A stretch of DNA of 64,000 nucleotides from NCBI RefSeq assembly GCF_001715975.1, contig NZ_MARB01000002.1:124001-188000 (forward strand), read 5' to 3'. This DNA comes from Candidatus Thiodiazotropha endolucinida. Its GTDB lineage: Bacteria > Pseudomonadota > Gammaproteobacteria > Chromatiales > Chromatiaceae. Numbering within the stretch: position 1 is the stretch's first letter; each line of letters starts with the position of its first letter. The notes beneath the pieces are model-generated. The model did no database searches. It was not told where the DNA came from and worked only from the letters and a program-made list of their open reading frames with translations. Positions 1 to 64,000 of the stretch are shown here, piece after piece. Position numbers and translations under genes: made by a program.

Positions 1-1193
1 AGGAACGGCAGCGTGGCAGACTTAATGCCACAAAGCAAACGTGCCAACCACAACAAAGTGGCAATCACAGCAACCACCAAGACCAACAATATCCAGCAAC
101 ACCATAGCGGACCACCACAGAGTGTTGGCGGTACTTCGACTGTACCAGTCGGTGCTGCCGCACCCTCGCGACAGTCGTCTTCCTCCAAGACCACCTCAGT
201 CTCCCAACGTCCCGGTTCAGCGACACTGAGGGTGTCAACGTAACAACCATGCTCATCGGTTGTTACATAGTGGACTTGGGTGGTGCCGTCCGGTGCAGTG
301 TACACCACCGCCACCTGAGTGTTGGGCAAGGCAGGATCATCGGTGTCTGTGCCCTGCAGTAGCGGTACGTTCTCAATTCTCAACGAGCGCCACGGGCCCC
401 CCGCCCCCCAAGGCTCACGAATCTCGAGATGGACCTCGAAGTTGGTCGCATCCGCGTGACCCTGGTTACGCACCCGGCCATAGACTTTATTCAGCTCACC
501 GACCACAGGCTGTTCGTCTGTATCGATAACCGCTAAAGGATCGGCTTCAAAGTTACCACCGACATCGGGTGCATCGACCCAAACATCTTCACTCTTCCAG
601 CGCTCATTTATGTCCGAGACGTAGACGTCGTTTTCTGTCGGCGGCAGCGCATAGTTGAGTCGGATCTGTGCTTCATTGGCATCCATCGATGTCACTTCGA
701 TGTTGACCCCGGAGCCGATGTCGTCAAAGAGGTTGCGCGGTGCGTTGATGGTAAACGGTGCATCATCCAGGTTACCCGCCGTCACATCCGACTCCTGCAC
801 GATCACCGGCCCCTCGCCCTGATTGATATGCTCGTTGGCTTTGGTGATCACCACGCCGGCATCGGGCAGATCCGTGTCCAAGTTGCTCTGCCGCCGATAC
901 TCGGCCGTGTAGTACAGCCGGTCGCCGACCTCGATTGCCACCAGCTTTACCGTATCGCTATCGGCATCCGTCGCACTGATGGTGTAGTCACTGTCGACAA
1001 TCGGTGTCGCAACTGTCGGCTTGGCGACCCGGGTGAGGGTCTTACCGGTCGCATCACCCGTCTCATCCAACCAACCCACACGCCACTTCTCCCAACCGAG
1101 TACGTGTATAGCATTGTCCTTGTCGCTCATATGGCTCCACGGCCCGACGAAGGGTCGCGTCACCGTTACTTCGGGGTAGGCGAACAGGTCAAT
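1..1193 (-). pseudogene. C-terminal part of an M6-like secreted metallopeptidase, 5' end lost
   Basis: An open minus-strand frame enters from the left edge and stays open to an in-frame TGA at 1236-1238. Its translation starts IDLFAYPEV and soon reads GPWSHMSDKDN and GWEKWRVGWLDE, which resemble the segment just after the zinc site in M6 (immune inhibitor A-like) peptidases. Then come beta-rich modules and, near 40-110, a Cys-rich strongly hydrophobic helix (CWILLVLVVAVIATLLW) that looks like a membrane anchor. The HExxH helix expected just upstream of DLFAYPEV is absent; the upstream bases encode unrelated hydrophobic residues before the stop. I infer a rearrangement near 1195 removed the N-terminal and catalytic part. 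The C-terminus lies outside the window. The M6 assignment is from memory of the family. Confidence 0.55.
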
Positions 1194-1420
1194 AAAGAAT
1201 AGATAAGACACCCAATCAAAAAGATCAAAAACATCTCAGTAATAAGAACAGACCAAATAATATTCGTTGTTGCTGAGTGACGACCAATCGTTAGAAATAG
1301 TGGGAAAAAAGCCGGTAATCGGGTTAAAGATAGAAATTCTATAGGGGAATGGCCAGCCACAGACATATCAACACCTCAGCCTGCGCTGATCCATGGCCTG
1401 CTGGGGTTTTTACGATTTCG

Positions 1421-1882
1421 CTAGGCGAGCAACTGTAACACTGCACCCAGGTTCGGCGTTCGCTGATACTCAAGTTTTCGACAAACCGCTTTCAACACAT
1501 AACTGGCACCGACCAGTCCTTTGAAGCGGCTTTCAAAATGCTGTGTCATGTAGAGCCAATACTTGGGTTCGATTTGTAAACGTTCAAGAATAGGTGGCTG
1601 ATGCGCGGGTATATAACCATGCTTATTTTCCAGGATGGCGCGGGCTGTCCAGTCGAGCAGTTCGAGATAGTCTTTGAGTCGAAATGGCAGCCCCTTGGGC
1701 ATATCCTGACGCGGGTAGCCAGCAAAAGGTAGCAGACCGGTGGGTGAATCGGATTCGCCTGCTTGAGTAGGGTTGTGTTTGAAGTGATGAGATCGTTCCT
1801 TGATGGACGTATATGTAGAATTGCATGCTAAATTGACCCATATTTCAAAGTATTTGCATCGAATACCTGGTCCATAGTTTTC
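1421..1882 (-). pseudogene. REP-associated (Y1/RayT-like) transposase, C-terminal remnant
   Basis: The frame is open from a TAA at 1883-1885 to a TAG at 1421 and encodes about 150 residues. It contains LLPFAGYPRQDMPKGLPF, DYLELLDWTARAI, PPILERLQIEP and HFESRFKGLVG, a series I recognise from the C-terminal half of large REP-associated tyrosine transposases common in gammaproteobacteria. The N-terminal Y1 catalytic domain with its HUH motif and tyrosine is missing, so the piece cannot be an active transposase. An internal ATG at 1702 gives 93 residues but probably is not a real start. It sits between the truncated peptidase and an IS1595-like element, in a region built of fragments. Confidence 0.6.
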
Positions 1883-1980
1883 TTACATGTTAACGAGCTT
1901 CACAGAGAGATTATGGGTCACTATTCAATGCAAATCCCGGGTCTAATTTAAGTGCAAATCAACAAGCTAGTGGATTTTTG

Positions 1981-1992
1981 TGACGGACTTTA
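1981..1992 (+). repeat. 12-bp direct repeat, left copy (TGACGGACTTTA)
   Basis: TGACGGACTTTA occurs here and, in the same orientation, at 3078-3089, on either side of the transposase. It is longer than the 8-bp target duplication usual for IS1595 elements and lies outside the best inverted repeats, so it may mark an older insertion or a recombination boundary. A shorter copy (TGACGGACT) is at 10142-10150. Confidence 0.4.
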
Positions 1993-2011
1993 CAGTGAAT
2001 ATAGGTGTATC

Positions 2012-3058
2012 AATAATCAACCTGATTACTCATGAAGCTCAGCTATTGAGCCTGTGGTGCAAGCATAATGGAACCTACTGAATAAAAGAGGATTTCATCA
2101 TGCCGAGAAATACCATTCAATTTCAAAAAGGCCTTGGTTTGCACGATTTTCTTGAACAATACGGGACCGAGGATCAGTGTCGTCAGGCATTGTATGATCT
2201 GCGCTGGCCGACGGGCTATGTCTGCCCTGAGTGCGGCAACACAACAGGCTGTGAACTCAAAAAGCGTCAGATATATCAATGTCACAAGTGCCATCATCAG
2301 ACTTCCCTGACCGCCGGCAGCATCTTCCATGGCACCAAGCTGCCGCTGAGAACGTGGTTTCTTGCGATCTATCTGTTGACCCAACGCAAGAAAAGTATCT
2401 CGGCGCTGCAACTTTCCTGCAAAATCGGGGTGAACTACAACACTGCCTGGCGACTCAAGCATAAGTTGATGCAGGTGATGATGGAACGTGAGCGTGGAAA
2501 AAAACTGGCCGGTCGCATCGAATTGGATGATGCTTATCTGGGAGGCGAGCAAGCCGGTAAGCGTGGTCGTGGATCGCGCAACAAAATCCCTTTCGTGGCT
2601 GCTGTTGAGACGACGCGGGACGGCAGGCCCATGAAAATTCAACTGCGTCGTGTAAGGGGCTTCCGCAAACGTGAAATCGCCCGATACGCCCGGTCCTGCT
2701 TGATGCCTGGCAGCGAAGTCTTTACCGATGGGCTTTGGTGCTTTAGTGGCGTGACAACCGCTGATTGCCATCATAACCCCATGGTGACGGGTGGTGGGCG
2801 CCAAAGTGTCCAGTATTCGTGCTTCAAATGGGTAAACACGATGTTGGGTAATGTCAAAAACAGTCTGTTGGGTACTTTTCATGCGATTTGAGATAAACAT
2901 GTGTCGCGTTATCGTGCTGAGTTCGAATATCGGTTTAACCGCCGTTTCGATTTACCCGCCATGATTGAACGATTGCTTTTTGCCGCTCTTCACACTCCAC
3001 CCATGCCATATCGCCTCTTGAGAATGGCTGAGGTTTAGGGGTAATCAGGATAATCAAT
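2012..3058 (+). mobile_element. IS1595-like insertion sequence
   Basis: The transposase frame is bracketed by imperfect inverted repeats: AATAATCAACCTGATTAC at 2012-2029 and, reverse-complemented, ATTGATTATCCTGATTAC from 3041-3058. They match at 14 of 18 positions, including the inner nine bases. I could not find an 8-bp target duplication directly outside them, so the exact ends are uncertain. The transposase inside is broken, so the copy is probably no longer autonomous. Confidence 0.5.
2100..3038 (+). pseudogene. IS1595-family transposase interrupted by in-frame TGA
   Basis: The N-terminal part has a zinc ribbon (CPECGN about 40 residues in, then CHKCHHQT), as in IS1595 transposases. An ISXO2-like DDE domain follows with IELDDAYLGGEQ and VFTDG, and then HHNPMV. 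The frame meets TGA at 2889-2891 after 263 codons. With no frame change it continues DKHVSRYRAEFEYRFNRRFDL and ends at TAG 3036-3038. NRRFDL followed by PPMPYRLL is the usual C-terminus of this family, so the TGA is most likely a point nonsense mutation (for example TCA to TGA). The truncated protein loses about 50 residues. The ATG at 2100 fits the usual N-terminus. Confidence 0.8.
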
Positions 3059-3077
3059 GAGTTAGATAGACTCTTTT

Positions 3078-3089
3078 TGACGGACTTTA
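3078..3089 (+). repeat. 12-bp direct repeat, right copy (TGACGGACTTTA)
   Basis: Identical to 1981-1992 and in the same orientation, 20 bases outside the right inverted repeat of the IS1595-like element. Confidence 0.4.
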
Positions 3090-3546
3090 TTCCCGCTCAA
3101 CACTTTGTGTCGTACTGTTCCAGACAATCAAAGTCGAAAACCAGCTATTAATGTCTAAATATGTAGCTAAGTTCGAAAATAGTTTTCTTTGAGAAACTGC
3201 TTAATTTAAGAAGGGTGTTGTTCAAGTCTTTTTTGGGCTTGAAGTGATCATCTATCAGTGAGCTAAAATAAATTCTCCTATAGAAGTGTACGGGCATCAT
3301 ACTGCTGGAAAGGGTTCATGTCCTTTAATAAAAAAAGCAGACATTAAGATTCATCCAAGCGACTTTCGTTTTCGATCTATAGTCACCACTGTGAATGAAA
3401 AGTGGATTTACTGCCATTATGCAAATGCTGCCATTAGTATAAAAGAGATAAACGATCAGTTTTGCTTAAAAGTTGCCGGTCACATATCGTATCAACGTAA
3501 TTCCCTATAAAGAAATTTATACATCTTTCAAAAATTGTCCGAATTA

Positions 3547-3574
3547 GGGACCTATTTCTTCTCATGATGCGTCT
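3547..3574 (+). promoter_or_regulatory. Predicted ECF sigma promoter upstream of dsrE-like gene
   Basis: GGGACCT at 3547-3553, 14 bases, then TGCGTCT at 3568-3574. The same two heptamers with the same 14-base gap occur at 5684-5711 in front of the carboxymuconolactone-decarboxylase-like gene. A GGGACC-type -35 and a CGTC-type -10 fit the general form of promoters read by ECF sigma factors, and an ECF sigma gene lies between the two sites. Assignment to that sigma factor is inference. Confidence 0.6.
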
Positions 3575-3673
3575 CTACTGTTAACACGCTGCTTTATGCC
3601 GAGTACTAACTCTCTCGGCGGATGTGTGATTGAAAAGTGGTTTGTACTTACTCAGAAATTGAGGAGAAACATC

Positions 3674-4042
3674 ATGAAAAATCAGAAGAAATTAGTTATT
3701 GTTGTAACAAGAGGCTGTGATGATGAGCGTGCTTCAGTAGCATGGAGTGTCGCAAATGGGGGAATTGCAACGGGTTATGAGGTGACAATGTTTCTGGTCA
3801 GTGCTGGGGCTGATTGGGCGCGCCGAGGTGCTGCGGAAAATGCACGCCCCAATCCTCTTGATCCACCCGTTAAGGAGATGATGCAAACGATCATCGATAG
3901 CGGTGGTTCCATTTTGGTATGTCCGCCATGTGCCAAAGTTCGTGGATATGATCAGGATGATCTCATCGAAGGCGCTGAACTTGCAGGTTCTGCTGCAATG
4001 TTGGGTGTGGTCAGCAATGGTGCCAGTACACTATCTTTCTAG
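3674..4042 (+). CDS. DsrE family protein (cytoplasmic)
   Basis: This 122-residue protein has no signal peptide. It starts MKNQKKLVIVVTRGCDDERAS, continues with a VTMFLVSAGADW strand-helix unit and has a CPPCAKV motif near residue 80, then LIEGAELAGSAAML near the end. The layout matches small DsrE/DsrF-like (YchN-type) proteins, which bind or shuttle sulfur on conserved cysteines; that role is known for the family and not shown here. I chose the ATG at 3674 because AGGAG lies just ahead and the longer frame from 3596 lacks a start signal. It follows an ECF-type promoter and ends before a strong hairpin. It may belong to the regulon of the sigma factor encoded just downstream. Confidence 0.8.
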   Translation: MKNQKKLVIVVTRGCDDERASVAWSVANGGIATGYEVTMFLVSAGADWARRGAAENARPNPLDPPVKEMMQTIIDSGGSILVCPPCAKVRGYDQDDLIEGAELAGSAAMLGVVSNGASTLSF

Positions 4043-4057
4043 AGTGGGTTATATAAT

Positions 4058-4087
4058 ATCAGGCCCTGAAAAATATCAGGGCCTGAT
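4058..4087 (+). terminator. Hairpin terminator after the DsrE gene
   Basis: A perfect 12-bp stem, ATCAGGCCCTGA with TCAGGGCCTGAT, closes a 6-base loop 16 bases past the stop codon. There is no proper T-run after it (TATCAAAT), so termination may be partial and some readthrough into the sigma gene is possible. Confidence 0.6.
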
Positions 4088-4200
4088 TATCAAATATAAC
4101 AGCCAATACATATCCGTTGGAAAAAGGGCGGTTTATACTGGAAGTGCAACCTCCCGATAACTGTAACAGCCAAAACATGTATAGAAATAGAGTTTATACA

Positions 4201-4833
4201 ATGGTTAACGTGAATGATAAAAGCCAACGGGTTGTTAAGGACTGGTTCAGTCAATGCATTGAAGAGAGCATGGGTTCCCTTTATGCGATGGCGGTTCGGC
4301 TTACAAAGAATGATGCCGATGCCGAAGATCTAGTAGCGGAGGCTGTGTCGAAGGCCTGGAGTTCAATAGATACCTTAAAAGACAAGAATCGTTTCAGACC
4401 ATGGATATTTTGTATACAGCGCAATATATTTATCGATCATTACCGTAAAAGCACGAAACGTACAGCAAGCATGAATTACACAGATGATTGTGAAAAATTT
4501 GCAGAAAGTGAGATTGCTTCGTTATTGATCGAGCAGCCCGATGAGTTTTTGTATTGGTGGGCTAACCCGGAAAAGGAGTTTGTCAACAACCTCTTAGGAG
4601 AGGAAATATTGCAGGCGGTAGAGAGACTTCCTGAAGCATTTAGAGAAACCGTGATACTAGTGAACCTTGAGGGATTTTCCTACGATGAAGCGGCAGAAAT
4701 ACAAGGTGTGTCGCCAGGAACAGTACGCTCTAGAATGAATAGAGGCCGCACATTGCTACAGCGGCTTCTTTGGCAACAAGCCACTGAAGCTGGGTTATTA
4801 CCGAATAAAAACGTGATGGAGCCTGGCACATGA
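4201..4833 (+). CDS. ECF-type RNA polymerase sigma factor
   Basis: The protein of 210 residues has region 2 (MGSLYAMAVRLTKNDADAEDLV, with RPWIFCIQRNIFIDHYRK as the 2.3/2.4 segment) and region 4 near the C-terminus (LPEAFRETVILVNLEGFSY, then the helix-turn-helix EAAEIQGVSPGTVRSR). Regions 1 and 3 are absent, as in group 4 sigma factors. I prefer the ATG at 4201; an upstream ATG at 4177 and a TTG at 4117 are in frame, but neither adds a conserved segment. Its stop overlaps the start of the anti-sigma gene (ATGA), a sign of translational coupling. The likely targets are the GGGACCT/TGCGTCT promoters on both sides of the module. The subgroup cannot be fixed by eye. Confidence 0.9.
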   Translation: MVNVNDKSQRVVKDWFSQCIEESMGSLYAMAVRLTKNDADAEDLVAEAVSKAWSSIDTLKDKNRFRPWIFCIQRNIFIDHYRKSTKRTASMNYTDDCEKFAESEIASLLIEQPDEFLYWWANPEKEFVNNLLGEEILQAVERLPEAFRETVILVNLEGFSYDEAAEIQGVSPGTVRSRMNRGRTLLQRLLWQQATEAGLLPNKNVMEPGT

Positions 4834-5102
4834 CAAAGAAAGCAAAAGATAGAGATGAATTACATGATGCTCTGGATAGTGATTGTCTGGAAGCGTTCGA
4901 TCATGTATATGCCTACATCAATAATGAGCTTAAAGATGAGGAAGCCATTAAGCAATTAGAACATCATCTTAGGCATTGTAAAAGTTGCTTTTCAAGAGCC
5001 CAGATGGAACGCAAAATCAATGAACGCTTAAAGAAAACGTCAAAGCCAAAAGTCCCAAAAACTCTAAGAAAACGCGTAAAAAATTTAATAGACAATTACT
5101 GA
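4830..5102 (+). CDS. Zinc-finger (ZAS-type) anti-sigma factor
   Basis: This 90-residue protein has no membrane segment. Residues about 30-62 read YINNELKDEEAIKQLEHHL then RHCKSCF, which contain the HxxxCxxC zinc-binding ZAS motif (HLRHCKSC) of anti-sigma factors such as RsrA and ChrR. A basic tail rich in Lys follows. In the family the motif binds zinc, and in several members thiol oxidation releases the sigma factor. Being soluble and Cys-containing, this one probably senses a cytoplasmic redox or sulfur signal (inference). It overlaps the sigma gene by four bases. Confidence 0.8.
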   Translation: MTKKAKDRDELHDALDSDCLEAFDHVYAYINNELKDEEAIKQLEHHLRHCKSCFSRAQMERKINERLKKTSKPKVPKTLRKRVKNLIDNY

Positions 5103-5115
5103 ATGAACGATAATC

Positions 5116-5553
5116 ATGATCAAACAGTTGATATTATATCTGTTGCCTGCGCTTTTTTTATTTGTGGTTGCAACCACTCATGCGGAATACGCCCCTTCCA
5201 AGGCCGTATATGATGTAACCAGCTCAGATCCCCTAGATCTCACGAATATACTGGATAGGGTAAGTTTGCTTCAAAACCTTTACGGTAACAATTCGTTTGA
5301 CTCGAAAATCGTTATAGTGATTCATGAGGGAACCATTCCAATATTCGCCAAAACAAAGGCTGAATATTCCGGTCTGATGCAACGAGCGAAAAGTTTAACT
5401 TTTGGAGAAATAATCGAATTTAGATTATGTATCACCTCTGCCAAATTACAGGGATATACAGCTAACGATTTTCACGAATTTGTCGCTATGGTTCCTATGG
5501 CTGACGCTGAAATTATAATGCTGCAGAATAATGGGTATGCGTATCTGCGTTAG
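5116..5553 (+). CDS. Secreted DsrE-family-like protein
   Basis: This 145-residue protein has an N-terminal signal peptide (MIKQLILYLLPALFLFVVA, probable cleavage after THA at about residue 23). The mature part has VYDVTSSDP, then KIVIVIHEGTIPIF, then RLCITSAKLQGY and VPMADAEIIMLQNNGYAYLR, an arrangement typical of periplasmic DsrE/DsrF-like proteins. One Cys lies in the RLCITS segment at about residue 112. It starts 13 bases after the anti-sigma gene and is surely co-transcribed with it. It could report on, or react with, a sulfur species in the periplasm, but no function is shown by the sequence. Confidence 0.7.
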   Translation: MIKQLILYLLPALFLFVVATTHAEYAPSKAVYDVTSSDPLDLTNILDRVSLLQNLYGNNSFDSKIVIVIHEGTIPIFAKTKAEYSGLMQRAKSLTFGEIIEFRLCITSAKLQGYTANDFHEFVAMVPMADAEIIMLQNNGYAYLR

Positions 5554-5683
5554 CATCAGATTACTTATTTGCTTATCCCGAAGAAATTAATTATTTGACC
5601 TATCGCCTGTGGCATTTGCTGTTTGCCGATAGCACTCGCCAAGCTAATTGTTATCCTTAATCCCGCAGAAATTTAAATATGAC

Positions 5684-5711
5684 GGGACCTGCAATGCTCC
5701 TTTATGCGTCT
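5684..5711 (+). promoter_or_regulatory. Predicted ECF sigma promoter upstream of AhpD-like gene
   Basis: GGGACCT at 5684-5690 and TGCGTCT at 5705-5711 with a 14-base gap, identical in both elements and spacing to 3547-3574. It lies about 45 bases before the start of the gene at 5758, in a gap of about 200 bases after the secreted DsrE gene, which suggests the AhpD-like gene has its own ECF-dependent transcript. Confidence 0.65.
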
Positions 5712-5757
5712 TTAACAGTAAGCACATTAAAGACGTTACACAGAGGAGGATGATTAG

Positions 5758-6864
5758 ATGTTACCAAAATTCATTAAACCGAGATTCTTTGATGCTTTGT
5801 CAAATATGACTGGACGCTATGTGCAGCCGGAGCCTTATCACAAAGCAGAAGGGCTGGTTAAAAAAGTCTATGACCAGGTTATAGATGAGTTTTTTATCAA
5901 TGCGCCAATGACCACTCACGCGGTATCACCAGAAATGCTGGCAGGTGTGTGGATGGCAGAGCGTGAAATTGTACTTACCGATAATCACTTATCCCGGGAA
6001 GACAAGGAAGCGCTAGGTGTCACCATTTCTCAGGTAAATAGCTGTGCCTACTGTGAGGATCTGATGAACAGTGTGGTTTATGGTGCCAATGAACTGGAAC
6101 TGGCGGAACAGATGCGCTATCACAAGCAAGACGAAATTACCGATGAGAGAACTCGCCTGCTTCATGCATGGGCGCAGAGTGTTTACGATCAGGATGCTGA
6201 GATTCTATATCAGCCACCTTTTACCCACGATGAGGCACCAGAAGTTATTGGTGTTGCTATGATGTTGAGTTATTTCAACCGATATGCGCAGGTCTTCTTT
6301 TCCGGTTCGCCGCTGGCCACGCCGATTTCATCTACTACTTTAAAATCGATACTTTATCGCTTAACCGGTGTCGAGTTACGTGAATCGGTATTGCGACGAT
6401 TACGGCCCGGACGTTCTATCGGCCTGCTGGGTCCGGCCGATCTGCCTCAGGATCTGCAATGGGCGGCCGGTAACAGCACAATCTCTGCAGCTATATCGCG
6501 CTGGGCCTCGGCAGTAGAGAAAGCTGCGAGCGCGCATGTACCGCAGCGGGTTAGGGAAGTCGTAAAAAATGAAATCAAATCATGGCAGGGTGCCCCTATG
6601 GGTCTGAGTCGTGCGTGGCTGACGCCAAAGACAGTCGGGCTAAATCAAGCCAATGCTGCTGCAGTACGCTTGGCTTTATTGACTGCTTTGTCACCGGAGC
6701 AGATGAGTGATGACATAATCGATGCCTACAAAGAACATTACAATGATACAGCGTTGGTTGTTACGGTTTCCTGGTCAGCGTTTATGGCATCCAAACGTGT
6801 GACCGGATGGCTGGCGGACAAGACGGGTTATTTCGACCAACATCAGTATGCCGTTGCTAGTTAG
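5758..6864 (+). CDS. Carboxymuconolactone decarboxylase/AhpD-like CxxC protein
   Basis: The 368-residue protein contains the AhpD/CMD core near residues 65-110: LSREDKEALGVTIS, then VNSCAYCEDLM with the CxxC pair and a following acidic residue. AhpD proteins use this CxxC site in thiol-disulfide peroxidase or reductase chemistry. The C-terminal half (about 190-368) looks like a second, Cys-poor copy of the helical fold (LNQANAAAVRLALLTALSPEQM), so the chain may be a two-domain member. The start at 5758 follows a strong GAGGAGG. With the nearby ECF system it probably forms a redox-stress effector (inference). There is no signal peptide. Confidence 0.75.
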   Translation: MLPKFIKPRFFDALSNMTGRYVQPEPYHKAEGLVKKVYDQVIDEFFINAPMTTHAVSPEMLAGVWMAEREIVLTDNHLSREDKEALGVTISQVNSCAYCEDLMNSVVYGANELELAEQMRYHKQDEITDERTRLLHAWAQSVYDQDAEILYQPPFTHDEAPEVIGVAMMLSYFNRYAQVFFSGSPLATPISSTTLKSILYRLTGVELRESVLRRLRPGRSIGLLGPADLPQDLQWAAGNSTISAAISRWASAVEKAASAHVPQRVREVVKNEIKSWQGAPMGLSRAWLTPKTVGLNQANAAAVRLALLTALSPEQMSDDIIDAYKEHYNDTALVVTVSWSAFMASKRVTGWLADKTGYFDQHQYAVAS

Positions 6865-6871
6865 TGTGCAA

Positions 6872-6910
6872 AAAATAGTGTCGGAGAATGTACCTCTCTG
6901 ACACTATTTT
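6872..6910 (+). terminator. Rho-independent terminator after AhpD-like gene
   Basis: The stem AAAATAGTGTC at 6872-6882 pairs with GACACTATTTT at 6900-6910. The descending arm ends in TTTT. It lies a few bases past the stop codon and closes the ECF module. Confidence 0.75.
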
Positions 6911-7501
6911 ACTGGTATTGTAGTGCATTGTATTTTGACCACTAGATTAGGAGTGATCAAATCGGGTACTCGAATTACATGCTCACTCGAGTACAGCCAC
7001 ATTTTAATTAGAATCAATAGTGATACTGATTACGCCTGCTTAAGTGACTGTTGTAATCAGTATTCTCAAAAGACTGCTTTTGGCTGCAAGCGGAAGATAC
7101 TACCAGTGACTGCATACTGGCGCATATAGATTGCCAACATATCGATTTGATGCAATATTTACTGCTTGGAAGAGTGGTTTCGCTTGAAGTGGGTCTATTG
7201 ACTATTTTGTGATTGTCACGCATCCATTCGGGAATAAAGACCACCACTATTTACCAATCTAGGCATCGATGATGTACGTTAGGTTATTCGGTGAGTTTAA
7301 AGAGATATTACAAGCAATCTCATCCGTCAATCTGGTTGTGGCGGGATATAACCGAAGCTGAGAGGTCCAGCTTCGAGGCGTAACAGTAATCGATCAGATA
7401 GGCAATTGACCGATAGGGAATTACCGTATGGCGCGACAGGCCGATCTCGCAGGTTCGGCTGTTCGAATAGCCCTGTTTGCAATCCTCGGGAATCTGCCGC
7501 T
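6911..7501. other. Non-coding stretch with two inverted repeats
   Basis: I see no supportable gene. Two inverted repeats stand out: GTACTCGA at 6966-6973 with TCGAGTAC at 6987-6994, and ATACTGATTAC at 7023-7033 with GTAATCAGTAT at 7053-7063 (perfect 11-bp stem, 19-base loop). The right part (7320-7500) adjoins the broken TRAP gene and may be foreign sequence joined to it. Confidence 0.4.
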
Positions 7502-7837
7502 TCAGGCGGGAGAGATCGCACCCTTTTCGCCAATCAGGCCGGTATTGTAAGCGGGTGTCGTCCATCCGGCATTGACTTGCCCTTTGGAGACCGCTTCCAG
7601 GATCTCTTTCGGCGGGATCAGCTTACCGGGCTCGTAGATCTTGATCTTGACGGTGCCGCCGGAAGCATCATTGACGTGTTCCGCAAGCTACTTGGGGGTG
7701 GAGCCCAGTCCGGTCAGATGGGTACCGAACCAGACCGGCACCTTCAGCAGCACCTTTTTCGCCGCAACTGCCGGTGACGAAACTAATACGAGACTCAGCG
7801 CTGCCACTGTCCAAATCGACAATAACCGTCGGCTCAT
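7502..7837 (-). pseudogene. TRAP transporter substrate-binding protein (DctP-like), decayed
   Basis: After a good ribosome site (GGAGGAAT) the frame reads MSRRLLSIWTVAALSLVLV, a signal peptide, then KVLLKVPVWFGTHLTGLG. Codon 50 is TAG (7688-7690). The same frame goes on LAEHVNDASGGTVKIKIYEP, GKLIPPKEILEAVSKGQVNAG and WTTPAYNTGLIGEKGAIS, exactly the start of the DctP fold, then stops at TGA 7502-7504. Normal members have about 340 residues, so roughly the last two thirds are gone. No TRAP membrane subunits are nearby. It is divergent from a GntR regulator and shares its operators, so the regulator probably once controlled an uptake locus here. Confidence 0.8.
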
Positions 7838-8222
7838 TTGATTCCTCCGCTTCATTTCCTACCTCCGCAAGGCGTTTGAATGAATGCAATGTAAGATCGG
7901 CTACTGCCTCTGGACGGGTCTCCGGCGCAACATCACCATTACAAGACCCGGTTAAGGCTTAGCCTGTATAACAAAATCATTACCAAATGGTAAATTGGTA
8001 ATACCATATAGCCTTGATAGATCCCCTGGGTTTTGTCAAAGAAGGATCTGATGAATTTTATTAATGGGATATTCGTTGCTGGTTGATATTTTTTAATTAT
8101 CTATTAATACAGTTAGTTATAAAGGGATATGCTGGGCTGACAGATGTGCCTATCACCACTTGTAATCAGAAGACGCACCTTCTATGATTGAGTGTAATTG
8201 GTATTACCACTGGGCATATTGA
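7838..8222. promoter_or_regulatory. Divergent control region with two GntR/FadR-type operators
   Basis: Two near-identical palindromes lie in this spacer: TTGGTAATACCA at 7995-8006 and TTGGTATTACCA at 8198-8209. Both fit the TGGT-N3-ACCA form known for FadR-subfamily GntR regulators such as PdhR and its relatives. The first overlaps a further palindrome, TTACCAAATGGTAA. The second ends 13 bases before the GTG start of the regulator gene, a position suited to autorepression. The region otherwise holds only AT-rich sequence. Confidence 0.7.
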
Positions 8223-8945
8223 GTGAAAACGGAAAAACTATCGGATCGAATTGCAGTCGAGCTCGAATCGATGATCGAGAGAGGCGACTTCAACCCGGGT
8301 GAGCGTCTGCCGGCAGAGCGACAGCTGGCGGAACAGCTTGGAGTATCCCGGCCTTCCCTGCGCGAAGCGATTCAAAAACTAGCCAGTAAAGGGATACTGC
8401 ACAGCCGCCAGGGAGGCGGCACCTTCGTCAATCGCAATCTCAGCGGTGATGCCTGTGAGGACCTGGTTCGGCGCATGGAGTCCCGGCCGGAGACATGGCC
8501 GGATATTTTGGAGATACGCCACGCGCTGGAAGGCACCAGTGCCTACTTTGCCGCCTTACGCGCAACCGACGAGGATAGAAAACAGATTCGCGACTGTTAC
8601 GATCGTATGATCGCTGCGCATGAAGCAGGAGAAGGACTGGTCGAAGCACAGGCGGACGCTGAATTTCACCTTGCCATTGCCGAAGCCTCGCATAACGAAA
8701 TACTGGTGCAGATCATGCGCAGCCTGTTTTGTCTGTTACAGGCTAATGTGCAACGCAATCTGAATCAGCTCTATAAGTTGCCGCGTATCTTTGAGCCTTT
8801 GTCACGTCAACACACCAATCTGCTGAATGCCGTATTAGAGGGCGATCCTGAGCGTGCCCGCAATGCAGCTCAAGACCATCTGGAGTTTGTTGACGAGACT
8901 TTACATCGTATTGATCGAGGAGGCGCTTTCGCACATGTTGATTGA
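8223..8945 (+). CDS. FadR-subfamily GntR transcriptional regulator
   Basis: The 240-residue protein starts at GTG 8223. Residues about 5-70 form the GntR winged helix-turn-helix (PGERLPAERQLAEQLGVSR, SLREAIQKL, QGGGTFV). Residues about 85-230 form the all-helical FCD ligand domain with RHALEGTSAYFAA, FHLAIAEASHNE and a final HLEFVDETLHRI, including the Asp and His residues that bind a metal in this family. FCD regulators usually sense small organic acids. The twin TGGT-N3-ACCA sites upstream suggest control of itself and of the divergent, now broken, TRAP gene. The real ligand is unknown. Confidence 0.88.
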   Translation: MKTEKLSDRIAVELESMIERGDFNPGERLPAERQLAEQLGVSRPSLREAIQKLASKGILHSRQGGGTFVNRNLSGDACEDLVRRMESRPETWPDILEIRHALEGTSAYFAALRATDEDRKQIRDCYDRMIAAHEAGEGLVEAQADAEFHLAIAEASHNEILVQIMRSLFCLLQANVQRNLNQLYKLPRIFEPLSRQHTNLLNAVLEGDPERARNAAQDHLEFVDETLHRIDRGGAFAHVD

Positions 8946-9611
8946 GTCGGATTAATTCAACTTTGTAACGCTATTAATCTGTAGTCTGCCTTCTAATATC
9001 GCCATACCGATTATGGAGTGAATTGCTGTCTGGCGATGAAATTGAACGACCTAAAATCTGCTTGGCGCAATTTAAATTTCTCTCTTACGGTAGTAAGGGT
9101 CTTTTATCCGATAGCTTTTCCACCACGGCTTAAACGGCGGAGTTGTATGTCGATAAGTCGATGGGGATTCATCACATGATCGGCGGTGTCTCACGTCCCC
9201 CGCAAAGCCACTGGCGAAGGGCTGTTTGCAGGCCGGTAATGATAGGTTGTGACTTGGTTAGAACAGCCAGCTGAAAAAATAACTAATGGACCAGATTGTA
9301 CTAATCAGCAAAATCCCCAGTAAAAACAGTAACCCGGATAAAGTCGATATCATATATAGAATGTTTGTCAGTGGCTGCATCGGTTGAATCTCCATATTTA
9401 CATCCATAGTTTGGTATTGCGAATCATAATTGGGCAACAGTATGCAACGGACAGGTATCAGTATGATTTCAACGGCAATGGAAAAGCGTTTCATCTGTTA
9501 TCCGCTCAGTAACCGTTTTGATACAAAGTTGTACGCGCAATCAAAGGGGGCAGTTACTATGGCTTGGATACATGGCTTTAGCCGCTGGCTCAACCATAAA
9601 AATATCCTGCG
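8946..9611. other. Mostly non-coding stretch; possible small membrane ORF on minus strand
   Basis: The only candidate gene is a minus-strand frame of 78 codons at 9258-9494 (or 49 codons from an internal ATG) whose last 35 residues are very hydrophobic (LSGLLFLLGILLIST). It lacks a clear ribosome site and I cannot support it as a gene. No other structure was recognised. Confidence 0.3.
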
Positions 9612-10106
9612 ATGAAAAAATTGGCGTATACGATTCTAACCGTGGGTGAAGCTATTGAAGCTACAGGTTCTGTGGCCGATCTTTTACGCGAAATCCCCTA
9701 TTTTTTGACCTATGGTATACCAAATCGGAGAGTGATTAACTCCGTGCTCCGCAAAGGGATTATTGATTCAGGTATGAGTGGTGGCGTTGAGTGGGAGCCG
9801 TTTGAAATAGATGAAAGGGAATTCTCCGATGTCGTTTCATCGCTTTCAGATTCCGGATCAGAGATTCTGAGTCTTCCTCAATGGGTGGCAACAGAAGATG
9901 ACCTGCTGGTCTGGATCTATGAGAAAGAGCACGGTGTGCCTGCCAAGGAGCACAAGCAACTCCAAGACGCCTGTCGGAATACTGAGTTTGAAATCAGTAG
10001 GGTTGAAGACCAGGGTGAAGATGAACTCGTCGAGTCCCTTCACCTAAGGTATATTGACGAATCAAATGCACTGGTTGAGTTCATTGACAAACATATGAAG
10101 CGATGA
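9612..10106 (+). CDS. Hypothetical acidic cytoplasmic protein
   Basis: I do not recognise this 164-residue protein. It starts at ATG 9612 (MKKLAYTILTVGEAIEATG), is acidic, has no signal peptide or membrane segment, and has two parts: an N-terminal region with IPYFLTYGIPNRRVINSVL and a Glu/Asp-rich C-terminal region probably forming helices (EHKQLQDACRNTEFEIS, LVESLHLRYIDESNALVEF). Composition and length favour a real gene. Neighbouring stretches of more than 300 bases on both sides are empty, so the context says nothing about its role. Confidence 0.5.
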   Translation: MKKLAYTILTVGEAIEATGSVADLLREIPYFLTYGIPNRRVINSVLRKGIIDSGMSGGVEWEPFEIDEREFSDVVSSLSDSGSEILSLPQWVATEDDLLVWIYEKEHGVPAKEHKQLQDACRNTEFEISRVEDQGEDELVESLHLRYIDESNALVEFIDKHMKR

Positions 10107-10410
10107 CTAAGCAATTGATTGCAAATTAGTTATTAGTTGTGTGACGGACTCCTCGCCGCCTTTAAGTATCCTTTAAAAAACTTATGCTTCACTTGTCTGC
10201 TGCGGACTGTCGACTATCATTCTTTGGGTACCGAATCCGCGCAGCTATGGCGGACAGAGACGCTTGACGGGCCGGTCCGATGGCGGGTATAGATGCACAG
10301 GATGCAGATGACCGCGCCAGAGGGTGAGAAGGGAGTTTGGGTACTATTCGGAAAGAGGTATTGTGTCAGCACTATGAAATTATGCGGTATTTAGAGTGGA
10401 GTGATCGAAA
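10107..10410. other. Intergenic, leader of the DsrL-type gene
   Basis: No gene is seen. A TGACGGACT at 10142-10150 matches part of the repeat that flanks the IS1595-like element. The right end should hold the promoter of the oxidoreductase gene, but no clear -35/-10 pair is visible. Confidence 0.35.
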
Positions 10411-12342
10411 ATGAGCGAGAATGACCCAACCTATCGCCGCTATGAAGATGGCGATGATGAGCACTATGACTGGGATTGCGATGTGGTGATTCAAGGTGAG
10501 TCCTACATCTGCCCGACCTATATCCAGCGCACGCCCCCCTGTCAGAATGCCTGCCCGTCAGGTCACGATATCCGCGGCTGGTTGTCGATCGTGCGCGGTT
10601 TGGACAAACCTCAAGGCGACAAGCCTTGGCAAGCACATGCCTTCGAACGTATGACATTGGCAAATCCCTTTCCGGCAATCATGGGTCGCGTATGTCCGGC
10701 CCCCTGTCAGGAGGGTTGTAATCGCAACGGCCTTGATGGCTATGTCGGAATAAACTCCATTGAGCAGTACATTGGCGATTGGGCACGGGTGAATAATCTC
10801 GCCTTTGCCAAACCCGAAACCGATACCGGTAAGCGGGTTGCGATTATCGGTGGTGGTCCTGCCGGTCTGGCCGCAGCGCTGTTTCTGCGTCGCCTCGGTC
10901 ATCGCTGTACCATCTTTGAGGAGCACAGCGCTCTTGGTGGCCAGATGGTTTTCGGTATTCCCGGCTACCGTATACCCCGGGATGTGCTTGAACATGAGAT
11001 CCAGCGTATCCTGGACGTGGGCGGTATCGATGTGAAACTGAACACGCGCGTGGGACGCGAGGTGAAGGTCGAGGCGTTGGAGAAAGCGTACGATGCCATC
11101 TTCTGGAGTGTCGGCACCGTGGTTGGCAAGCCACTGCGTGTCGAAGGCGGCGAGGCCCCGAACTGTGTGGATGGGATGACCTTTCTGAAGGCCTTCAATG
11201 ACGGTGCCCTGAAATACCTGGACGGGCGTATCCTGGTAATCGGTGGCGGCGACACGGCGATGGACGTGGCCGCCGTGGCCAAGCGTATCGGCGAAGTGGC
11301 ACACCTCGAGAACTCGGAGCGTCCGGAGGCGGTGTTTGACGGTACCGGGAGCCAGAGTGACGACAAGACTGCCGAACGAATCGATTCCGATTGCTGGCTG
11401 GTCTATCGCCGTCCCATTGCCAAGGCCCCCTGCACCAAACACGAACTGGAGGCCTGCATTGCCGAGGGTGTTGAGATTCACGACGGTTTGGCGCCACTTG
11501 AAGTGATGCTGGATGGGCAGGGCCATGCCTATGCCCTGAAAGTGCAACCGGTCGACTGGTCCTCAGGCAAGATGGAGGCCGATGGCGAGCCGTTCGAGAT
11601 AGAGTGCAAACTGATTGTCGCCGCCACCGGCCAGACAGGCGACTACGAAGGGATCGATGGCATTGCCAATGACTGGAATCTGATCGATGCCGACCAGAGC
11701 ATGCAGGTCAAAGGGAAAGCAGGTAACTTCGTGGGTGGGGATGCGGTAAACCCTCACCTGCTGACAACCGCTATCGGCCAAGCCTCGATTGCGGTACAGA
11801 GCATCGATAATCACCTGCGTGGCCAGGCGTTCGATGAGCGCCCCAAAGTGGAAGGCCATCACTTTAATCTACTGCAGGAATTGTCTCAGAGAGATCTCTC
11901 ACCGGAAGAGTACAATCATGGCCCGACCTGGGGTACCAACAGCGCCAAATGGTCCGTGCACAATTTTGAAAATCGTGCCGATGCGGACGTAGTCAAGAGC
12001 AGTGCCATGTTCACAGGCCACTTCGCTTACGAGCCTTTGAATGCCCGGGATGAGATGGATGTGAATGCCTCCAACGTGCTGGGAAGCATGATCGAGCGCT
12101 TCACGGGTCTCTCCGAGGAGACCGCCGTCACTGAGGCAAAGCGGTGCATGAGCTGCGGTTTCTGCTTCGAGTGCGACAACTGTGTCATCTATTGTCCACA
12201 GGATGCGGTCTATCGCGTGAACAAGCATGAACGCGCCATGGGGCGCTATGTGGACACGGACTACGCCAAGTGTGTCGGCTGCCATATTTGCAAGGAGGTC
12301 TGCCCCACCGGTTATATCGAAATGGGACTGGGACAGTATTGA
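10411..12342 (+). CDS. DsrL-type NAD(P)H:acceptor iron-sulfur flavoprotein
   Basis: The 643-residue protein has the glutamate-synthase-small-subunit-like layout. It has N-terminal iron-sulfur cysteines (PPCQNACPSGHDIRGW near 45 and CPAPCQEGCNRNG near 95), an FAD dinucleotide fold (VAIIGGGPAGLAAA near 145) and a second NAD(P) fold (ILVIGGGDTAMDVAA near 275). A C-terminal double 4Fe-4S ferredoxin domain follows (CMSCGFCFECDNC, YCPQDAV, CVGCHICKEVCP). Length, the start (YRRYEDGDDEHYDWDCD) and the tail match DsrL, which links the dissimilatory sulfite reductase pathway to NAD(P)H in sulfur oxidisers. No other dsr gene is in the window, so it may be a second copy or paralogue serving another acceptor; for this reason no symbol is given. 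Confidence 0.75.
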   Translation: MSENDPTYRRYEDGDDEHYDWDCDVVIQGESYICPTYIQRTPPCQNACPSGHDIRGWLSIVRGLDKPQGDKPWQAHAFERMTLANPFPAIMGRVCPAPCQEGCNRNGLDGYVGINSIEQYIGDWARVNNLAFAKPETDTGKRVAIIGGGPAGLAAALFLRRLGHRCTIFEEHSALGGQMVFGIPGYRIPRDVLEHEIQRILDVGGIDVKLNTRVGREVKVEALEKAYDAIFWSVGTVVGKPLRVEGGEAPNCVDGMTFLKAFNDGALKYLDGRILVIGGGDTAMDVAAVAKRIGEVAHLENSERPEAVFDGTGSQSDDKTAERIDSDCWLVYRRPIAKAPCTKHELEACIAEGVEIHDGLAPLEVMLDGQGHAYALKVQPVDWSSGKMEADGEPFEIECKLIVAATGQTGDYEGIDGIANDWNLIDADQSMQVKGKAGNFVGGDAVNPHLLTTAIGQASIAVQSIDNHLRGQAFDERPKVEGHHFNLLQELSQRDLSPEEYNHGPTWGTNSAKWSVHNFENRADADVVKSSAMFTGHFAYEPLNARDEMDVNASNVLGSMIERFTGLSEETAVTEAKRCMSCGFCFECDNCVIYCPQDAVYRVNKHERAMGRYVDTDYAKCVGCHICKEVCPTGYIEMGLGQY

Positions 12343-12511
12343 TCAGAAAAAAGCAGTTAACTGCCGGCCCGGTTTGCTGTGTGGAGGAATGGAGGGGTGC
12401 GACGCCGGTAAGAGGCCTCCGCATAAGGAGTGAATAACCGCTATTTACTGCATTTGCAGCTATTTTAAGGTATCTTTTGCGTGTGGATAGCTAACATGAG
12501 ATATCGTCATC

Positions 12512-13549
12512 ATGGAACCAAGGTATAAGGAATCACCTGCAAGGGATTCATTTCCATCTACCCTCGCGCCCTACTATCAAAATAATAATGAGCTCGTTGA
12601 GCGCCCGGCGGGTTACCGGCTGGCGGTAATCCTGCCCTGCTTCAATGAGGAGGCCGCAATCGAGAGGGTCATCACTGATTTCCGTGACGCCCTACCTGGC
12701 GCTGCAATCTATGTCTTCGATAACGGTTCGAGCGACGGGACGGCGGATAAGGCGCGAAAAGCCGGCGCGATCGTTCGGCGGGTCAACCTGCCCGGCAAGG
12801 GCAATGTGGTAAGACGCATGTTCGCTGATGTTGACGCCGATATTTACATCATGGCAGACGGTGATGCCACTTACCATGCTGCGAGTGCGCCAACGATGAT
12901 ACGGAAACTGTTGCGAGATAACCTGGACATGGTCGTCGGCATTCGCAATCATCAATCCAATGAGGCGTACAGAAGAGGCCACAAATCAGGTAACCGCTTA
13001 CTGACCAGCACTACGACCAGCATATTCGGCAGCGGATTCACCGATATGCTGTCGGGGTATCGGGTATTTTCACGCCGTTTCGTCAAATCCTTCCCCGCCA
13101 TGTCCCAGGGCTTCGAAATAGAGACTGAGCTTGCCATTCATGCGCTCGAGTTGCGTATGCCATGTGGTGAGGTGAGTACCCCCTATGGTGCCAGGCTGGA
13201 AGAGTCGGAAAGCAAGCTTCGAACCTATTCCGATGGATTTCGTATTCTCAAAACCATTATCAAGTTATTCGCCATGGAGCGTCCGTTTCGCTTTTACGGT
13301 TTGATTGCGTTCGGTTTTATTTTGTCTGCGATTATCCTGGCTGTGCCGATTGTCATCACCTATCTGGAAACCGGGATGGTGCCGAGGTTTCCGACAGCGA
13401 TTCTGAGCACAGGATTGGCTATTACGGGGGCAATCGGTTTTATTACCGGGCTCATCCTGGAGACGGTCACCGTGGGTAGACGGGAGATAAAGCAGCTGCA
13501 CTATCTCTCCATGCCGCCTGTTTCCAGCATGAGTATGAATGAAGACTAG
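12512..13549 (+). CDS. Family 2 glycosyltransferase, polyprenyl-phosphate type
   Basis: Residues about 36-250 form a GT-A fold with LAVILPCFNEEAAIE, YVFDNGSSDGTADKA, then the DxD-like MADGDATY. Two hydrophobic helices end the protein (about 265-290 and 305-330), as in DPM1/GtrB-like enzymes that move a sugar from a nucleotide donor to undecaprenyl phosphate at the inner membrane. The next gene, four bases on, encodes a GtrA-like protein, the usual partner that helps flip the lipid-linked sugar, and a polytopic membrane protein follows. The three look like one operon for modifying a surface glycan. Confidence 0.85.
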   Translation: MEPRYKESPARDSFPSTLAPYYQNNNELVERPAGYRLAVILPCFNEEAAIERVITDFRDALPGAAIYVFDNGSSDGTADKARKAGAIVRRVNLPGKGNVVRRMFADVDADIYIMADGDATYHAASAPTMIRKLLRDNLDMVVGIRNHQSNEAYRRGHKSGNRLLTSTTTSIFGSGFTDMLSGYRVFSRRFVKSFPAMSQGFEIETELAIHALELRMPCGEVSTPYGARLEESESKLRTYSDGFRILKTIIKLFAMERPFRFYGLIAFGFILSAIILAVPIVITYLETGMVPRFPTAILSTGLAITGAIGFITGLILETVTVGRREIKQLHYLSMPPVSSMSMNED

Positions 13550-13552
13550 GCC

Positions 13553-13936
13553 ATGAAACAGTTCGGTATGTTCGCGGTTGCCGGGACCATCGGCTATCTT
13601 GTCGATGTCGCTGTTCTTTTGCTGTGCAATCTGGTTATGGGGCCGCATATTGGCCGCCTCGTTTCATTCAGTGCCGCTGTCGTGACAACCTGGCTCATTA
13701 ATAGAAGACATACCTTTTCAACTTCAGGGGATGCGTCATTACGGCGTGAGTTTTCCCGCTATTTCACCACATCGATAGGTGGTGGTGCGGTCAATCTCTT
13801 AAGCTATTCGGCGGTAGTGAATGCATTGAATCTTACGCCGGTCTGGTTGCCACTTGCAGTCGCATTCGGTTCCCTGTCAGGTATGACGGTAAACTTTTTG
13901 CTTGCCAAGCACTTTGTATTTACTTATCCCAAGTAA
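13553..13936 (+). CDS. GtrA-like lipid-linked sugar flippase
   Basis: This 127-residue protein has four hydrophobic segments (beginning FAVAGTIGYLVDVAVLLL) and the family-typical NRRHTF motif near residue 50 and NFLLAKHFVF at the C-terminus. GtrA proteins are thought to move undecaprenyl-phosphate-linked sugars across the inner membrane. It follows the glycosyltransferase by four bases and precedes a large membrane protein by eight, so the order is GtrB-like, GtrA-like, then a probable acceptor-side transferase. Confidence 0.8.
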   Translation: MKQFGMFAVAGTIGYLVDVAVLLLCNLVMGPHIGRLVSFSAAVVTTWLINRRHTFSTSGDASLRREFSRYFTTSIGGGAVNLLSYSAVVNALNLTPVWLPLAVAFGSLSGMTVNFLLAKHFVFTYPK

Positions 13937-13943
13937 GTTATGT

Positions 13944-15659
13944 ATGCGAAACTTCAAGAACTTGAGTAGTACAGAGCGTCATGTTTTAGTTATCAATTTT
14001 ACAGGATTTATGATAGCGGTTATCGCCGCACTGTTTGTTCTCAATGCAAGTTATCCCGGATACCTGAATCCTGATTCCGTCAATCAGCTTACTCAAATCA
14101 TTACCGGCAAGTTCAATGACTGGCAATCGCCATTCTCAACATTGGCATGGGCGGCGCTGGATACCATAATACCCGGGCCGTTTGGTTTTGTAATATTGGT
14201 CAATATGTTGGTATGGGGAAGCATCGCCATATTGACCTATCTTTTTAGCCGACGCATTGGCGCTTGGTCACTGCTTTTTCTCGCCATCCCCTTTTTGCCC
14301 GGGGCGTTCAATCTGTTAGGTAATGTACACAAGGATGTGTTGTTGGCGGGATGGCTGTTGTCTGCCAGTGTGTTCGGTTATATGGCACACCAGGATGGTG
14401 TGTCGAAGCGTAAAATCATAGTATATCAGGTGATATCCAATCTTCTCCTGACGGCAGCGTTTCTGACGCGGTTAAACGCGGTTTTTGCCATCCTTCCCCT
14501 CATGCTTTACGTTAACCACGGTCTGGGTTGGCGCAGGAATATTCTGCTTGGCTTGTTGCTGTTGTTGATGATGCCTGTGCTGCATGGCGCACTGCTGAAG
14601 CTGACACAAGCGGAGACTTTGCAACCGGGAGACAGTATCAAGACATTTCACCTGCTAGGCCTCTCATATGTTGAAGGCAATAATCTTTTTCCAGGCAAAT
14701 GGAGCGATGAGCAATCCCTGAAAATAGTCGAGGCGTGTTATACGCCGGTACAGTGGGACACCGCCGCTTTTTGGGGCAAGTGCGGATTTATACATGAGGA
14801 ACTGAGGCGTCAAAAGATTTGGGGTAGTGACAGGTTGACCCACAAGTGGATCAAAGAGATCCTGCGGAATCCGGCAGGGTTTTTTACCGTCATGTCCGCG
14901 ACCTTTCATAAAAGCCTGTATGATCCCAATTCCCGATCAATGTTTTACAAGCCGGGTAAGAACAAGCTGTTCGATTGGGAAGTGAAGACAGATCCACCGG
15001 GAATCACAACCAAATTGGTTCAATATTATGTGACCTCGTCATTGAATGACCGCCTGGGCCGGCCAATCGTATTCGCCATAGCGGCAATAATCGGACTGGG
15101 ACTATTGACCTGCTTCCGGGGTGTAATTGATGAGCATGAACTGTTTGCCATTGCAGTCATGTGCTCGGGGTTGATCAATCTTTTGAGTTATCTTTTCGTG
15201 ACGGTATCTGCCGAATATCGATACTTCTATTGGTCCGGTTTTTCGATATATATTGGTTTTGCGATTGCCGTAATCTCGATTGTTTCAAAAAAGGATGATC
15301 GACAAGGCTATCTATTTTCCTATGGTATGAAACTGAGCGTATTTGCATTGATAGGAATTGCGGTCGGTTTGGTGGCTGCTGCGGAGAGGCTGCCTGCCAT
15401 CAAACGTCAAGTCAGTGTGACGCCTATTGATACTAAGCCTGTTACGGTTAAAAACATAGGTCGTGCATCTACCCCTAATTGGATGGGTCATCGCATAGAC
15501 GGTGTCGTGTCAAACCACAATTGGAATATTGACAGGGATGGGTTTTACAATGGGACCATCAGCAATGGTGTTCTTAGAGCCACTGTGCCCACCCACGGAT
15601 TGGCAATTGAAACCGAATTCAGAACGGGACGGGAGATGGGAAGAGTGCTCGTCGAATAA
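13944..15659 (+). CDS. Polytopic membrane protein, probable GT-C-type glycosyltransferase
   Basis: About ten hydrophobic helices fill residues 15-500. An early periplasmic loop carries YLNPDSVNQL with an acidic residue where GT-C enzymes keep their catalytic Asp. A large loop near 230-330 has conserved aromatic residues, and the end of the product is a soluble beta-like segment. I chose ATG 13944, just past the GtrA stop. By operon position it should act as the sugar transferase facing the periplasm, but I cannot name a family. The frame is cut by TAA at 15657-15659; the same frame continues for 65 sense codons with a further membrane helix (see next entry), so this copy is probably truncated. 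Confidence 0.7.
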   Translation: MRNFKNLSSTERHVLVINFTGFMIAVIAALFVLNASYPGYLNPDSVNQLTQIITGKFNDWQSPFSTLAWAALDTIIPGPFGFVILVNMLVWGSIAILTYLFSRRIGAWSLLFLAIPFLPGAFNLLGNVHKDVLLAGWLLSASVFGYMAHQDGVSKRKIIVYQVISNLLLTAAFLTRLNAVFAILPLMLYVNHGLGWRRNILLGLLLLLMMPVLHGALLKLTQAETLQPGDSIKTFHLLGLSYVEGNNLFPGKWSDEQSLKIVEACYTPVQWDTAAFWGKCGFIHEELRRQKIWGSDRLTHKWIKEILRNPAGFFTVMSATFHKSLYDPNSRSMFYKPGKNKLFDWEVKTDPPGITTKLVQYYVTSSLNDRLGRPIVFAIAAIIGLGLLTCFRGVIDEHELFAIAVMCSGLINLLSYLFVTVSAEYRYFYWSGFSIYIGFAIAVISIVSKKDDRQGYLFSYGMKLSVFALIGIAVGLVAAAERLPAIKRQVSVTPIDTKPVTVKNIGRASTPNWMGHRIDGVVSNHNWNIDRDGFYNGTISNGVLRATVPTHGLAIETEFRTGREMGRVLVE

Positions 15660-15857
15660 GAGCAGTTTGAAAAGGTTGTCGATCTATCTTCACCCACTGC
15701 CGGGAGCAAAACCATCTATATCAGACCCGCACCGATGCATGGCATCGAGCAGCATGGTTCGCTATGGATGGGTCCGGTGTCGGCTGTTATATACAGTCTT
15801 GCCTTATTTCTTTTCTTGGCTTGGATCAGTAGACAGCTCAAAGCGAGTCGCCCTTGA
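15660..15857 (+). other. In-frame C-terminal continuation of the interrupted membrane protein
   Basis: Directly after TAA 15657-15659 and with no change of frame, 65 codons read EQFEKVVDLSSP, then TIYIRPAPMHGIEQHGS, then a hydrophobic helix VSAVIYSLALFLFLAWI and a basic tail ending at TGA 15855-15857. A periplasmic beta segment followed by one final helix and a cytoplasmic RQLKASRP tail is a natural end for the protein. One base change, CAA to TAA, would explain the stop. Confidence 0.7.
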
Positions 15858-15903
15858 GGTTCAATTTCACGTGTGGCGAGATGTTGTTTATGGCTGTTTC
15901 AGA

Positions 15904-15932
15904 TAAAAAAGGGTGCGGCTGAGCCGCACCCT
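15904..15932 (-). terminator. Terminator of the OmpA-domain lipoprotein gene
   Basis: Read on the minus strand, AGGGTGCGGC and GCCGCACCCT pair around a three-base loop and are followed by TTTTTTATCT. It lies about 70 bases after the stop of the gene at 16003. Confidence 0.85.
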
Positions 15933-16002
15933 ACCCATAGCCAAACCTGAACATGTTAACCAGCCATCGGGATTGCCCGGTTAAGTCACGGCAGTGGTGT
16001 TG

Positions 16003-16836
16003 TCAGTCCCGAATGACGATCTCTACCCGCCGGTTCTTCAATCGCCCGGCGCTGGTGCTATTGTCGGTGATGGGTTGCGTTTCGCCGAGCCCGATCGTGT
16101 CGATACGCGATCCATCGACACCGGCCTGCATCAAGGCGTTTTTGACCGAGATCGCCCGTCGTTCGGAGAGATCCTGGTTGAAGCTATCGCTCCCCACATT
16201 GTCGGTATGTCCCTCGACGAGCAGGGTCTTGTCCGGATACTCGGCAAGGAAGGAGGCGAGCTTATCGATCGTCGTCATAGCCCCGGGCAGGAGATCGGTC
16301 TTGCCGGTGGAAAAAAGTACATCGCCAAGGGTCAGGACAATGCCGCGTTCTGTCTTCATCGCCTGCAGATCGGCAAGTTCCTGCCGCAACGCCTCCGCCT
16401 TGGCAAGCGCGTTCTCCCGTTCCATTAGAGCGGCCTCTTTCTCCCGCAGCGCTTCTGTCTTTGCCTGTTGTTCGAGTTGAATTTCGATCTCCCTGGCCCG
16501 CAGCCTCTCCTTGTCTTTGATTTCACCCAGTTCGGTGAGTCTTGCGGAAGCGGCCTTGCGCGCGGCGACCGACTTGGCGATTTCGACGCGGGTCTTTCCG
16601 ACATAGGCCAGCGAGGTCATATCCTCTTCGGTTTCGGCTTCTGCGGCGCGGCTAATCGCCTGGTTGGCCCGCTCCAGTTCGGTGGGCGCGTAACGCAGCA
16701 GTTGCTCCTCTTGTTTGGCTTCTGCGTAGGTCTGCTCGGCATTGAGCAGTGCCTGGTTCTTCTGCAGGGTGCCGCAGGCGGTGACGAGTAGCGCCAGGGA
16801 TGTGGCGGTGATCCAGTTGATCATTGTTCGAGACAT
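16003..16836 (-). CDS. OmpA-domain outer-membrane lipoprotein with DUF4398-like region
   Basis: The 277-residue protein starts with a lipoprotein signal (LALLVTACG, lipid-modified Cys near residue 21). Residues about 30-150 are a helical, Glu/Ala-rich coiled coil of the DUF4398 kind (AEQTYAEAKQEEQLLRYAP, ERANQAISRA). Residues about 165-275 form an OmpA peptidoglycan-binding domain with VLFSTGKTDL, VEGHTDNVGSD, SERRAISVKNAL and NRRVEIVI. It should tie the outer membrane to the cell wall. The gene follows a short DUF4398 lipoprotein by 36 bases, and the pair is likely one operon ended by the hairpin at 15904-15932. Confidence 0.9.
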   Translation of the reverse strand: MSRTMINWITATSLALLVTACGTLQKNQALLNAEQTYAEAKQEEQLLRYAPTELERANQAISRAAEAETEEDMTSLAYVGKTRVEIAKSVAARKAASARLTELGEIKDKERLRAREIEIQLEQQAKTEALREKEAALMERENALAKAEALRQELADLQAMKTERGIVLTLGDVLFSTGKTDLLPGAMTTIDKLASFLAEYPDKTLLVEGHTDNVGSDSFNQDLSERRAISVKNALMQAGVDGSRIDTIGLGETQPITDNSTSAGRLKNRRVEIVIRD

Positions 16837-16872
16837 TGTAGATCTCCCCTAATCATTGGGTTTGCTTATGGT

Positions 16873-17268
16873 TTACCTGCTCCTGGCCCGCATGATCTCT
16901 TCACGCAACACCTGAATGCTGTTTTCCAATTCTTTGACGGCCTTTTCCGCCTCGGCCTTCGAGGCGATGGCCTGCGCCAACTCAGCATCGGCCTGGGCCT
17001 CTTCAGCAAGCCTTTTCGCCTCCTCATACTCCTCCTTGGCAATCGCGGTTTCGGCACGCTTCAGTTTCTGTTTGGCGCGATCGATAGCCACGGGGGCATG
17101 CCTCGTCGTCTCTTCGTTTTCAGCGGCCACCAGGGATGTCTTGGCGGCCGCCATCTCCGCAACCGGTTCAGGCGTGGAACTGCAGCCTATGAGTGCGGTG
17201 AAAAAAAGAGCACTGAAAACGGGTAGTGTATGTGAGCGCCATAGTCGGGAGGTGTGATCGATGATCAT
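16873..17268 (-). CDS. Small DUF4398-type lipoprotein
   Basis: From ATG 17268, which follows AGGAAC, the 131-residue protein has a lipoprotein signal (FSALFFTALIGCSS, Cys near residue 29) and then an almost continuous alpha-helical coiled coil rich in Ala, Glu and Lys (RHAPVAIDRAKQKLKRAE, EEAKRLAEEAQADAELA). This is the DUF4398 pattern, shared with the N-terminal half of the next gene but without the OmpA domain. A longer start at 17319 would put charged residues before the signal and is unlikely. It may pair with the OmpA protein through the coiled coils (inference). Confidence 0.8.
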   Translation of the reverse strand: MIIDHTSRLWRSHTLPVFSALFFTALIGCSSTPEPVAEMAAAKTSLVAAENEETTRHAPVAIDRAKQKLKRAETAIAKEEYEEAKRLAEEAQADAELAQAIASKAEAEKAVKELENSIQVLREEIMRARSR

Positions 17269-17648
17269 GACAATGTTCCTTTCTTGGTATATGTGGCTGT
17301 CCAGCGTGCATATATACATGTTGGATAGGTTCGATTATTAAAGTGAAAGGCTGCTTCGTCAACCTGTCATGTCTGTAACTTTAACTGATGTGCTTGAGTA
17401 GTGCATGACAAGCGGGGGGTGCAAGTCTTGGAACAATGTGGGATTCAGCCTGATCGGCACGGCGGCTGGTTGAGGAATCCACCGGTGATGACGGTGTTTC
17501 GTCACTCTCCGGCCGAGATGGGTTGAGGGCCCTTGGGCTATAATATTTAACGATTTTTAACGATGCGGAGAGCGTGCGACCACCATGCCGGGGTGTTGAG
17601 CGGCACCCTGACACGTGGTTTGCAGACGCATATCACATCCCGATTGGG
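17269..17648. other. Intergenic, no gene seen
   Basis: The region lies between two minus-strand units. It carries a near-repeat TTAACGATTTTTAACGAT at 17547-17564 and a TATAAT-like sequence just before it, but no downstream gene in the matching direction. No reading frame here has a credible start or composition. Confidence 0.35.
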
Positions 17649-18233
17649 TCAGTGAAGATCTTTTATCAAAGATTCACGGACGCTGGACTCAAGGTCGTCT
17701 ACCGTATAATCATAGTTTGGATGATCAATACCCGCCGATAGGGTTGCTCCGCCTTTCAAGGCATCGATCATCGGCTGGGTCAGTTCAAAACGAAGGAAAT
17801 GGACCGCTGAGGTTTTTTCCTCGGTGCTGCGTTCCAGGTCCTCGTTGGCGATGGGTCTGATCTTGTCGAAGCCGGCGACCTCTACCCAGATGGCTTCCTC
17901 GATGCCGATCAGTCTGGCCAGTGCCTTCTTGCGCTCATCCACATCGTGATACTCCATCATAAATGTCGCCTTCCAGTTCATCCCGTCCGGTATCAGCGGA
18001 TTGTAGACGTCAAGTTCATCCTGAATGCCCTGTTGTTCGAATATCCGTTCGATCCGCAGCATCTCCTGTATCTGGTACTGCATGGTCAGTTCATCCTCGA
18101 AATAGAGCGCGGCGTGCGGACCGATGGGAAGGCGGCGACTCTTCTTATGGTCTATTACCTTGGTCCTGAATTGCTGACGAATTCGGGCATACTCCTCGAG
18201 GCTGTAGAGGTCGCTGTGTGAAAGATGGGTCAT
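17649..18233 (-). CDS. DUF3501 family protein
   Basis: The 194-residue protein matches DUF3501: an N-terminal YSLEEYARIRQQFRT, then RLPIGPHAALYFEDELTM with QYQIQEMLRIERIFE, a central NPLIPDGMNWKATFMMEY and a C-terminal AVHFLRFELTQPMIDAL. No function is known to me. In proteobacteria these genes regularly sit with rubrerythrin and a CCG-domain Fe-S protein, as here, which suggests a role in peroxide or iron handling. It is the last gene of the minus-strand cluster. Confidence 0.85.
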   Translation of the reverse strand: MTHLSHSDLYSLEEYARIRQQFRTKVIDHKKSRRLPIGPHAALYFEDELTMQYQIQEMLRIERIFEQQGIQDELDVYNPLIPDGMNWKATFMMEYHDVDERKKALARLIGIEEAIWVEVAGFDKIRPIANEDLERSTEEKTSAVHFLRFELTQPMIDALKGGATLSAGIDHPNYDYTVDDLESSVRESLIKDLH

Positions 18234-18409
18234 TTATCTCTCCTGTGTAATTTCTCATATTTGCAACCGGCCTTCATTTCCATGCGGCCGGGTTTTGATC
18301 GGTTATGCGGTTGGATCTTGTCGGGTGGCATAAGGCGACATGGCTACCGATTAGATTATTGCTAACTGGCACTAATTGATTTTACTTCATGAATACCGGT
18401 CCATTCCCT

Positions 18410-18697
18410 CTATTCGTGAGCAATGGTCTTGTCAGTGAAGAGGTAGTCTTTCAGCTCTTTGTCGAAACTGGGATCTTGCCGTCTGATCCACTCCAGCACC
18501 ATGGCGGCATGCTCTTTCTCTTCATCCCTGTTATGGGCAAGGATGGCTCTCAAGCTCTCGTCGCTGCAGGCGTCCACGCGTTGGTTATACCAGTCGACGG
18601 CTTCCAGCTCCTCCATCAAGGAGACAATCGCCCTATGCATGTCACGGGTTTCGTCACTGAGTTGTTCCAGGGGTTCATGATAGCCTTCGTTTGACAT
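18410..18697 (-). CDS. Encapsulated-ferritin-like protein (EncFtn), orphan
   Basis: This 95-residue, two-helix protein carries the EncFtn signature: RAIVSLMEELEAVDWYNQR with the Glu and Trp of the ferroxidase site, then AHNRDEEKEHAAMVLEW with the ExxH metal ligands. EncFtn proteins form a decameric ring that oxidises Fe(II) and normally sit inside an encapsulin shell. They are targeted there by a C-terminal peptide. Here the chain ends KDYLFTDKTIAHE with no such tail, and no encapsulin gene is in the window. The start at 18697 has AAGGAG ahead of it. It lies between the Fe-S protein and DUF3501 genes. Confidence 0.85.
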   Translation of the reverse strand: MSNEGYHEPLEQLSDETRDMHRAIVSLMEELEAVDWYNQRVDACSDESLRAILAHNRDEEKEHAAMVLEWIRRQDPSFDKELKDYLFTDKTIAHE

Positions 18698-18715
18698 GAT
18701 TGACTCCTTAATTGA

Positions 18716-20062
18716 TTAAACGCCGTATGCGGTTCGCAACAGAGTGATGGGATGCTCCGAGGCAGTGCCGTCACGCAGGCCGTTTTCGATATGGCGGCCA
18801 GCCATCGGGCAGTCGCTGCCGTAGTGGTCGGCCTCAGCCTGTTTGACTCGGTTGACCACAGGTTTGCCGATTTTCATGGCATGTTGATGGAATTCGCTTT
18901 TGACAGCATAGGTGCCGTCATGGCCCGAACAGCGTTCGATGGCGGTGACCTCTGTGTCGGGGATCAGGCTGAGCAGCTCCTTGGTCTTGGCACCGATATT
19001 CTGCACCCGTTGATGGCAGGCGGCATGATAGGCGATCCTGCCAAGCCCCTGTTTGAAGTCGGTCTTCAGAAAGCCGTGTTTGTGACGAATCATCAGATAT
19101 TCAAAGATATCGAATATCGCCCCTGCGACCTTTTTTACCTCGGGATCATCCGGGAATAACAGCGGCAGCTCCTGCTTGAACATCAATGCACAGGAGGGGA
19201 CTGGCGCAACGATGTCCCAACCGGCGTCGACCAGTTTGGCCAGTACCGGGATATTCGCATCTTTAGCGGTTTCCACGGCGTCGAGATTGCCCAGTTCCAG
19301 TTTCGGCATACCGCAACACTGCTCTTTTTCAGCAATGGTGACCGGTATGTCATTGTGTTCGAAGACGGCAACCAGATCCTCGCCGACCTGGGGCTCGTTG
19401 TGGTTACCGTAGCATGTGCTGAACAGTGCGACCTTGCCTTTGGTGGTCCCGGCAGGTGTTCCCTCAGCGGCGCTGTCGATTTTTTCAGACAGCCGTTTTC
19501 GAAGCGGCCTGGCATGAAATTCGGGTAATTTCGCTTCGGGATGAACGCCAAGCGAGTGATCGAGGATCTCGCGGAAGTTCTTCGCTTTGTTAAAACGATT
19601 GACGACGCCGGCAACCACCGGGATGCCTGCCAGTTTGCCAAGATTGTCGGTACTCGTGAGGACGCGGTCGCGCAATTTAACGTCGCCCTTCTTATATTTG
19701 ACGGCCTTGCCCCGCAACATCAGATGAGGAAAGTCGATGTTCCAATCATGAGGCGGTACGTAGGGACACTTAGTCATGTAACAGAGGTCGCAGAGATAGC
19801 AGTGATCGACCACCTGCCAGTAGTCTTTTTTATCGACACCGTCGATCTCCATGGTTTCCGATTCATCCACCAGGTCGAACAGTGTCGGGAAACTGTGGCA
19901 GAGACTGACGCAGCGTCTACAGCCATGGCAAAGATCGAACACCCTCTCCAGCTCTTTCATGAGCTTCTCTTCGTTGTAATAATCGGGGTTTTTCCAATCG
20001 ATCGGATGCCGTGTCGGGGCCTCCAGATTGCCTTCTCTCTGGTTGCTGGGTGCTGCTGCCAT
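18716..20062 (-). CDS. CCG-domain iron-sulfur protein (HdrD/GlpC-like)
   Basis: From ATG 20062 (AGGAGC ahead) the protein has 448 residues. The N-terminal part holds two 4Fe-4S motifs (CHGCRRCVSLCHSFP near 45 and CYLCDLCYMTKCPYVPP near 90). The C-terminal half has CCG-type motifs (FSTCYGNHNEPQ, EQCCGMPKLELG, then HAACHQRVQNIG, RCSGHDGTYAV) as in heterodisulfide reductase subunit D and GlpC. Such subunits usually pass electrons between a membrane or flavin partner and a small redox protein. Directly downstream of rubrerythrin, it could feed electrons to it for peroxide reduction (inference). The in-frame start at 20125 adds a non-conserved leader. Confidence 0.85.
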   Translation of the reverse strand: MAAAPSNQREGNLEAPTRHPIDWKNPDYYNEEKLMKELERVFDLCHGCRRCVSLCHSFPTLFDLVDESETMEIDGVDKKDYWQVVDHCYLCDLCYMTKCPYVPPHDWNIDFPHLMLRGKAVKYKKGDVKLRDRVLTSTDNLGKLAGIPVVAGVVNRFNKAKNFREILDHSLGVHPEAKLPEFHARPLRKRLSEKIDSAAEGTPAGTTKGKVALFSTCYGNHNEPQVGEDLVAVFEHNDIPVTIAEKEQCCGMPKLELGNLDAVETAKDANIPVLAKLVDAGWDIVAPVPSCALMFKQELPLLFPDDPEVKKVAGAIFDIFEYLMIRHKHGFLKTDFKQGLGRIAYHAACHQRVQNIGAKTKELLSLIPDTEVTAIERCSGHDGTYAVKSEFHQHAMKIGKPVVNRVKQAEADHYGSDCPMAGRHIENGLRDGTASEHPITLLRTAYGV

Positions 20063-20148
20063 TAGTCTGCTCCTGATTGTGACAAAGGGCGGCCCTGAGG
20101 CCGCCCATGGATCATCCCGAACCATGGGCTCAGGATGATGGCTGGATA

Positions 20149-20565
20149 TCAGTCCATTTCGTCCAATGCCTTTTGGTAACGGTTTGCGTGGGAACGCTCT
20201 GCCTTTGCCAGGGTCTCGAACCAGTCGGCCACTTCGTCGAAACCCTCATCACGGGCGGTTTTGGCCATGCCGGGATACATATCGGTATATTCATGGGTTT
20301 CACCGGCGACCGCTGCCTTGAGGTTATCACCAGTCGGGCCGATGGGCAGTCCGGTGGCGGGGTCTCCACACTGCTCGAGATACTCCAGATGACCGTGAGC
20401 GTGGCCGGTTTCACCCTCTGCTGTGGAGCGGAAAAGAGCGGCAACATCGTTATATCCTTCGACATCCGCCTTGGCGGCAAAGTAGAGATAACGGCGGTTG
20501 GCTTGGGATTCTCCGGCGAATGCGTCTTTCAGGTTTTGCTCAGTTTGACTACCTTTGAGTTCCAT
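20149..20565 (-). CDS. Rubrerythrin (no rubredoxin domain)
   Basis: This 138-residue four-helix protein has the di-iron ligand set [38 protein letters not shown] and [14 protein letters not shown]. It ends there and lacks the C-terminal CxxC rubredoxin domain of classical rubrerythrin, so it needs an outside electron donor; the Fe-S protein encoded next is a candidate. Rubrerythrins reduce hydrogen peroxide. A CGGAGAA ribosome site precedes it, and the gene heads the minus-strand cluster opposite the Irr/PerR-like regulator. Confidence 0.9.
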
Positions 20566-20880
20566 ATCTGGTTCTCCGAAATGATGGTTTATTGTGGATA
20601 AGTACGTCGAGCCGTGCGGCCCTTCGCTGATGACTAGAATAGAGTTAAAATTAATTGGAATCGAGCGGTCTTTTCAATGATATTGATAGACAATGCCTAA
20701 TAATTTAGGATCGAAATCAGGGGTCGAGATCAAGTTTGTCCGCCAGCTAGCATAAGGAGTAAGCCCTTGATGCGCGCAGGTCAAACCGAGCCTGGTGATA
20801 TATAGGGCGATCTCCTCGGTCTATTCTTTTTTTTGTTCAAGGGCTTGGCAATTTGTGGAGTGTGTATTTATACTCTGGCG
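20566..20880. promoter_or_regulatory. Divergent promoter region of rubrerythrin and Fur-family genes
   Basis: For the plus strand, TTGGCA at 20845-20850 and TATACT at 20869-20874 with an 18-base gap make a good sigma-70 promoter. Its end is only six bases before the ATG at 20881 and there is no ribosome site between. For the minus strand, 20634-20648 (CTAGAATAGAGTTAA) agrees at about 10 of 15 positions with the perfect Irr/PerR-type box found before the peroxidase gene, with one good half-site. A palindrome CCTAA-TAAT-TTAGG lies at 20696-20709. Confidence 0.5.
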
Positions 20881-21312
20881 ATGGACTCAAAAAGCAACAG
20901 CCCAACGGTGGATCGAGCGCGTATCGACAAACTTCTCGATGACCACAACATCAATCTGACGAGGCAGCGCCGTCTTATCGCCGACACGCTGTTCGCTCGT
21001 CATCAGCATGTGACCGCAGAGCAGTTGTTTGAAGCGGTGAAAAACACAGGCGCCAGGGTTTCCAAGGCCACCGTCTACAATACCCTCGGGTTATTTGTCA
21101 GGAAGGGACTGGTGCGCGAGGTCTTTATCGATTCAAGCCGTACCTTCTACGACTCCAATACCAGCCATCATCACCATTTCTATAATGTGGACACCGGCGA
21201 TCTGATCGACATCAAGGAGCGCCTGGCGCCCCACTTCGTCGACAGTGATCTGCCAGCGGGCACCGCCATGGAGATTGTCGACCTTGTCGTACGGGTAAGA
21301 AACAGCTCCTAG
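20881..21312 (+). CDS. Fur-family regulator, Irr/PerR-like
   Basis: The 143-residue protein has the Fur winged helix (LTRQRRLIADTLF, HVTAEQLFEAV, then VSKATVYNTLGLFVRKGLVRE) and a dimer domain with the metal/haem-type cluster TSHHHHFYNVDTGDLIDI. It lacks the C-terminal CxxC zinc motifs of classical Fur and PerR and resembles Irr in length and in the His run. Irr-type regulators respond to haem/iron status and PerR to peroxide. It stands between rubrerythrin (divergent) and a cytochrome c peroxidase preceded by a TTAGAAT-T-ATTCTAA box, so peroxide/iron control of both is likely. ATG 20881 has no ribosome site; a leaderless transcript is possible. Confidence 0.85.
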   Translation: MDSKSNSPTVDRARIDKLLDDHNINLTRQRRLIADTLFARHQHVTAEQLFEAVKNTGARVSKATVYNTLGLFVRKGLVREVFIDSSRTFYDSNTSHHHHFYNVDTGDLIDIKERLAPHFVDSDLPAGTAMEIVDLVVRVRNSS

Positions 21313-21331
21313 GCCCTAACCCTATGGGCGC

Positions 21332-21426
21332 TTTTACAGGCCCATCCCAGGGGACTTACTTCGAGGCGCACCCCAAGGGTAGTTCCTTCGGAACGCAAGC
21401 CGAAAGGCTGGGGCAATTTTACCGCC
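21332..21426 (+). ncRNA. Candidate structured RNA or multibranched element, unknown family
   Basis: Several stems nest here. GGCG 21365-21368 pairs with CGCC 21423-21426, and CCCC 21371-21374 with GGGG 21410-21413. Inside are a hairpin GTTCC-TTC-GGAAC and a hairpin AGCC-GAAA-GGCT with a GNRA tetraloop. Just before them, ATGGGC and GCCCAT can also pair. The phrase ACGCAAGCC recalls part of the c-di-GMP-I riboswitch, but the other conserved bases of that class are not present. It lies between the Fur-family stop and the peroxidase promoter, so it might act in the 3' end of the regulator mRNA or be an intergenic repeat. Confidence 0.35.
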
Positions 21427-21494
21427 ACGGAACAAATCCCATCCATCACAGTTGAGACTGCGAACTGATCCGGCAAAATTGTTGATCTGCATCA

Positions 21495-21523
21495 TTGTTT
21501 TAGAATTATTCTAATTCTAGTAT
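21495..21523 (+). promoter_or_regulatory. Peroxidase promoter with Irr/PerR-type operator
   Basis: TTAGAATTATTCTAA at 21500-21514 is a perfect 7-1-7 inverted repeat. It agrees with the PerR consensus (TTATAATNATTATAA) except for the paired G/C, and with the Irr iron-control element (TTTAGAA-N3-TTCTAAA) almost fully. It fills the spacer of a promoter TTGTTT (21495-21500), 17 bases, TAGTAT (21518-21523), a position where a bound regulator would block RNA polymerase. Confidence 0.7.
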
Positions 21524-21709
21524 AAACCCGCCTTTGTTTAGGGTTTTTGATGTGGCGCAGGAAACCTATGTCTCCAAGCGCCTGTAAAAATTGAAAAAAC
21601 CGGAACAATTACCCTATCGATGAAGAGTCAGGTCCGGTGAATAAAGCGGGAAAGGCTTTTCACGGCAGAGGATGGCTACATAAGTATTTCAACTATTGGG
21701 TAAAAAGCT

Positions 21710-22699
21710 ATGATACGCAAACAAATCGCTATGTTTTCACTTATGCTTGGATTTTCAACCTCAATTTTGGCTATCGATGAACCGATTCAGCCCATCAAGC
21801 CGGTGCAGAATATCAACCTGGGTCAGGTGGAATTGGGTAAAAAGCTCTATTTCGATCCCCGTCTCTCTAAATCAGGATTTATCTCCTGCAACTCCTGCCA
21901 CAACCTCAGTATGGGCGGCACGGATAATCTTAAGACATCCATTGGACACAATTGGCAACAGGGTCCCATCAATGCACCGACAGTGCTCAATTCCAGCCTG
22001 AATGTGGCCCAATTTTGGGACGGCCGGGCGGCCGATCTCAAGGCACAGGCGGGCGGGCCTATCGCAAATCCCGGTGAGATGGCTTTTACCCATACTTTGG
22101 CGATCGACGTACTGACCTCGATCCCTGAATATGTCATGGAGTTCAAACAGGTTTTTGGTAGCGACAAGATCACGATCGACGAAGTCACACAAGCCATTGC
22201 GGAGTTCGAGAAAACCCTGGTAACACCGAACTCCCGTTTCGATCAGTGGCTGTTGGGCGACAAACAGGCCCTCTCTCAGGATGAAATGGCTGGTTATACA
22301 CTGTTTAAAGAGAGTGGTTGTGTCAGCTGTCACAACGGTGAGGCCGTTGGCGGCAACTCATTCCAAAAGATGGGTGTTGTGGAACCCTACAAGGCCAAGA
22401 GTCCGGCAGAAGGATTGAGCGCCGTTACAGGCAAGGATGCGGACCGCTTCAAGTTCAAGGTGCCAACCCTGCGCAACGTGGAGATGACCTATCCCTACTT
22501 CCACGACGGTGAGGCCGAGACGCTGACCGAGGCGGTAGATGTCATGGGGCGCCTGCAATTGGGCAAGAAATTCTCCGACATTGAGAACGCCCAGATCGTT
22601 GCCTTTCTTAAGACCCTGACAGGTGATCAGCCTGCCTTCTTAATGCCGATCCTGCCGCCTTCCACCGACATGACTCCGGCGCCTAAGCCCTTTGAGTAA
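21710..22699 (+). CDS. ccpA: Di-haem cytochrome c peroxidase
   Basis: The 329-residue protein has a signal peptide (MFSLMLGFSTSILA, cleaved near residue 22) and two CxxCH haem sites: CNSCHN near 60 and CVSCHNG near 205. NVAQFWDGRA, GEMAF and a FHDGEAETLTEAVDVM segment with the low-spin haem ligands are typical of the CcpA/MauG family. The enzyme reduces hydrogen peroxide to water in the periplasm with electrons from a small cytochrome. It stands alone, under a promoter with an Irr/PerR-like box, beside the peroxide/iron cluster. Confidence 0.93.
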   Translation: MIRKQIAMFSLMLGFSTSILAIDEPIQPIKPVQNINLGQVELGKKLYFDPRLSKSGFISCNSCHNLSMGGTDNLKTSIGHNWQQGPINAPTVLNSSLNVAQFWDGRAADLKAQAGGPIANPGEMAFTHTLAIDVLTSIPEYVMEFKQVFGSDKITIDEVTQAIAEFEKTLVTPNSRFDQWLLGDKQALSQDEMAGYTLFKESGCVSCHNGEAVGGNSFQKMGVVEPYKAKSPAEGLSAVTGKDADRFKFKVPTLRNVEMTYPYFHDGEAETLTEAVDVMGRLQLGKKFSDIENAQIVAFLKTLTGDQPAFLMPILPPSTDMTPAPKPFE

Positions 22700-22765
22700 C
22701 CTGGGATCCGACCAATGCAGTTGACAGGGTTCCTCATAGCCTCAATGGTCTGATCTCATTTAACA

Positions 22766-22786
22766 CCCCCCCTTAGGCCGGGGGGG
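22766..22786 (+). terminator. GC-only hairpin after ccpA
   Basis: Seven C bases (22766-22772) and seven G bases (22780-22786) flank a seven-base loop about 70 bases past the stop codon. No T-run follows, so it may act as a weak or bidirectional terminator between ccpA and the convergent glucokinase gene. Confidence 0.5.
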
Positions 22787-22842
22787 AATCCATTCGCGCC
22801 GATCCTCCTGATTCACTACGTCCGCCACTCAACTGGATGATC

Positions 22843-23844
22843 TCATCGCTTGGCTATCGCCTCTATCCTGGTGGCATAGTTTGCCGCTCCGTAGAGGGCG
22901 GTTTTGTCATTTAGAATGACCTTCACGGGCATCGACTGCATGATCTTTCGCATGGGTCCCTTGTCGAGGAAGGCCTCCATGAAAATGTTTTCCTGTAGTA
23001 TGGGCAGGATCTGAGGTGCGATTCCTCCACCCAGATAGACACCGCCTGTAGCCATGATTTTCAAGGCATGGTTGCCCGCTTCCCGGGCATAGAGCCGGGT
23101 AAATAGTTCCAGTGATTTTCGGCACAGCGGGTCTGTCGAGTCGAGTGCTGCGTCGGAGATGGCGGGGGCCTTGCCGATTTTCTCCATTTGCTCATATAGC
23201 CATGAGGGTGTTGGCATATCCTGCTGGTCGAGCAAATAGTCGTAGATGCTCTCCAGGCCCGGTCCTGAGACCAGACGTTCCCAGCTGACATGCCCGTATC
23301 TCTTCTGCAAGACCTGGAACAGCCCAAATTCCAACGGCGTGGCTGGACTGAAATCACTATGCCCGCCTTCCGAGGGGAAGGGGTGGTATCTCTCTCCGCT
23401 CCAATAAAGACCCGCTTCACCAAGACCAGTGCCGGCAGCGATGATGGAACGATTGCCAGTAGCCTTGTCAGCTCCGTGACTGAGGGTGAAGAAATCCTGC
23501 TCTTCGAGTGTCTCTATACCCCAGGCATTGGCCTCCAGGTCATTGATCAGTCGGGTCTGTTTGAATTTGAATCGGTCGTTGATCCGGTTTGCGGATACAC
23601 GCCATGGTAGATTGGTCGTTTCACACACCTGGTCGATCACCGGCCCGGCAATGCCAAAGCAGGCACGATCGACCTCCCCGGTGGATGTGTGCGCCAAAAA
23701 ACGATGCAGTACGGCCTCGATGGAGTCGTAGGACCGGCTGGGATAGGTCTCTTGCAGCAGCAGGTTTAAAGGTGACTCAGAACTCGACTGATAGAGTGCG
23801 AGTCGTGTATTGGTGCCGCCTATATCGCCTGCCAGTATCTGCAT
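22843..23844 (-). CDS. glk: Glucokinase
   Basis: The 333-residue protein fits the bacterial GlcK family: LAGDIGGTNTRLALY phosphate loop at the N-terminus, CFGIAGPV, LINDLEANAWGI with the catalytic Asp, IIAAGTGLGEAGL, then SEGGHSDFSP with the sugar-binding Glu and His, and ATGGVYLGGGI near the end. It phosphorylates glucose with ATP. It is transcribed alone, convergent with ccpA and divergent from uvrD. Confidence 0.92.
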   Translation of the reverse strand: MQILAGDIGGTNTRLALYQSSSESPLNLLLQETYPSRSYDSIEAVLHRFLAHTSTGEVDRACFGIAGPVIDQVCETTNLPWRVSANRINDRFKFKQTRLINDLEANAWGIETLEEQDFFTLSHGADKATGNRSIIAAGTGLGEAGLYWSGERYHPFPSEGGHSDFSPATPLEFGLFQVLQKRYGHVSWERLVSGPGLESIYDYLLDQQDMPTPSWLYEQMEKIGKAPAISDAALDSTDPLCRKSLELFTRLYAREAGNHALKIMATGGVYLGGGIAPQILPILQENIFMEAFLDKGPMRKIMQSMPVKVILNDKTALYGAANYATRIEAIAKR

Positions 23845-23971
23845 CTACTACCTCTTGTGACATTACTCAGGTCCAGAGAAGATCCTGCTCCCGCTCAATT
23901 CTATATAAATTGATTGAAATTCGCCCCTGAATGGTGGCTTTTGCCGCCATCGGGTGAGTAAACTAGTCACC

Positions 23972-26134
23972 ATGGATGTTTCACCCATACTCGATCCCCT
24001 GAACGATGCGCAACGCGAGGCGGTGACCGCACCTGTAGGCAATCTGTTGGTGCTGGCCGGGGCCGGTAGTGGAAAGACCCGGGTCTTGGTGCATCGGATT
24101 GCCTGGCTGTTGGCGGCTGAGGCCGTATCGACCTGGTCTATTCTGGCGGTCACCTTTACCAACAAGGCCGCAAAGGAGATGCGCTATCGTATCGAAGCGC
24201 TGCTCGGTCAGCCATTGGGTGGTATGTGGGTCGGTACCTTTCATGGCTTGGCGCATCGCCTGTTGCGGGCGCACTCGAAGGATGCGGGACTGCCGCAGAG
24301 TTTTCAGATCCTCGATTCCGACGACCAGTTTCGCCTAATCAAGCGTCTGCTGAAGAATCTTGATCTGGATGAGGCCCGTTGGCCACCGAGACAGGTCCAG
24401 TGGTTCATCAATGGCCGCAAGGATGAGGGGTTGCGGCCCCAGCACCTGGATGATGGCGGCGATCCCTATCAACAGCAGATGATCCGTCTCTACAGCGAAT
24501 ATCAGGATACCTGTGAACGGGGCGGGCAGGTCGATTTCGCCGAGCTGCTGTTGCGCGCCCATGAGCTGTGGCGGGAGAGACCGGATATCCTGCAGCACTA
24601 TCAACAGCGCTTTCAGCATGTATTGGTGGATGAGTTTCAGGATACCAATTCGATCCAGTACGCCTGGCTCAGAATGCTCGCGGGACCGCGAAACAACCTC
24701 TTCGTAGTGGGTGACGATGACCAGTCGATTTACGGTTGGCGCGGTGCCCGGGTTGAGAATATCCAGAGCTTTCAGTCCCACTGCGAAACAGTCAGGTTGG
24801 TACGTCTGGAGCAGAACTACCGTTCCACCGGCAATATCCTGAATGCCGCAAACGCCCTGATCAACAACAATCCTTCACGCCTGGGCAAGCAGTTATGGAC
24901 GCAGGATGGTGAAGGAGAACCGATCAAACTCTATGCCGCCTTCAATGAGATCGACGAGGCACGTTTTGTCGTAGAGAGAATCCGACGGTTTATCGATGAG
25001 GGCAACAGCCAATCGGAGGCGGCCATACTCTATCGCACCACCGCCCAGTCCCGTCTGTTCGAAGAGGCGCTGTTGCAGGCGGCCATTCCCTATCGCGTCT
25101 ATGGCGGTTTGCGTTTTTTCGAGCGGGCGGAGATCAAGGATGCCCTTGCCTATCTGAGATTGATCAATAACCCACAGGATGACGGGGCGTTCGAGCGGGC
25201 GGTGAATATGCCGCCGAGGGGAATCGGACCCAAGACTATGGATGCCGTACGTACCCATGCCAGGGATTTTGATTGTCCCCTTTGGCAAGCTGCCTCGGAG
25301 CTGTTGCAGGGAGGCGCGATGGCAAAGCGGGCGGCAACTGCATTACAGGATTTCCTCGACTTGACCGAAGAGCTTCGGGTGAATTGCGCGAACCTTTCAC
25401 TGCCGGAAACGGTTGAGCAGGTACTGCAGGCCAGTGGACTGCCAAGCCATTTCGGCAAGAGCCGCGATGGCAAGGGTATTGACCGCAAGGAGAACCTGGA
25501 GGAGCTGGTTAACGCTACCCGCCAATTTGGCTATGAGGCGGATGATGCCGATGAAATGGATGAGCTGTCCACCTTTCTCTCCCACGCCGCATTGGAGGCG
25601 GGCGAGGCCCAGGGGGATCCCTCCGAACCCTGTGTTCAGCTGATGACCCTGCACGCTGCGAAGGGCCTTGAGTTTCCACTGGTTTTCCTGGTGGGTATGG
25701 AGGAGGGACTGTTTCCTCACAGTATGTCGGCGGATGATCCGTCACGCCTGGAGGAGGAGCGGCGACTCTGTTATGTGGGGGTAACCCGCGCGATGCGTCA
25801 ACTCTACCTCTGCCACGCGGAGAGTCGGCGTTTGCACGGCAGTGACAGCTATCCCCTCCCCTCACGCTTTATTCGGGAAATGCCGTCGGAATTGATGTCG
25901 GAGGTACGCGCCGGCCCCGCCATCAGCCAACCGATATATGGCAGTCCACCCCACCTGGAGGTTGGCGAGCTGAGCGGATTCAGTCTGGGACAGCGGGTGC
26001 GCCACACCAAATTTGGCGAGGGTGTGGTATTGAATGCGGAAGGTCAGGGTCGCAGTGCCCGGGTACAGGTCAATTTCGAGGAGGTGGGAAGTAAGTGGCT
26101 TGTAGTGGCCTATGCCAATCTTTCTCCCTGTTGA
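23972..26134 (+). CDS. uvrD: DNA helicase II, UvrD
   Basis: The 720-residue SF1A helicase starts at ATG 23972 (MDVSPILDPLNDAQREA); a GTG 18 bases upstream is less likely. The motifs run in order: Q-motif LNDAQREAV, AGAGSGKTRVL (Walker A), VTFTNKAAKEM, GTFHGLAHRLL, VDEFQDTN (Walker B), GDDDQSIYGWRGA, EQNYRST, then TLHAAKGLEFPLV and CYVGVTRAM. The C-terminal RVRHTKFGEGVVLNAEG is the Tudor-like tail that contacts RNA polymerase. It unwinds DNA in excision and mismatch repair. Confidence 0.94.
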   Translation: MDVSPILDPLNDAQREAVTAPVGNLLVLAGAGSGKTRVLVHRIAWLLAAEAVSTWSILAVTFTNKAAKEMRYRIEALLGQPLGGMWVGTFHGLAHRLLRAHSKDAGLPQSFQILDSDDQFRLIKRLLKNLDLDEARWPPRQVQWFINGRKDEGLRPQHLDDGGDPYQQQMIRLYSEYQDTCERGGQVDFAELLLRAHELWRERPDILQHYQQRFQHVLVDEFQDTNSIQYAWLRMLAGPRNNLFVVGDDDQSIYGWRGARVENIQSFQSHCETVRLVRLEQNYRSTGNILNAANALINNNPSRLGKQLWTQDGEGEPIKLYAAFNEIDEARFVVERIRRFIDEGNSQSEAAILYRTTAQSRLFEEALLQAAIPYRVYGGLRFFERAEIKDALAYLRLINNPQDDGAFERAVNMPPRGIGPKTMDAVRTHARDFDCPLWQAASELLQGGAMAKRAATALQDFLDLTEELRVNCANLSLPETVEQVLQASGLPSHFGKSRDGKGIDRKENLEELVNATRQFGYEADDADEMDELSTFLSHAALEAGEAQGDPSEPCVQLMTLHAAKGLEFPLVFLVGMEEGLFPHSMSADDPSRLEEERRLCYVGVTRAMRQLYLCHAESRRLHGSDSYPLPSRFIREMPSELMSEVRAGPAISQPIYGSPPHLEVGELSGFSLGQRVRHTKFGEGVVLNAEGQGRSARVQVNFEEVGSKWLVVAYANLSPC

Positions 26135-26151
26135 GAGCTGTCTTGTTCGGT

Positions 26152-26173
26152 AGAAGGGCTAAACTACCCTTCT
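26152..26173 (+). terminator. Short hairpin after uvrD
   Basis: AGAAGGG at 26152-26158 pairs with CCCTTCT at 26167-26173 around an eight-base loop. It is followed by GTATTTGT, a weak T-rich tail. Confidence 0.5.
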
Positions 26174-26320
26174 GTATTTGTCTATAAATGAGGATTGTTT
26201 TGACAATTTCTGGCATAGCCGGGGCCGGTCACAGCACCACCGGGGCGTATTGGATTAGTGTTAACAGGCCCTAGAATGTTCGATGCTCGATAAATAACAT
26301 AAACGGAACAGGAGAGAGGT

Positions 26321-27406
26321 ATGAAACGTCGTGAATTCATTAAGCGTGCAGGTAGCGGAACCCTGGCCGTAGGTGCCGGTATGGCAGGTCTCAAGGTCGC
26401 AGAGGCGAAACCGCAGATCAAGTGGAAGATGGTCACCACCTGGCCGAAAAACTTTCCAGGGCTGGGCACCGGCGCCAACAAGCTGGCTGAGGTGATCAAT
26501 GAGATGAGTGGCGGTCGCATGCACGTCAAGGTATACGGTGCGAAAGAGCTGGTGCCGGCCTTTGAGGTGTTCGATGCGGTTTCGAGAGGTACTGCTGAGA
26601 TCGGGCATGGCGCCGCCTACTACTGGAAAGGGAAAAGCGAGACCGCCCAGTTCTTTTCCACGGTGCCATTTGGCATGACGGCTCAGGAGATGAATGGCTG
26701 GCTCTACTTTGGCGGTGGCCTGGAGCTGTGGCAGGAGCTGTATAAACCGTTCGGCCTGATTCCCGCACCCGGCGGCAATACAGGTATGCAGATGGGCGGC
26801 TGGTTCAACAAAGAGATCAATAGCGTCGGTGATCTGAAAGGCCTCAAGATGCGTATTCCCGGACTCGGTGGTGAAGTGCTCAAGCGTGCCGGTGGGACAC
26901 CGGTCAATCTGCCTGGGGGGGAGCTGTTTACCTCGCTGCAATCGGGTGCGATCGATGCTACCGAGTGGGTCAACCCTTACAACGATTTAGCCTTCGGTCT
27001 GTTCAAAGCGGCCAAATATTATTACTACCCCGGCTTTCACGAGCCAGGCACGACCCTTGAGGCAATCATCAATCAAAAGGCCTATGATGCACTACCCAAG
27101 GATCTGCAGTCGATCGTCATCAATGCCTGTAAGATAGCCAACCAGGAGATGCTGGCGGAGTATACGGCACGTAATCCGGCAGCCTTGAAGACCCTGGTCG
27201 AGAAGCATAAGGTGGATATTCGCGTCTATCCCGGTGACGTACTGGAAACACTGCGCAAATATTCAAACGAGGTAGTGGAGGAGTTGGCTGCCAAGGATGC
27301 CTTTGCCAAGAAGGTGTATGACTCCTACATGAGTTTCCTCAAAGGCTCACGCGAATGGGGGGCTATCTCCGATTTTGCCTACCTGCAGGCACGTGACAAG
27401 GCATAG
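26321..27406 (+). CDS. TRAP transporter substrate-binding protein (DctP family), Tat-exported
   Basis: The 361-residue protein starts MKRREFIKRAGSGTLAVGAG, a twin-arginine signal (RREFIKR). The mature domain has WKMVTTWPKNFPGLG, SRGTAEIGHGAAYYW, LKGLKMRIPGLGGEV with the Arg that binds the carboxylate of the ligand, and GAIDATEWVNPYNDLAFG. The subgroup with YYYYPGFHEPG is often annotated for mannitol/chloroaromatic or lactate-type acids. It stands without DctQ or DctM genes, so its membrane partners must be elsewhere. A GAGAGG ribosome site precedes the ATG. It is a full-length relative of the broken gene at 7502-7837. Confidence 0.9.
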   Translation: MKRREFIKRAGSGTLAVGAGMAGLKVAEAKPQIKWKMVTTWPKNFPGLGTGANKLAEVINEMSGGRMHVKVYGAKELVPAFEVFDAVSRGTAEIGHGAAYYWKGKSETAQFFSTVPFGMTAQEMNGWLYFGGGLELWQELYKPFGLIPAPGGNTGMQMGGWFNKEINSVGDLKGLKMRIPGLGGEVLKRAGGTPVNLPGGELFTSLQSGAIDATEWVNPYNDLAFGLFKAAKYYYYPGFHEPGTTLEAIINQKAYDALPKDLQSIVINACKIANQEMLAEYTARNPAALKTLVEKHKVDIRVYPGDVLETLRKYSNEVVEELAAKDAFAKKVYDSYMSFLKGSREWGAISDFAYLQARDKA

Positions 27407-27444
27407 TGCGGCTATCGCAACCTGATCCGCACATTAATCTTATT

Positions 27445-27469
27445 CCCGGCGGCACATCCTGCCGCCGGG
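27445..27469 (+). terminator. Strong hairpin after the DctP gene
   Basis: CCCGGCGGCA pairs with TGCCGCCGGG around a five-base loop, about 40 bases past the stop codon. There is no T-run downstream. Confidence 0.55.
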
Positions 27470-27510
27470 GAGTTCGGAAGCTTGCCAGTCGCAATGGAGC
27501 GGTCTGAAGC

Positions 27511-28707
27511 ATGTCATCGGATTCTCCGGCGCTCCCTGTCAGTGGTATGTTGAAACTGCCTCCGCTCTCTCTCTATGTCCATATACCGTGGTGCGCTCGG
27601 AAGTGCCCCTATTGTGATTTCAACTCGCATCCACAAAAAGGGGCACTGCAGGAGAAGGCCTATGTGGATGCCCTGCTACAGGATCTGCGTACGGAACAGG
27701 TGTCGGTTTCAGGACGACTGGTGCAGAGTATCTTTATAGGGGGCGGCACACCGAGCCTGTTTTCAACAGACAGTATCAGGCGGTTGTTGTCAGGCGTGGC
27801 AGGGTGTATTTCTTTGGCTGAAGATGTGGAGATAACCCTGGAAGCCAATCCAGGTGCGTTGGAGTCCGAACGTTTGCCCGGTTATCGGGAAGCGGGTGTC
27901 AATCGGCTCTCTCTTGGGGTACAGAGCCTGAATCCTGAATCGTTGCAGGCCCTCGGTCGTATCCATGGTTCGGATGAGGTCTTTGCGGCGGTGGACAGGG
28001 CGGTCCGATGCGGATTCGAGCGAATCAACCTTGATCTGATGTTTGGCCTGCCGTCGCAGACTCCGGAGATGGCTCAGGCGGACCTCACCGTGGCCATCGG
28101 ATTGGCTCCGGGACATCTCTCATACTATCAGTTGACGCTGGAGCCCAATACGCCTTTCTACCAATCACCCCCCGTACTGCCGGATGAGGAGAGCCTTTGG
28201 CAGATACAACAGCAGGGGCACGAGATGTTGCTGAAGGCGGGATTCGAACAGTATGAGATCTCGGCATTCTCACGTCCGGGGGAGCGTTGCAGACACAATC
28301 TCAACTATTGGCGCTTCGGTGACTATATCGGTATTGGTGCAGGGGCGCACAGTAAAATCACTACCCGGGACGGCGTCATCATGCGGCGTTGGAAAAGACG
28401 CCATCCCAATGACTATCTGGCCGCCGGGGCAGGAGCACTGCCGTTTCTCCTGGGCGAGCGGGTATTAGGACCGGAAGACCTGACAGTCGAATTCATGATG
28501 AATGCGCTTAGATTGAACGACGGCGTGGAGGAGGAGCTGTTCAGCGCAACCACGGGCCTGGCTCTCGATTTCATACGGGAGTCATTGGAAACCGCGATCA
28601 AAAAAGGGCTGCTCCACCCCGTTCACGGGCGGCTCTGTCCCACGCCTTTGGGATTCAGGTTCCTAAATGAGCTGGTCCCGATTTTTGAAGTTACCGACGT
28701 AACTTAA
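27511..28707 (+). CDS. hemW: Radical SAM haem chaperone HemW
   Basis: The 398-residue protein has the radical SAM cluster CARKCPYCDFNSH near residue 30, preceded by LSLYVHIPWC, then IFIGGGTPSLFS, VEITLEANPGALE, NRLSLGVQSLNPE, LDLMFGLPSQT and GAGAHSK. It is the HemW form, with a CxxxCxxC site followed by Asp-Phe and without the extra C-terminal motif of true HemN. HemW binds haem and passes it to respiratory enzymes. It appears to be monocistronic. Confidence 0.88.
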   Translation: MSSDSPALPVSGMLKLPPLSLYVHIPWCARKCPYCDFNSHPQKGALQEKAYVDALLQDLRTEQVSVSGRLVQSIFIGGGTPSLFSTDSIRRLLSGVAGCISLAEDVEITLEANPGALESERLPGYREAGVNRLSLGVQSLNPESLQALGRIHGSDEVFAAVDRAVRCGFERINLDLMFGLPSQTPEMAQADLTVAIGLAPGHLSYYQLTLEPNTPFYQSPPVLPDEESLWQIQQQGHEMLLKAGFEQYEISAFSRPGERCRHNLNYWRFGDYIGIGAGAHSKITTRDGVIMRRWKRRHPNDYLAAGAGALPFLLGERVLGPEDLTVEFMMNALRLNDGVEEELFSATTGLALDFIRESLETAIKKGLLHPVHGRLCPTPLGFRFLNELVPIFEVTDVT

Positions 28708-28955
28708 ATATATCTTTACATACCGGGTGTAAGGTATTAATTTAAGCGGATATCACAAAAATAAGAACTGATTCGGCTAAGGAGTTTTAGCGACCCCTCG
28801 TCTAATCTGGATACGCGAGCTGTTACGCAGGGAGCGCATCGGACCCAAAGATCCGATCTGATCACTAAATTGGAGAAGCGGATTAGTGGTCTTTTAGATT
28901 CCAGTCCAACTTGAGAATATGGGGGATCCGGCGCTTTCAGCGCCACGACGATGAT

Positions 28956-31691
28956 ATGCAACTGAATGGCAAAGTAGCTGCCACTATGGCGGTACTATTT
29001 CTATGCCTATTCACAGTGGACGTGTATCTGAATTATCGCCCGATCAGTGTTAGCGGTAATCCCGCTGCGGAATCGGTGGCGGTCTCGCCTGCCGATCTAC
29101 AACTCAATCTCCCACAACGACAACCCGATACCGGTGAAGTCACTTCTGCTGACGTTGGATCCGATTTGCAGATAGAAAGCCATGCCAATAAGCAGCTGCT
29201 GGCTATCGTTAAACAACGCTCTATTTTTTACGCACTGGGCTTTTTGCTTGGCTTGATCCTGTTTTCATGGTTATTGAACAAGAAGTTGCTATTTCCCATA
29301 TCACATCTCAAGCAGGTTGCGAAGGAGCTTGCCCGAGGCAACTATCTGGCGGCAGCCAATCTGCCGGAGCATGACCAATTATCGCATGTCTCTCAAGCCT
29401 TCAAATCCATGGCTGAAGAGATTGCAAAACGCGAAGAGTTGGTGAATCGACAGAAAGCGCTCTATGCTGCGCTTTCACAAACCAGTAAGATGATTCTGCG
29501 CAATCGATCGCCGCGGGTGCTTTTTGAACGTGTATGCGACATAGCCGTGACATTTGGCGGTTTCAATGCGGCATGGATTGGCGAGGTCAATGAAATAGGT
29601 AAAAATATCGTGCCTATTGCCAGTGCCGGGATCAATCTGGAGAGTCTCAAGGCCTGCACATTCGAACTAGACCTGACGAATCCAAAGGCAGACAGTCCCC
29701 TGGCTATCTCAGCGTATGGAAAGTGTCCGTCGGTCATTGATGAAATCGATGTCGACCCGGGGAAAACGCCCTGGCATCGTTTAGCGCAGCTCAGTGGCAG
29801 CCGTTCGGCGGCGGTATTTCCCATCGTCACTAACCAACTGGTGGTTGCGACGCTTACTGTCTACGCCCAGGAGCGCCACTACTTCACCCTCACGATCCAT
29901 GATCTGTTGGATGAAATGGTGAAGGATCTAGCCTTTGCGATAGAGAATTATGAGCGTACCCAAGCGCATAAGGTGGCACATAAGTCCCTCGAGAAATCCT
30001 CCGGCCAGCTCGAAGCGGTAAATAAAAAGATGTCGCTGATACTGGAGTCAACAGGGGAAGGCATCTTCGGAATTGATGAGCGGGATGCCTGTACCTTCAT
30101 CAACAAAGCGGCGGCGGAGATGCTGGGATATCCCCAGGATGAATTATTGAATCAACAGATTCATAAACGGGTTCGAATGTTCGACGAGGCCGGGAAATCC
30201 TTCAATAGTGCAGTACTGCAGCGAGGTGAATCGGTTCGGGTCAAAGATGAATCATTCTTAAGAAAAAACGAGACGCTTTTTCCGGTTGAGTATTCAACTT
30301 ACCCGATTAAGGAGGAAGGCCGGTTCAAAGGTTCGGTGACGGTGTTCAGGGATGTTACTTCCACCCGTTCAATGATGCGGGAAATGCGTTTTCTTGCAAC
30401 CCATGACTCCTTGACCCATCTGTTGAATCGCCATGCCTTCGATCAACGTTTGCGACAGGCATTCGCCAACTGCAGGGATCATGGAATGCAGCATGTATTG
30501 CTGTATATGGATCTGGATCAGTTCAAACTGGTAAATGATACATGTGGCCATGTGGCGGGGGATATGATGTTACGCCAGCTCTCTCACCGGCTGCAGCGCA
30601 CCATCGGAGGCGATGATGTGTTGGCCCGTCTGGGCGGGGATGAGTTTGGTTTATTGATGGAGAATTGCCAGCTTGATCGGGCACAACGCCTCGCGACCAA
30701 GATCTGCAGCGTGGTCAAGGATTTTCGATTCACATGGGAAGGTAGAACCTTCTCTACCGGAGTGAGCATCGGTATCGTTGCAATAGGACCTAATACTGAA
30801 AGTCCCCACAGTGCACTCAGTTCGGCCGATGCCGCCTGTTATGTGGCCAAGGATATGGGAAGAAACAGGATTCATGTCTTTCAGCCCTACGATGAGGAGA
30901 TCAAGCGGCAGCAGGGAGAGATGCGTTGGGTGGGCAGAATCGAAAGCGCCATGGATCAACAGCGATTCTCTTTGTTGCAACAACCGATTATGTCCCTGCG
31001 TAGCTCGGCGATCGGGGATGAGCATATTGAGGTGCTGCTGCGTATGCAGGATGAGCGTGGCAAGCAAATCATGCCGGGTGCGTTTATCCCTGCCGCGGAG
31101 CGTTACAATGTCATGGGAAGCCTTGACCGCTGGGTAATCAGTCATGCCTTCAGGTGGCTGTCGGAAAATCCTCAGCGTTTGGATGAGCTGGGACTCTGTG
31201 CCATCAACCTTTCCGGCCAATCCCTGGGTGACGGCAGTTTGCACGAACATATCTTGGAGCAGTTGCGTAAGTTTAACCTGCCTGCGGAGAAGATCTCGTT
31301 TGAAATTACAGAAACCGCGGTTGTCAGTCGGCTTGATCAGGCGGCTCGATTTATCAGTCTGTTGAAGCGCCGGGGATTTCGTTTTGCACTGGATGATTTC
31401 GGTACCGGTATGTCCTCTTTCTCCTACCTTAAACGCCTGCCCGTTGATTACCTGAAGATCGACGGCAGTTTTGTTTCAAACATGGTGAATGATCCGGTCG
31501 ACAAGGCGATGGTGGAGTCGATCAATGAAATCGGTCACCTGATGGGGCTACAGACCATCGCCGAGTACGTGGAGGATGATCAGACCCTGGAGCAACTGAT
31601 CGATATTGGGGTGGATTATGCCCAGGGTTTCGGGGTTGTGCGTCCGATGCCTTTGCAGATGGCCGGCTCAGGCCCGCTTAATGCAGCCTAG
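28956..31691 (+). CDS. Membrane GGDEF-EAL protein with HAMP, GAF and PAS domains
   Basis: From ATG 28956 the protein has 911 residues. Order: one membrane helix (about 8-27), a periplasmic loop, a second helix (about 90-108), HAMP-like region, GAF-like domain (about 170-330), PAS (about 365-480), GGDEF (about 490-650) and EAL (about 665-900). The cyclase site RLGGDEFGLL is intact, but the RxxD inhibitory site is replaced by GGDD. The phosphodiesterase domain has EVLLRM in place of EALLR, keeping the metal Glu, plus LDDFGTGMSSF and YLKIDGSF, so both activities are possible. It probably sets local c-di-GMP in response to a periplasmic or redox cue. Confidence 0.9.
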   Translation: MQLNGKVAATMAVLFLCLFTVDVYLNYRPISVSGNPAAESVAVSPADLQLNLPQRQPDTGEVTSADVGSDLQIESHANKQLLAIVKQRSIFYALGFLLGLILFSWLLNKKLLFPISHLKQVAKELARGNYLAAANLPEHDQLSHVSQAFKSMAEEIAKREELVNRQKALYAALSQTSKMILRNRSPRVLFERVCDIAVTFGGFNAAWIGEVNEIGKNIVPIASAGINLESLKACTFELDLTNPKADSPLAISAYGKCPSVIDEIDVDPGKTPWHRLAQLSGSRSAAVFPIVTNQLVVATLTVYAQERHYFTLTIHDLLDEMVKDLAFAIENYERTQAHKVAHKSLEKSSGQLEAVNKKMSLILESTGEGIFGIDERDACTFINKAAAEMLGYPQDELLNQQIHKRVRMFDEAGKSFNSAVLQRGESVRVKDESFLRKNETLFPVEYSTYPIKEEGRFKGSVTVFRDVTSTRSMMREMRFLATHDSLTHLLNRHAFDQRLRQAFANCRDHGMQHVLLYMDLDQFKLVNDTCGHVAGDMMLRQLSHRLQRTIGGDDVLARLGGDEFGLLMENCQLDRAQRLATKICSVVKDFRFTWEGRTFSTGVSIGIVAIGPNTESPHSALSSADAACYVAKDMGRNRIHVFQPYDEEIKRQQGEMRWVGRIESAMDQQRFSLLQQPIMSLRSSAIGDEHIEVLLRMQDERGKQIMPGAFIPAAERYNVMGSLDRWVISHAFRWLSENPQRLDELGLCAINLSGQSLGDGSLHEHILEQLRKFNLPAEKISFEITETAVVSRLDQAARFISLLKRRGFRFALDDFGTGMSSFSYLKRLPVDYLKIDGSFVSNMVNDPVDKAMVESINEIGHLMGLQTIAEYVEDDQTLEQLIDIGVDYAQGFGVVRPMPLQMAGSGPLNAA

Positions 31692-31776
31692 CGCCTGTTC
31701 ATACTGATCATTTCGGTACCAGCAGGGTCTCTATCGATCTTGCAAAAGTCTCTTTAATTCGCCCGCGGGCCGGTCA

Positions 31777-32229
31777 TCAGTCGATTCGGCACTGATTCAT
31801 AAAGGCTTCCAATCCTATCTCCTCTGCATAGCCCTTAAGCAATTTGGGTCTTGGTCCCTTTTCCTTGACTTCGAAAACCCGGTCGGGATTGTTCGGTAAG
31901 TTACCGTATTTCCCGGCCGGTATCTTTATGGTTGCAGCCGTTTTTGGTATGCGTTGACCCCGGCGTGTGGATCTCTTCTGCGTCGAGCGCTTTGTTTTGG
32001 CTTTGGTTTTATCGGATTTGCCCTCGATCTTCTGAATTATGCGGCTGACCCTCTTATAATTGTGTCGTATATAGGCCTCGAAATTTATACCGTTATCTTT
32101 CAGTATCTTATCGATCTGGGTATTGGCACTGGCAAGCGCCTTCTTGACTATTTCGGCCTTTTTTTGCTCATTTTCCAAGCGTGCAATCTTTGCTCTAAGG
32201 CTCTCGATCTCTTTCTTTATGTTCGACAT
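31777..32229 (-). CDS. H-NS-like nucleoid protein (tentative)
   Basis: The 150-residue protein has an N-terminal coiled coil (KEIESLRAKIARLENEQKKAE), a basic linker (KAKTKRSTQKRSTRRGQR) and a C-terminal part AGKYGNLPNNPDRVFEV, KEKGPRPKLLKGY. The layout of oligomerising coil, linker and short DNA-binding tail is that of H-NS family proteins, and the tail keeps the aromatic-N-P-x-x pattern, but the usual TWTGRGRxP core is not seen. I rate the assignment as likely but unproven. It is convergent with the GGDEF-EAL gene and divergent from a Rof-like gene. Confidence 0.5.
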   Translation of the reverse strand: MSNIKKEIESLRAKIARLENEQKKAEIVKKALASANTQIDKILKDNGINFEAYIRHNYKRVSRIIQKIEGKSDKTKAKTKRSTQKRSTRRGQRIPKTAATIKIPAGKYGNLPNNPDRVFEVKEKGPRPKLLKGYAEEIGLEAFMNQCRID

Positions 32230-32342
32230 ACTTCCAAGCCCTTATAGTGATTTCCAGAAATTCGCGGTCAAAGGCCACATCAACGCAGTGATTCTAAGGT
32301 GGCTTTGGGATCAATAGCAAATGCGGCAATGGGGATAGATGC

Positions 32343-32606
32343 ATGAACGAGAACTATGAACCTGTGGCATGTGCCCATCACGAGACTTATCAGTATGCTG
32401 TCATGAGAAAGTTGATGTTGGATCTCAGCTGGCATGATGAGGCGGGTGTGAAGCATCGTGCGAGGGTGTTGCCGATCGATGTTGTGACTCGGGACAGGGC
32501 TGAGTTTTTAGTGTTGAAGCAGAAAGATGGGTCGATTGAGTCTGTTAGGCTGGATCGAATTGTAGCGGCATATAGTGTCGATCGCGGTGAGAGCCTGCTG
32601 GATTGA
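32343..32606 (+). CDS. Rof-like Rho-binding antiterminator
   Basis: The 87-residue protein reads MNENYEPVACAHHETYQYAVM then LMLDLSWHDEAG, then ARVLPIDVVTRDRAEFLVL and VRLDRIVAAYSV. The Y-x-P-V-x-C-A start and the beta-rich body match Rof (YaeO), a small Sm-like protein that binds Rho and blocks termination. No operon partner is seen. Length is typical for the family. Confidence 0.75.
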   Translation: MNENYEPVACAHHETYQYAVMRKLMLDLSWHDEAGVKHRARVLPIDVVTRDRAEFLVLKQKDGSIESVRLDRIVAAYSVDRGESLLD

Positions 32607-32780
32607 CAGTATATAGTCAAAATATTGTCATTTACATGGGAATTTCAATATGTCTATGTATTTATTGGAAAAACCCACTTAATTAGTTGCATTATCACGC
32701 TATTTCAGGAATTTCCATCGGGGACATAGCCGAGTTGCTGTGATAGCTTTTCCTACATAGGGAAGAATCAGGATTGATTG

Positions 32781-33131
32781 ATGACGCAGCTAAGTAACCG
32801 AAACTTGGATTTCGATCACCTCCTCCAGTTGGCAGAGAGGGATCCGATGCGTTTCGAGAACATGCGCCAGGCAGCCATCGATGATTTTATCTCCACGCTG
32901 CCGGTAGAGAGGCAGAAACGGATGCGACAACTGCAATGGCGGATAGATCAGGAGCGCAGGAACCGGTCCCCTCTCAGCGCTTGTGTAAAGATCTCCAATA
33001 TGATGTGGGATCACATGATCGGTCCAAAGGGCTTGTTGGGCTACTTACAGGGTGATGTCAAACTAAGATCCGGTGTAACCAAGAGGGGGTGTAAAATACT
33101 GGATTTTCCGGTCAAGCCATCGCGCCAGTAA
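32781..33131 (+). CDS. DUF3135 family protein
   Basis: The 116-residue cytoplasmic protein has [19 protein letters not shown], then [17 protein letters not shown] and a C-terminal [16 protein letters not shown]. This matches DUF3135 proteins of gammaproteobacteria; no function is known to me. The Leu-Gln-Trp-Arg-Ile-Asp segment is the most conserved part. ATG 32781 is preferred over TTG 32778. It lies about 100 bases upstream of rpmE. Confidence 0.75.
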
Positions 33132-33229
33132 CGAGACTTGCCTTGGCGAACGACTTGGCATATCATTCCGCTCTTCCCTGCCCGGGAGGGCAGATCGTCA
33201 ACGATGTCCTTCTCACAAGAGAGTCAGTC

Positions 33230-33433
33230 ATGAAGCCGGATATTCATCCTCGTTACGAGGAGATCAAAGTCGTATGTAGCTGTGGTAATGAGATCCTGAC
33301 GCGTTCCACGCTGGGTCAGGAGGAGCTCCATGTAGAGGTATGCTCATCCTGTCATCCGTTCTATACAGGTAAGCAAAAGATCGTCGACACCGCTGGGCGT
33401 GTGGACAAATTCCGCAGGAAGTACAGCCGCTGA
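33230..33433 (+). CDS. rpmE: 50S ribosomal protein L31 (zinc-binding type)
   Basis: The 67-residue protein is full length, with [14 protein letters not shown] and [18 protein letters not shown], then [15 protein letters not shown]. The CxC and CxxC pairs form the zinc site of the C+ type of L31, so the cell would not rely on this copy under zinc shortage. The ATG at 33230 is fixed by homology; the open frame extends upstream to 33143. A strong terminator follows, but it lies inside the next gene (see 33489-33512). Confidence 0.95.
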
Positions 33434-33459
33434 TCCACGCAGTGCCGCTATGTAGTTGC

Positions 33460-34245
33460 ATGGCGTTCCTGATCGATATTTTAAGAAGGGCCCCGCTTTG
33501 CGGGGCCTTTTTCCTGTCCACACTTATCATCCCCTCCTTTTCTCATGCAGTAAGCTGCTCACCCTGTAGTGCCGGCATGCTCGAGGTCTCCTCCATCTAT
33601 GATGGTGATACCTTGCGTCTTGAGGATGGACGAAGGATTAGATTGATCGGCGTGAACACACCGGAACTTGGACAGGGGACAGCCGATGAGCCGAATGCTG
33701 AGGAGGCCAAACATCTGCTTGAAATATTGGTAAAGCGGAGCGGCGGTTCCGTCAGAATCTGTATGGATGCCGAACGACGGGACAGGTATGGCCGTCTGCT
33801 GGCTCACCTGTACGATCATCGCGGCGATAGCATCAATCGTCGGATGTTAAAGCAAGGGGCCGGATATCTGGTCGCTGTCCCGCCTAACCTGAGAAACCAT
33901 GAGTGCTACAAACATGCGGAAAAAGAGGCTCGCAAGGGTGAGAAAGGCGTTTGGCGCCTCCCCGTCGGTGATGCATCGAAACTGAACGGCAACGAGACCG
34001 GTTTTCATATTCTCAACGGATATATCAAGCGGGTAGGCCAGAGTCGCAGTGGTATTTGGCTGAATCTTGATGGTGGATTGGCTTTGCGCATAACCTGGAA
34101 CGATTGGGAGGGGTTTGGGATCGATGATCCGGAATCTCTCCTCTACACGTCCCTCGAGGTGCGTGGATGGATCTATCATCGAAACGGCAACCAGCGGATA
34201 CGGGTGAGGCATACCTCATCCATTCATTGGCTGGAGCGTGAATGA
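33460..34245 (+). CDS. Secreted thermonuclease-like (SNase family) protein
   Basis: The best start is ATG 33460, giving 261 residues with a signal peptide that ends SFSHA near residue 30. The nuclease fold covers about 45-175: VSSIYDGDTLRLEDGRRI, RLIGVNTPELGQG, then DRYGRLLAHLY with the catalytic Arg, and ARKGEKGVWR. The Asp, Arg and Glu residues of the staphylococcal nuclease site are present. A second beta domain (about 190-255) resembles the OB-like tail of related secreted nucleases. The coding region for the signal peptide contains the rpmE terminator hairpin, so expression from rpmE readthrough should be low and a start inside the gap of fewer than 30 bases is hard to place. Confidence 0.85.
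   Translation: MAFLIDILRRAPLCGAFFLSTLIIPSFSHAVSCSPCSAGMLEVSSIYDGDTLRLEDGRRIRLIGVNTPELGQGTADEPNAEEAKHLLEILVKRSGGSVRICMDAERRDRYGRLLAHLYDHRGDSINRRMLKQGAGYLVAVPPNLRNHECYKHAEKEARKGEKGVWRLPVGDASKLNGNETGFHILNGYIKRVGQSRSGIWLNLDGGLALRITWNDWEGFGIDDPESLLYTSLEVRGWIYHRNGNQRIRVRHTSSIHWLERE
33489..33512 (+). terminator. rpmE terminator inside the nuclease signal-peptide codons
   Basis: GGCCCCGC (33489-33496), loop TTT, GCGGGGCC (33500-33507), then TTTTT: a textbook Rho-independent terminator, 55 bases after the rpmE stop codon. It is translated as part of the nuclease signal peptide (RRAPLCGAFF). Confidence 0.9.
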
Positions 34246-34380
34246 ATCCTTCTCCGGAACCTGTTATGGGCCACTCCAGCCAATTGTTTGAGTGGTGTAT
34301 CATACAACAAGCTCTGAGCGCGTCATGGAAGGTTTTATTGCGACTGATGATAGGTTAACAATTCTGGCGAGGGAGCATCC

Positions 34381-35505
34381 ATGGCCATACATATCGGAAT
34401 ATTGACCTCTGGCGGTGACAGCCCAGGCCTCAATGCGGCAATCAGGGGTGTCGGCAAGTCGGCCACCAATTTCTACGATATGCAGGTGATTGGAATACGT
34501 GATGGATTTCGCGGCCTGGTCGAAAACCGCATCATGCAATTGGACGGCAACACGCTTTCGGGGATTCTCACCCGCGGCGGCACTATTCTGGGCACCAGCC
34601 GGGAAAAGCCTCACCGTATGAATTTCAACGGTAAACGTCAGGATATGACCGATGTTATCGTCAATAACTACCAGGCCCACCATCTCGATGCGCTGGTCTG
34701 CATCGGTGGCGGCGGGACGCAGAAAAACGCCTTGCAGTTGATGGAAAAGGGACTCAACATCATCACGCTGCCCAAGACCATCGATAACGATGTGGCGCAC
34801 ACGGATACAACTTTCGGCTTCGATACGGCATTGGGTATCGCCACAGACGCCATTGATCGTCTGCATAGTACCGCACACAGTCATCACCGCATCATAGTCG
34901 TCGAAATCATGGGGCACCGTGCCGGTTGGCTGGCCCTGGGGTCAGGTTTGGCGGGCGGTGCGGATGTTATTCTGTTGCCTGAGATCGCCTACGATATTGA
35001 AAGTGTTGCTGAATCGATCAGAGCTCGAGCTGTCGGCGGCAAGCCATTCAGTATCGTCGCAGTGGCGGAAGGTGCGTTGCCGAAAGGCGAATCTGAACAG
35101 TATCGGATGCTCAGAAAACGGAGAAGTGAAGCCGGCAACAAGCGGGATCGCAAGAATGCGAAAGCAGAACTGGCCGCATTTGAGGCTGCCCATGCGAACC
35201 ATACGGTTACCTTGTCCCGTCAACTTGAAGAGTTGACCGGGCTTGAATCGAGGGTGACCATACTTGGTTATCTACAGCGTGGCGGCACACCCTCCGCCGC
35301 GGACAGACTGCTCGCTACCCGATTGGGAACTGCCTGCACCGATCTGATCTCGAAAGGTGTATTCGGTGTCATGGTGGCGTCAAAAGGTGAAGTGGCCGTG
35401 CCGGTTCCCCTGGCAGAAGTAGCGGGTAACAAGAAACTCGTGCCCACGGATCACCCTTGGGTGGTCAGCGCGAAACGGATAGGAATCAATTTTGGGGACA
35501 GTTAG
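34381..35505 (+). CDS. 6-phosphofructokinase (PPi-PFK-like group)
   Basis: The 374-residue protein has [39 protein letters not shown], then [16 protein letters not shown] and [16 protein letters not shown], all of the phosphofructokinase A family. Lys after Pro in PKTIDND is the mark of pyrophosphate-dependent enzymes, whereas Gly at the position usually Asp in those (GGGGT) is the mark of ATP use. The same mixed pair is known in ATP-using members of the PPi-like branch, so the phosphoryl donor cannot be decided by eye. The gene ends before a clear terminator. Confidence 0.88.
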
Positions 35506-35507
35506 GG

Positions 35508-35534
35508 CCGGCCCAGGGCCGGATGGCATTTTTT
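35508..35534 (+). terminator. Terminator after phosphofructokinase
   Basis: CCGGCC (35508-35513) pairs with GGCCGG (35517-35522), followed by ATGGCATTTTTT. Confidence 0.75.
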
Positions 35535-35552
35535 ACTCCGGCATGAACGAGG

Positions 35553-36344
35553 TTAAAAGAACGGCATGAATTTCCGCATCCCATTCATGACCGGACTGAC
35601 CGTATGCGACATGGCGCCCACGTCATTCGTCATTACACCCACGTTTCGGGTGAGGTGATTCATATTGCCGTTCATCCCCTGCACCTGGGTGGTAATGGCT
35701 TTCATGTTCTTGTTTGTCTGCGCCATTTGCTGATTCATTTCGACAACGCCACCCGACATGGCATGGGTATCGTTGCCGATCGATGCAATATGGTGCCTTA
35801 TCTGATTCATATCGGCGGACATGCTGGTCATGGAGCGTTCCATGATGTGAACCACGTAGAAGAGATAGATCAGGGCAGCGATTGCGATCAAAGTACCCGG
35901 CAAGGAAAAGAGCTTGATTCGCTGAATCCTGTACGTCTGTTCCTTCTCTATGGCTTCCAGCCTCTCCAGCAGCAGTTTCTCCTTCTCTTCCGTCTCTGAA
36001 TGGCTCTGTTCGAAGGCCTGGGTCAGCCGCTCGCTGAACTCCTCGATGATCTTTTCCTGATGATCTTCGCGCTCACGGCTGTCCTTATGGATCTTATCGA
36101 ATACCGATTGCAACCCTTGCAGCAAGCCAGGGAGGACACGGGTCTCGTTTGACTGCTTGGTCGACTCTACAATCTGATCCTTCGCATTTTTCACAGATGC
36201 CGCCGACTGTTTTTTTACCGTCTGCTTTTTGCGGGTTGCTGAAGACTGCTTTTTGGCAGTCTGCTTCTTTCGGCTGGTTGCGGCACTGGCGGCGCGCTTG
36301 GTTTTGGCGGGAGCAGCCTTCTTTTTACTGGTTTGACTAGCCAT
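35553..36344 (-). CDS. Membrane coiled-coil protein with histone H1-like basic N-terminus
   Basis: The first 50 residues are a Lys/Ala/Ser-rich, histone H1-like tail with repeats of the kind KKQTAKKQSSATRKKQTVKK. Residues about 75-140 form a charged coiled coil, then comes one hydrophobic helix (FSLPGTLIAIAALIYLFYVVH, near 155) and a C-terminal region rich in Met, Asn and Gln with repeated NxMxx units (NQQMAQTNKNMKAITTQ). The tail is likely cytoplasmic, as it precedes the helix. It could tether nucleic acid or polyphosphate to the membrane, but I do not recognise a family. Confidence 0.7.
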   Translation of the reverse strand: MASQTSKKKAAPAKTKRAASAATSRKKQTAKKQSSATRKKQTVKKQSAASVKNAKDQIVESTKQSNETRVLPGLLQGLQSVFDKIHKDSREREDHQEKIIEEFSERLTQAFEQSHSETEEKEKLLLERLEAIEKEQTYRIQRIKLFSLPGTLIAIAALIYLFYVVHIMERSMTSMSADMNQIRHHIASIGNDTHAMSGGVVEMNQQMAQTNKNMKAITTQVQGMNGNMNHLTRNVGVMTNDVGAMSHTVSPVMNGMRKFMPFF

Positions 36345-36436
36345 TGGTCTCTTCCGGATTACACGCGAGTCAATTAGTTTATAATAAATATCTAATTTAT
36401 TCCCGGATACCTGTCACGCTTTTTTCCTACAAACAC

Positions 36437-37681
36437 TCAAGGCTCCGCGAGTAATCCATCGATGACTTCTATCACCTCGTCACTGTCCCAGTTGAGGGCT
36501 CTGTTTGCGGTATAGCGTACCCGCCCCTGCCTGTCGATGATGAATGAGCTGGGAAAGCTGAACACCCGCCAGGCCAGGGATGTCAGCCCATCCCTGTCCA
36601 TCAGGACCGGAAAGTCGACGGGCCTCTCCTCGAGAAATGCCTCTATCTCCTCTGTCGACTCGCGAAAATCGACCGACACTATGCTGACATCTCGATTTTT
36701 GTAATGGGCCTGAAGTCGGTTCAATGAAGGAATCTCCTCGACACAGGGGGGGCACCAGGTCGCCCAGAAATTGACCAGGATAACCCTGTTGTCTAACCCT
36801 TCGATATCGAGGTAAATATCGTGGCTGTCTGCCAGTCGCAAGGGGGGTGCAGGCTTATGTTGATCGACGGCCGTCAAGGTGTACAGGTTGCCGGTGGGTA
36901 TCTGTGTCGGTTGCTGTGGTGTCTGTGCCGCGGGTTTGGGGTGGCTATCCAGCAGCCTGGTCAGGCTGGGCAGTTGCCCGGGTATTCTGGCAACCATCTT
37001 TGCTTCCTGCTCGTCAGGTTCGCCCTCACCCATGATGAACCAGTCCCTTGCCTTTGGCACCAGGTAGACATAGGTGGGTGAGCCTGCTTGCCAAAGGGCC
37101 GTGACCATTTGCTCCAATCGCCAGCGCTGACTGCCAAGTTCAGGTTGATAGATTACCAATGGCAGATTGGTGACGTGGAGTATTGGGTCCAGTTCAGGGA
37201 TCTCTCCCGCCATCGGTGCAGCGCCGAACAGGTTGGGATAGAAGAGTATTGCGCCCAAAAGACGTGATGTTTTCCGAGCAGTTTGCCAACGGTTGACGCC
37301 CCGTAACAGTGGCAGGGGCATCCGATCGTAGCTGGCAAGCAAGATCTTTTTTGTGGTCTTGCTATGGGCGGCCTGGATGACTGCGGCAACACCTTCTCCA
37401 TCGAGTGTGCGTACGTTCTCGCTCGAGCGGGGCAGATAATAGGAATCCAGCAGATCCACGCGCCATATCTCAATTCCGGAATCTGTCAGCTGCTGCAGCA
37501 GACTATCGAACAGGGGGCGAGGTTCGTCATGATCGAGCAGCCAGATCATAACCATATCCCCCATCGCCTGGTTGATGTCGATAGAGATTTCATTCCCGTG
37601 ACGATCGGTCACGGAGTGTTCGAGGGCGACGATCGTCTGGCTGTTCGATAACAGCAGGAAGAGTAATATCAGGACTCGCAT
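36437..37681 (-). CDS. Secreted TlpA-like thioredoxin fused to a hydrolase-like domain
   Basis: From ATG 37681 the protein has 414 residues and a signal peptide (MRVLILLFLLLSNSQTIVA). Residues about 35-225 look like a divergent alpha/beta hydrolase fold (KILLASYDRM, LPLVIYQPELGSQRW), with no clear catalytic triad. A Pro/Gln linker (PKPAAQTPQQPTQIPTG) leads to a TlpA/ResA-like thioredoxin domain with VNFWATWCPPCVEEIPSL and FSFPSSFIIDRQGRV. The CPPC site suggests disulfide reduction in the periplasm, for example for cytochrome c maturation. An alternative start at 37699 adds six residues. The fusion partner is not a usual one for TlpA. Confidence 0.8.
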   Translation of the reverse strand: MRVLILLFLLLSNSQTIVALEHSVTDRHGNEISIDINQAMGDMVMIWLLDHDEPRPLFDSLLQQLTDSGIEIWRVDLLDSYYLPRSSENVRTLDGEGVAAVIQAAHSKTTKKILLASYDRMPLPLLRGVNRWQTARKTSRLLGAILFYPNLFGAAPMAGEIPELDPILHVTNLPLVIYQPELGSQRWRLEQMVTALWQAGSPTYVYLVPKARDWFIMGEGEPDEQEAKMVARIPGQLPSLTRLLDSHPKPAAQTPQQPTQIPTGNLYTLTAVDQHKPAPPLRLADSHDIYLDIEGLDNRVILVNFWATWCPPCVEEIPSLNRLQAHYKNRDVSIVSVDFRESTEEIEAFLEERPVDFPVLMDRDGLTSLAWRVFSFPSSFIIDRQGRVRYTANRALNWDSDEVIEVIDGLLAEP

Positions 37682-37769
37682 TATGGTGATGTTACCCACG
37701 TATTTGTGCTATGTGTAGTCTGTATAAGTATCCAAATGTGTGGTTTTTTTGATGAGGAGGAGAGAACAG

Positions 37770-38558
37770 ATGAACAGGTTTGCAATGGCAGTATTGCTGT
37801 GTTGTATTCCCTTTACCGCCATGAGCGCGGTTGTCGGCGAGGAGGTTGTGTACCGTCACGGTGATACCCGGATGAACGGCTATCTTGCCTATGATGATGC
37901 GATCGGGAAAAAGCGCCCCGGTATTCTGGTAGTACATGAATGGTGGGGTCACAATGCTTATGCGCGTAGTCGCGCCGAACAGCTGGCCGCCATGGGGTAC
38001 ACGGCCTTGGCGGTGGATATGTATGGTGAGGGCAAACAGGCGGATCACCCCAAGGATGCCGGACGGTTTGCAGGTGAGGTGAAAAACAACATGGAGACGG
38101 CCGGCGCCCGTTTCCAGGCTGCGACAGAACTGTTACAGAACCACAAGACGGTGGCCCGGAATGATATCTCTGCGATCGGCTACTGTTTTGGTGGCGGCAT
38201 GGTTTTGGAGATGGCAAGGCGCGGTCACGATCTCGATCTGGTGGCCAGTTTTCATGGCAGTCTGCCGGCATCCACGCCAGCGGCGAAAGGAACGGTAAAG
38301 GCCGAGGTCATGGTCTTCAATGGCGCTGACGACCCCTTTGTAAAACAGGAGCATATAGAGGCGTTCATGGCGGAGATGGATCGGGCCGAAGTGAAATACA
38401 GCTTTACAAATTATCCTGGTGCCAAGCACTCATTTACCAACCCGGAGGCCGATGATTTTGGTAAGAAATTCGATTTGCCGCTGCAGTACGATGCAATGGC
38501 CGACAAGCAATCCTGGGGTGCCTTGTCGAAGGCATTGGATGCGATATATGCGAAGTGA
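37770..38558 (+). CDS. Secreted dienelactone hydrolase family protein
   Basis: From ATG 37770, which follows AGGAGGAGAG, the 262-residue protein has a signal peptide (cleaved near TAMSA, residue 19). The hydrolase core reads ILVVHEWWGHNAYAR with the conserved Glu, IGYCFGGGMVLEMAR with the nucleophilic Cys, FNGADDPFV with the Asp and GAKHSFTNPEA with the His: the complete Cys-Asp-His triad. Family members open lactone rings or act on small esters; the substrate is unknown. The gene is divergent from the TlpA-like gene. Confidence 0.88.
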   Translation: MNRFAMAVLLCCIPFTAMSAVVGEEVVYRHGDTRMNGYLAYDDAIGKKRPGILVVHEWWGHNAYARSRAEQLAAMGYTALAVDMYGEGKQADHPKDAGRFAGEVKNNMETAGARFQAATELLQNHKTVARNDISAIGYCFGGGMVLEMARRGHDLDLVASFHGSLPASTPAAKGTVKAEVMVFNGADDPFVKQEHIEAFMAEMDRAEVKYSFTNYPGAKHSFTNPEADDFGKKFDLPLQYDAMADKQSWGALSKALDAIYAK

Positions 38559-38570
38559 ACGCTGACCGGA

Positions 38571-39347
38571 TCAGTCCTTTATACACCTTACGCGACGGCA
38601 GATGCTTTCGGCCCTGTTGTTCGCGTGTGTTTCCATGTAAATCGCAAAGTGGATTTTTTTTGTGTCGATGGGTTCGCCGCGTTCCAGGGCTGTGAGGACA
38701 TCTTCGGGTAAGTGGCGCAACCAGGTCTGGACAAACCGGTGTTGTCCACCCTGAATCTCACAGCGTTCAGCATGGGCAAGCTGGTGCAGTAGTCTTATCG
38801 TCAAAACCGGGGCATGAGGGTTGGTCCAGACGTCGACTTGATCCTTGCTGGCGCAAAAAATAATTCGACAATCGGTGAAGCAGCCGTTGGTGAGGGCTTT
38901 GCTGTGTGCCAATCGGATGCGGCTGAGGTCGATGCCGGAGAAGAATACCGCCAGTTTATCCTGTGAGGCCTGTGGCAGGTGTGCAGGTGCGCCGGTCTGG
39001 TGTCTTTCAATCTCACCGATGAGTCGTTTAAATTGATCCAGCAACTGTTGATTATTGGTATTGAACAGTCTGCTTGATGACCTGTAGTGTCTGGGGCGTT
39101 CATGCCGCTTGTCGCGGCAGGCTGAATAGCTTGGGCCGGTGCTGTTGGCGAAGCGTTCAATAACCTCGAACCCCCCGGGACACTCCTTGCGCGAAACAAA
39201 ACAGGGTAGGCGGTTTGTTTCCCGATAGTCGTTGCAGACAGTAACCGCCATCTGGCGATTGCTGCGCTGTGCATGCTCTATCTCCGCTTGGCTGTCGCCA
39301 AGGATGAACAGGGTCAGGCAGATTGTTGTGATATTCCGCAGGCGCAT
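38571..39347 (-). CDS. Secreted Cys-rich hypothetical protein with HQxxH motif
   Basis: The 258-residue protein has a signal peptide (ITTICLTLFILGDSQA) and about ten cysteines. The C-terminal half (about 125-235) has GIDLSRIRLAHSKAL, CFTDCRIIFCA, then RLLHQLAHAERCEIQGG and TWLRHLPEDVL, which resembles small zincin-like (DUF4157-type) domains. The motif is HQLAH and not HExxH, so the catalytic Glu is replaced by Gln, followed by Glu two residues later (HAERCE). I cannot name the family. The gene is convergent with the dienelactone hydrolase. Confidence 0.65.
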   Translation of the reverse strand: MRLRNITTICLTLFILGDSQAEIEHAQRSNRQMAVTVCNDYRETNRLPCFVSRKECPGGFEVIERFANSTGPSYSACRDKRHERPRHYRSSSRLFNTNNQQLLDQFKRLIGEIERHQTGAPAHLPQASQDKLAVFFSGIDLSRIRLAHSKALTNGCFTDCRIIFCASKDQVDVWTNPHAPVLTIRLLHQLAHAERCEIQGGQHRFVQTWLRHLPEDVLTALERGEPIDTKKIHFAIYMETHANNRAESICRRVRCIKD

Positions 39348-39522
39348 GGTTCGAATACCGGGTCAGCAAACTGCTAGGATTCAATCCTCAATCGTGAAGC
39401 CGGGGCAATACTCTTTACCCTTCAGCATAGACGCCAAAGGTTGAGATTTCATCTTATGCTATGAAGGATGGGGTAAAAGCCTTAAAACGGCCGAGTGATG
39501 CATAACCGCCATCATTTTGTCG

Positions 39523-40395
39523 TCATGATTCGTTGTTCAGTACCTGGCGCATCTCGGCGAAACGCTTGGCTTCATCCTGGTCGGCCTGGGGATAGCGCGG
39601 CTCCATCCCCTCCAGCGTTTTGCGGATAATGCGTGCAACCTGCCAACGCATATAGGGCTTGTCGTCAGCGGGTATGGCATACCAGGGCGCCCAAGGCCTG
39701 GAAGTTGCCTCCAGGGTCTGATGATAGGCATGCATATAGCTGTCCCAATGTTGACGCTCCTCCACATCCTTGATTGAGAACTTCCAGTTTTTTCGCGCCT
39801 CATCGAGACGGGAAAGAAATCGATTACGTTGTTCGCCTTTACTGACATTGAGCCAGAATTTCAGGATCACGGTGCCATTCTCCGACAGGTGCCTCTCATA
39901 TTGGCGTATGGATTCAAATCGTTGCGGCCACAGTTGATCGAGTCCATCCGGAATGTCGATGCGTTGTGCTTCCAGGTACTCGGGATGCACCCTGACCACT
40001 AGGGTTTCCTCATAATAACTGCGGTTGAATATACCGATGCGCCCACGCTCAGGAAGCGCCTGTGTGGTCCGCCATAAAAAGTCGTGGTCCAGCTCCTCTT
40101 TTGAGGGCTGTTTAAATGAAAATACCTGGCAGCCACTGGGGTCGATGCCTGTCATTACGGCGCGGATGGTGCTGTCCTTGCCGGCAGCATCCATGGCTTG
40201 GAAGAGTATTAGAAGTGAACGGCGATCCTCTGCGTAGAGTCTGCGCTGGAGTTCATCCAGTCGGTCGATCTCTTTTCCCAGGGCTTTCCTACAGCCCTTT
40301 TTGCCTGGTGCGTCACCCGGAGGTTCGTTCGTCAGGGTGCTCGGCTTCAGTCGGCCTTTAAACGGAACGAGATAAGGACTCATTACTGGCTTCAT
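39523..40395 (-). CDS. Polyphosphate kinase 2 family protein
   Basis: The 290-residue protein shows Walker A-like FQAMDAAGKDSTIRAVM, then QVFSFKQPSKEELDHDFLWR, FNRSYYEETLVVRVHPEYL and lid residues near KFWLNVSKGEQRNRF, followed by WAPWYAIPADDK. This is the single-domain PPK2 layout (polyphosphate:nucleotide phosphotransferase), which makes nucleoside di- or triphosphates from polyphosphate. The class (ADP-, AMP- or dual-acting) cannot be read by eye. It is transcribed alone. Confidence 0.88.
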   Translation of the reverse strand: MKPVMSPYLVPFKGRLKPSTLTNEPPGDAPGKKGCRKALGKEIDRLDELQRRLYAEDRRSLLILFQAMDAAGKDSTIRAVMTGIDPSGCQVFSFKQPSKEELDHDFLWRTTQALPERGRIGIFNRSYYEETLVVRVHPEYLEAQRIDIPDGLDQLWPQRFESIRQYERHLSENGTVILKFWLNVSKGEQRNRFLSRLDEARKNWKFSIKDVEERQHWDSYMHAYHQTLEATSRPWAPWYAIPADDKPYMRWQVARIIRKTLEGMEPRYPQADQDEAKRFAEMRQVLNNES

Positions 40396-40488
40396 TTCTT
40401 ATCAATCCTGTCGAGTTCTATAAGTAGTACATAGCGACAACTTGGCTCGGTGCTGCTATAGGCGGTGTGTGTGGTGGCTGAGCAGCGC

Positions 40489-41358
40489 TCAAGTCAGCAA
40501 TTCTGCCATACGGTTTCCCATTTCTGCAGGTGATCTTACCACCTGAGCGCCGGCGTTTTCCAAGGCCTGGAATTTGGCTTCCGCAGTGCCCTTGCCGCCG
40601 CTGATGATTGCTCCAGCATGACCCATTCGCTTTCCCGGTGGTGCGGTAACGCCGGCAATGTAGGCGACAACGGGTTTATCGATATGGTTTTTAATATAAT
40701 CTGCCGCCTCTTCTTCGGCAGAACCGCCGATCTCGCCGACCATGATGATGCCTTCAGTCTGCCCGTCCTCTTGGAACAGCTTCAGGCAATCGATGAAACT
40801 TGTCCCGTTTATCGGATCTCCGCCAAGGCCGACACAGGTGCTTTGACCGAGTCCGGCGAGCGTTGTCTGATGTACGGCTTCGTAAGTGAGTGTGCCGGAA
40901 CGTGACATGACACCGACCCTGCCCGGCTGGTGGATCGAGCCCGGCATAATGCCGATTTTGCAGGCGCCTGGAGTAATGACGCCGGGGCAGTTTGGACCGA
41001 TGAGACGTGCGTCATAGGATTTTAGGGCCTCCTTGACCTTCAGCATATCGAGGACAGGTATGCCTTCGGTGATGCAGGCTATTACCCGAATTCCAGCATC
41101 CGCCGCTTCAATGATCGCATCGGCAGCGAAAGGAGGCGGTACATAGATCATCGTGGCATCGGCACCGGTGGTGGCGACCGCATCATGCACAGTGTCAAAG
41201 ACCGGTCTGTCGAGGTGTGTCTGTCCCCCCTTGCCGGGTGTTACGCCGCCGACCAGCTGGGTGCCATAAGCAATAGCCTGTTCAGAGTGGAATGTGCCCT
41301 GCTTGCCGGTGAAGCCCTGGCAGATAACACGGGTGTTCTTGTCGACGAGAATGCTCAT
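40489..41358 (-). CDS. sucD: Succinate-CoA ligase subunit alpha
   Basis: From ATG 41358 ([21 protein letters not shown]) the protein has 289 residues, the usual length. The CoA-binding fold has [21 protein letters not shown] follows, and the phosphohistidine loop [14 protein letters not shown] lies near 245 with its His. It starts 25 bases after the sucC stop codon, as in other bacteria. With SucC it converts succinyl-CoA and ADP or GDP to succinate, CoA and NTP. A longer in-frame start inside sucC is not credible. Confidence 0.95.
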
Positions 41359-41383
41359 TGTATTGTTATTCCTTGCTGATTGA

Positions 41384-42544
41384 TCAGGCTGCTGCGGATA
41401 CGGCTTTTTTCGCGGCTTCGGTAAAGTCATTGGCAGTGAGGAAATCGAGGCCGCTGGATTCCAGCATTTCGAGTCCTTGTTGGGCATTGGTGCCTTCCAG
41501 CCGGACTACCACAGGCGCCGTGACGCCAATGGTGCGAGCGGCAGTGATAATGCCTTCCGCGATCAGGTCGCAGCGGACGATGCCGCCGAAGATGTTGACC
41601 AGCACCGTTTTGACCTTGGTGTCGGATAGGATCAGCTTGAACGCCTCTGTTACCCTTTCCGCGGTTGTGCCGCCTCCGACGTCGAGGAAGTTGGCGGGTT
41701 CGCCGCCATGTAGCTTTACCATATCCATGGTCGCCATCGCGAGACCGGCGCCATTCACCATACAGCCGATATTGCCGTCCAGGGTTATGTAATTCAGATC
41801 GTGTATAGCGGCGGCGGCCTCCTTTTCATCCTCCTGTGTGATATCGCGCAATGCCGCCAGCTCCTGGTGGCGGTATAGGGCATTGCTGTCCAGGTTGATC
41901 TTTGCGTCCAGGGCGACAAGATCGCCGGATGAAGTGACGATCAGCGGATTTATTTCGATCAGACTGACATCCTTGTCCAGGTAGAGCCGATACAGAGACA
42001 TCATTATTTTCGAAAACTGTTTGATCTGACTGCCTGTCAGGCCGAGGCCAAATGCGAGCTTGCGGCATTGGAAGGGCAGCATTCCGGTTGAAGGATTGAC
42101 TGTCGTTGTAAGGATCTTCTCCGGTGTTTCCGCGGCGACCTCCTCGATATTCATGCCGCCAGCGGCCGAGGCCATGAAAGTGATGCGTGAACGAGACCGA
42201 TCCAACAGGGCGCCCAGATAGAGTTCCCTGGCAATGTCACTCCCCTCCTCCACCAATATCGAATTCACAGGCAGTCCCTGCGGCCCCGTCTGCTTGGTAA
42301 CCAGGGTCATTCCCAAAATCTCACGGGCAGCCTCTTCCGCCTCATCCAGAGAGCGCGCCAACTTCACTCCACCCGCTTTGCCGCGACCACCGGTATGGGC
42401 TTGAGCCTTTACGACCCAGATGTCGCCGTCAAGTCCCTGGGCTGCGGTTCGGGCGTCGTTTGGGCTTGAGACAGACTGGCCTTGCGGTACAGGAATGCCG
42501 TAACTGGCAAAGAGCGATTTTGCTTGATATTCGTGTAGGTTCAT
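41384..42544 (-). CDS. sucC: Succinate-CoA ligase subunit beta
   Basis: The 386-residue protein begins [20 protein letters not shown] and has the ATP-grasp features [19 protein letters not shown] and [19 protein letters not shown], then [14 protein letters not shown] and [13 protein letters not shown], followed by [16 protein letters not shown]. It is full length. It forms an operon with sucD for the TCA step between succinyl-CoA and succinate. The 500-base gap upstream probably contains its promoter. Confidence 0.96.
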
Positions 42545-43041
42545 GGTGGTGCCTTTGGTGTTTTTTTACTTTTACTGCCCTCTTATTTGGTTTATGGGCA
42601 TATAAATCATATTATGAATGGAGAAGCCGGTTTTTTATAGTGCTTTGCACAAAAAATCCAGTTGGCATACCGCTTGTAGGCCAGGTGGCGCAATGAGGGC
42701 CAGTAGGGTTGTGGTGCAAAATAGTGAGTTAGCAATCTTGATTTCAAGAAGCATTGCATTTTCAAATGTAATCATAATATGGCGATAAATGCATGCAAAT
42801 ATCTGTAATTGTCAGTAAATGTAGCCATATTCTGTCTTCGTCCATAATGTCGTCTTAAGCTTTTTTTGATGCAATAGCCATTGTTTGTTAGGGTACGCCT
42901 CCTTATGCCCGATTCTCTGGTTGTTTGTGAGGTGTCTGATACGCAAATCGAGTCACTGTCGACTGCCGGTGGTTATGGGCTGCATTTTCCAACCATATGA
43001 GGGATCTTGGATCGTATTATTGATCTCTTGAGGAGACGACT
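42545..43041. other. Divergent intergenic region, AT-rich
   Basis: The spacer divides sucC (minus) from the radical SAM gene (plus). It holds no convincing gene; a 31-codon frame at 42905-43000 has no ribosome site. No known riboswitch or operator was recognised. GAGGAG just before 43042 is the ribosome site of the next gene. Confidence 0.4.
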
Positions 43042-44394
43042 ATGCTGCTTAATTCCCAATCAACCAGATCACTGTTGCGCGCGGTGGATTTCGAGTATGC
43101 GCCACAGCGCTTCACTGTCTATACAGCCCGTGACCTTGACCGTATCGGTCAGCTGGAACGCCTCCCCGCTGAGTTACGTTATGAGATGAAGGTTGTCTCT
43201 TCTGTATTGCCGTTTAGGGTCAACGAGTATGTATTGCGTGAACTGATCGATTGGGAGCGGGCGCCCGAAGATCCGATGTTTCAGCTGACCTTTCCCCAGC
43301 GTGGCATGTTGTCGGATGCGCATTTCAAACGTATGGCGATAGCGATAGACTCCGGATTGGAAAAGAAGGAGCTGCAGGTGGTGGCCAATGAGATCCGTGC
43401 CGAGCTCAATCCCCACCCGGCGGGACAGCTGGAGAATAATCTACCGCGGGACGAATCTGGTGAGCCAATCAACGGCCTGCAGCATAAATATAAGGAGACC
43501 GTGCTGTTTTTTCCCAGTCAGGGACAAACGTGCCACAGTTACTGCACTTTCTGTTTCAGATGGGCGCAATTCATCGGTGACAAGTCCTTACGTATTGCAA
43601 CGACCGAGGCGGAAAAGCTCTACAGCTATCTGCGACACCATCCTGAGGTGACGGACCTGCTGGTGACCGGTGGTGATCCGATGGTAATGAAAAGCAAGCA
43701 GTTAAAGGCCTACCTGGAACCGCTGCTCCACCCCGAGTTCAGTCATATCCAGACGATTCGTATCGGTACCAAGGCGTTGACATTCTGGCCTCATCGTTTC
43801 ATTTTTGATGACGATGCCGACGAGTTGATTGAATTGCTTCATCATCTGGTATTGGCGGGCAAACATGTCGCCATCATGGCCCACTACAATCACTGGCGCG
43901 AACTGGATACTGATGTTGCCCGGGCCGCCATTCGCAGGGTACGGGCGACTGGGGCTGAAATTCGCAGTCAGGGCCCCTTATTAGCTCACATCAATGACAA
44001 TTCGGGCGATTGGGCAAAGCTGTGGAATGAACAGGTTAAATTGGGAGTTAACCCTTACTATATGTTTGTGGAACGGGATACCGGCGCACGTCGCTATTTC
44101 GAGGTCCCCCTCTACAGGGCATGGCAGATCTATCGTGATGCGATGAAGCAGGTTTCCGGATTGGGACGCACCGCCCGTGGACCTAGTATGAGTGCCGGCC
44201 CCGGTAAAGTGGAGATTCAGGGTGTCACTGAGATCAATGGAGAGAAGGTGTTTGTTTTACGCTTTATTCAGGCGAGGGATCACGATCTTGTACAGCGGCC
44301 CTTTTTTGCTCAATATGATGAAAATGTCACCTGGTATGACCAGTTGCGGCCAGTTCAGGGGCAGGCACTACCCTTTCTTGAGGCTGCGCGGTAA
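43042..44394 (+). CDS. KamA-family radical SAM protein (lysine 2,3-aminomutase-like)
   Basis: The 450-residue protein has the radical SAM site GQTCHSYCTFCFRW near residue 170, VTDLLVTGGDPMVM, IRIGTKALTFWPHRF and GVNPYYMFVERDTGARRYF, the series of the KamA family. These enzymes use PLP and SAM to move an amino group. The usual PLP-lysine segment is not obvious, and the chain has an unusual N-terminal half without the KamA core. The family also includes EpmB-like and non-lysine enzymes, so the substrate is open. AGGAG precedes ATG 43042. Confidence 0.75.
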   Translation: MLLNSQSTRSLLRAVDFEYAPQRFTVYTARDLDRIGQLERLPAELRYEMKVVSSVLPFRVNEYVLRELIDWERAPEDPMFQLTFPQRGMLSDAHFKRMAIAIDSGLEKKELQVVANEIRAELNPHPAGQLENNLPRDESGEPINGLQHKYKETVLFFPSQGQTCHSYCTFCFRWAQFIGDKSLRIATTEAEKLYSYLRHHPEVTDLLVTGGDPMVMKSKQLKAYLEPLLHPEFSHIQTIRIGTKALTFWPHRFIFDDDADELIELLHHLVLAGKHVAIMAHYNHWRELDTDVARAAIRRVRATGAEIRSQGPLLAHINDNSGDWAKLWNEQVKLGVNPYYMFVERDTGARRYFEVPLYRAWQIYRDAMKQVSGLGRTARGPSMSAGPGKVEIQGVTEINGEKVFVLRFIQARDHDLVQRPFFAQYDENVTWYDQLRPVQGQALPFLEAAR

Positions 44395-44661
44395 ACCTGC
44401 ATAATCACTCCCCCATGGTATTACGGCCATATATGGTCAGGATGGCCGGTTGTGGATTGAGTTTGTTAAAAAGCAATAGTTATCATTTACATAATCTGGT
44501 TGATGAACCCCGTTGACCTCGGGCTATAATTTTGTAGCTTATAAAAATTAGTTATATTTATTTGATTGTTAGTTTATACCACATGCGTTGTAGGGTACTG
44601 TCGGTCGTTAATGTAATGCACCGATCCTACGCAAGCCTTGAAGTAACTCACGGAGCACAAC

Positions 44662-45963
44662 ATGGCGGATAATCAAAAGACCTATACCTTGACGAATGAC
44701 GAAACCGGGGTGTCGGTAAAGCTACCTGTTCGTGAATCGATCCAGGGTCCCCCGGCAATCGACGTTTCGGCGCTCTACAAAGAGGCCGGGGTCTTCACCT
44801 ATGATCCCGGATTTATGTCCACGGCGAGTTGCAAAAGCAAGATTACCTTTATTCAGGGTGAGGTGGGTATTCTGGAATATCGCGGCTACCCCATTGAGCA
44901 ATTGGCTGCTAACGGTGATTTTCTGGAGACCGCTTATCTGCTATTGAACGGCGAGTTGCCGAACGAAGGTCAGCTGCGGGATTTCAATCAACTGATTAAC
45001 CGCCACACTATGTTGAATGAGACCCTGACCCACTTCTTCGATGGCTTTCACTACAATGCGCATCCCATGGCAATCATGGTCGGTGTGGTTGGCTCACTCT
45101 CCGCTTTTTATCACGATTCGCTGGATATCAATGATCCAGAGTTACGCCGGGTTGCGGCTCACAGGCTGATCGCCAAAATGCCGACCATTGCGGCTGCCAG
45201 TTACAAGCATAACGTGGGCGAGCCCTTCATGTACCCACGCAATGAACTCTCTTACTGCGCCAACCTGCTTCACATGATGTTCGCTACCCCCTGTGAAGAG
45301 TATGAAGTGGATCCGGTTGCGGAAAAGGCGCTGAATCTGCTTTTTATCCTGCATGCGGATCACGAGCAGAATGCCAGTACCTCCACGGTAAGACTTGCCG
45401 GCAGTTCGTTGGCAAATCCCTTCGCCTGTATCGCTGCGGGTATCGCATCACTGTGGGGCCCCGCTCATGGTGGTGCCAATGAGGCGGTTCTGGATATGCT
45501 GAGCGAGATTGGGGATGTTTCGCAAATCGACAAGTATATCGCCAAGGCCAAGGATAAGGACGATGGATTCCGTCTGATGGGATTTGGGCATAGGGTCTAC
45601 AAGAAGTATGATCCACGTGCCGGCATAATTCGTGAGGTTTGCCATGAGGTATTGGAAAAACTGGCGGATGCGAACAATCCGATGTTCGAGCTGGCTCAGC
45701 GCCTGGAAGAGATCGCGTTGAATGATGAGTATTTCATTGAACGCAAGCTCTATCCCAATGTGGATTTCTACTCCGGTATTATCTATCGGGCACTGGGTAT
45801 ACCCAACAATATGTTCACTGTGATGTTCGCCATAGCCCGCACAGTCGGTTGGGTGGCGCATTGGCTGGAGATGATGGACGACCCGAGGCAGAAGATAGGG
45901 CGTCCGCGTCAGATCTACAAGGGTTACGCCAGGCGTGATTACGTGCCGCTAAGCGACCGATGA
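44662..45963 (+). CDS. gltA: Citrate synthase
   Basis: The 433-residue type II citrate synthase has [45 protein letters not shown] with a catalytic His, [15 protein letters not shown] with a second His, [15 protein letters not shown] and a C-terminal RPRQIYKGY. It joins oxaloacetate and acetyl-CoA in the TCA cycle. ACGGAG precedes ATG 44662. A TATAAT at 44525-44530 could be its -10 box, but the best -35 (TTGATG at 44500) is 19 bases away. Confidence 0.96.
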
Positions 45964-46000
45964 TGCACTAACACATACTTAGGGCCGGGAGAAGTGTGGT

Positions 46001-46603
46001 TCAACCGGGAGTATCGACCAGTTGCTGCAGCTGTTTTATGCTCGCGCCCTGAATGGGTTGGTTGTCCAGAGGATCCAATGGGTGATTGCGTGGATTTTTT
46101 GCCGGCAGTACGACAAGCTCGAAACCGACGCCATCGGCATTGAAGATAAAACAGGGTACCGATTCCTTTCTGCCGTCACTGAACTGCAACCTGTGCTGCT
46201 TTTCCTGCCAGGGTATATGCAGATCACTCAAAGTGAAGAGCAGATCTTCCGGGGTGTCGGCAAATAAGTGCAACTTCACACAGCTGTTGCTATCGGCCGT
46301 GCCATCAAAAACAGCTCCCACTAACTTGGGATTAAATTGTATCAATGCCTGCATGGCATTGAGTGCACTGAGGCGAAGTGTGCGTAGGGTGTCCGTCTGC
46401 CTTTCACCACGAACCAGACGCTGTTGTTCCCTGAGGGCACTCTCCACCTCCTCGCGGGTAGGCAAAAACTGGCGTTTAGTGATGCCATACTTTGCCGCCG
46501 CCTTTTGGCAGGCATAAGTGACGTTGTCGGAGCGCAGCTCTGTCAGAATGCGTGCCGCCTCATATGCGATTAGCCGCTGTAACTCACGTTTTCCTGTCCG
46601 CAT
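46001..46603 (-). CDS. Conserved hypothetical protein, possible nucleotidyltransferase-like fold
   Basis: The 200-residue protein has an N-terminal helical region (RELQRLIAYEAARILTELR) and a C-terminal alpha/beta part PKLVGAVFDGTADSNSCVKL, LFADTPEDLLFTLSDL, VGFELVVLPAKNPRN. The pattern suggests a nucleotidyltransferase-like fold, yet the GS and DxD active-site motifs of that fold are not clear. It ends PLDPLDNQPIQGASIKQLQQL. The gene lies seven bases after the ponA stop codon and could be co-transcribed with it. Confidence 0.6.
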   Translation of the reverse strand: MRTGKRELQRLIAYEAARILTELRSDNVTYACQKAAAKYGITKRQFLPTREEVESALREQQRLVRGERQTDTLRTLRLSALNAMQALIQFNPKLVGAVFDGTADSNSCVKLHLFADTPEDLLFTLSDLHIPWQEKQHRLQFSDGRKESVPCFIFNADGVGFELVVLPAKNPRNHPLDPLDNQPIQGASIKQLQQLVDTPG

Positions 46604-46609
46604 TGCCGG

Positions 46610-49093
46610 TTAAAATGGGTCTTCAATTGGGGTTATGTTTGAAGGTGAGACGCTCCCTTCGATTTGCCCGGTACGGCCCGTATCCGGCAATTTGGGGGCA
46701 TTGTCTATTTCGAATACCTCGAAAATCGCGTTCGTATTGCCGACGCCCACAGGTTGGCCGGTGTCGACGTCAATCCGCATGGTAACCATTTTTGGCGGCA
46801 TGTCCGGTATGACCTCCTTGATACCGTTTAGTGCCACTCGCATGTAGTCTATCCAGGCGGGAAGTGCTGCCCGGCCCCCTACTTCTCCACGGCCCAGCGG
46901 TTCCACATTATCGAAGCCGAGCCATGTGGTGGTGACCAGGTAGTGGTTGAAGCCATTGAACCAGGCATCACGCTGATCGTTGGTAGTGCCGGTCTTCCCC
47001 GCAATGTCCATTCTGCCAAGGGAGCGGGCCTTGCGGGCTGTGCCTTGCTGAATTACATCACGCAGCATCGAATGCATCAGGTATTGGTTTTGTTCGGTTA
47101 TGGCGCGTTTGGCACAGCGTGGTATCACGCTTGCCGTCTCTCCATCTGCATTCTCTGATTCCAGCGGTGTTGCTTCCTCGGCGTGTTGGGAAGCTTTCTC
47201 GGCCAGTTGTCGCATCGACTCATCGCACACCTGGATCGGGTTTGCCTGATAGAGGACATTTCCCTGGTCGTCGCGGATCGAGTCGATAACGTGCGGAGGT
47301 ACATAAAAACCGCCATTCGCCAGCACGCTATAGCCGCCGGCCATGGCGAGCGGTGTGACAGAACCGCTGCCTAATGCCAGTGAGAGGTCGTGAGGCAGAT
47401 CATTTTTATCGAAACCGAAGCGGGTGGCGTAGGTAATAGCATGCTTTATCCCAATCTTGCGCAACAGTCGTATGGAAACCAGGTTGCGTGAGTGCGTCAA
47501 AGCATAACGGAGTCGTGTGGGACCAAAAAATTTACCGCTATAGTTTTCCGGACGCCATACGGCCTCTAGGCCGTCATCTTCGAAAACCACCGGGGCATCA
47601 TTGATCAAGGTGGCAGGTGTAAAGTCTGCTTCCAGGGCGGCGGAATAGATGAAGGGCTTGAAACCTGAACCAGGTTGACGTTTTGCCTGAGTCACCCGGT
47701 TGAATTTGCTGAGATAAAAATCATAGCCTCCGACCAAAGCCATTATCGAGCCGTTGTGCGGGGAGACGGAGATTAGTGCGCCTGCTGCGGCTGGAATCTG
47801 CGCCAAGCGCCAATAGGGATCACCCTCTTCTGGAGTCTCATGGTAAAGGTAGATCAGGTCGCCGACCGAAAGGACCTCATGGGTTTGCTTAGGCGCCTTC
47901 TTTTTGATGTCGTGATCGACATAGGCACTTGCCCAGGATAGCCCCGGCCATTCGAGTGTTAACTGCTCGCCCTGTGCGGTAAGGACCTCTGCGCTCTGCT
48001 CGCCAATGGCTGTAACAATGGCCTTCTTCATACTTGTGACTTCCGGCAGCTCCTCAAGCAGGGCGATCAGTTCGATATCTTCCTCGATGTCAGCGATATC
48101 GTAATGACCGGCAACTCCTCGATAACCGTGGCGCTTGTCATAGGATTGGATAGCTTGCCGAAGGGCGTGATTGGCCGCAGATTGCAGGTGGCTGTCGATA
48201 GTTGTGGTGATACTATAACCGCTGGTGTAAGCATCCTGGCCAAAGCGGCTGACCGCCTCCGCTCGGGCCATTTCCGCAACGTAAGGGGCCTCAACTTCGC
48301 TCGGGGTGGTATGGAGCTTGGCGGTTATCGGTGCGGCTTTTGCTGTGTCATACTTGAATTGACTGATATAGTTGAGTTCCCGCATGCGGTCCAGAACGTA
48401 ATTTCGGCGCACCAATGCCCGTGCCGGGTCGGAAATGGGATTGTAGCGGGATGGGGCTTTGGGGAGCCCTGCGATCATGGCGATTTCAGAAAGCTCAAGT
48501 TTTTCTACAGGCCGGCCGTAATAGACTAAGGCAGCTGCACCAACGCCGTATGAACGGTGGCCGAGATAGATTTTGTTAAGGTAGAGTTTGAGTATCTCCT
48601 CTTTGGAGAGCATCCGTTCTATCTTCAGTGCGAGAAATATCTCGTTGAGTTTTCGGGTGTAGGTTTTTTTGCTGCTGAGGAAGAAGTTCCTAGCGACTTG
48701 CATGGTGATGGTGCTTCCGCCCTGTCTTCGCTCACCCGTGAGCAGAAGCTGAATGGCGGCACGGAGAATGCCTTGGTAGTCTACGCCGGGATGTTGGAAA
48801 AAACGGTCGTCCTCGGCGGCGAGGAAGGCATTGATCATGATCGGCGGGATTTGATCGAAATCGAGTGGTTCTCGACGTTTCTCGCCAAACTCAGCAATGA
48901 GTAGGTGGTCGTTACTGTAGATTCGTAGGGGGACCTGTAGGCGGACATCTTTGAGTGTTTCAATGGATGGCAGCTTGGGTTCAAGGTAAAGATAGGCGCC
49001 AAAAAGGGTAACGGCACCTATCAATGACAGGCCGAATAAGAAGTAAACGAGGTATCTTAAGAGTCTGTAAAACGACTTCATGCGCTGGTTCAC
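46610..49093 (-). CDS. mrcA: Penicillin-binding protein 1A
   Basis: The 827-residue class A protein has an N-terminal membrane anchor (LVYFLFGLSLIGAVTLFGAYL), a GT51 transglycosylase domain with AAEDDRFFQHPGVD and GGSTITMQVARN, a 1A-type insert, and a transpeptidase domain with QPGSGFKPF (SxxK), THSRN and GKTGTTND. It polymerises and cross-links peptidoglycan at the inner membrane. It is divergent from pilM, the usual gammaproteobacterial arrangement. ATG 49081 is a possible second start. Confidence 0.95.
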   Translation of the reverse strand: MNQRMKSFYRLLRYLVYFLFGLSLIGAVTLFGAYLYLEPKLPSIETLKDVRLQVPLRIYSNDHLLIAEFGEKRREPLDFDQIPPIMINAFLAAEDDRFFQHPGVDYQGILRAAIQLLLTGERRQGGSTITMQVARNFFLSSKKTYTRKLNEIFLALKIERMLSKEEILKLYLNKIYLGHRSYGVGAAALVYYGRPVEKLELSEIAMIAGLPKAPSRYNPISDPARALVRRNYVLDRMRELNYISQFKYDTAKAAPITAKLHTTPSEVEAPYVAEMARAEAVSRFGQDAYTSGYSITTTIDSHLQSAANHALRQAIQSYDKRHGYRGVAGHYDIADIEEDIELIALLEELPEVTSMKKAIVTAIGEQSAEVLTAQGEQLTLEWPGLSWASAYVDHDIKKKAPKQTHEVLSVGDLIYLYHETPEEGDPYWRLAQIPAAAGALISVSPHNGSIMALVGGYDFYLSKFNRVTQAKRQPGSGFKPFIYSAALEADFTPATLINDAPVVFEDDGLEAVWRPENYSGKFFGPTRLRYALTHSRNLVSIRLLRKIGIKHAITYATRFGFDKNDLPHDLSLALGSGSVTPLAMAGGYSVLANGGFYVPPHVIDSIRDDQGNVLYQANPIQVCDESMRQLAEKASQHAEEATPLESENADGETASVIPRCAKRAITEQNQYLMHSMLRDVIQQGTARKARSLGRMDIAGKTGTTNDQRDAWFNGFNHYLVTTTWLGFDNVEPLGRGEVGGRAALPAWIDYMRVALNGIKEVIPDMPPKMVTMRIDVDTGQPVGVGNTNAIFEVFEIDNAPKLPDTGRTGQIEGSVSPSNITPIEDPF

Positions 49094-49255
49094 AGAATTA
49101 GTTTATCAGGGCAGACCAGAATGGTCCGTATGAAGGTCGATAGTCTAGCAAATAAAATGTGAGCATTATTAGCTCTTTTGTGAAAAAATGCCTTCACAAA
49201 AAAATCATTTGCTGCTATATAGTTACTTACTCTATTTAAAGAGAATCCTAGTTAA

Positions 49256-50361
<1,106 letters not shown>

Positions 50362-50362
<1 letters not shown>

Positions 50363-50922
50363 TGGCGCGCATAAATCTACTCCCATGGCGTGAAGCGGAG
50401 CGCAAAGAGCGCCAGAAGGAATTCGGCTTGATGGTGCTGGCGGGGGCACTGGTAGCTGCCTTTATCGTATTCGGCGTGCATCAGCTCATCCAGAGCCAGA
50501 TCGATGCCCAGAATACCCGTAACACCTATTTGCAGAAAGAGATCGCTGCTGTAGAGAAAGAGATCCGTGAAATACAGGATCTCGACAAAACCAAGCAAAA
50601 TCTTCTGGCCAGGATGAATATCATCCAGGAATTGCAGAGTAGCAGACCGCAAATAGTGCATCTCTTCGATGAGGTGGTAACCTCGCTTCCTGATGGTGTT
50701 TTTCTCGATGAAATCCAACAGCAGGGGAACAGTGTCACATTTACCGGGCAGGCGCAGTCAAATGCGCGCGTCTCATCCATGATGCGTAATATCGACGACT
50801 CTGAATGGCTGGAAAAACCCGCTTTGGTGTTTATCGAGAGTAAAGAGAAGACAGGCACCGGTTACAGCCAGTTTAAGCTGATGGTGAAGCAAACCTCCCA
50901 GAATGCGGAGGTGGAAGAATGA
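50362..50922 (+). CDS. pilN: Type IV pilus assembly protein PilN
   Basis: The 186-residue protein begins MARINLLPWREAERKERQKEF, the conserved PilM-binding peptide (INLLPWR). One membrane helix follows (LVAAFIVFGVHQLI) and then a periplasmic coiled coil and ferredoxin-like domain. It pairs with PilO to link PilM to PilP and the secretin. It overlaps both neighbours by a few bases. Confidence 0.94.
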
Positions 50923-51524
50923 GCATTATCGACGATCTCAATGAACTCGATTTCAATAATGTCGGGATTTGGCCAACACCGATTAAACTCGTCGTTGTCG
51001 TATTGGCAGCGGTATTGGTCTTGGTTGCCGGTTATTACCTGATTGTCGAGGATGACATAGCAAGCTTGGAAGGTGTGCAGAAAGAGGAGCAGAAACTACG
51101 TGCGGATTTCGCCAAAAAACAGAGAAAGGCAGCGAACCTTGATGCCTATCGAAAACAGCTGGAAGAGATGAAGCAGTCTTTCGGTACCATGTTGAGACAG
51201 TTGCCTGACAAGACGGAAGTGGCCGAGTTGTTGGTTGATGTGTCCCAGACTGGGTTGGCGTCCGGACTTGAATTCGAGCTCTTCAAGCCGCTGGATGAGG
51301 TACCGAGAGAGTTCTATGCAGAACTGCCGATACAGGTCAAGGTGACTGGACAATATCACGAATTTGGCCATTTTATCAGTGGGTTGGCTGCTTTGCCGCG
51401 AATTGTGACGATCCACGATATCAAGATAAGCAGGACATCCAAAGAGGATGCAAACGCCGATCTGTTGCTTGAAGCGAAAGCAAAAACATATCGCTACCTC
51501 GATGAAGAGGAAGAAGGTCAATGA
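50919..51524 (+). CDS. pilO: Type IV pilus assembly protein PilO
   Basis: The 201-residue protein has a short N-terminal cytoplasmic part, one membrane helix (LVVVVLAAVLVLVAGYYLI), a coiled coil and a periplasmic domain with LPDKTEVAELLVDVS and GQYHEFGHFISGLAALPRI, the core of PilO. It forms a heterodimer with PilN. Its start overlaps pilN by four bases and its end overlaps pilP. Confidence 0.94.
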   Translation: MSIIDDLNELDFNNVGIWPTPIKLVVVVLAAVLVLVAGYYLIVEDDIASLEGVQKEEQKLRADFAKKQRKAANLDAYRKQLEEMKQSFGTMLRQLPDKTEVAELLVDVSQTGLASGLEFELFKPLDEVPREFYAELPIQVKVTGQYHEFGHFISGLAALPRIVTIHDIKISRTSKEDANADLLLEAKAKTYRYLDEEEEGQ

Positions 51525-52060
51525 GTATGCGTATCCTCAACGACAGAATCCTGGTACTGGTTTCCCTTGTGGCTGTCACCGCCCTGTCCGGGTGTGCAAA
51601 TCCTAATCTTGATGAGTTAAACGGTTTTGTTACGGAGCAAAAATCTAAGCCACCGGAACGTATAGAGCCGCTACCCGAGATCAAGCAGATAGAGACATTC
51701 ATCTACTCCGATACGGGGCGCCGAAATCCGTTTCTTGATGTCTACGGTGATCAGTCAGAAACGGCGAGCGTTGCAGGGAGTGGGATCAGTCCTGATTTCA
51801 ATCGGCGTAAAGAGGAGCTTGAGAGCTATCCGTTGGACTCTATTCGGATGGTAGGAACACTGGAGCAAGTCGGGGCCACATGGGGATTGGTGAAGACCAA
51901 GGAAGGGACTGTACACAAAGTTAAAAGCGGCAACTATATGGGCCAAAATCATGGTCGTATCCTGCTGATTTCTGAAGACAGAATCGAATTGACTGAGATA
52001 GTACAGGATGGTTCTGGTGGGTATATTGAGCGTCAGGCTTCGCTAGCGTTGGCGGAATAG
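51521..52060 (+). CDS. pilP: Type IV pilus lipoprotein PilP
   Basis: The 179-residue protein has a lipoprotein signal with VTALSGCANP (Cys near residue 25), then a flexible Pro-rich segment and a beta domain with LESYPLDSIRMVGTLEQ and VHKVKSGNYMGQNHG. PilP ties the PilN-PilO pair to the N0 domain of PilQ. It sits in its usual place between pilO and pilQ. Confidence 0.94.
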   Translation: MSMRILNDRILVLVSLVAVTALSGCANPNLDELNGFVTEQKSKPPERIEPLPEIKQIETFIYSDTGRRNPFLDVYGDQSETASVAGSGISPDFNRRKEELESYPLDSIRMVGTLEQVGATWGLVKTKEGTVHKVKSGNYMGQNHGRILLISEDRIELTEIVQDGSGGYIERQASLALAE

Positions 52061-52076
52061 TCAAGAGGAATTCGAG

Positions 52077-54248
52077 ATGAGGGGTTTGCCAATGGCACTC
52101 AGACACAATTGGAAAAGTCATTCAGAAATGAGAGCAGCCAGGAGCATGAGGTTCAACGCCGCTATATTGCTCTTGACCCTATGGTGCGCACCGCTGATTG
52201 CTTATGCTGAGGCATCTCTCAAATCCATAGAGTTCTCAGCGCTGCCCGGTGATAGGGTTCAAATCTCATTGGGTCTGTCCGCGCCAGTGGATGATCCGGT
52301 CAGTTTCACGACTGAAAATCCGGCTCGAATCTCGCTCGACTTTACCGGTGTCAGCAACGACCTGGAATATAAAACCAAGGTTATCGGTGTAGGACCTGCC
52401 CACAGCGTTACCGCATTACAGGCGGGTAACCGGACCAGGGTTGTTATCAATCTCACTTCACTAGTGGGATATAATACAGAGGTGCAGGGTTCGGATGTAC
52501 TGGTCACTCTCGATGTGAGCAATAAGGGGATCGGATCGGGTACGATCACAAAAGCTCCCTCATCTGTCATGCCATCCAGCGGTGGGGCATCAGAGATTCG
52601 TACCGACGGTTACGGTATCACCAATATCGATTTTCGACGGGGTGAAGCGGGCGAAGGGCGGGTGATGGTCACATTGACCAATCCCTCAACACCGGTGGAT
52701 GTTCGGGAAGAGGGCGGCAAGATCGTCGTCGAGGCCTTTAAGACCGAAATCGACGCCTCTCTGGTGCAATCCCTGGATGTTATGGATTTCGCCACACCGA
52801 TTACCAAGGTAGAGACCAAGCCGGTTGGGGAAAACGTAAGGATCGAGATTTCACCGACCGGTGAGTATGATTACCTGGCATATCAGGCCAACGAGGTGTT
52901 TACTGTTGAAGTAAGATCGCTGACGCGTCAGGAAAAAGAGGCCCTGCAAAAAGAGCGCCTGATATTTACGGGTGAGAGGCTCTCGCTCAACTTCCAGGAT
53001 ATTGAAGTCCGTGCTGTCTTGCAATTGCTCGCGGACTTTACCGGTTTGAATCTTGTGACCAGCGACACTGTCGGAGGCCGAATAACCCTGCGCTTGAAAA
53101 ATGTTCCCTGGGATCAGGCGCTCGATATTATCTTGAAGTCCAAAGGTCTGACCAAGCGTCAAATTGATAATGTGATCATGGTGGCGCCGACGGAAGAGGT
53201 GGCGGCGCGGGAGCAGCTGGAGCTCGAATCGCAACAGAAAATCGAGGAGCTGGCGCCGTTGCGTTCCGATTTCATTCAGGTCAATTACGCCAAGGCAGAG
53301 GATCTTGCGGCACTGCTGAAAGCTGAGGAAAACCGTCTGATGTCAGATCGTGGCAATGTTACTGTCGACGTCCGCACGAATACCTTGCTTGTCCAGGATA
53401 CAGTAGCCAAACTCGAAGATATCAGGCGCCTGTTGCAGCGACTCGATATTCCTGTCAGACAGGTACTTATTGAATCGAGAATAGTGATTGCCAACAACGA
53501 CTTTGCAAAGGACCTGGGAGTAAGATTCGGTGCCAACTTTGATGGCTCATTTGGCGATAACTTTACCCTCACGGCAGGTGCATTACCCGGGCACATCGAT
53601 AATACCTTCGGTATTGCTCCTGGAATAGAAATTAACAGTGACGGGGAGAATCAAGAGGGATTGATGGTCAATTTGCCTGTTACCGCACCATCAGGTGGAT
53701 TGAATTTCCTGGTGGGTAAAGTAGGTACCTATCTGCTCCAGCTCGAGCTGACCGCCATGCAGACTGAGGGCCGGGGTGAACTGGTATCAAGTCCCCGGGT
53801 AATAACGTCGGATCAAACTCAAGCCACGATAAAACAAGGTGTTGAAATTCCTTATCAGGAAGCAACATCCAGCGGTGCAACAAAGATAGCGTTTAAAGAG
53901 GCTCTGCTTAAACTTGATGTAACTCCCCATATCACACCGGATGACAGAGTTAGAATGGATCTGGTCATTAATAAAGACAACCCGGATTTTTCCAGGGCTG
54001 TTTTGGGTGTTCCCCCCATCGATACGAGGGAGATTGAGACCACTGTACTGGTGGATAACGGTGAAACTGTCGTGCTGGGCGGTGTTTTCGAAAGAAATAA
54101 AACGAATAATACGGAGAAGGTCCCGTTCTTTGGGGATATTCCTTATGCGGGCGTCCTTTTCAGACGGAATGAAAGAATAGACAACAACAATGAGCTGTTG
54201 ATATTCGTTACACCTAAGATACTCAAGGAGACATTGACAGTTCGCTGA
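52077..54248 (+). CDS. pilQ: Type IV pilus secretin PilQ
   Basis: The 723-residue protein has a signal peptide (ILLLTLWCAPLIAYAEA, near residue 45), two AMIN domains (about 50-280) that bind peptidoglycan, an STN/N0 domain (LNFQDIEVRAVLQLLADF), an N1 domain and the secretin channel (about 460-720), with VPFFGDIPYAGVLFRR near the end. It forms the outer-membrane pore for the pilus. The start at 52077 follows AGAGGAATT; ATG 52092 is an alternative. A terminator follows at 54271. Confidence 0.95.
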   Translation: MRGLPMALRHNWKSHSEMRAARSMRFNAAILLLTLWCAPLIAYAEASLKSIEFSALPGDRVQISLGLSAPVDDPVSFTTENPARISLDFTGVSNDLEYKTKVIGVGPAHSVTALQAGNRTRVVINLTSLVGYNTEVQGSDVLVTLDVSNKGIGSGTITKAPSSVMPSSGGASEIRTDGYGITNIDFRRGEAGEGRVMVTLTNPSTPVDVREEGGKIVVEAFKTEIDASLVQSLDVMDFATPITKVETKPVGENVRIEISPTGEYDYLAYQANEVFTVEVRSLTRQEKEALQKERLIFTGERLSLNFQDIEVRAVLQLLADFTGLNLVTSDTVGGRITLRLKNVPWDQALDIILKSKGLTKRQIDNVIMVAPTEEVAAREQLELESQQKIEELAPLRSDFIQVNYAKAEDLAALLKAEENRLMSDRGNVTVDVRTNTLLVQDTVAKLEDIRRLLQRLDIPVRQVLIESRIVIANNDFAKDLGVRFGANFDGSFGDNFTLTAGALPGHIDNTFGIAPGIEINSDGENQEGLMVNLPVTAPSGGLNFLVGKVGTYLLQLELTAMQTEGRGELVSSPRVITSDQTQATIKQGVEIPYQEATSSGATKIAFKEALLKLDVTPHITPDDRVRMDLVINKDNPDFSRAVLGVPPIDTREIETTVLVDNGETVVLGGVFERNKTNNTEKVPFFGDIPYAGVLFRRNERIDNNNELLIFVTPKILKETLTVR

Positions 54249-54270
54249 TAGTCTTTCGAGATCAATCATC

Positions 54271-54299
54271 AAGGCGCACCAGGCGGTGCGCCTTTTTTT
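54271..54299 (+). terminator. Terminator of the pilMNOPQ operon
   Basis: AAGGCGCACC and GGTGCGCCTT form a 10-bp stem around AGGC and are followed by a run of seven T bases. Confidence 0.93.
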
Positions 54300-54496
54300 A
54301 TTTGGAGTAATTGTAACTGTTTGAGATACTTCGCTATATACTCAATGTGTCCCATCGCCTGGAAGGCTTGACTGCATACACGCAGTTTAGTTGTTTATGA
54401 CGAGATAATTAAACTATGGGCAGTGCAGCTTCCCCTGAACAAGATAATATCTGTTTTAAGCGGTCTTATAACGTTGAAGTCTGCATCAGGTAAACT

Positions 54497-55018
54497 ATGC
54501 GTATACAAAATCTCTTTCTAATCGGTCCAATGGGTGCGGGAAAAACCACTGTGGGCAGGCAGCTTGCAGAGTTTTTTCATAAGGATTTTGTCGATTCCGA
54601 CCATGAGATTCAGCGCAGAACCGGTGTCGACATCCCAACGATTTTTGAATTTGAGGGTGAGAGTGGATTTCGTCATCGGGAGAGTGCCGTGATCGATGAA
54701 TTGACTGCGCGAGAGGGGGTCGTGTTGGCTACGGGTGGCGGTGTTATCATGCGAGAACAGAATCGCAAACTGCTCTCGGCTCGAGGTGTTGTAGTCTATT
54801 TGCACTGCTCGGTCCGCCAGCAATACGAGCGTACCCATAGAGATAAAAACAGGCCGTTGCTGAGTACTCCCGATCCTAAGGGCAGGCTAAACGAGCTGAT
54901 GGCAGTGCGGGACCCGCTCTACAGAGAGACAGCCGACATTGTCGTCAGTACCGAGGGGCGAAATACACAATCGGTCGTTCAGGATATCCGCAAACTGATT
55001 GAAAAGATGAAACATTGA
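54497..55018 (+). CDS. aroK: Shikimate kinase
   Basis: The 173-residue protein has Walker [16 protein letters not shown] at the N-terminus, [19 protein letters not shown] with shikimate-binding residues, [11 protein letters not shown] and RDKNRPLL with the lid Arg. It phosphorylates shikimate in aromatic amino-acid synthesis. It starts a small unit with aroB and the DamX-like gene, after the pilQ terminator. Confidence 0.96.
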
Positions 55019-55035
55019 AGTCAAAGACAGGATTA

Positions 55036-56133
55036 ATGATATTGAGTAAATGCGAATCTAAACTGGATGTGGATCTTGGTGAAAGAAGCTATCCGATTTT
55101 CATCGGTGAGGGGATTTATGCCGATGCAAGCTATTACAGGAAATATATCTCGGGCAGCCAGGTTATGGTTGTCACCAATGAAACAATTGCCCCGCTCTAC
55201 CTGGATAAGACAACAGAAGCCCTGTCAGACTATGAATTAAAGACCTGCATACTGCCTGATGGAGAGGAGTTCAAAACACTAGAGGTCCTTAACCGGATTT
55301 ATACCGCACTTTTAAAAGGACATTTTACGAGAAGATCCACCTTGGTTGCCCTCGGCGGTGGCGTGATTGGCGATATGACCGGCTTCGCTGCTGCGACTTA
55401 TCAGCGGGGCGTGGAATTTATTCAAGTTCCTACCACGCTGCTATCACAGGTCGATTCATCTGTCGGCGGCAAAACAGGTGTCAACCATCTCCTCGGAAAG
55501 AACATGATCGGTGCGTTCTACCAACCGCAGCTGGTGCTGGCGGATACTTCAACCCTGAATACGTTGGATGACAGACAACTCTCATCGGGACTGGCTGAGG
55601 TGATCAAATACGGTTTAATCGTCGATGCCGAGTTTTTTAGCTGGCTTGAGGAGAACATGGATGCTTTGCTTGCCCGTGATCCGGGGTCTCTTGCCTATGC
55701 CATTGAAAGATCCTGCAGGTGCAAAACTGATGTTGTTGAAGCCGATGAGAAAGAAGCGGGACAACGTGCTTTACTCAATTTAGGACACACATTTGGCCAT
55801 GCCATAGAAACAGGTATGGGTTATGGCGAGTGGTTGCACGGCGAAGCTGTTGCGACAGGTATGTGTATGGCGGCGGACCTGTCGAGGCGAGAGGGGTGGA
55901 TATCGGAGCAATCGTGCGACCGCATTTACCGATTGATAGAAAGGGCTAAACTTCCAATAGAGCCACCCGTTGAACTCTCGGTTGATCGGTTTCTTGAATT
56001 GATGGCAGTCGATAAAAAAGTATTGGATGGTCGTCTGCGACTGGTGCTCTTGAAAGAGATCGGCAGCTCTTTGGTAACGGATGATTTTAAGATGCATAAT
56101 CTGAATGAAACCTTGTCTCAATACGGTAGTTGA
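55036..56133 (+). CDS. aroB: 3-dehydroquinate synthase
   Basis: From ATG 55036 the protein has 365 residues, the usual length. [51 protein letters not shown] and [11 protein letters not shown] give the NAD- and zinc-binding residues. It makes 3-dehydroquinate from DAHP. An earlier TTG overlapping the aroK stop codon would add seven residues. The gene runs straight on from aroK. Confidence 0.95.
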
Positions 56134-56159
56134 TAGCCTCTTCAAGGGGGATTTCTGGC

Positions 56160-57866
56160 ATGTCTGACGCCAATGATTTTTTTTCCACATCGGAAGTGAG
56201 CGCACGCCTTGATCTGGTGCGTCATTTAATAGAGAACAGTGAGTTGGTTCCGCTGGTCAGAGGACCATCCGGTATCGGTAAGACGTTACTTGCCACGAGG
56301 CTCCAGCAGTTGGCGCCGGAAAACTGGTCAGTGTGCCATTTTGATGCCGACCCCACCATGCAGCCAGAACGCCTGTTGGCAACCATCGCTCGATGTAGCG
56401 GATTGCCGGATATCGCCGGCGAATTGCTGCAACGACTCGTGGACAGGTTTGGAATATTGCGGAAACGGGGGCGGATTCCTGTATTGCTCGTGGATGATGC
56501 GCATATGTTGCCGCCAACGAGCCTGATTACATTGCTGCGTCTTTTCGAAAGACAACTGGACGGGGTGCGTCTGGTCAGTATTGTGTTGTTTGCTGATGAA
56601 CAGATCGACCTGCTCCTTTCGACCCCTCAATTACAGGTTATGTCGCCCCAGGCGATCCAGGTCATCGACCTGCCGGTGATGACGCGCCAGGAGGCGGCGG
56701 CCTACATGCAGTTTCTGCTTAAGAATGAAGGTCTCTCGGAAAATCTGGCCTTGGATGATGTTAAGTTGAACCGAATATACAGGGAGACAAGGGGTAATCC
56801 CGGCCTGCTGGCCTCCGCAATCCTCAATGCGGTGGGTGAAAATGGCAATGATGAGAGAGAGGGTTCCTTTTTAAGCGGTTATAAAAAGCAGTTACTTATC
56901 GGTGGCCTGCCACTGTTGATTGTTGTGTTGCTGTTCATTTGGCTGATCTCTTCTCTTATTGAGCCTGAATCCGAGGCGCCCCCCGCCAGACAGGTTGAGA
57001 ATAGGATCGAACCGCTGCCCGCTCCTGCAGCACTGCCTCAGTCGCAAATACAGATGCCTGAGGTGACTCAAACAGAAGCGGCCCCCGCCCCGGTGGTAGA
57101 GAGCGCAGCCGTACAAAACCTGGATGCGAAGTCTCAAGCCCCCGAAAAGACGATTGAATCAATTGATGAATCAGTAACGACCGCCAAGCTGGATGTTGTA
57201 ACCGACTCAGTGGTGGAAAACAGCGCATCGCCATCCGCCGTTCCTGTACTGGAGGAGAGCACCGCAAGCGAAAACAGGGATGAGTTCGCGGCAGTGCAGG
57301 GAATTAAAGAAACGCCTGCAGAGATAGAAGTTGAATCTGAGCAGTTGGCAAAATCGGATCAGCCTATCGTTGCTGATATGGTTGAAACTAGTGACATGCA
57401 ACACCAACCTGAGACGCCCGGTAGGCAGCCTGTTGCTGAAATCAACTCCCAGCCAGTCGCAGAGGGACGGATTACAGATAACGGCGTAGAATCCAAAACA
57501 TCAGCGGAAACCCCTATCGCAGCGGTCGAGGAGCTGGTTGAGCCTTCTGGGTCAGCGGAAGAGGCGGGCGGGGATACTGCCGCAATATGGGTTATGTCGC
57601 GTTCAGCGGATAACTATACGTTACAGTTGATAGCGGTTGAAAACCTGGCTTCATTGCAACGTTATATCGATTCAAACAGTCTGACTGGTAAGACCCATAC
57701 TCTTCAGATGACCCGAAATGGGAAGCCCTTGTATGCACTATTATGGGGCGAGTTTCCGGATCGTGTGAGTGCGCAAAAAGCTGTTTCTGCACTGCCGTCA
57801 AGGGTTCAGAAAACAGGTGTATGGGCGCGTAGCTTTGCATCACTGAAACAGTCAATGGCCCGATGA
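56160..57866 (+). CDS. DamX-like AAA ATPase with SPOR domain
   Basis: From ATG 56160 (AAGGGGG ahead) the protein has 568 residues. It starts with an AAA/ExeA-like ATPase (VRGPSGIGKTLLATRL near 40, VLLVDDAHMLPP near 115), then one membrane helix (LLIGGLPLLIVVLLFIWLIS near 255), a long Pro/Glu/Ala-rich periplasmic linker (about 280-480) and a C-terminal SPOR domain (YTLQLIAVENLASLQRYI, ALLWGEFPDR) that binds denuded peptidoglycan at the septum. This order, after aroB and before gltB, marks DamX of gammaproteobacteria, which acts in cell division. Confidence 0.85.
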   Translation: MSDANDFFSTSEVSARLDLVRHLIENSELVPLVRGPSGIGKTLLATRLQQLAPENWSVCHFDADPTMQPERLLATIARCSGLPDIAGELLQRLVDRFGILRKRGRIPVLLVDDAHMLPPTSLITLLRLFERQLDGVRLVSIVLFADEQIDLLLSTPQLQVMSPQAIQVIDLPVMTRQEAAAYMQFLLKNEGLSENLALDDVKLNRIYRETRGNPGLLASAILNAVGENGNDEREGSFLSGYKKQLLIGGLPLLIVVLLFIWLISSLIEPESEAPPARQVENRIEPLPAPAALPQSQIQMPEVTQTEAAPAPVVESAAVQNLDAKSQAPEKTIESIDESVTTAKLDVVTDSVVENSASPSAVPVLEESTASENRDEFAAVQGIKETPAEIEVESEQLAKSDQPIVADMVETSDMQHQPETPGRQPVAEINSQPVAEGRITDNGVESKTSAETPIAAVEELVEPSGSAEEAGGDTAAIWVMSRSADNYTLQLIAVENLASLQRYIDSNSLTGKTHTLQMTRNGKPLYALLWGEFPDRVSAQKAVSALPSRVQKTGVWARSFASLKQSMAR

Positions 57867-58287
57867 TTGTATGATTTAGGTTCGTATTTTTATCCAGTTA
57901 AGCATTTTTTGCTGTGTTCTGAACGCCGCTGTTAATAAATCCGGCCAATTGTGCGTGATTTTAACTGCTTGATATTATTGCAATTGTCTGCAAGTCTGGC
58001 GGTCATGGTGATCTAGGTTGATTGTGATACGCCTGGATCGATCCTTTAACGGCCGTGATCCGATTCAGAACTAGCTTGAGAGGAGATTCTCAAGTATCCT
58101 ACGATGTTCTGTGTCTTCGAGTGCTTCGACCGCGACTGCTCCACACTCCTTCAGGATTATGACCGGTCGAGGCCACTTGATGTAAGCCAGCGACCTGACG
58201 GGTTGCTGTGTACTCCTTGATCAGGTTATTGCATAACCCTCGGTGCGGTGTCGGCCAAACTGGGGCGTGTTAAATGAGGTTTGCGTA
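57867..58287. other. Leader region of gltBD
   Basis: No gene is seen. A small hairpin CTTGAGA/TCTCAAG at 58075-58094 stands about 195 bases before the gltB start. A terminator for the aroK-damX unit is not clear; AAGCATTTTTTGCTG near 57900 is a weak hairpin with a T-rich loop. Confidence 0.4.
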
Positions 58288-61200
58288 ATGAGCCATGGTG
58301 CTTTACCACCGAAACAGGGACTATATGATCCCGCCAATGAACATGACGCCTGTGGTGTTGGATTTGTTGCCAATATCAAAGGTGTGAAAAGCCACGATAC
58401 GGTACGCCAGGGCCTGGAAATACTTGATCGCCTTACCCACCGTGGTGCTGTCGGGGCCGATCCAAAAGCTGGCGATGGGGCAGGTATACTGCTGCAGATT
58501 CCCGATGCCTTTTTCCGTGGTGTGGTTGATTTCGAGTTGCCGCCGGAAGGTGACTATGCCATTGGCATGGTTTTCTTACCGCAAAATGCAGCAAGCCGTG
58601 ACGAGTGTGAAGAGACTATCGAGTCCTTCATCGCGAACGAAGGGCAACGACTGATCGGCTGGCGTGATGTGCCGGTCAAAAACAGTGGCTTGGGTGAAAG
58701 CGTTATTCCCACTGAGCCTGGGGTGCGACAGGTTTTCGTTGCCCGTGGCGATAATTGCAAAGATCAGGATGTCTTCGAGCGTAAGTTGTTTGTAATCCGC
58801 AAACAGATCGAGAATCGAATCAGGCAGGCTGAAATGGAGGGAGGTAGTAGCTTCTACTTCACTTCATTCTCATCCAGGACTCTGGTCTACAAGGGGATGC
58901 TTCTGGCAAACCAGGTCGGTGAATACTATCTCGATCTGCAGGATGAGCGCATGCAGTCGGCCCTGGCCCTGGTGCATCAGCGATTTTCCACCAACACCTT
59001 CCCGACCTGGGATCTGGCCCACCCATTTCGCATGATTGCGCACAATGGGGAGATCAATACCCTGCGCGGCAATGTCAACTGGATGCGAGCGCGTAAGAAT
59101 TCCATGGCCTCCGAGGTCCTGGGTGAGGATCTGGAGAAGATCTGGCCATTGATCCCGGAGGGTCAATCCGACTCGGCCTGTTTCGACAATGCACTGGAGT
59201 TACTGGTTGCCGGCGGCTATTCGCTGGCCAATGCCATGATGATGCTGATCCCTGAAGCCTGGGGCGGCAACAAATTGATGGATAATCAGCGGCGTGCCTT
59301 CTATGAATTTCATGCTGCGTTGATGGAGCCCTGGGATGGCCCGGCAGCCGTGGCATTTACCGATGGCCGTCAGATTGGCGCAACCCTGGATCGCAACGGT
59401 CTGCGTCCCGCCCGTTACCTGATTACTGACGATGATCTGGTGGTTATGGCCTCCGAGATGGGTGTGCTGGACATACCGGAAGAGAAAATCGTAAAAAAAT
59501 GGCGCCTGCAGCCGGGCAAGATGTTCCTCATCGACCTGGAACAGGGACGCATTATCGACGATGGCGAGATCAAAGCCGAGCTCGCCACCGCCAAACCCTA
59601 TCAGGATTGGCTGGATCAAACCCAGATCCATCTCGATTCACTGCCCTCTGATGTGGCCCCGATGGCCCCTGATGACGAGGACCTGCTCGATGCACAGCAG
59701 GCCTTTGGCTATAGCCAGGAGGATATAAAATTTCTCCTGACACCGATGGTGTTGACGGGACAGGAGGCGACTGGTTCCATGGGGGCGGATAATCCACCTT
59801 CTGTACTTTCCCTGCGGGCCAAACACCTGTCGACCTATTTCAAGCAGAACTTTGCCCAGGTGACCAATCCGCCCATTGATCCGATCCGGGAAGAACTGGT
59901 GATGTCACTGGTCAGTCTGATCGGGCCCAGGCCGAATCTGTTGAATATGGCGGATGCCGGCGATCACATGCGATTGGAGGTCTCACAACCGGTGCTGACC
60001 AATGAGGATCTGGAGCGCATACGCCATATCGAAGACAACACCGGTGGCGCTTTCAGAACCAAAACCCTGAATATCGTCTATCCATCAATGAGCGGTGTCG
60101 AGGGGATGAAGCCGGCACTTACAAGGCTCTGTGAGATGGCAGAGCAGAACGTGCGAGAGGGTTACAATATCCTGATTCTGTCTGATCGCAGGGTGGATGC
60201 GGATAATATCGCCATACCGGCACTGCTAGCCACTTCGGCTGTGCATCATCACCTGATACGCAAAGGCCTGCGGACAGAATCGGGTCTGGTGATCGAAACC
60301 GGTTCAGCCCTGGAAGTACACCACTTCGCCACCCTGGCGGGTTATGGCGCAGAGGCAGTCAACCCCTACCTGGCCTTCGATACGATTCAGGCGCTGTTAC
60401 CCTCCTTGAGCGAGCCGCTGGCGTTTGCCGAAGCCCAGAGACGCTATATCAAAGCGGTGGGCAAGGGTCTGAAAAAGGTCATGTCCAAGATGGGCATTTC
60501 AACCTATCAATCCTATTGCGGCGCGCAGATCTTTGATGCGGTGGGTCTTTCCAGCAACTTCATCGATGCCTATTTTACCGGTACCACAACGACTATCGAG
60601 GGTGCCGACCTGAATGAGATCGCCTCTGAGGCGGTCAAATGGCACGACAAGGCCTATGGCGATCAGCTGATATACAAGAAGCATCTCGATGTGGGTGGCG
60701 ACTATGCCTACAGATTGCGGGGTGAAGATCACAACTGGACACCGGACACCATCGCAAAAATACAGCATGCGGTGCGCAGTAATGATTGGGACACCTATCA
60801 GTCCTTTGCCGATGCGATCAATAGCCAGAACGAGATTCTGTTGACGCTTAGGGGCCTTTTCGAGTTCAAGCGGGTGGAGCAGCCCCTGTCTCTGGACGAA
60901 GTGGAGCCTGCAAGCGAGATTGTCAAGCGATTCGCCACCGGCGCCATGTCCTTCGGCTCGATATCCTACGAGGCCCACTCGACCCTGGCCAAGGCGATGA
61001 ACGCTATCGGCGGTAAATCCAATACCGGCGAGGGTGGTGAGGAACCGGAGCGTTTCAATCCTCTTGAGGACGGCAGCAGGAATCCCGAACGATCGGCCAT
61101 CAAGCAGGTTGCATCCGGCCGATTCGGTGTGACCACCGAGTATCTTGTCAACTCGGATGATATCCAGATCAAGATGGCGCAGGGTGCCAAGCCTGGTGAA

Positions 61201-62925
61201 GGTGGGCAGCTACCAGGTCACAAGGTCAATCAGCAGATTGCCCGGGTGCGTCACTCCACGCCAGGGGTGGGCCTGATCTCACCGCCGCCTCACCACGATA
61301 TCTATTCCATCGAGGATTTGGCACAGCTGATTCATGATCTGAAAAACGTTAATCCCAACGCGCGTATCTCGGTCAAGCTGGTCTCGGAGGTGGGCGTCGG
61401 AACCGTTGCCGCGGGTGTCTCCAAGGCCCATGCGGACCATGTGACGATTTCGGGTTATGACGGTGGCACCGGCGCCAGTCCGCTGACCTCGATCAAGCAT
61501 GCCGGTTCGCCCTGGGAGATCGGCTTGGCTGAGACCCACCAGACTCTGGTGCTGAACAGGCTGCGTGGGCGCATTTCGGTTCAGGCTGACGGGGGTATGC
61601 GAACCGGCCGGGATGTGGTTGTCGCAGCCATGCTCGGGGCTGATGAGATCGGTTTCGCCACTGCGCCCTTGATTGCCGAGGGATGTCTGATGATGCGGAA
61701 ATGTCATCTCAACACCTGTCCGGTGGGCATTGCCACCCAGGATCCGGAGTTACGCAAGCGTTTCACCGGCAAGCCTGAGCATGTCATCAACTACTTCTTC
61801 TTTGTCGCCGAAGAGGCACGCAGGCTGATGGCGGAACTCGGTTTCAGGACCTGGAATGAAATGGTTGGTCAGAGCGACCGCCTCGACATGCGTAAGGCGA
61901 TCAATCATTGGAAAGCTAAGGGGCTCGACTACAGTCGTTTGCTGGCTAAACCGCAAGCGGGACCGGATGTTGCTCTGTTCAACTGCGAAACGCAGGATCA
62001 TGGACTCGACAGGGCCATGGACCTTGAGCTGATCAAACGCGCTCAACCTGCCCTGGAAAAAGGTGAGGCTGTGAAGATTGAGATCGATATCCATAACTAC
62101 AATCGAACCTTCGGCACCATGTTGTCTGGCAGGGTGGCGGAAAGGTACGGCCATAAAGGATTGCCGGATGACACGATCTATATCAAAGCCAGCGGTACGG
62201 CTGGACAATCCTTCGGTGCCTGGGCAGCCAAAGGTGTCACCATTGAGCTGGCCGGAGAAGGCAATGATTACGTGGGCAAGGGCCTCTCGGGTGGGCGCCT
62301 GGTAATCTATCCGCCGGAAAATGCCGGTATCGGCAAGGCGGAAGAGAATATCATCGTCGGTAATACCGTGCTCTATGGTGGCATCAGCGGTGAATGTTAT
62401 TTCCGAGGTGTCGCCGGGGAGCGCTTCTGTGTACGCAACTCGGGTGTCACGGCGGTCATAGAAGGTGTCGGTGATCACGGTTGTGAATATATGACCGGCG
62501 GTGTGGTGGTCTGTCTCGGATCTACCGGTCGCAACTTTGCCGCGGGTATGTCCGGCGGTATCGCCTATGTGTTGGATGAAACAGGCGACTTCAGTGAACG
62601 CTGCAATATGGCACAGGTGGAACTGGAGCCGATCGAGGAGGAGGATGATGCCCTCGAAGCCCTGGATCACCAGGGGGGAGACCTGGAGAGCCACGGTCTG
62701 GTGGATCTCAGTCGTGATATGACACGCTATGATGCTTTGCGCCTGAAGCAGCTGATAGAACGCCATCTGCACTACACCAATTCGGAGGTTGCCAAGCGAA
62801 TTCTCAATAACTGGGATAGCATGCTGCCGAAGTTTGTTAAGGTCATGCCGGTAGAGTATCGACGTGCATTGAAAGAGATGCAGGCACAACACGTCGATGC
62901 AACCGCCAGTCAGGGGAGTCATTAG
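58288..62925 (+). CDS. gltB: Glutamate synthase large subunit
   Basis: The 1545-residue protein from ATG 58288 (GTAATG context) begins with a short leader and [16 protein letters not shown], whose Cys becomes the N-terminal nucleophile of the glutaminase domain (about 20-430). Then come the central domain, the FMN/4Fe-4S synthase domain with [31 protein letters not shown] and [13 protein letters not shown], and the C-terminal beta-helix ([17 protein letters not shown]). With GltD it makes glutamate from 2-oxoglutarate and glutamine. The gltD gene follows two bases on. Confidence 0.97.
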
Positions 62926-62927
62926 AG

Positions 62928-64000
62928 ATGGGGAAACCAACAGGTTTTAAAGAGATTGTTCGACAGGACAGGACTTATGCACCCGTAGCGGATCGTATCA
63001 TCCACTACAATGAGTTCGTAATACCGCTGAGCGAGGAGAACGTCAGCCAGCAGGGTGCACGTTGCATGGACTGCGGCATTCCCTTTTGTCATGAAGGATG
63101 CCCGGTAAACAATATCATTCCCGACTGGAACGACCTGGTCTACCGTGGCGACTGGCGTGCAGCGATCGATGTCCTGCACAGCACCAATAACTTTCCTGAA
63201 TTCACCGGGCGCATCTGTCCTGCACCCTGTGAAGCTGCCTGTACCCTGAACCTTGAAGATGAGCCAGTCACAATCAAGACCATCGAGTACAGCATTATCG
63301 AGAAGGCCTGGAGCGAGGGTTGGGTCAAGCCCCAGATCGCCGATCACAAAAGCGGCAAGCGTATTGCGGTTGTCGGGTCCGGGCCGGCAGGGATGGCCGC
63401 TGCGCAGCAGCTCGCCAGGGCGGGACACGCAGTTGTGCTGTTTGAAAAACAGAACCGGATCGGCGGGCTGTTACGCTATGGCATCCCTGACTTCAAACTC
63501 GATAAAAAGGTGATCGATCGCCGTATGGCCCAGATGCGGACAGAAGGAGTCGAGTTCAAGACAAGCATCCATGTGGGTGTCGATATTCCCAGTAAACAGT
63601 TACTGGATGACTTTGATGCCATTCTGTTGACCGGTGGCTCCGAAAAGCCCCGTGACCTGCCGATGCCCGGGCGTGAATTGAATGGTGTTCATTTTGCGAT
63701 GGATTTCCTGCGCAGTAATAGCCATCGTGTTCAGGGCGATAAGGTGGATAACTTCATCTCCGCAGAAGGCAAGCATGTTGTTGTCATCGGTGGCGGTGAT
63801 ACCGGGTCTGACTGTATCGGTACATCCAATCGGCATGGCGCGGCTTCGGTCACCCAGCTGGAGATTCTGCCGCAACCCCCTGAAAAGGAGAACAAGGGCA
63901 CCACTTGGCCGAATTGGCCAAATAAAATGCGTACCTCAAGCTCTCAGGAAGAGGGGTGTGAGCGTATGTGGCAGGTTGCCACCAAGGCATTCCTCGATGA
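62928..64000 (+). CDS. gltD: Glutamate synthase small subunit, 5' part
   Basis: The gene starts at ATG 62928, two bases after the gltB stop codon, and is still open at the right edge after 357 codons (the family has about 480 residues). It has N-terminal iron-sulfur cysteines ([17 protein letters not shown] and [12 protein letters not shown]), an FAD fold ([19 protein letters not shown]) and the start of the NADPH fold ([18 protein letters not shown]). It passes electrons from NADPH to the large subunit. Its layout is shared with the DsrL-type protein at 10411. Confidence 0.95.

Follow-up and report, generated by a model that had tools for sequence, protein, structure and literature searches.

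Does the ECF sigma factor encoded between two identical copies of the motif GGGACCT-N14-TGCGTCT read both of them, and which genes would it thereby control? The question is raised by a 64-kb stretch of the Candidatus Thiodiazotropha endolucinida genome (the window, meaning the whole stretch that was analysed), for which a preliminary description had proposed the motif as the sequence that the sigma factor recognizes, with dsrE and an AhpD-like gene as its first two targets. The features concerned are the following:

3547..3574, + strand: P1, predicted ECF-type promoter (-35 GGGACCT 3547-3553, N14, -10 TGCGTCT 3568-3574); exact match, conserved before dsrE in relatives
3674..4042, + strand: dsrE, DsrE-family protein, 122 aa, with a CxxC motif (C83, C86); Pfam DsrE
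4058..4087, + strand: intercistronic hairpin, perfect 12-bp stem and 6-nt loop; fold of 4043-4203, z -4.33
4201..4833, + strand: ECF sigma factor, 210 aa; exceeds the Pfam gathering scores of Sigma70_r2 and Sigma70_r4_2
4830..5102, + strand: RsrA-like zinc anti-sigma factor, 90 aa; Pfam zf-HC2
5116..5553, + strand: second DsrE-like protein; Pfam DsrE, 23.4 bits vs cut-off 22.7
5684..5711, + strand: P2, predicted ECF-type promoter (-35 GGGACCT 5684-5690, N14, -10 TGCGTCT 5705-5711); exact match
5758..6864, + strand: AhpD/carboxymuconolactone-decarboxylase-like protein, 368 aa, with a CxxC motif (CAYC); Pfam CMD

A sigma/anti-sigma gene pair between two identical sites

The sigma gene lies between the two sites as had been described, the one addition being the second, secreted-looking DsrE-like protein. 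The product of dsrE itself scores 58.4 bits against Pfam DsrE (PF02635), above the gathering score, and 25.6 bits against the Sulfur carrier DsrE2 model (NF047629), far below its cut-off of 210; judged by eye, it has no signal peptide. Both of its CxxC cysteines are conserved in 17 of 17 close rows of the alignment (own sequence included) and in 9 of 9 far rows. The hairpin that separates dsrE from the sigma gene is not followed by a T run and is possibly an attenuator or an RNA-processing element; strong as it is, it could weaken read-through between the two genes. The sigma factor scores 95 bits against the NCBIfam sigma70-ECF superfamily (cut-off 42.9), which places it among the ECF factors, and its best solved relative is M. 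tuberculosis SigH. The last 4 bases of the sigma gene are also the first 4 of the anti-sigma gene, whose product carries the ligands C19, H46, C50 and C53, a CHCC set with an N-terminal cysteine, as in RsrA (PMC4960319). All 20 close rows (own included) and 28 of 29 far rows keep these four zinc/thiol ligands, the only printed row departing from them being L098, where the ORF was apparently picked in the wrong frame. A PDB search with the anti-sigma factor returned the RsrA structure 5frf as the sole match at E <= 0.01. The protein is RsrA-like, and is predicted to bind zinc and to release the sigma factor on oxidation.

Downstream, the second DsrE-like gene sits between the anti-sigma gene and P2; the N terminus of its product resembles a signal peptide when read by eye, and its relatives adjoin the anti-sigma gene in two other loci (L070 and L071). 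The AhpD-like protein barely exceeds the gathering score for Pfam CMD (PF02627, 23.1 bits vs 23), with the CAYC motif present, and remains below the cut-off of the peroxidase-related model TIGR01926 (32.8 bits vs 81.8). No relatives of the 368-aa protein were found in the search of the named genomes.

The exact motif occurs in the window at 3547-3574 and 5684-5711, on the same strand and with the same spacing, and no third copy is found, which confirms what had been noticed at first. In a whole-genome search, which the preliminary description had put forward as a check, the two window sites are the only exact copies in the 4.49-Mb genome, and there is no excess once mismatches are allowed. For 14 fixed bases the chance expectation is about 0.0006 exact matches per 64 kb and 0.04 per 4.49-Mb genome. 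At up to three mismatches the window contains 6 matches against 5.0 expected, and all four besides the exact pair have three. At up to two mismatches the genome contains 27 (2 exact, 1 with one mismatch and 24 with two), compared with 47 for the reversed-pattern control, and the core GGGACC-N17-CGTCT at up to one mismatch gives 52 sites against 164 in the reversed control. Four of the 52 are exact, and among those four only the window pair lies outside ORFs (at least 120 aa, either strand); of the remaining 50, 48 fall within an ORF and two outside (L023 and L252, one mismatch each), by a mechanical rule that also labelled some convincing promoter sites in relatives as 'inside'. The support for the motif is one of position, not of number: once mismatches or looser spacing are allowed, the reversed control outnumbers it genome-wide, and since this is so the weak matches were left out of the target count and a regulon defined by the motif alone was dropped. 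No third convincing target was recognized among the 52 core sites of this genome, which would make for a very small regulon.

The site in related genomes

Of 22 genomes of the genus, 5 carry the sigma gene, and the site precedes the dsrE-sigma-anti-sigma genes in all five, with TGGACC replacing GGGACC in G067. P1 is thus kept before dsrE in four same-genus genomes, one with this first G altered, and the dsrE product is 80-83% identical in four relatives. An exact GGGACCT-N15-GCGTCT is present in four of the five sigma-bearing genomes; the sole other genome of the genus to contain one is G008, where the site is similar to an own-genome site lying in a 617-aa ORF. Bins obtained from clam symbionts (hosts Ctena and Stewartia) belong to the same genus. 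When 398 genomes sampled across the phylum were searched with the sigma profile at E <= 1e-60, the own genome alone was matched, so this close form of the sigma factor is rare.

Among 19 close loci, which include three same-genus genomes, 15 carry GGGACC-N15-17-GCGTC in sense orientation no more than 1.5 kb upstream of the sigma relative; there are 17 such upstream sites, and neither strand has one elsewhere in these loci. The seven control patterns gave 0 or 1 upstream, and GGGAAC-N14-17-GCGTC gave no upstream site in these loci. Four loci are without the exact core: in L066 and L073 the first G is changed, L070 has only 298 bases of upstream DNA, and L093 contains nothing within two mismatches. 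In two loci outside the set, L138 (G247) and L223 (G512), examined once the motif was already fixed, it precedes both dsrE and the sigma gene. Counted across whole genomes the pattern is again not in excess, with 7 exact sites against 5 for the reversed control in the five class-sample genomes that have a close anti-sigma factor, the remaining class-sample sites lying mostly within ORFs, and 52 against 237 for a looser pattern in ten genomes. The site also precedes orthologous rhodanese genes (65% identical) without a neighbouring sigma gene in G470 and G443; no sigma factor was found in the 91%-complete assembly of G443, while its congener G512 has one. A rhodanese target was considered for the own genome as well and rejected: it has two distant rhodaneses (28-29% identity), and neither locus has such a site.

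The sister clade differs by one letter. GGGACC-N15-17-GCGTC is absent from its 29 loci, where GGGAAC-N14-17-GCGTC has 17 upstream sites in 15 loci and 10 sites elsewhere. Two bins hold one system of each kind (L138 and L146 in G247; L073 and L107 in bin 4_1_Oct_SF_Bin27). In six loci with a far-type anti-sigma gene (L141-L144, L146, L147), for which the upstream DNA is short, GGGAAC stands beside the sigma gene in two (L144 and L146), L145 being covered by the site scan only; the far-type system of G470 (L147) has no site in the upstream DNA examined. As judged from these loci, the -35 base changes in parallel with the sigma clade. The sigma residues that differ between the clades are P172, M179, K/N180 and T184, as opposed to mostly V, L, A/S and S/G. 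In M. tuberculosis SigH the -31 base is read partly via M181 (PMC6411747). The corresponding place is occupied by R in both clades, so a different readout would be needed if the register is the same.

Genus co-occurrence, position in distant loci and the parallel change of clade and -35 base together support the proposal that the sigma factor recognizes this motif. Because the same site precedes the same genes in distant sigma-carrying relatives, and because the sister-branch sigma factors use a version with one letter changed, we consider it very probable that the intervening ECF sigma factor uses P1 and P2 as its promoters, within a redox circuit controlled by the RsrA-like protein. The proposed targets fared differently. 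That dsrE, and hence the operon including the sigma gene, is a target is strongly supported by comparison. P1, with a predicted transcription start at about 3580, heads the dsrE-sigma-anti-sigma operon, and the sigma factor therefore very likely autoregulates. The AhpD-like gene is more weakly supported as a target through P2, since gene and site occur together in the own genome and in no other genome examined.

Alternative readings of the two sites

The confinement of this pair to one genome would also be explained if P1 alone served the sigma factor and P2 were left over, duplicated or used by some other factor; a 34% relative of the AhpD-like gene in G028 (L065) indeed lacks the site in the stretch of about 400 bases read upstream of it. 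We regard this as unlikely. P1 and P2 are identical in strand, in both elements and in their 14-base spacing, and P2 is not a fresh copy of P1, because the N stretches differ. The predicted start from P2, at about 5717, lies some 40 bases from a start codon that has a ribosome-binding-like GAGGAGG, and in L069, L071 and L072, too, a second site stands before a different gene.

It is also conceivable that a different ECF sigma factor in the same cell reads both sites while the linked one has other targets, given that ECF -35 and -10 elements look alike and that GGGACC...TGCGTT is among the listed Sphingomonas EcfG promoters (PMC6599016). This seems very improbable, as the sites track the presence of the linked sigma gene in the genus sample, and the -35 base tracks the sigma clade even in the two bins holding both systems. 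That the motif is an operator is hardly credible: a repeated bipartite motif beside a regulator gene can be one, and nothing more direct favours it here, but the motif is non-palindromic with -35- and -10-like halves, its close-locus sites are invariably oriented towards the gene, its variants track the sigma clade, and the spacer is 14 bases in 24 and 13 in 3 of the 27 collected sites, which were chosen by pattern.

Relation to known systems and a proposed circuit

With the two sites taken as promoters of the linked sigma factor, the system is of a known kind; what sets it apart is its -35 element, its sulfur targets and the presence of an RsrA-type sensor in a host that is not an actinobacterium. 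In SigR-RsrA of Streptomyces and SigH-RshA of mycobacteria and corynebacteria, the ECF12 systems, we see the nearest parallels: they likewise place the sigma gene beside a small cytoplasmic CHCC zinc anti-sigma factor, provide the best PDB sequence matches for both proteins, and are autoregulated, as is predicted here. They differ in that the host here is proteobacterial, with a regulon of sulfur-transfer proteins, and in that the anti-sigma factor falls below the NCBIfam RsrA cut-off (TIGR03988 equivalog, 51 vs 62.5 bits). AS12 anti-sigma factors are reported, in the passages of the source covered, from Actinobacteria only (PMC7406223). The promoters differ as well: SigR recognizes GGGAAT[G/C]-N16-[C/G]GTTG and SigH [G/T]GGAA[C/T]A-N16-[C/G]GTT (PMC3489674), compared with GGGACCT-N14-TGCGTCT here. 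P1, P2 and the 15 of 19 close loci do not follow the ECF12 (SigR/SigH) pattern of GGGAAT or GGAAYA with a GTT-type -10, but have GGGACC with GCGTC instead.

Among Proteobacteria, RpoE1/RpoE4 of Sinorhizobium meliloti (ECF26) also link an ECF sigma factor to sulfur metabolism, through the sulfite response; compared by description, they differ in group and in their target, the sulfite dehydrogenase SorT, and the passages covered describe no DsrE/rhodanese operon (PMC3511301). Rhodobacter RpoE-ChrR (ECF11) shares a zinc anti-sigma factor answering oxidative stress (PMC8999054), but ChrR is of the HHCC type, described as being without the N-terminal cysteine and without disulfide-stress sensing (PMC4960319), whereas that cysteine is present here in all 20 close rows. 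ECF groups with ZAS proteins further include ECF270/271 (PMC8999054). The literature searched gave no published account of the operon or promoter, which may be listed in two works outside it, the ECF re-classification of 2021 and a PNAS study of 2020 on the promoter specificity of ECF factors.

Our best reading is that of a cytoplasmic thiol-redox switch that would use a promoter code of its own to control a small regulon for sulfur transfer. The RsrA-like anti-sigma factor would hold the sigma factor inactive until its thiols are oxidized, with disulfide, or possibly persulfide or polysulfide, as the presumed inducing signal; zinc would then be expelled, a disulfide formed and the sigma factor freed to bind GGGACC-N16 (sometimes N15)-GCGTC. 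Transcription from P1 would yield more DsrE and, by presumed read-through past the hairpin at 4058-4087, more sigma factor and inhibitor, while P2 would yield the AhpD-like CxxC protein. The products, going by their putative enzyme functions, may deal with sulfane sulfur and with peroxide or thiol damage.

A more far-reaching reading is offered tentatively, and is rather doubtful when all its parts are taken jointly. It would see here a separate proteobacterial branch of redox sigma factors, with GGGACC replacing the usual GGGAAC/GGAAC at -35 as its own code, fixed by altered residues of the recognition helix in region 4.2. This branch would run a response that relays sulfane sulfur (DsrE, rhodanese and AhpD-like protein), with an RsrA-type switch that may sense persulfide or polysulfide instead of ordinary disulfide stress, shut-off by DsrE as sulfur acceptor, and sister systems, their -35 elements one letter apart, that can share a cell while staying insulated.

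The circuit proposed here would turn a sulfur bacterium's unstudied operon into a defined regulatory system with a sensor, a promoter code and targets, and the sister clades would offer a naturally occurring switch of -35 specificity by a single base, together with a handful of candidate sigma residues.

The probable promoter pair and its locus

A pattern scan of the window returned GGGACCT-N14-TGCGTCT exactly at 3547–3574 (P1) and 5684–5711 (P2), both on the + strand, with no third match at up to two mismatches, and the ECF sigma factor gene lies between the two sites; the exact pair and the position of the sigma gene agree with the preliminary description. The features of the locus are the following:

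3547–3574, + strand: P1, exact motif, upstream of dsrE
3674–4042: dsrE, first gene after P1
4201–4833: ECF sigma factor gene, after dsrE
4830–5102: anti-sigma factor gene, overlapping the sigma gene by four bases
5116–5553: second DsrE-like gene with a secreted-looking product, after the anti-sigma gene
5684–5711, + strand: P2, exact motif, upstream of the AhpD/CMD-like gene
5758–6864: AhpD/CMD-like CxxC protein, 368 aa, after P2

The genome-wide search that had been proposed as a check was run on the 4.49-Mb genome, and the full pattern is found exactly at P1 and P2 only, while base composition predicts 0.04 exact matches per genome and 0.0006 per window. The N14 spacers of the two sites are unlike, so neither is a recent copy of the other. 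With one mismatch allowed, the core gives 52 sites in this genome. Four are exact, of which only P1 and P2 are outside ORFs, and 48 of the 50 core sites other than P1 and P2 are within ORFs, although this assignment is mechanical and able to misplace real promoters. The regulon in this genome is probably limited to P1 and P2, or includes in addition weaker promoters invisible to a test based on ORF position.

The stretch between dsrE and the sigma gene contains a perfect 12-bp inverted repeat (4058–4087), and its 161 nt have a folding z of -4.33. Among 18 loci that were folded, a wide gap between the two genes often carries a strong hairpin of different sequence, and loci where they nearly touch mostly have none. 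One possible role of the hairpin is to adjust how much DsrE is made relative to the regulator. In two of the related loci (L069 and L072), a second GGGACC site is partly covered by the right arm of the hairpin present there.

The G+C content is 0.41–0.42 in the 2-kb steps at 3001–6000, versus 0.445–0.58 in the other steps of the first 30 kb, and of the 22 genomes sampled from the genus, 5 carry the sigma gene. Together, low G+C and patchy presence suggest that the locus was gained horizontally. An IS1595-family transposase gene (2100–2891) lies about 650 bases upstream of P1; by eye, its frame seems to end early compared with the following sequence and looks broken.

Sites and sigma factors in related genomes

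The four other sigma-bearing genomes of the genus (62–65% sigma identity) all have the order dsrE-sigma-anti-sigma with a site before dsrE, in which T replaces the first G in G067. The second dsrE and the AhpD-like gene are absent from all four within the 16–19 kb examined per genome. The sole genus relative of the AhpD-like gene at E ≤ 1e-10 is in G028 (34% identical), with no P2-like site in the approximately 400 bases inspected upstream. GGGACCT-N15-GCGTCT is exact in 5 of the 22 genomes, four sigma-bearing ones and G008, whose site is similar to an own-genome site located within a 617-aa ORF.

Scanning the named genomes with a sigma profile gave 70 loci, of which the 48 at 39% identity or more were used and the 22 more distant ones omitted. 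They were divided at 52% identity into 19 close loci (three of them, L066–L068, from same-genus genomes) and 29 far loci, a cut chosen after the motif split was visible which agrees with the tree built afterwards. Of the 19 close loci, 15 contain GGGACC-N15-17-GCGTC, at 17 sites in total; every one is on the sense strand and at most 1.5 kb upstream of the sigma gene, with none in the remaining 326,840 bases of the close loci (both strands counted) and none anywhere in the far loci. GGGAAC-N14-17-GCGTC has 17 upstream sites in 15 of the 29 far loci and 10 elsewhere, and in close loci none upstream and one elsewhere. None of seven control patterns had more than one upstream site in the close loci, and none had any in the far loci. 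As for the four close loci missing the exact core, its first base is altered in L066 and L073, L070 has just 298 bases upstream, and L093 has no core site within two mismatches. In 16 of the 19 close loci, dsrE either adjoins the sigma gene or lies at a distance of one or two genes. Second sites are found before sigma in L069, before dsrE in L071 (first G changed) and before a class-II glutamine amidotransferase gene in L072. Such a gene stands between promoter site and sigma in L072 and L080; the Pfam search of the L072 locus (L179) gave GATase_4. In the far clade (L084–L112), a methyltransferase gene adjoins many of the sigma systems; its single-linkage cluster covers 25 of 49 loci (the 48 and the window) and may mix families, the one member searched against Pfam (L085) being of the Methyltransf_31/ubiE type. 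Some far systems are also near cupin-like or DsrE genes.

In a tree of 48 sigma factors (own and 47 loci; L113 was excluded as region 4 is missing in the alignment), all 20 close rows group in a single branch with support 99/97; GGGACC is present in 18 of them (first base changed in two), and the other two have no site. The GGAAC rows are outside this branch, the label having been assigned by reading upstream sequences, including rows without the leading G; L107 was kept as "none", though GGAACT precedes its sigma gene. In region 4, the two groups of rows are distinguished by the columns N155, D162, P/A172, M179 and T184, with mostly V, L and S/G/C in far rows at 172, 179 and 184, respectively. 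On visual inspection, close rows carry K or N at position 180, where A or S predominates in the far ones. In SigH, the top PDB match of the sigma factor, R186 and S182 are described as reading the two G and M181 as reading A at -31 (PMC6411747). By alignment, the equivalent of M181 here is R176, which both clades share. Provided that the register is unchanged, the A-to-C difference falls at -31, and another readout would have to be at work.

Checks made after the motif was fixed

Two loci from other searches and outside the distant-locus set, L138 (genome G247) and L223 (G512), carry the site upstream of dsrE and sigma. Among 369 genomes sampled from the class, 27 contain exact GGGACCT-N13/14-TGCGTC sites, 32 in all. 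Seven of these sites are in four of the five genomes where a close anti-sigma factor was found (E ≤ 1e-20), and the other 364 hold 25; the fifth, G247, has the variant CGCGTC instead of TGCGTC. This sample overlaps the distant-locus set (L071 comes from G462, L072 from G470 and L078 from G233, and G000 is our own). Site number alone says little, since the reversed control gives 5 sites in the five genomes versus 7 real ones. Six of the seven are at the sigma locus (P2 counted). The seventh, in G470, is on a contig other than that of the sigma gene, and it and the one site of G443 have the same rhodanese gene about 100 bases downstream (proteins 65% identical, Pfam Rhodanese). No sigma was found in the G443 assembly, which is 91% complete; its congener G512 has one.

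Both kinds of system occur in G247 (GGGACCT before the close one, GGGAACC before the far one), in bin 4_1_Oct_SF_Bin27 (CGGACCT and TGGAACT) and in G470, where the available upstream DNA of the far system (L147) has no site; these are assemblies or bins in which organisms may be mixed. Judging from these sequence comparisons, P1 and, less firmly, P2 are very likely promoters read by the sigma factor encoded between them, in a putative redox circuit with the RsrA-like anti-sigma factor, our confidence being slightly lowered by the overlap of the sample and the reversed control.

Proposed thiol switch and sulfur link

An ECF sigma factor with a zinc anti-sigma factor is a known kind of system. 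The present one differs in its own -35 element, in its predicted sulfur-relay targets and in having a CHCC RsrA-type partner outside Actinobacteria, to which AS12 partners are reported to be confined (PMC7406223). RsrA is the sole PDB match of the anti-sigma factor at E ≤ 0.01. Residues C19, H46, C50 and C53 of the anti-sigma factor are invariant in the 20 close rows, ours among them, and are kept in 28 of the 29 far rows. In RsrA, the same CHCC set is described as binding zinc and forming the trigger disulfide, the N-terminal cysteine being needed for sensing (PMC4960319). C83 and C86 of DsrE are kept in all 17 close rows. ECF sigmas serving sulfur metabolism have been published for the sulfite response of S. 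meliloti (PMC3511301).

From the conservation of the anti-sigma ligands and of DsrE C83/C86, we infer a cytoplasmic thiol switch in the anti-sigma factor that would free the sigma factor. The candidate signal is by default oxidised thiols, persulfide or polysulfide being a bolder guess. The freed sigma would then regulate its own expression through P1, and the products of the circuit would move sulfane sulfur and remove peroxides.
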